DNA of 15,115 bases from a bacterium (lineage in GTDB: Bacteria > JAHJDO01). Below are positions 1-15,115 of the stretch, piece by piece. The stretch spans positions 1-15,115 of the forward strand of contig JAUWOV010000043.1 of the NCBI GenBank assembly GCA_030611945.1, read 5' to 3'. The notes under the pieces were generated by a model. The model did no database searches. It had not been told where the DNA came from and saw nothing but the letters and a program-made list of their open reading frames with translations. Both the position numbers and the translations under genes were made by a program. Position 1 is the first letter of the stretch. Every line of letters starts with the position of its first letter.

Positions 1-876
1 GGAGATATTCTATCATTGTCCCGCGGTCAGCAAGACTCGGATGATATAGTTCGCAATCTAGAAAAAAGAGAAATTAGTTTATTGTTTGTTATTGGAGGCG
101 ATGGCACACTAAGAGGAGCTTCAGATATAGTTAAAGCGATAAAGAAGAGAAATCTGAAAATTGGGGTAATTGGAGTTCCAAAGACAATTGATAATGATAT
201 CTGCGCAGTAGAGCAGTCCTTTGGCTTTTCAACAGCTGTTGAAGCATCGCGCTCAGCAATTTGCGGAGCACACGAAGAAGCCAAAGCAGCATGGAACGGT
301 GTTGGATTAGTTAAACTGATGGGCAGGGATTCCGGGTTCATTGCTGCTTATGCTACGCTGGCAAACAGTGATGTAAATTTCTGTTTTATCCCGGAAGTGC
401 CTCTTGTTTTAAAAGAAGAAAACGGATTTTTGCGTCTGCTTGAGAAACGGATGGACAGGAAGCATCATGCCCTTATTGTAATAGCTGAAGGAGCTGGACA
501 GGATTTGATGCAAGAAGACCCTTGTCAAAAAAGAGATGCTTCAGGCAACATTGTGCACAAGGATATAGGAGGATTCTTAAAGAAAGAAATTACCGAATAT
601 TTCAAGAAGAAGAAAAAGCCGTTGATTTTAAAATACATAGATCCCAGCTACATAATCCGAAGCATACCCGCCAATTCCCATGATTCGGCATTCTGCCTGA
701 TGCTTGGACAAAATGCTGTGCATGCCGGGATGTCAGGCCGAACAAATATGGTAATAGGCTACTGGAACCAATACTTTGTGCATATTCCCATATCACTGGC
801 TATCTTGAAGAAGAAAAAAGTTGACCCAAACGGTCATTTATGGCAGACTGTTTTGGAAACGACTGGTCAGGTATAA
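1..876 (+). CDS. pfkA: 6-phosphofructokinase, C-terminal part (5' end cut by window)
   Basis: Phosphorylates fructose 6-phosphate to the 1,6-bisphosphate in glycolysis; cytosolic. The frame is open from base 1, so the true start lies outside the window and 291 residues remain. The TTG at 16 is internal. Visible motifs, in fragment numbering: GGDGT at 32-36 (nucleotide site), PKTIDND at 60-66 (catalytic Asp region), MGRDSG from 107 (sugar-phosphate site), and the late HAGMSGRTNMVIG segment. PKTIDND with Lys rather than PGTIDND places it in the long group II branch (plant/trypanosomatid/spirochaete-like), whose members use ATP or pyrophosphate. Gly rather than Asp after GGD favours ATP as donor. 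About 100 N-terminal residues are probably missing. It ends at TAA and is separated from the next gene by 53 bp. Family assignment is secure; the donor is inferred. Confidence 0.93.
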   Translation, partial: GDILSLSRGQQDSDDIVRNLEKREISLLFVIGGDGTLRGASDIVKAIKKRNLKIGVIGVPKTIDNDICAVEQSFGFSTAVEASRSAICGAHEEAKAAWNGVGLVKLMGRDSGFIAAYATLANSDVNFCFIPEVPLVLKEENGFLRLLEKRMDRKHHALIVIAEGAGQDLMQEDPCQKRDASGNIVHKDIGGFLKKEITEYFKKKKKPLILKYIDPSYIIRSIPANSHDSAFCLMLGQNAVHAGMSGRTNMVIGYWNQYFVHIPISLAILKKKKVDPNGHLWQTVLETTGQV

Positions 877-929
877 TTCAAGCATTATATGCTTATCTCC
901 ATTTATAAACAAAAACTTTAGGAAAGCTT

Positions 930-1142
930 ATGAAAGAGTGTAATGTTCAAGAGAATAAGTTAAAATGCAACTGCACTTATGAACCGTGCAGTAAAAAAGG
1001 CGTTTGCTGCGAATGTATCGTCTATCATCGGCAAATGGGAGAATTTCCTGCCTGCTTCTTTCCGGATGATATTGAGAAAACGTATGATAGAAGCATTAAA
1101 AAATTTATAGAAGTTTATCAAGAAAGAGGAAAGTGGTGGTAA
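930..1142 (+). CDS. Small cysteine-rich protein, DUF6485 family
   Basis: A 70-residue soluble protein with eight cysteines: C4, C13, C15, C20, C26, C27, C29 and C42. They cluster in its first half around a CNCTYEPC segment and a GVCCEC segment, followed by GEFPACFFP and a basic/acidic helical tail. This layout matches the small conserved family I know as DUF6485, whose function is unknown. The cysteine spacing suggests metal binding, probably zinc or Fe-S, but that is inference. There is no signal peptide. The ATG at 930 has an AGGAAA Shine-Dalgarno at 920-925. The last 10 bp overlap the hisS start, so the two are probably translationally coupled. The 53 bp upstream (877-929) hold only a weak AAGCAT/ATGCTT hairpin at 880-894. 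Confidence 0.8.
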
Positions 1143-2383
1143 AAACAGTCCGCGGAACAAGTGATATACTGCCTTTTGATATAGATACCTGGCAGGCATT
1201 AGAACTTGTTTCCAGAAATCTGCTGGAAACATATGATTACAGAGAGATCCGCACTCCTATATTTGAACAAGCCGGACTCTTTCAAAAAAGTGTTGGGGAA
1301 TCTACGGACATTGTAAGCAAAGAAATGTATGTATTCTCTGACAAAAAGGGCAGGGAACTCGCTCTTAGACCTGAGGGAACCGCCTCAATCGCGCGCTCAT
1401 TTATTGAGCACAATATGAATACGCAGACTTTACCTGTAAAGTTATACTATATTGGGCCGTTTTTTAGATATGAAAGACCGCAGGCAGGCAGAACAAGACA
1501 ATTCCATCAGATCGGAGCGGAAGCAATCGGCATTGAAGATGCGGGGCTGGATGCAGAGATAATTGATATTGCAGTGCAAATTCCATCCAAAATGGGCATT
1601 AAAAACCTAAAAGTAATGCTAAACAGCATTGGCTGTGAGGAATGCAGGGCAAAGTATGTAAAACAGCTTCTAGAACATCTTAAAAGTAGAATTAAAAAGC
1701 TGTGTGCGGACTGCAATCGTAGATATTCTGCCAATCCATTAAGAATTCTGGACTGCAAAAAATCCGAATGTATTCAACTCGTAAAAGACGGACCTACTAT
1801 CACAGAAAATTTATGCGCCAAATGCAGGAATAAACTTGAGACAGTGGAGAAACATATAAAGAGTTTGAATATTGATTATCAAATACAGCCTTATCTTGTT
1901 CGCGGTCTTGATTATTATACAGGTGTTATCTTTGAGATTATTCATTCTCAGTTGGGCGCGCAGAACGTGGTTGCTGCCGGAGGAAGATATGATAACTTGA
2001 TTGAGCAGATGGGCGGTAAATCAACTCCTGCTGTCGGATTTGCGGCAGGAATTGAGAGAATGATAATGCTGTTAGCGAATAAAGACTTCTCGAACAACTC
2101 AGTATACTTAGCGTATCTTGACTTTCCTATGGATAAAAAGGTATTTGCATTCCTTGCTGGATTGAGACAAAATGGAATACATACCAAAACAACTTATCAG
2201 AAAAAAACACTTAAAAACCAGTTGAAAACAGCTGCAAAGTTGGGTTGCAAATTCAGTCTGATTTTAGGCGTCAATGAACTATCCAAAGGCACTGTCATTC
2301 TACGCGATATGAAAACAAGTACACAGGAAGAGATTAAGCTGGATAATGCAGTATCAATCATAAAGAAGAAATTCCCCCTTTGA
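1133..2383 (+). CDS. hisS: Histidyl-tRNA synthetase
   Basis: Class II aminoacyl-tRNA synthetase that charges tRNA-His; cytosolic homodimer. Its 416 residues are normal for the family. Visible in order: RGTSDILP near the N-terminus, RTPIFE (motif 1 region), [23 protein letters not shown]-type motif 2 at about 111-133, the HisA segment [10 protein letters not shown] at 255-264, AAGGRYDNL at 281-289, motif 3 GFAAGIERM near 302-310, and an anticodon-binding domain after about 325. The central insertion carries eight cysteines at 168/171, 191/194, 208/213 and 228/231, a pattern I associate with many bacterial HisRS proteins and possibly with zinc. The start is GTG at 1133, with an in-frame GTG at 1136 as alternative, after an AGAGGA-like site at 1125-1130. 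The last codons and the stop lie inside the 33-bp repeat that continues to aspS. Confidence 0.97.
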
Positions 2384-2405
2384 AGGGGGATTCAGGGGGA
2401 TGTAA
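2373..2405 (+). repeat. 33-bp palindromic repeat, copy 1 (hisS/aspS junction)
   Basis: A perfect 33-bp match to 10778-10810. It consists of a CCCCCTT/AAGGGGG hairpin (2374-2389), then ATTCA, a second G5 run (2395-2399) and ATGTAA. It encodes the C-terminal Pro-Leu and TGA stop of hisS. Its AGGGGGA (2394-2400) lies 5 nt before the aspS ATG, so it serves as that gene's Shine-Dalgarno. The hairpin could pair the first G run with the C run, or the C run could pair with the second G run and hide the ribosome site. Confidence 0.85.
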
Positions 2406-4181
2406 ATGACGCAAACTAATCTATGGAAAAGGACTCATCTCTGCGGACATGTGAGCAAGAAAGATGTTGGACAGCGGGTTGTTGTAATGGGATGGACGAG
2501 AAAATTACGCGACCATGGTGGTGTGCTGTTTATTGATCTTGCGGATAGAGAGGGAATTGTGCAGATCGTATGCAACTCTGAGGTAAATGCAGAGACACAC
2601 AAGATAGCAAGCAGTATAAGGAATGAATGGGTTATTGCTGTAAGCGGAGAAGTAAAGAATAGAACTTCCGATACAATTAATCTCGGTATTCCAACCGGAG
2701 AAATAGAGATATTCGCAGAAAAGATAGAGATATTTTCCAAGTCAAAAGCGCTGCCGTTTGAAATTGCGAATAATATAGACACAGCAGAGGATATAAGACT
2801 AAAATACAGGTATCTTGATTTGCGCCGGTCGGATATGTTGAGAAATTTGATTATAAGACATAAAACATGTAAGGCAACAAGGGATTACCTGTCAGAAGAG
2901 GGATTTATAGAAATAGAAACACCTATACTTACAAAAAGCACTCCTGAAGGGGCAAGGGATTATCTTGTTCCAAGCCGCGTTAGTCCGGGTAAATTTTTCG
3001 CTTTGCCGCAATCCCCTCAGGTCTTTAAACAGATTCTAATGGTTTCCGGAGTGGATAAGTATTTCCAAATCGCAAAATGCTTTAGAGATGAAGATCTTCG
3101 GGCTGATAGACAGCCTGAATTCACTCAAATAGACTTGGAAATGTCATTTGTGGATGAAGAAGATATCTATAAACTAACAGAAGGTCTAGTATCTCGTATT
3201 TTTAGCGAAGTTTTGAATAGGAAAATAAAAACGCCCTTTAAAAGATTTACATACAAGGATGCAATGGACACATATGGAACTGACAAGCCCGACATTCGGT
3301 TCGGGCTTGAGTTTGTAGACCTTGGAGACGTTTTTAAGAATACATCATTTAACGTGTTTAAAAAGGTTATTGAGAACGGAGGTCAGATAAAAGCAATAAA
3401 CCTTAAAAACGGGACCAAATTCTCTTTAAAAGAAATAGAGAATCTCACTTCAATCGCATGCGCAGGCGGCGCAAAGGGAATGGCATGGATAAGGGTTGAG
3501 GAAGACGGAATGAAATCTCCTATAATTAAGTTTTTTAAAGAAGACGAAATTGATCTGCTTGCAAAGAAAATGCAGGTGAGAGCTGGGGATCTACTTGTAT
3601 TTGTTGGTGATACTCCGGAAATTGTTGCTAATTCATTAAGAGATGTGAGAAACTATCTTGGGAAAAAAATGGGTCTTATAGATGAAAACAAGTTTGAATT
3701 TGTCTGGGTTACGGATTACCCGTTATTAAAATGGAATGAGGAAGAGGGAAGGTTTCAGTCAGAACATCATCCCTTTACAGCACCCAGAGAAGAAGATATT
3801 CCATTGCTTGATACTGCTCCTGAGAGAATAATGTCCAGGTCATATGACCTGGTATTAAACGGAGTTGAAATATGCAGCGGCAGCATAAGAATTCATTCCA
3901 GAGAGATACAGGAAAAGGTTTTCAAGCTTTTGAAAATGGATAGGGGAGAGGCAGAAAAAAGATTTGGTCATTTGCTTGAAGCGTTTGATTATGGAGTTCC
4001 TCCGCATGGAGGCATTGCTCCCGGACTTGACAGGCTTATAATGCTTATGACAGGAAGTAAATCAATTAGAGATGTGATTGCATTTCCTAAAACCCAAAAA
4101 GCTGCTTCTCTCATGGATGACTCTCCATCAGAGGTGGCTGAAAATCAACTGAAGGAATTACACATTAAGCTGGATATATGA
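2406..4181 (+). CDS. aspS: Aspartyl-tRNA synthetase (bacterial type)
   Basis: Class IIb synthetase that charges tRNA-Asp; cytosolic dimer. The 591 residues match the bacterial type with the GAD insertion. In order: an N-terminal OB fold with GWTRKLRDHGG (30-39), LKYRYLDLRR, TPEGARDYLVPSR, ALPQSPQVFKQ, motif 2 FRDEDLRADRQPEFTQID, the GAD domain in the middle, HPFTAPREED, and motif 3 GIAPGLDRLIMLM near the end. His37 in the anticodon-binding OB fold is the residue I recall as typical of non-discriminating AspRS, which also charges tRNA-Asn for the GatCAB route, whereas discriminating enzymes often have Leu. That reading is inference. The ATG at 2406 is preceded by the repeat-borne AGGGGGA. One base separates its TGA from the next start. 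Confidence 0.97.
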   Translation: MTQTNLWKRTHLCGHVSKKDVGQRVVVMGWTRKLRDHGGVLFIDLADREGIVQIVCNSEVNAETHKIASSIRNEWVIAVSGEVKNRTSDTINLGIPTGEIEIFAEKIEIFSKSKALPFEIANNIDTAEDIRLKYRYLDLRRSDMLRNLIIRHKTCKATRDYLSEEGFIEIETPILTKSTPEGARDYLVPSRVSPGKFFALPQSPQVFKQILMVSGVDKYFQIAKCFRDEDLRADRQPEFTQIDLEMSFVDEEDIYKLTEGLVSRIFSEVLNRKIKTPFKRFTYKDAMDTYGTDKPDIRFGLEFVDLGDVFKNTSFNVFKKVIENGGQIKAINLKNGTKFSLKEIENLTSIACAGGAKGMAWIRVEEDGMKSPIIKFFKEDEIDLLAKKMQVRAGDLLVFVGDTPEIVANSLRDVRNYLGKKMGLIDENKFEFVWVTDYPLLKWNEEEGRFQSEHHPFTAPREEDIPLLDTAPERIMSRSYDLVLNGVEICSGSIRIHSREIQEKVFKLLKMDRGEAEKRFGHLLEAFDYGVPPHGGIAPGLDRLIMLMTGSKSIRDVIAFPKTQKAASLMDDSPSEVAENQLKELHIKLDI

Positions 4182-4182
4182 T

Positions 4183-5664
4183 ATGAGAAACATGAAAAAA
4201 GCAATCTGCAATATACTGAAGAACAAGAAGAAAATAATATATCGCTGGCTGCTTGGAATAATTATATATCTTTCTCTTGTCTGTCCTTTGCTCCCGACTA
4301 TTACAAATATTTTATCTCCAACAGACCTTTCCCGGGCTGAATTGTTTAAACAGATTGCCGGAATCAGTATATTTTTTCTTGTGATAATATTCATTATGGA
4401 TGTATACATCAACAGGTTTCTTGGGCATTTATTCTCCAGTATCAGCTCTCTTGCAATCATCAGTTTAGTTACTATTGGTTTTGTATCCATAAGCAGGACT
4501 ATTTTAAGCTTTTCTATATCTCCTTATCTAATTCCAACAGCTGCAGTGGCAATTGTAATAGCTGTCCTGCTTAATATTAAAACAGCCTTTATTGTGAACC
4601 TAATACTCAGCATATTTGTTGGAATAGCTACCGGATATAAACTTGATTATTTCTTTGTTGCAATGGTTGGCGGAATAACTGCCGTACTTTGCAGCACTCA
4701 GACCAAGCGCCGAATTGATATAATAAAAATTGGTTTTATAGTCAGCTTAGTAAATGTAGCAACAATAATAAGCATAGATCTACATAAGGGAATGATTCTT
4801 GGCATGATGTTTGATCATATTAAATGGGGCTTTGCTAACGGTCTTCTCTCGTCATTCATTGCTGCAGGGCTTCTGCCAATACTGGAACACTCATTTAATG
4901 TTCCAACTGACGCAAAACTGATGGAATTACTTGATCTTAATCAGCCTGTGCTTAAACAGCTTTCCAAGGAAGCGCCCGGCACATATCAAAGCTGTCTTGC
5001 TGTTGGAACTCTTGCGGAAGCTGCTGGTGACAGCATAAAGGCAAACTCTTTGCTTGCTAAAGTCGCATCTTACTACCACGACATAGGGAAAATTAAAAAG
5101 GCTTCATATTTTATTGAAAACCAAATTCAGAACAAAAATATACATAATAAAATAACTCCGATTATGAGCAATCTCATATTGATATCTCATGTAAAAGACG
5201 GTGTTAAAGCCGCAAGAGAGGCAAAATTGCCCAAACTTATAATTGATATTATTGGACAGCATCATGGCACAACATTGACCTCTTTTTTCTTTCAGCGCGC
5301 ATTGGAAAACGATAATCATAACTCTGTAAAAGAAGAAAATTTTCGCTATCCAGGCCCAAAACCACAGACAAAGGAAGCTGCAATTGTAATGCTTGCAGAC
5401 TCTGTAGAAGCTGCTTCCAGAACATTAAAAGATCCGACTTCAACCAGAATTAAGACTATGGTTGAAAAAATCATAAACAGCAAATTTAGCGACCATCAGC
5501 TTGATGAAAGCACTTTGACACTAAAAGATCTGAGCAGGATTGCCAACAGCTTTACACATATCTTGATAAGTATGTTTCATACAAGAATTGAATACCCTGA
5601 TGACACAACTGGAAGTAATGAAAGTAGAAATAATCAATCTTCAAAAAAAGATAAAAATAAATAA
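4183..5664 (+). CDS. PgpH-like 7TM-HD domain protein (short form)
   Basis: Inner-membrane protein of the 7TMR-HD/PgpH family, whose characterised members hydrolyse cyclic di-AMP. It has 493 residues versus roughly 700 in full-length PgpH. Hydrophobic segments lie near 21-43, 58-76, 84-105, 108-124, 126-143, 150-165, 173-190 and 213-230. The large extracellular domain normally found between the first two is reduced to about 15 residues. The cytosolic HD domain keeps HD at 299-300 (YYHDIGK), H336 (ISHVKDG), H360-H361 (GQHHGT) and D406 (LADSVEAA), plus the family segment FRYPGPKPQTKEAAIVML. The first metal-ligand His is absent: the expected TYQHS reads TYQSC, with Ser270. Start is ATG 4183 (ATG 4192 is possible); the Shine-Dalgarno is weak. 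It precedes ybeY, the classic neighbour of pgpH. Family is firm; activity is uncertain. Confidence 0.88.
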   Translation: MRNMKKAICNILKNKKKIIYRWLLGIIIYLSLVCPLLPTITNILSPTDLSRAELFKQIAGISIFFLVIIFIMDVYINRFLGHLFSSISSLAIISLVTIGFVSISRTILSFSISPYLIPTAAVAIVIAVLLNIKTAFIVNLILSIFVGIATGYKLDYFFVAMVGGITAVLCSTQTKRRIDIIKIGFIVSLVNVATIISIDLHKGMILGMMFDHIKWGFANGLLSSFIAAGLLPILEHSFNVPTDAKLMELLDLNQPVLKQLSKEAPGTYQSCLAVGTLAEAAGDSIKANSLLAKVASYYHDIGKIKKASYFIENQIQNKNIHNKITPIMSNLILISHVKDGVKAAREAKLPKLIIDIIGQHHGTTLTSFFFQRALENDNHNSVKEENFRYPGPKPQTKEAAIVMLADSVEAASRTLKDPTSTRIKTMVEKIINSKFSDHQLDESTLTLKDLSRIANSFTHILISMFHTRIEYPDDTTGSNESRNNQSSKKDKNK

Positions 5665-6052
5665 CAGTCTGATTAGAAAAGCTATTTTACACACTCTAAA
5701 AAGCGAAAAGTGTTCTCAAAATACTCACGTCAGCGTGGCTATTGTAGCGGATTCTAAGATAAAAGAGCTTAATATGACATATAGAAAAAAATGTTCTGCT
5801 ACCGATGTTCTGGCATTTCCATTGCAAGAAAAAGAGTTCCAACAAATATGCAAAGGCGTACTTGGAGAGATCGTAATATCCGCAGAAACAGCTGAGATAC
5901 AGGCAAAAAACATGGATATCACTTTTGATGAGGAAATGATACGTCTATCAATACACGGAACATTACACCTGCTTTCCTATACAGATACATCTATACATGA
6001 TGCAAGAAAGATGACAATCCGCCAGGAACAGCTGGTAAGAGAACTAATATGA
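5618..6052 (+). CDS. ybeY: Endoribonuclease/rRNA maturation factor YbeY
   Basis: Zinc-dependent single-strand RNase involved in 16S rRNA 3' maturation and ribosome quality control; cytosolic. From ATG 5618 it has 144 residues, a normal length. It begins MKVEIINLQKKIKIN, as family members do, so the in-frame ATGs at 5588 and 5600 are probably unused. A GGAAG lies just upstream (5611-5615). ATDVLAFPL and LGEIVIS are family segments. The zinc motif is H-x3-H-x5-H in most members; here it reads HGTLHLLSYTD, with H113, H117 and D123, so Asp replaces the third His. A His lies further on at 128. It overlaps the tail of the HD gene by 47 bp and the next gene by 4 bp (ATGA). Confidence 0.93.
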   Translation: MKVEIINLQKKIKINNSLIRKAILHTLKSEKCSQNTHVSVAIVADSKIKELNMTYRKKCSATDVLAFPLQEKEFQQICKGVLGEIVISAETAEIQAKNMDITFDEEMIRLSIHGTLHLLSYTDTSIHDARKMTIRQEQLVRELI

Positions 6053-6765
6053 AACAGAGAAGAAGTTTATTAGAGAGTTTTAACAGCGCTATTGATGGAT
6101 TTGTATATACACTGAAAACACAAAAAAATATGAGGATTCATTTTCTCATAGCTGCCATTGTGTTTATAATCAGTCTGTTTCTAAAGCTCACAAGAGTTGA
6201 ATTTATTATTCTGTGCTGTACAGTAACATTGGTTTTAGTTGCAGAGATGCTTAATACTGCTGTGGAACTAATCATAGATATGTTTACAAAAGAATACCAT
6301 CATTTAGCAAAAATTATAAAGGATATCTCTGCAGGTATAGTTTTTATATGTTCTGTGAATGCTGTTCTTGTGGGCTATCTTCTTCTCGTTTATTCTCTGC
6401 AATCGCCTGCAAAATCAGTTATAGACAAAGCAAAAGGCTCAACGTATCACATTGTATTTATTGTTTTAATTGGAGTTCTGATGGCTACACTCATTACAAA
6501 AATATTTCTAAAGAGAGGTACTGTTCTGCACGGTGGAATGCCAAGCGGACATAGTGCTCTGGCATTTGCAATAGCTACAATCATAATTCTTCTAACATTC
6601 CCAAATAAACCAATTATTGCTGCGCTTGTCTTTCTACTGGCTTCCATGATAGCGCGCAGCAGAGTAAAAAGACATATTCACACATGGTGGGAGGTAATTA
6701 TGGGAGCTGTATTTGGCGCAACAGTAACTTTATTGATATTTCAAATATTATCAGTTAAAATATAA
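6049..6765 (+). CDS. DgkA-type lipid kinase fused to PAP2 phosphatase
   Basis: A 238-residue inner-membrane fusion. Residues 1 to about 115 are a DgkA/undecaprenol kinase domain: a cytosolic amphipathic start, three membrane helices, the EMLNTAVE active-site motif at 66-73 and KDISAG after it. The rest is a type 2 phosphatidic acid phosphatase domain with further helices, GGMPSGHS (PSGHS at 165-169), and a third motif S204-R205-x5-H211-x3-E215, where Glu takes the place of the usual Asp. The first PAP2 motif, KX6RP, is not recognisable; KRGTVLHGG occupies that place. The likely substrates are undecaprenol (kinase) and undecaprenyl pyrophosphate (phosphatase), both giving the phosphate carrier used for wall and LPS sugars. 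The substrates are inferred. Kinase genes of this type often follow ybeY. Confidence 0.88.
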   Translation: MKQRRSLLESFNSAIDGFVYTLKTQKNMRIHFLIAAIVFIISLFLKLTRVEFIILCCTVTLVLVAEMLNTAVELIIDMFTKEYHHLAKIIKDISAGIVFICSVNAVLVGYLLLVYSLQSPAKSVIDKAKGSTYHIVFIVLIGVLMATLITKIFLKRGTVLHGGMPSGHSALAFAIATIIILLTFPNKPIIAALVFLLASMIARSRVKRHIHTWWEVIMGAVFGATVTLLIFQILSVKI

Positions 6766-6767
6766 AA

Positions 6768-6773
6768 AAGGAG
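6768..6773 (+). promoter_or_regulatory. Ribosome binding site fixing the TTG start of corC
   Basis: A perfect AAGGAG ends 10 nt before the TTG at 6784 and follows the dgkA-PAP2 stop directly. No in-frame ATG lies between it and the conserved N-terminal membrane segment, so it supports the TTG start. Confidence 0.7.
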
Positions 6774-6783
6774 ACGATACTAA

Positions 6784-8085
6784 TTGGACATACAATCTAT
6801 ATATCAGGGCATAGGTCTTGTCTTTCTGCTTTTTTTATCGGCATTTTTTTCCGGTACGGAAATAGCATTTATGGAACTGAACAAGTTTCGCATAAAGAAT
6901 CTTACGGATAAAAATCCAAAAACAAAAAAACTATTATTCTGGCAGGAAAATCCTCATAAGATTTTAACTGTTATTGCTATTTGTAACAATTTTGTCAACA
7001 TAGCTGCATCAGCAATAGCAACTTCTATAGCAATTGCTATTGCAGCAAAACATGGCATGACCAATAGTATGGGTGTTGGTATATCAGTTGGCATAATGAC
7101 GTTTTTAATACTGGTTTTTGGTGAAATTACACCAAAAAATTTTGCCAAAAGCAATTATGAAGCTCTTGCGCTATTTGCTATAACACCTGTGAGAATTCTC
7201 ACAAAAATCCTTGCCCCTGTTGTAAAAAGCTTGCTGTTTATAACGAAAATTATTATAAGAATGTTTGGAGGACGAATTGAGCAAGAACCTAGTATTCTGA
7301 CAGGTGAGGAACTTAAAAGCCTTATAAGTGTTGGAGAGAAAGAGGGCGCAATTGAAGAAGAAGAGAAGGAAATGATCAATAGCATCTTTGAATTCGGCGA
7401 TACAATAGTGAGAGAAGTAATGGTCCCAAGGACTGATATCCAATCCATAGATGTCAATGAGAGTATCTCTGAAGTAATAAAGGCTATTGTAGAAATGCAT
7501 CATTCCAGAATACCAGTTTATGAGGAAAACATTGATAATATAATAGGAATCTTATATGTTAAGGATTTAATTACTCGCTGGGAAAGTTACAAACAGGGTG
7601 AAAATATTGCATTAAAAGATTTAATGCGTGCTCCATATTTTGTACCTGAAACCAAAAAGGTAAAGGCTCTATTTGCGCTATTTAAAAAGAAGAAAAATCA
7701 TATGGCAATCGTTGTAGATGAATACGGCGGCACAGCAGGACTTGTTACTATTGAGGATGTAATAGAAGAAATCTTGGGTGAAATAGAGGACGAATATGAT
7801 AGTGAGGATGACCAATTTCAGCCTCTTGGCAATGGTGTGACTCTAATAGACGGAAGAACAAATATAGATGCGGTTAATGAAGAGCTTGACATACAGATTC
7901 CTCAAGGAGACGATTATGATTCTATAGCAGGATTCATTGTAAATATATTAGGCAGAGTTCCCAAAACAGGTGAAATAGTAAACTATAAAAATCTCAAGAT
8001 AGTAATTTCTGAGGCAGATCCAAGACATATAAGTAAGATAAAGATCGCAAGATTAGAACCAAAGAAGGAAAATAAAAATGAATAA
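6784..8085 (+). CDS. CNNM/CorC (HlyC-CorC) family membrane protein with CBS pair
   Basis: A 433-residue inner-membrane protein of the DUF21-CBS-CorC_HlyC architecture, implicated in divalent cation (Mg2+/Co2+) transport or resistance. The N-terminal DUF21 domain spans about residues 1-180, with membrane segments near 6-25, 58-80 and 90-110, and the SAFFSGTEIAFMELNKFRIK signature near the start. VMVPRTDIQSID opens the first CBS motif (about 210-265). MRAPYFVPE to VVDEYGGTAGLVTIEDVIEEILGEI is the second. The C-terminal CorC_HlyC domain contains LIDGRTNIDAVNEEL and DDYDSIAGFI. Full-length members such as YtfL/YfjD/TlyC share this layout. The start is TTG, set by AAGGAG upstream. It overlaps the next gene by 8 bp. 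Its place beside ybeY recalls the ybeY-ybeX pairing, but ybeX lacks the membrane part. Confidence 0.93.
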   Translation: MDIQSIYQGIGLVFLLFLSAFFSGTEIAFMELNKFRIKNLTDKNPKTKKLLFWQENPHKILTVIAICNNFVNIAASAIATSIAIAIAAKHGMTNSMGVGISVGIMTFLILVFGEITPKNFAKSNYEALALFAITPVRILTKILAPVVKSLLFITKIIIRMFGGRIEQEPSILTGEELKSLISVGEKEGAIEEEEKEMINSIFEFGDTIVREVMVPRTDIQSIDVNESISEVIKAIVEMHHSRIPVYEENIDNIIGILYVKDLITRWESYKQGENIALKDLMRAPYFVPETKKVKALFALFKKKKNHMAIVVDEYGGTAGLVTIEDVIEEILGEIEDEYDSEDDQFQPLGNGVTLIDGRTNIDAVNEELDIQIPQGDDYDSIAGFIVNILGRVPKTGEIVNYKNLKIVISEADPRHISKIKIARLEPKKENKNE

Positions 8086-8716
8086 ACTGTTTTCTAAACT
8101 AAGAGCAAATTTCATGGCAGGTATTTTAGTTATACTGCCTCTGGTTATAACATACAAAATTGTTAAATTCATAATTGTAAAAGCAAAAGTGCTGCATTTT
8201 GCAAATGTTGTTACACCTGAATGGGTAGAGCATCCTATATATTTCAGATATACCATGATAGGGATAGCAGTGCTGGCAATACTGGCGGCAATCTTCATAA
8301 TACTGACCGTTATTGGAATGCTTGCAAGGAACGTTATTGGAAAACGCTTAATACTTTTTGGAGAGAGCATCTTAGCAAGAATTCCAATGGTAAATAAGAT
8401 ATACAGAGCAGTTCAACAAATTAGTCATGCCTTTGTAGGTAAAGTAATTTTTACTCGCGTTGTTTTATTACAATATCCGCGCAAGGGAATTTATTCCATG
8501 GGATTTGTAACTTCAGATACAAAAGGCGAAATAGCTTCTGAAATTTCCAAGAACTCAATTAATATATTTTTGCCTACAACGCCAAATCCAACCTCAGGAT
8601 ATCTATTGTTTGTACCTGAGAAGGACACAATTCCACTCTCTATGAGTGTTGAAGATGCCATGAAATTAGTGATTTCAGGTGGTGCAGTTACACCAAATTA
8701 TAAAAATGCGGACTAG
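8078..8716 (+). CDS. DUF502 family membrane protein
   Basis: A 212-residue protein matching the DUF502 family, whose function is not established. Two long hydrophobic helices are visible at about 13-33 (FMAGILVILPLVITYKIVKF) and 60-88, with the conserved GMLARNVIGKRLI and IPMVNKIYRAVQQ segments after them. A soluble C-terminal domain follows, with VVLLQYPRKGIYSMGFVT, FLPTTPNPTSGYLLFVPE and a SVEDAMKLVISGG segment, all typical of the family. ATG 8078 has AAGAAGGAA upstream at 8062-8070. It overlaps corC by 8 bp and lptC by 11 bp, implying translational coupling within an envelope operon. Confidence 0.9.
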   Translation: MNKLFSKLRANFMAGILVILPLVITYKIVKFIIVKAKVLHFANVVTPEWVEHPIYFRYTMIGIAVLAILAAIFIILTVIGMLARNVIGKRLILFGESILARIPMVNKIYRAVQQISHAFVGKVIFTRVVLLQYPRKGIYSMGFVTSDTKGEIASEISKNSINIFLPTTPNPTSGYLLFVPEKDTIPLSMSVEDAMKLVISGGAVTPNYKNAD

Positions 8717-9221
8717 GTTATGCACATTTTTAGTTATATTAACATTAGTGATAATGTTTAGTGTAGTGGCAGGTTTGAAACCTGCTATTTCAGAAGAAAA
8801 AATACAGGAGTTTTCGCTTACTAAAACTGATGAGGTTAATAAGAAGTGGAACTTAGAAGCAGAAAGCGCTGATCTATCTAATGATCCAATAATAAAGCTA
8901 TATAAAGTAAAGCTATCTATTTTTGAGAAACAAAAAATAACAACTCGCTTAACAGGAGAACAAGGCTATATCAATAAAAAAACCGAAGACATCCATCTTG
9001 AAAAAAATATCATTGTCAGAAGAGTGGATGGTACGCAAATAAAAACAGCATATATTGACTGGATGGCAAAAACAGAAACTTTTAATACAGAAGCTAAAGT
9101 TTTTATAACACGTAAAAACATAGAGCTTACCGGGTATGGTCTAAGCGCTGATCCGGGATTTAAAACTATGTGTATTAAAAAATTTCCTGTAATGGAGATA
9201 AAAAGGGAAGGCACAAAGTGA
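8706..9221 (+). CDS. lptC: LptC-like LPS export protein
   Basis: Predicted LptC, the single-pass inner-membrane protein that passes lipopolysaccharide from LptB2FG to periplasmic LptA. From ATG 8706 it has 171 residues, close to the roughly 190 of E. coli LptC. Residues 4 to about 24 form a signal anchor (hydrophobic, after MRTR). The remainder is a beta-strand-rich OstA/LptC-type domain, visible as alternating segments such as KKWNLEAESADL, TTRLTGEQGYIN, DIHLEKNIIVRRVDG and IELTGYGLS. Sequence identity in this family is low, so the call also rests on position before lptA and lptB. The upstream in-frame GTG at 8679 would lengthen the N-terminus inside DUF502 and lacks support. Part of the anchor is encoded by a palindromic repeat. 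Confidence 0.82.
   Translation: MRTRLCTFLVILTLVIMFSVVAGLKPAISEEKIQEFSLTKTDEVNKKWNLEAESADLSNDPIIKLYKVKLSIFEKQKITTRLTGEQGYINKKTEDIHLEKNIIVRRVDGTQIKTAYIDWMAKTETFNTEAKVFITRKNIELTGYGLSADPGFKTMCIKKFPVMEIKREGTK
8765..8789 (+). repeat. Palindrome inside the lptC signal anchor
   Basis: The core GCAGGTTTGAAACCTGC (8769-8785) is a perfect 8-bp inverted repeat about a single G. Allowing G-U pairs, the mRNA stem extends by four more pairs to 8765 and 8789. It encodes the end of the membrane anchor (VVAGLKPAI). The shape resembles dispersed palindromic repeats, but no second copy is in this window. Confidence 0.6.
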
Positions 9222-9306
9222 CAAAGGCACATAGGCACAAAGTAAAAAAAATGTATTTTCAATTACTTAAAAACTCTGTGCCTCTGTGCCTTTGTGCCTT
9301 TGTTCT
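9210..9306 (+). repeat. Inverted array of degenerate 8-bp units at the lptC/lptA junction
   Basis: The left arm (9210-9241) is four tandem copies of a GGCACAAA-like unit: GGCACAAA, GTGACAAA, GGCACATA, GGCACAAA. The right arm (9275-9306) is four units of the reverse complement: TCTGTGCC twice, TTTGTGCC, then degenerate TTTGTTCT. Stretches 9221-9243 and 9273-9295 pair at 21 of 23 positions around a 29-nt loop. The array covers the lptC stop, the lptA GTG start and the codons of the lptA signal peptide. Confidence 0.85.
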
Positions 9307-9778
9307 TCTTTCCTCGCTCTCTATTCAACCTGCTGAAAATGAAATACAAAAAATAACAAGAATAACCAGTGATAAAATGGAAATGGATTGGAGTAAAAAT
9401 ATAGCTATTTTTATAGGGGATGCGTTACTTGTTGACGAGGATGGCAGGGTAGAAGCAGACAGAATGGAGGTTTTTTTAGTTGCTTCGGAAGAAGACGAGA
9501 ATAAAGAAGATATTGAAAAAGTTATTGCTACAGGGAATGTCAAAATTACAACTCCGGAGAGAAGGACAAAGTCCGGTAAAGCAGTATTCCATAAAAAAGA
9601 TGATATTCTCGTACTCTCTGATAATCCTGAAGTGTGGCAGAAAGGAACATGTTTTACAGGAGGAAGAATTACCTTTGATCTAAAAAAAGACACTATGGTT
9701 ATAGATAAAGACGTTCAGGGTTCTATTGAATCTTCTAAGGAGAAAGATGCAAATATTACAGACAAAAAATCTCATTAA
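9218..9778 (+). CDS. lptA: LptA/OstA family periplasmic LPS transport protein
   Basis: Predicted periplasmic bridge protein that carries LPS between LptC and the outer-membrane LptD. It has 186 residues, matching E. coli LptA (about 185). From GTG 9218 the N-terminus is a classic signal peptide: a basic stretch (MTKAHRHKVKK), a hydrophobic core (LCLCAFVLLSSLSI) and a probable cleavage before the ENEIQ region. The mature part shows the OstA pattern: ITSDKMEMDWSKNIAIFIGDALLVDEDGRVEADRMEVFL-like strands, VIATGNVKITTPERRTKSGKAVF, and DDILVLSDNPEVWQKG. An AGGGAAGG at 9204-9211 supports GTG 9218, which overlaps the lptC TGA (GTGA). ATG 9251 is an alternative without a visible Shine-Dalgarno. The C-terminus overlaps lptB by 32 bp. 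Confidence 0.88.
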   Translation: MTKAHRHKVKKMYFQLLKNSVPLCLCAFVLLSSLSIQPAENEIQKITRITSDKMEMDWSKNIAIFIGDALLVDEDGRVEADRMEVFLVASEEDENKEDIEKVIATGNVKITTPERRTKSGKAVFHKKDDILVLSDNPEVWQKGTCFTGGRITFDLKKDTMVIDKDVQGSIESSKEKDANITDKKSH

Positions 9779-10469
9779 GGAATATTCTCACAAGAGAGTA
9801 GTAGATAATCTAAGTATTCAGATTTGCACAGGAGAAATCGTTGGATTGCTTGGACCAAATGGCGCAGGAAAAACAACTACTTTTTACATGATTGCCGGTC
9901 TTATAAAACCAGATGGAGGTAAAATTCTCTTTAAAGATGAAGATATAACATCTTGTCCTATGTCAAAACGCGCAAGAATGGGACTAGGATATCTATCCCA
10001 GGAGCCTTCAATCTTCAGGAAACTTACTGTTAGAGATAACATTTTTGCAATACTGGAGACACTTCCTTTAACAAAAGAGGAACGTGAAAAAAGATTACTT
10101 GAATTACTTAATGAGCTTAATATTGCTCACCTAAAAAATCGCAAGGCTTATACACTCTCAGGAGGAGAAAAAAGAAGAGTGGAAATATCAAGAGCCTTAG
10201 TAACCCGACCATCTATTCTCTTGCTTGATGAACCCTTTACCGGAATAGACCCAATAGCTGTAGTTGATATACAGGGAATTCTTCAGGATCTAAAAAAAAA
10301 AGGCTATGGTGTGCTTATTACAGATCACAGTGTCAGAGAAACATTAAAGATTACAGACCACGCCTATATTATTCATGATGGACAAATCCTCACCGCAGGA
10401 ACCCCTAAAAAAATACTATCACACAAAGGTGCCCGCAAATCGTATTTTGGGGAAGAGTTTTCACTTTAG
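9747..10469 (+). CDS. lptB: LPS export ABC transporter ATPase LptB
   Basis: Cytosolic ATPase of the LptB2FG transporter that extracts LPS from the inner membrane. From ATG 9747 it has 240 residues (E. coli LptB has 241). Walker A GPNGAGKTT lies at 36-44, a YLSQEPSIFRKLTVRDN Q-loop segment near residue 86, signature LSGGE at 137-141, Walker B LLLDEP with D161-E162, and the switch His194 in ITDHSV. The sequence SQEPSIFRKLTV and the C-terminal YFGEEFSL are typical of LptB rather than of other ABC ATPases. AAGGAG at 9737-9742, 4 nt before the ATG, decides this start over an upstream in-frame ATG at 9726. The permease genes lptF and lptG are not in the window, which is common because they are often encoded elsewhere. 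Confidence 0.96.
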   Translation: MQILQTKNLIKEYSHKRVVDNLSIQICTGEIVGLLGPNGAGKTTTFYMIAGLIKPDGGKILFKDEDITSCPMSKRARMGLGYLSQEPSIFRKLTVRDNIFAILETLPLTKEEREKRLLELLNELNIAHLKNRKAYTLSGGEKRRVEISRALVTRPSILLLDEPFTGIDPIAVVDIQGILQDLKKKGYGVLITDHSVRETLKITDHAYIIHDGQILTAGTPKKILSHKGARKSYFGEEFSL

Positions 10470-10499
10470 TCGTTGCTAAAAACTGTGTCAATTATAAAA

Positions 10500-10530
10500 G
10501 CAAGAATGTTCTTTGCGAATTTTTATTTTT
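10500..10530 (+). terminator. Probable Rho-independent terminator after lptB
   Basis: GCAAGAA and TTCTTTGC form a stem of seven pairs with one bulged T around a tiny loop (10500-10516). It is followed by GAATTTTTATTTTT. The stem is short and AT-rich, so strength is uncertain, but its position 30 bp past the lptB stop fits the end of the long operon. Confidence 0.45.
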
Positions 10531-10539
10531 AGATATAAT
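10513..10539 (+). promoter_or_regulatory. Probable sigma-70 type promoter for ferredoxin
   Basis: A perfect TATAAT at 10534-10539 with a weak TTGCGA at 10513-10518 and a 15-bp spacer (16 if TTTGCG is used). Transcription would begin near 10546, about 32 nt before the ferredoxin ATG. The -35 overlaps the proposed terminator stem, so the two readings compete, although such an arrangement is not rare. Confidence 0.5.
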
Positions 10540-10577
10540 CCCCAATATAATAAAAAACTAAACAGGAGGAACTAGTT

Positions 10578-10766
10578 ATGAAAGTTAGTATCAACAAAGA
10601 AGATTGTGTTGGATGCGGGCTATGCGCAGATGATTGTTCTGACGTCTTTGAAATGCAGGAAGACGTTGCCATAGTTAAAGCAGAAAAAGTGCCGGAAAAT
10701 CTAGTAAGCGCAGTAAAGGAAGCCACTGAAAACTGCCCGGTTGACGCAATCATTATTTCAGAATAA
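10578..10766 (+). CDS. Ferredoxin, single [4Fe-4S] type
   Basis: A 62-residue electron carrier; cytosolic. The N-terminal CVGCGLC supplies C10, C13 and C16, and NCPVDAI near the C-terminus supplies the remote fourth ligand (C53), the layout of single-cluster [4Fe-4S] ferredoxins such as those of Thermotoga. A further cysteine, C20, sits where two-cluster proteins place CP. Here it is followed by Ser and has no obvious second-cluster partners. The protein is acidic, as usual. AGGAGG at 10564-10569 lies 8 nt before the ATG. It has its own likely promoter, and the FAH gene follows 45 bp later, so the two may be cotranscribed. The electron partner cannot be told from the sequence. Confidence 0.92.
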   Translation: MKVSINKEDCVGCGLCADDCSDVFEMQEDVAIVKAEKVPENLVSAVKEATENCPVDAIIISE

Positions 10767-10777
10767 AAACTCGAAAG

Positions 10778-10810
10778 TCCCCCTTTGAAGGGGGATTCAG
10801 GGGGATGTAA
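10778..10810 (+). repeat. 33-bp palindromic repeat, copy 2 (ferredoxin/FAH junction)
   Basis: Identical over 33 bp to 2373-2405. The CCCCCTT/AAGGGGG hairpin spans 10779-10794. The second G run gives AGGGGGA (10799-10805), which lies 6 nt before the TTG start of the FAH gene, so again the repeat provides the Shine-Dalgarno. Here it lies wholly between genes. Confidence 0.85.
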
Positions 10811-10811
10811 G

Positions 10812-11582
10812 TTGCAGAAATACGCAAGATTCTCAATTGACGACAAACACCAAAAATATGGTCTTATTGATAATGATGCCATTAAAGAAATAGACGGCGA
10901 TATTTTTAGCAGTTTCAAAGTCACTGAAAAAAAACACAGTATTAAGAATGTGAAAATACCGGCTCCATGTTTGCCAAGCAAAATAGTTGCTGTAGGGCTC
11001 AATTATATAGACCATGCAAAAGAGCTTGGCATGAAAGTACCCGAAGAGCCTGTTTTATTTATAAAACCGAACACTTCCGTTATCGGTCCGGATGATAATA
11101 TTGTCTATCCAAAAATGAGCAGGCGTGTGGATTATGAAGCAGAATTGGCCATAGTAATCAAGGATAAAACAAAAAACATTGAGCCTGAAGAAGCGCACAC
11201 CCATATATTTGGATATACATGCTTAAATGATGTTACTGCGCGGGATCTCCAGAAAAAAGACGGGCAATGGACAAGAGCCAAATCCTTTGATACATTCTGC
11301 CCTATAGGTCCATATATTGTAACGGACATAAGTCCCGATAATCTAAAAATAGAGCTTTATGTAAACAAGCAATTAAAGCAATCATCAAGTACAAGCAACT
11401 TGATTTTCAATGTTCAAAAACTTGTAAGTTTCATCTCAAAAGTCATGACCCTTTTTCCGGGAGATATAATAGCTACAGGCACTCCCTCCGGAATAGGTCC
11501 CTTGAAACATGGAGATAAAGTGGAAGTAGTTATTGAGAAAGTCGGAAGATTAACTAATTTTGTTTGTAAAAATCCCTTATAA
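10812..11582 (+). CDS. Fumarylacetoacetate hydrolase (FAH) family protein
   Basis: A 256-residue cytosolic enzyme of the FAH fold, whose members hydrolyse, decarboxylate or isomerise acylpyruvates, oxaloacetate and related beta-dicarbonyl acids using Mg2+. Visible: KIVAVGLNYIDHAKELG at about 58-73, the metal ligands E109 and E111 (VDYEAELAIVI) and D140 (GYTCLNDVTARDLQ), the QWTRAKSFDTFCPIGPYIV segment, and FPGDIIATGTPSGIGPLKHGD near the C-terminus. The substrate cannot be assigned; acylpyruvase or oxaloacetate decarboxylase activity is common in this branch. The TTG at 10812 is chosen because the protein then begins QKYARF, as relatives do, and AGGGGGA precedes it by 6 nt. A TTG at 10785 lies inside the repeat and would add nonsense. 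The 3' end overlaps the LOG gene by 29 bp on the other strand. Confidence 0.9.
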   Translation: MQKYARFSIDDKHQKYGLIDNDAIKEIDGDIFSSFKVTEKKHSIKNVKIPAPCLPSKIVAVGLNYIDHAKELGMKVPEEPVLFIKPNTSVIGPDDNIVYPKMSRRVDYEAELAIVIKDKTKNIEPEEAHTHIFGYTCLNDVTARDLQKKDGQWTRAKSFDTFCPIGPYIVTDISPDNLKIELYVNKQLKQSSSTSNLIFNVQKLVSFISKVMTLFPGDIIATGTPSGIGPLKHGDKVEVVIEKVGRLTNFVCKNPL

Positions 11583-12195
11583 CCTTTATTGCTTCCTGAG
11601 AAGTGTCTACAATGTGGAAAAGATTTTTATCTTTTTGAGAAATATACTTTCGTTTGACAAGTTCTCTATTAATCCATTCAACCAACTCTTTCCAGTATTC
11701 TCCTCCTACCAGAATTACAGGAAAAGACTTAATCCTTTTGGTTTGTATTAATGTAAGCGCCTCAAAGAATTCATCCATTGTTCCATAACCGCCAGGAAAT
11801 ACAACATATGCAGAAGCATACTTAACAAACATTACCTTTCTGCAAAAGAAATATCTGAAGTTAAGAAGAGTTTTGACAAACTTATTTGGCTTTTGTTCTG
11901 CAGGTATTTCAATGTTCAATCCTATTGATTTTCCGCCTGCCTTAAATGCGCCTTTGTTAGCGGCTTCCATTATCCCGGGCCCGCCGCCGCTAATAATAGC
12001 ATAGCTTTCTTTTACAAGCATCGCTGCTAGTTCTTCAGCCATTTTGTAATATTTGTCATTAGGTTTTACTCTGGAAGAACCAAAAATGCTTACAGCTTTA
12101 CCTACTCTGGATAATATCTCAAAGCCCTCTATGAACTCCGCCATTATCCTGAAAACACGCCATGTATCAGCAGATTTAAAATCCTCTATATGCAT
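11554..12195 (-). CDS. LOG family protein (TIGR00730-type Rossmann fold)
   Basis: A 213-residue cytosolic protein of the LOG family, formerly called lysine decarboxylase-like. Characterised members remove ribose 5-phosphate from cytokinin riboside monophosphates or cleave other nucleoside monophosphates. GGGPGIMEAANKGA starts at residue 70 and PGGYGTMDE lies at 134-142; these two phosphate/nucleotide-binding motifs define the family. DTWRVFRIMAEFIEGFE at the N-terminus is also conserved in this branch. ATG 12195 is the only start available: an in-frame stop lies 15 to 18 bases upstream with no other start codon between. No clear Shine-Dalgarno is visible. It lies 66 bp after ftsK on the same strand; that gap holds no convincing promoter. 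The physiological substrate here is unknown. Confidence 0.9.
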   Translation of the reverse strand: MHIEDFKSADTWRVFRIMAEFIEGFEILSRVGKAVSIFGSSRVKPNDKYYKMAEELAAMLVKESYAIISGGGPGIMEAANKGAFKAGGKSIGLNIEIPAEQKPNKFVKTLLNFRYFFCRKVMFVKYASAYVVFPGGYGTMDEFFEALTLIQTKRIKSFPVILVGGEYWKELVEWINRELVKRKYISQKDKNLFHIVDTSQEAIKVIRDFYKQN

Positions 12196-12261
12196 AATAA
12201 TTACGGTATATTAAATTTTTTGATGTGATATTGTGCATTATGAAATATGTAAGCAAAAAAA

Positions 12262-14328
12262 TCAAGCGAGGATTTCTCTGCCTTTACTGCCTTTGAGGGG
12301 ACCTACAATGCCTTCAGCTTCCATCATATCAATAAGCCGCGCAGCTCTTGCATATCCGATCCTGAGACGGCGCTGCAGGACAGACGAGGAAGCTTGATGT
12401 GTATCTAAAACTACTTTGACCGCATCCTCAAACAGTTCGTCTTTTTCGAATAATTCATCTTGTCCATTTTCAGACTGAGGCTCTTCCAGAATCTCCTTCC
12501 TGTATGAAGGACCAGCCTGCTTCTTCAGAAAGTTAACCGTCCTTGATATCTCCTTATCAGATACAAAGCATGCCTGCGCTCTCACGGGTTTTGGCGAGCC
12601 GGCAGGCAGAAATAACATATCTCCTTTGCCAAGAAGAATCTCTGCTCCATTCATATCAAGAACAGTTCTGGAATCCACCTTAGAAGAAACCTGAAACGAG
12701 ACTCTACATGGAAAATTAGCCTTGATAACACCTGTTATTACATCAACAGATGGTCTTTGGGTAGCCAGAATAATATGGATTCCGGCAGCTCTTGAGAGTT
12801 GCGCCAGTCTTGTAATTGATTCTTCAACATCTCTGCGCGCTACACTCATTAGATCTGCTAATTCGTCAATAATCACAATAATATACGGCATATTCTCCTC
12901 AGAAACTATCTTATTATATCCAATGATATTGCGAACACCTGCTTTTGCAAGCCTCTGATATCTATCCTCCATCTCTCCCACGATCCATTTCAAAGCATTA
13001 GACGCTTTCTTCGCATCGGTTACTATTGGAGTTATGAGCTGAGGTATGTCTGAAAATGCAGCTAATTCTACCATTTTGGGATCTATCATTAGAAATTGAA
13101 CTTCAGTTGGATATGCATTATATAACATGCTCATTATAAGACTATTAATACATACAGATTTGCCTGCTCCGGTAGTTCCTGCAATTAAGATATGAGGCAT
13201 ATCCTCAATATCCGCAACCAGACACTCTCCCTGAATATCCTTGCCAAAGGCTAACGCAAGTTTTGACCTGGTATCCTTAAAAGCTTTTGATTCCAATACT
13301 TCTCTCAGATATACCGGCTGTCTTTTCCTATTTGGGATCTCAATTCCGACAACATCCTTTCCTGGAATTGGCGCAACAATGCGTACGCTTTGCGCTTTGA
13401 GGTTCAAGGCTATGTCATTTGCAAGGGAAACAATGTTGTGCACCTTTACGCCGGGCGCCGGCTGCAGTTCATAGCTTGTAATAGCAGGTCCCTGATTGAT
13501 CTGAGTAACCTTTGCCTCTATGCCAAAATCATGAAGTGTATGTTCCAGTATCTCAGAATTTGAATCTAACATTCCTGCATCATCACTCGCCATCTCAGAT
13601 TCTGAAGGTAATTCTAATAGTGTTAATGGAGGTAACTGAAACACATCGGGCTGAACTGAAGCAGCAGCCTCTTTAGATGCAAGCTGCTTTTCTGAAATAT
13701 CTTCTGTTTGAACTTGTTTTAGTCCTGTAGTTCTAATTTTTCTTGTAACATTTCTATTAATAATTAAGTCTTTTTTTGAGAATTTACGGACAAAAAACGA
13801 ACCAAACCCAGAGAGAGAAAATTCTGTACATAAAAGGAAACCTGAAATAAATACTGTTACTGTTACAATATAAGCTCCTGTTTGCTTCAGATACATTTTC
13901 AGCTGTTCTGCTAAAAAAAGCCCCAATATACCGCCTGCTTTAAACCTGCTTGTTAAAAGAAAAACCTTTAATGACGGCATACTGACGAGAGTAAACAAAG
14001 ACGCTCCTCCGCATAGAAGCAAAACTATGCCCAGTACTTTTACATATATATTCTGTGACGGTCTTTGTCCAAATTTATTGATGCTTGAAATAAAGCTTAT
14101 AAGAGGCACAAAATAGGCCGCAAATCCCAGAGCAAGAAAAAGTCCAAACCCAATATATGCCCCGGTTATGCCAATATAATTGCGCGCAGGGCTGTTGGGA
14201 GTTGATATATTAAATGCGATATCAGCTGAATCATAGGATTTTAAGCTAAGAAATATAAGGATGCTAAAAGCAAGAAACAGGATCCCGATTAAGTCGTTTT
14301 TCTGTTTTTCTTTTAAAAAGTCAAACAA
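12262..14328 (-). CDS. ftsK: FtsK/SpoIIIE family DNA translocase
   Basis: Septal membrane-anchored DNA pump that clears chromosome termini and helps dimer resolution. It has 688 residues, a compact form compared with E. coli FtsK (1329). The N-terminus shows about four membrane helices (near 13-30, 52-78, 93-116 and 148-167). A short charged linker (about 180-260) replaces the long proline/glutamine linker of enterobacteria. The motor follows: Walker A GTTGAGKS with K390, Walker B IVIIDELADL with D488-E489, and ILATQRPSVDVITGVIKANFPCRVSF. The gamma winged-helix domain at about 635-688 (HQASSSVLQRRLRIGYARAARLIDMM) would read KOPS-type polarity sites. The start is TTG 14328, two bases after the dut stop, with a weak GGGG upstream, so it probably relies on coupling to dut. 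Confidence 0.96.
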   Translation of the reverse strand: MFDFLKEKQKNDLIGILFLAFSILIFLSLKSYDSADIAFNISTPNSPARNYIGITGAYIGFGLFLALGFAAYFVPLISFISSINKFGQRPSQNIYVKVLGIVLLLCGGASLFTLVSMPSLKVFLLTSRFKAGGILGLFLAEQLKMYLKQTGAYIVTVTVFISGFLLCTEFSLSGFGSFFVRKFSKKDLIINRNVTRKIRTTGLKQVQTEDISEKQLASKEAAASVQPDVFQLPPLTLLELPSESEMASDDAGMLDSNSEILEHTLHDFGIEAKVTQINQGPAITSYELQPAPGVKVHNIVSLANDIALNLKAQSVRIVAPIPGKDVVGIEIPNRKRQPVYLREVLESKAFKDTRSKLALAFGKDIQGECLVADIEDMPHILIAGTTGAGKSVCINSLIMSMLYNAYPTEVQFLMIDPKMVELAAFSDIPQLITPIVTDAKKASNALKWIVGEMEDRYQRLAKAGVRNIIGYNKIVSEENMPYIIVIIDELADLMSVARRDVEESITRLAQLSRAAGIHIILATQRPSVDVITGVIKANFPCRVSFQVSSKVDSRTVLDMNGAEILLGKGDMLFLPAGSPKPVRAQACFVSDKEISRTVNFLKKQAGPSYRKEILEEPQSENGQDELFEKDELFEDAVKVVLDTHQASSSVLQRRLRIGYARAARLIDMMEAEGIVGPLKGSKGREILA

Positions 14329-14330
14329 AT

Positions 14331-14780
14331 TTATAACCCCGTGTGCCCAAAACCTCCGGCATTCCTGGAGGTTTCAGGTAATTTGTCAACATAGACTAAA
14401 TCAGCTCTGCTAACCTTATTAATTATGAGCTGCGCTATCCGATCTCCCCTGCGAATTAAAAAGTCTTTTTTTCCGAGATTCACCAGTATAACACCTACTT
14501 CGCCCCTGTAATCTGCATCAATAGTGCCGGGACTGTTGACAATACTTATCCCATGTTTAAGAGCAAGTCCGCTTCTTGGTCTGACCTGTCCTTCATATCC
14601 TGGTGGAATGCTTATTTGAATACCTGTAGGAACTAATTTAATCTCGCCAGACTTTAAAACCGTATCTTCCTTAACTGCCGCTGAGAGATCCATGCCGCTT
14701 GCATGCTCAGTCATATATTTAGGAAGCGGCATATCCTCTGAACCGGCGATATGCGATACCTCTACTTTTATCTCTTCCAA
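14331..14780 (-). CDS. dut: Deoxyuridine 5'-triphosphate nucleotidohydrolase (dUTPase)
   Basis: Hydrolyses dUTP to dUMP and pyrophosphate, keeping uracil out of DNA and supplying dUMP for thymidylate. A cytosolic trimer of 149 residues. All five motifs are present: ASGMDLSA (27-34), PRSGLA (68-73), [11 protein letters not shown] (from 85, with D90 and Y91), RRGDRIAQL (110-118) and the C-terminal GGFGHTG (142-148). In motif 5, His stands where Ser is usual, and RNAGG replaces the common RGxGG; both lie in the flexible arm that closes over the substrate. The TTG start at 14780 is supported by a perfect AAGGAG 6 nt upstream. It heads the apparent dut-ftsK-LOG operon. Confidence 0.96.
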
Positions 14781-14786
14781 AATTAG

Positions 14787-14792
14787 CTCCTT
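14787..14792 (-). promoter_or_regulatory. Ribosome binding site fixing the TTG start of dut
   Basis: On the minus strand this reads AAGGAG, six nucleotides before TTG 14780. The next in-frame ATG is Met17, which would leave out conserved N-terminal residues, so the TTG is the real start. Confidence 0.75.
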
Positions 14793-14805
14793 GTACCTAG
14801 AGATT

Positions 14806-14834
14806 AATATACAAAATATCCCACGTAATCACAA
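14806..14834 (-). promoter_or_regulatory. Probable sigma-70 type promoter for dut-ftsK
   Basis: Reading the minus strand, TTGTGA (14829-14834) and TATATT (14806-14811) are separated by exactly 17 bp. Transcription would start near 14799, leaving a leader of about 20 nt with the AAGGAG inside it. Four of six -35 bases and five of six -10 bases match consensus. Confidence 0.55.
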
Positions 14835-14880
14835 GGTAAAAACTATAACATTATGGAAATGGCAAGATACATCCTTACCC

Positions 14881-14929
14881 CCCAATAATTTGTTTGTTTT
14901 TATCACTTTGATTATACCAAATTATTGGG
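14881..14929. repeat. 12-bp perfect inverted repeat between trxB and dut
   Basis: CCCAATAATTTG (14881-14892) is repeated exactly inverted as CAAATTATTGGG (14918-14929) around a 25-nt spacer. It lies about 45 bp upstream of the proposed dut -35 and 78 bp beyond the trxB stop. No T run follows either arm, so it is not a typical terminator. A protein-binding site or a transcript hairpin is possible. The rest of the 227-bp gap (14781-15007) shows only the dut promoter and AT-rich sequence. Confidence 0.6.
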
Positions 14930-15007
14930 CTTATCATCTACCCTAATCACTGTTTTTACTTTATAGACAGACACTAAATAATAGTAATTTTCATAAATAT
15001 TCATTTT

Positions 15008-15115
15008 TTATTTATATGCAGTGTCTTTTAAGTCCTCTACATACTGCTGGGCTGAAAACGCGGCAAATGCGCCGTCTCCGCATGCAGTTACTACCTGCCT
15101 CAAGATGGTTTGTCT
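15008..15115 (-). CDS. trxB: Thioredoxin reductase, C-terminal end (5' part outside window)
   Basis: Only the last 35 residues and the TAA stop are present; the gene enters from the right edge on the minus strand. The segment LRQVVTACGDGAFAAFSAQQYVE matches the closing FAD-binding part of low-molecular-weight thioredoxin reductases, which commonly read LRQV-TAAGDGA-AA-AA-YI. The flavoenzyme reduces thioredoxin with NADPH in the cytosol. The second Ala of TAAGDG is Cys here. With so little sequence, a related flavoprotein of the same family, such as a ferredoxin- or NADH-dependent variant, cannot be excluded. Confidence 0.8.
   Translation of the reverse strand, partial: RQTILRQVVTACGDGAFAAFSAQQYVEDLKDTAYK

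Follow-up and report, generated by a model that had tools for sequence, protein, structure and literature searches.

The signal peptide of LptA in this bacterium appears to have been built from a dispersed repeat. In the window, the 15,115-nt stretch of DNA analysed here, lptA starts within one arm of an inverted pair of octamer arrays, and the other arm encodes the hydrophobic core of its leader. We propose, with a probability of roughly two in three (0.68), that this pair is a gene-less hairpin element resembling the intervening sequences (IVS) of rRNA, with inverted octamer arrays as its ends, and that it was co-opted as the lptA signal peptide.

The two core arms at the lptC-lptA junction (9213-9243 and 9273-9303, 31 nt each) lie 29 nt apart and pair at 27/31 positions (87% complementary). 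A looser pair at the same junction has arms of 38 nt each (9208-9245 and 9263-9300), and TRF reports period-8 arrays at 9208-9242 and 9274-9303. The unit of both arms is a degenerate GGCACAAA octamer, inverted between the arms. Folding of 9190-9320 as RNA gave an MFE of -50.1 kcal/mol (z -7.3), compared with -23.9 +/- 3.6 for dinucleotide shuffles of the same segment (n=200), none of which (0/200) was as low as the real sequence. Arm pairing, array period and fold thus bear out the inverted octamer arms with a 29-nt loop described in an earlier note on this DNA. The note had also placed the lptC stop and the lptA GTG in the left arm and the coding of the signal-peptide region in the right, which coordinates and translation confirm: the TGA (9219-9221) and the GTG (9218-9220) overlap, the left arm supplies the C-terminal GTK of LptC, and the right arm encodes SVPLCLCAFVLL (Table 1).

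Table 1. Features at the lptC-lptA junction (window coordinates).
Feature	Position	Strand	Remarks
Left octamer arm AAGGCACAAAGTGACAAAGGCACATAGGCACAAAGT	9208..9243	+	AAGG 6 nt 5' of GTG; lptC TGA; codes cationic n-region TKAHRHK
Spacer, predicted apical loop, 29 nt	9244..9272	+	In-frame ATG 9251-9253, alternative lptA start
Right inverted octamer arm ACTCTGTGCCTCTGTGCCTTTGTGCCTTTGTTCT	9273..9306	+	Codes hydrophobic h-region SVPLCLCAFVL
Whole inverted-array element, gene-less	9208..9306	+	Predicted mRNA hairpin
lptC	8706..9221	+	Pfam PF06835, E 3.5e-15; ends inside left arm
lptA (LptA/LptD_N domain)	9218..9778	+	Pfam PF03968, E 1.2e-14; start within left arm
lptB-like ABC ATPase	9747..10469	+	Pfam; downstream, same gene cluster as lptA

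In the predicted hairpin the lptA GTG is paired in the stem and the ATG lies in the loop. With the GTG sequestered in this way, translation of lptA would require either coupling to lptC or use of the ATG at 9251 in the loop. That the hairpin may modulate LptA synthesis, as the earlier note suggested, fits this modelled structure. That the hairpin is primarily a selected cis-regulator of lptA translation, with the encoded peptide incidental, seems to us very unlikely: the predicted fold is very stable and holds both candidate starts, but the hairpin is absent from congeners, and the arms occur at many unrelated genes, mostly singly and without a partner arm.

We compared the leader with lptA of three congeners (G001, G003 and G004), where identity is 78-82% across the segment from residue 17 or 23 to residue 186. 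These genes open with MKIKNFTLISLICIIFGASFSIQAAEN or a like sequence; they lack octamers, and their signal peptide is a different and ordinary one. The lptC gene of G001 and G003 continues into GGAAGATACAAGTGAAAATTAAAAATTTTACC, and their lptA starts MKIKNFTLISL(I/V)CIIFG, again without octamers; the G004 match includes an upstream TAA and a rearranged junction, so the comparison rests mainly on G001 and G003. Because the congeners combine octamer-free genes with ordinary signal peptides, the signal in the window would be derived from the element, and an insertion-derived signal peptide at lptA is well supported by these alignments. No relative had the same protein segment without octamers, the counter-case named in the earlier note; the segment differs at the protein level too.

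The two arms relate differently to the ancestral gene. The stretch from the shared KN to AEN measures 24 residues in both versions (KNFTLISLICIIFGASFSIQAAEN, KNSVPLCLCAFVLLSSLSIQPAEN), and the right arm aligns without gaps with the ancestral h-region codons; given the equal length, the right arm overwrote these codons. The extra sequence consists of the left arm and most of the spacer, added 5' of the h-region codons. Since the right arm replaced the old codons rather than interrupting them, simple transposition does not account for the arrangement. The start of the left arm resembles the ancestral lptA start, GGAAGATACAAGTGAAAA, and entry of the element by short homology is therefore possible, judging from the sequences.

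The octamer belongs to a family dispersed over the genome. Searching for AGGCACANAGGCACANAG with <=2 mismatches returned 40 forward and 33 reverse matches (73), against 0 + 1 = 1 for the control, the same pattern read backwards; the congeners G002, G003, G001 and G004 had 25, 11, 6 and 1 matches, respectively. The common arm in this genome reads AAGGCACAAAGTG(A/G)CAAAGGCACATAGGCACAAAG (29 stretches read). Most copies are single arms without a partner, and five, including that in the window, are inverted pairs at close range whose spacers are unrelated. Gene junctions, called from ORFs rather than by a gene caller and in targeted stretches of the genome, account for 25/33 octamer places versus 18% of positions drawn at random from those stretches (p 1e-12). 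The genome search proposed in the earlier note therefore uncovered a family, enriched where genes meet. Coincidence of codons as the origin of the octamers is rejected because of this genome-wide family and the congener alignments.

Two other repeats adjoin octamer arms directly: CGTCCAGAGGACGACCAGCCTYTGGCTGG, another dispersed hairpin (L046 811-890, L045 490-520), and GTCCCCCTTTGAAGGGGGATT, a third repeat (L052 872-907, L059 863-897, L047 4339-4380, L136). Octamer arms also recur in gene clusters of the type II secretion and type IV pilus-like kind (L041, L050, L061, L066).

At orthologous sites, many copies are additions to an octamer-free sequence. Locus L048 has 44 extra nt exactly 5' of an ATG compared with congeners, and a search for a target duplication at this clean site found none. 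Four relatives lack the inverted pair present at L041, hisF (L040) has gained 21 nt in frame, and in-frame arms lie inside hisF and cysS. Other copies are shared: those at L054, L045 and L056 are common to G002, and arrays or remnants are present at L042 in several congeners. The octamer element is thus a dispersed palindrome that lies in frame in conserved genes and is absent from the relatives' orthologues. Several copies have also taken over the start of a gene. At L061 and L062 an arm GTG stands in place of the ancestral ATG start (VAKAHRHK...), and at L054 the ATG became ACG, with an upstream ATG reading through the arm (MDKEKAQSDKGTQAQRKN). Since the ancestral ATG is lost at these three loci, the arms must be translated, barring unrecognised starts. 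Among the exported or membrane products whose N-terminus holds an arm are the T2SS K protein of L041, the PD40/TolB-like protein of L057, a T2SSB-like lipoprotein (L066), a pilin-like protein (L061), a lipoprotein (L062) and a secreted protein (L053), the last three types being read from sequence. At the folK-dapB junction (L047 834-988; orthologues L162, L163, L167) the unit differs by species, with an octamer pair here, AAATCCG-type arrays in G003, GGATTAAG-type arrays in G001 and none in G004.

These comparisons also bear on whether the arms formed locally, with no mobile element involved: slippage and inverted template switching would have started from a T/C-rich stretch of signal-peptide sequence, with gene conversion among similar sequences. 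The gap-free right arm at lptA, with 24 residues on each side of the comparison, and the likeness of the ancestral start to the left arm would both be expected from such a process. So would the PD40/TolB-like gene, where a congener already has a TTTGTG-like stretch, congeners hold one like TTTGTGTCTTTGTC, and local expansion rather than insertion is possible on the sequences compared. We nevertheless consider an in-place origin unlikely, as the left-arm sequence recurs at many unrelated loci and the additions at L048 and L041 are clean relative to congeners. An inserted repeat that became an export signal, as the earlier note had it, accordingly stands as far as the octamer-free congeners, the dispersed family and the octamer-free orthologous sites are concerned; the gap-free right arm is no simple insertion, and the repeat itself now appears to be one of a broader group of inverted 7-10-nt arrays flanking S23/IVP and GxxExxY genes.

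Why such a repeat should yield a signal peptide follows from how it is read. An ideal (GGCACAAA)n array translates to cationic (GTKAQRHK)n in all three frames and (TTTGTGCC)n to hydrophobic (FVPLCLCA)n, likewise in all three, since the unit length of 8 is not divisible by 3. An inverted octamer pair reads cationic and then hydrophobic from either side and is therefore signal-peptide-like by construction; in real paired elements, the cationic arm is interrupted by a stop in some frames. Judged by charge, hydropathy and residues, the predicted lptA leader has the features of a Sec signal peptide: an n-region charge of +6 or +1 depending on the start chosen, an h-region hydropathy of 2.60 (2.65-2.74 in congeners) and small residues (SSLSIQPA) before the LptA domain. 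A similar leader is coded upstream of folK (L047), whose product is a cytosolic enzyme and for which a downstream GTG could serve as start; the coding property by itself is therefore no proof of export.

The link to intervening sequences comes from the sole PF05635 gene of this genome, an S23/IVP (rRNA intervening-sequence protein) gene. It lies between inverted arms of the same octamer (C31:27034-27483), and the whole unit is absent from the orthologous site in G001 and G003; against the link, only one S23 gene within the genus carries this octamer. Across the genomes tested, which include several distantly related bacteria, inverted short-period arrays flanked 25/33 canonical S23 genes (105-145 aa) on both sides, the other 8/33 having no recognisable arms, and 9/13 GxxExxY genes, against 2/144 control ORFs, of which one was itself a recounted S23 element and the second a RAYT locus. 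Having octamers was part of the reason for choosing the first ten genomes, and less so for a second set of 31; in the latter, 9/28 tested loci, non-canonical S23 proteins included, reached z > 5 in shuffle statistics that treat loci as independent. Array periods were mainly 7 or 14, then 8, beside S23 genes and mainly 8-10 beside GxxExxY genes. The unit varies between elements yet matches between both arms within each. Genome G044 has CTGGTTC arrays in many places, among them an S23-bearing pair (C65), a gene-less pair (C125) and single arrays, and in G020 the GTTAACAG unit was found at its S23 locus only. In the literature library searched, a paper on the Coxiella IVS was the only one to bear on S23 or GxxExxY genes bounded by arrays, an absence that does not prove novelty.

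Two further arrangements were observed among these gene families. A GxxExxY gene (L109) and an S23/IVP gene (L086) lie within 2 kb on one contig (G001:C140), and G012 has repeated, close divergent pairs of ~100-aa S23-like genes without array flanks (L179, L186, L190, L192).

The repeat could instead be of REP/RAYT or MITE type, mobilised by a Y1 transposase, with the S23 gene a passenger lodged between two arms. We find this improbable. Y1_Tnp matches do occur in 5/5 genomes of the genus, and the RAYT locus is one of the two controls with inverted flanks; the best match in this genome is weak, however (E 1.1e-5). Moreover, where a REP would be a fixed hairpin, the arms consist of 7-8-nt units in tandem, and their unit sequence changes from element to element while agreeing within each. 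The weak Y1_Tnp matches of this genome lie on contigs other than that of the window. As for a MITE, L048 shows no duplication, and the enzyme search, limited to Y1_Tnp, identified neither a parent transposase element nor a mobilising enzyme for the octamer element.

Among known repeats, the cyanobacterial short tandemly repeated repetitive (STRR) heptamers are degenerate 7-nt tandem arrays that occur in many intergenic places; STRRs are not known to pair in inverted fashion or to be linked to S23/GxxExxY. The rRNA IVS with an S23/IVP gene (Coxiella, Leptospira, Salmonella) have terminal inverted repeats and a long stem, as does the window element. In the IVS of Coxiella, a terminal inverted repeat of 28 bp makes up the stem and tandem GACAGAT heptamers precede the S23 ORF, and the function and origin of 23S rRNA intervening sequences are described as unclear (PMC4990558). 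The ends of the window element are also short tandem repeats, but of period 8. The S23 ORF that IVS hold between their ends is missing from the window copy, with its 29-nt spacer, and present in the same-octamer copy on C31. IVS sit in rRNA genes and are excised from the transcript by RNase III, whereas the window element, likened to them by its DNA sequence, sits at lptC-lptA and other copies at protein-gene junctions. Rickettsia palindromic elements (RPE) are dispersed palindromic repeats found in frame in conserved protein genes (PMC2229807), and in both respects the octamer element is like them. RPEs are palindromes of 105-146 bp and are not described as short tandem arrays; unlike them, the octamer element supplies the N-termini of proteins, a signal peptide among them. 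Dyad-symmetric coding repeats associated with membrane-targeted proteins comprise 25-residue amphipathic domains in tandem (PMC2996958), in contrast to the 8-nt units here, which read alike in all frames.

We conclude that the window copy is likely a gene-less element of the S23 type, its mobility and its descent from such an element being what we infer from the array-flanked relatives. These relatives carry a gene for an S23/IVP four-helix bundle or a GxxExxY protein between such arrays, like 23S rRNA intervening sequences, and a gene-less element would have landed on the lptC-lptA junction in this species. The left arm would have brought AAGG-N6-GTG, a plausible ribosome-binding site and start, together with the TGA that closes lptC, and the old lptA signal peptide would have been overwritten by element sequence. 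Read through from left to right, the element would give a positive n-region and then a hydrophobic h-region, and selection may have kept the copy because the product was still exported, presumably by the element peptide.

More tentatively, inverted 7-10-nt arrays around S23/IVP and GxxExxY genes could represent an unrecognised and widespread class of mobile elements, the gene-less copies of which would act as portable start-plus-signal-peptide modules. We hold this broader proposal to be possible rather than probable; under it, units rewritten between elements yet matched between arms would point to templated copying of the ends. At lptA, the export signal of an envelope protein would have been rebuilt from a dispersed repeat in a traceable way and for a simple reason, namely that an inverted array whose unit is not divisible by three codes for a cationic and then a hydrophobic peptide. 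The same observations may tie 23S rRNA intervening sequences to dispersed elements with array ends, for which many genomes are open to computational survey.
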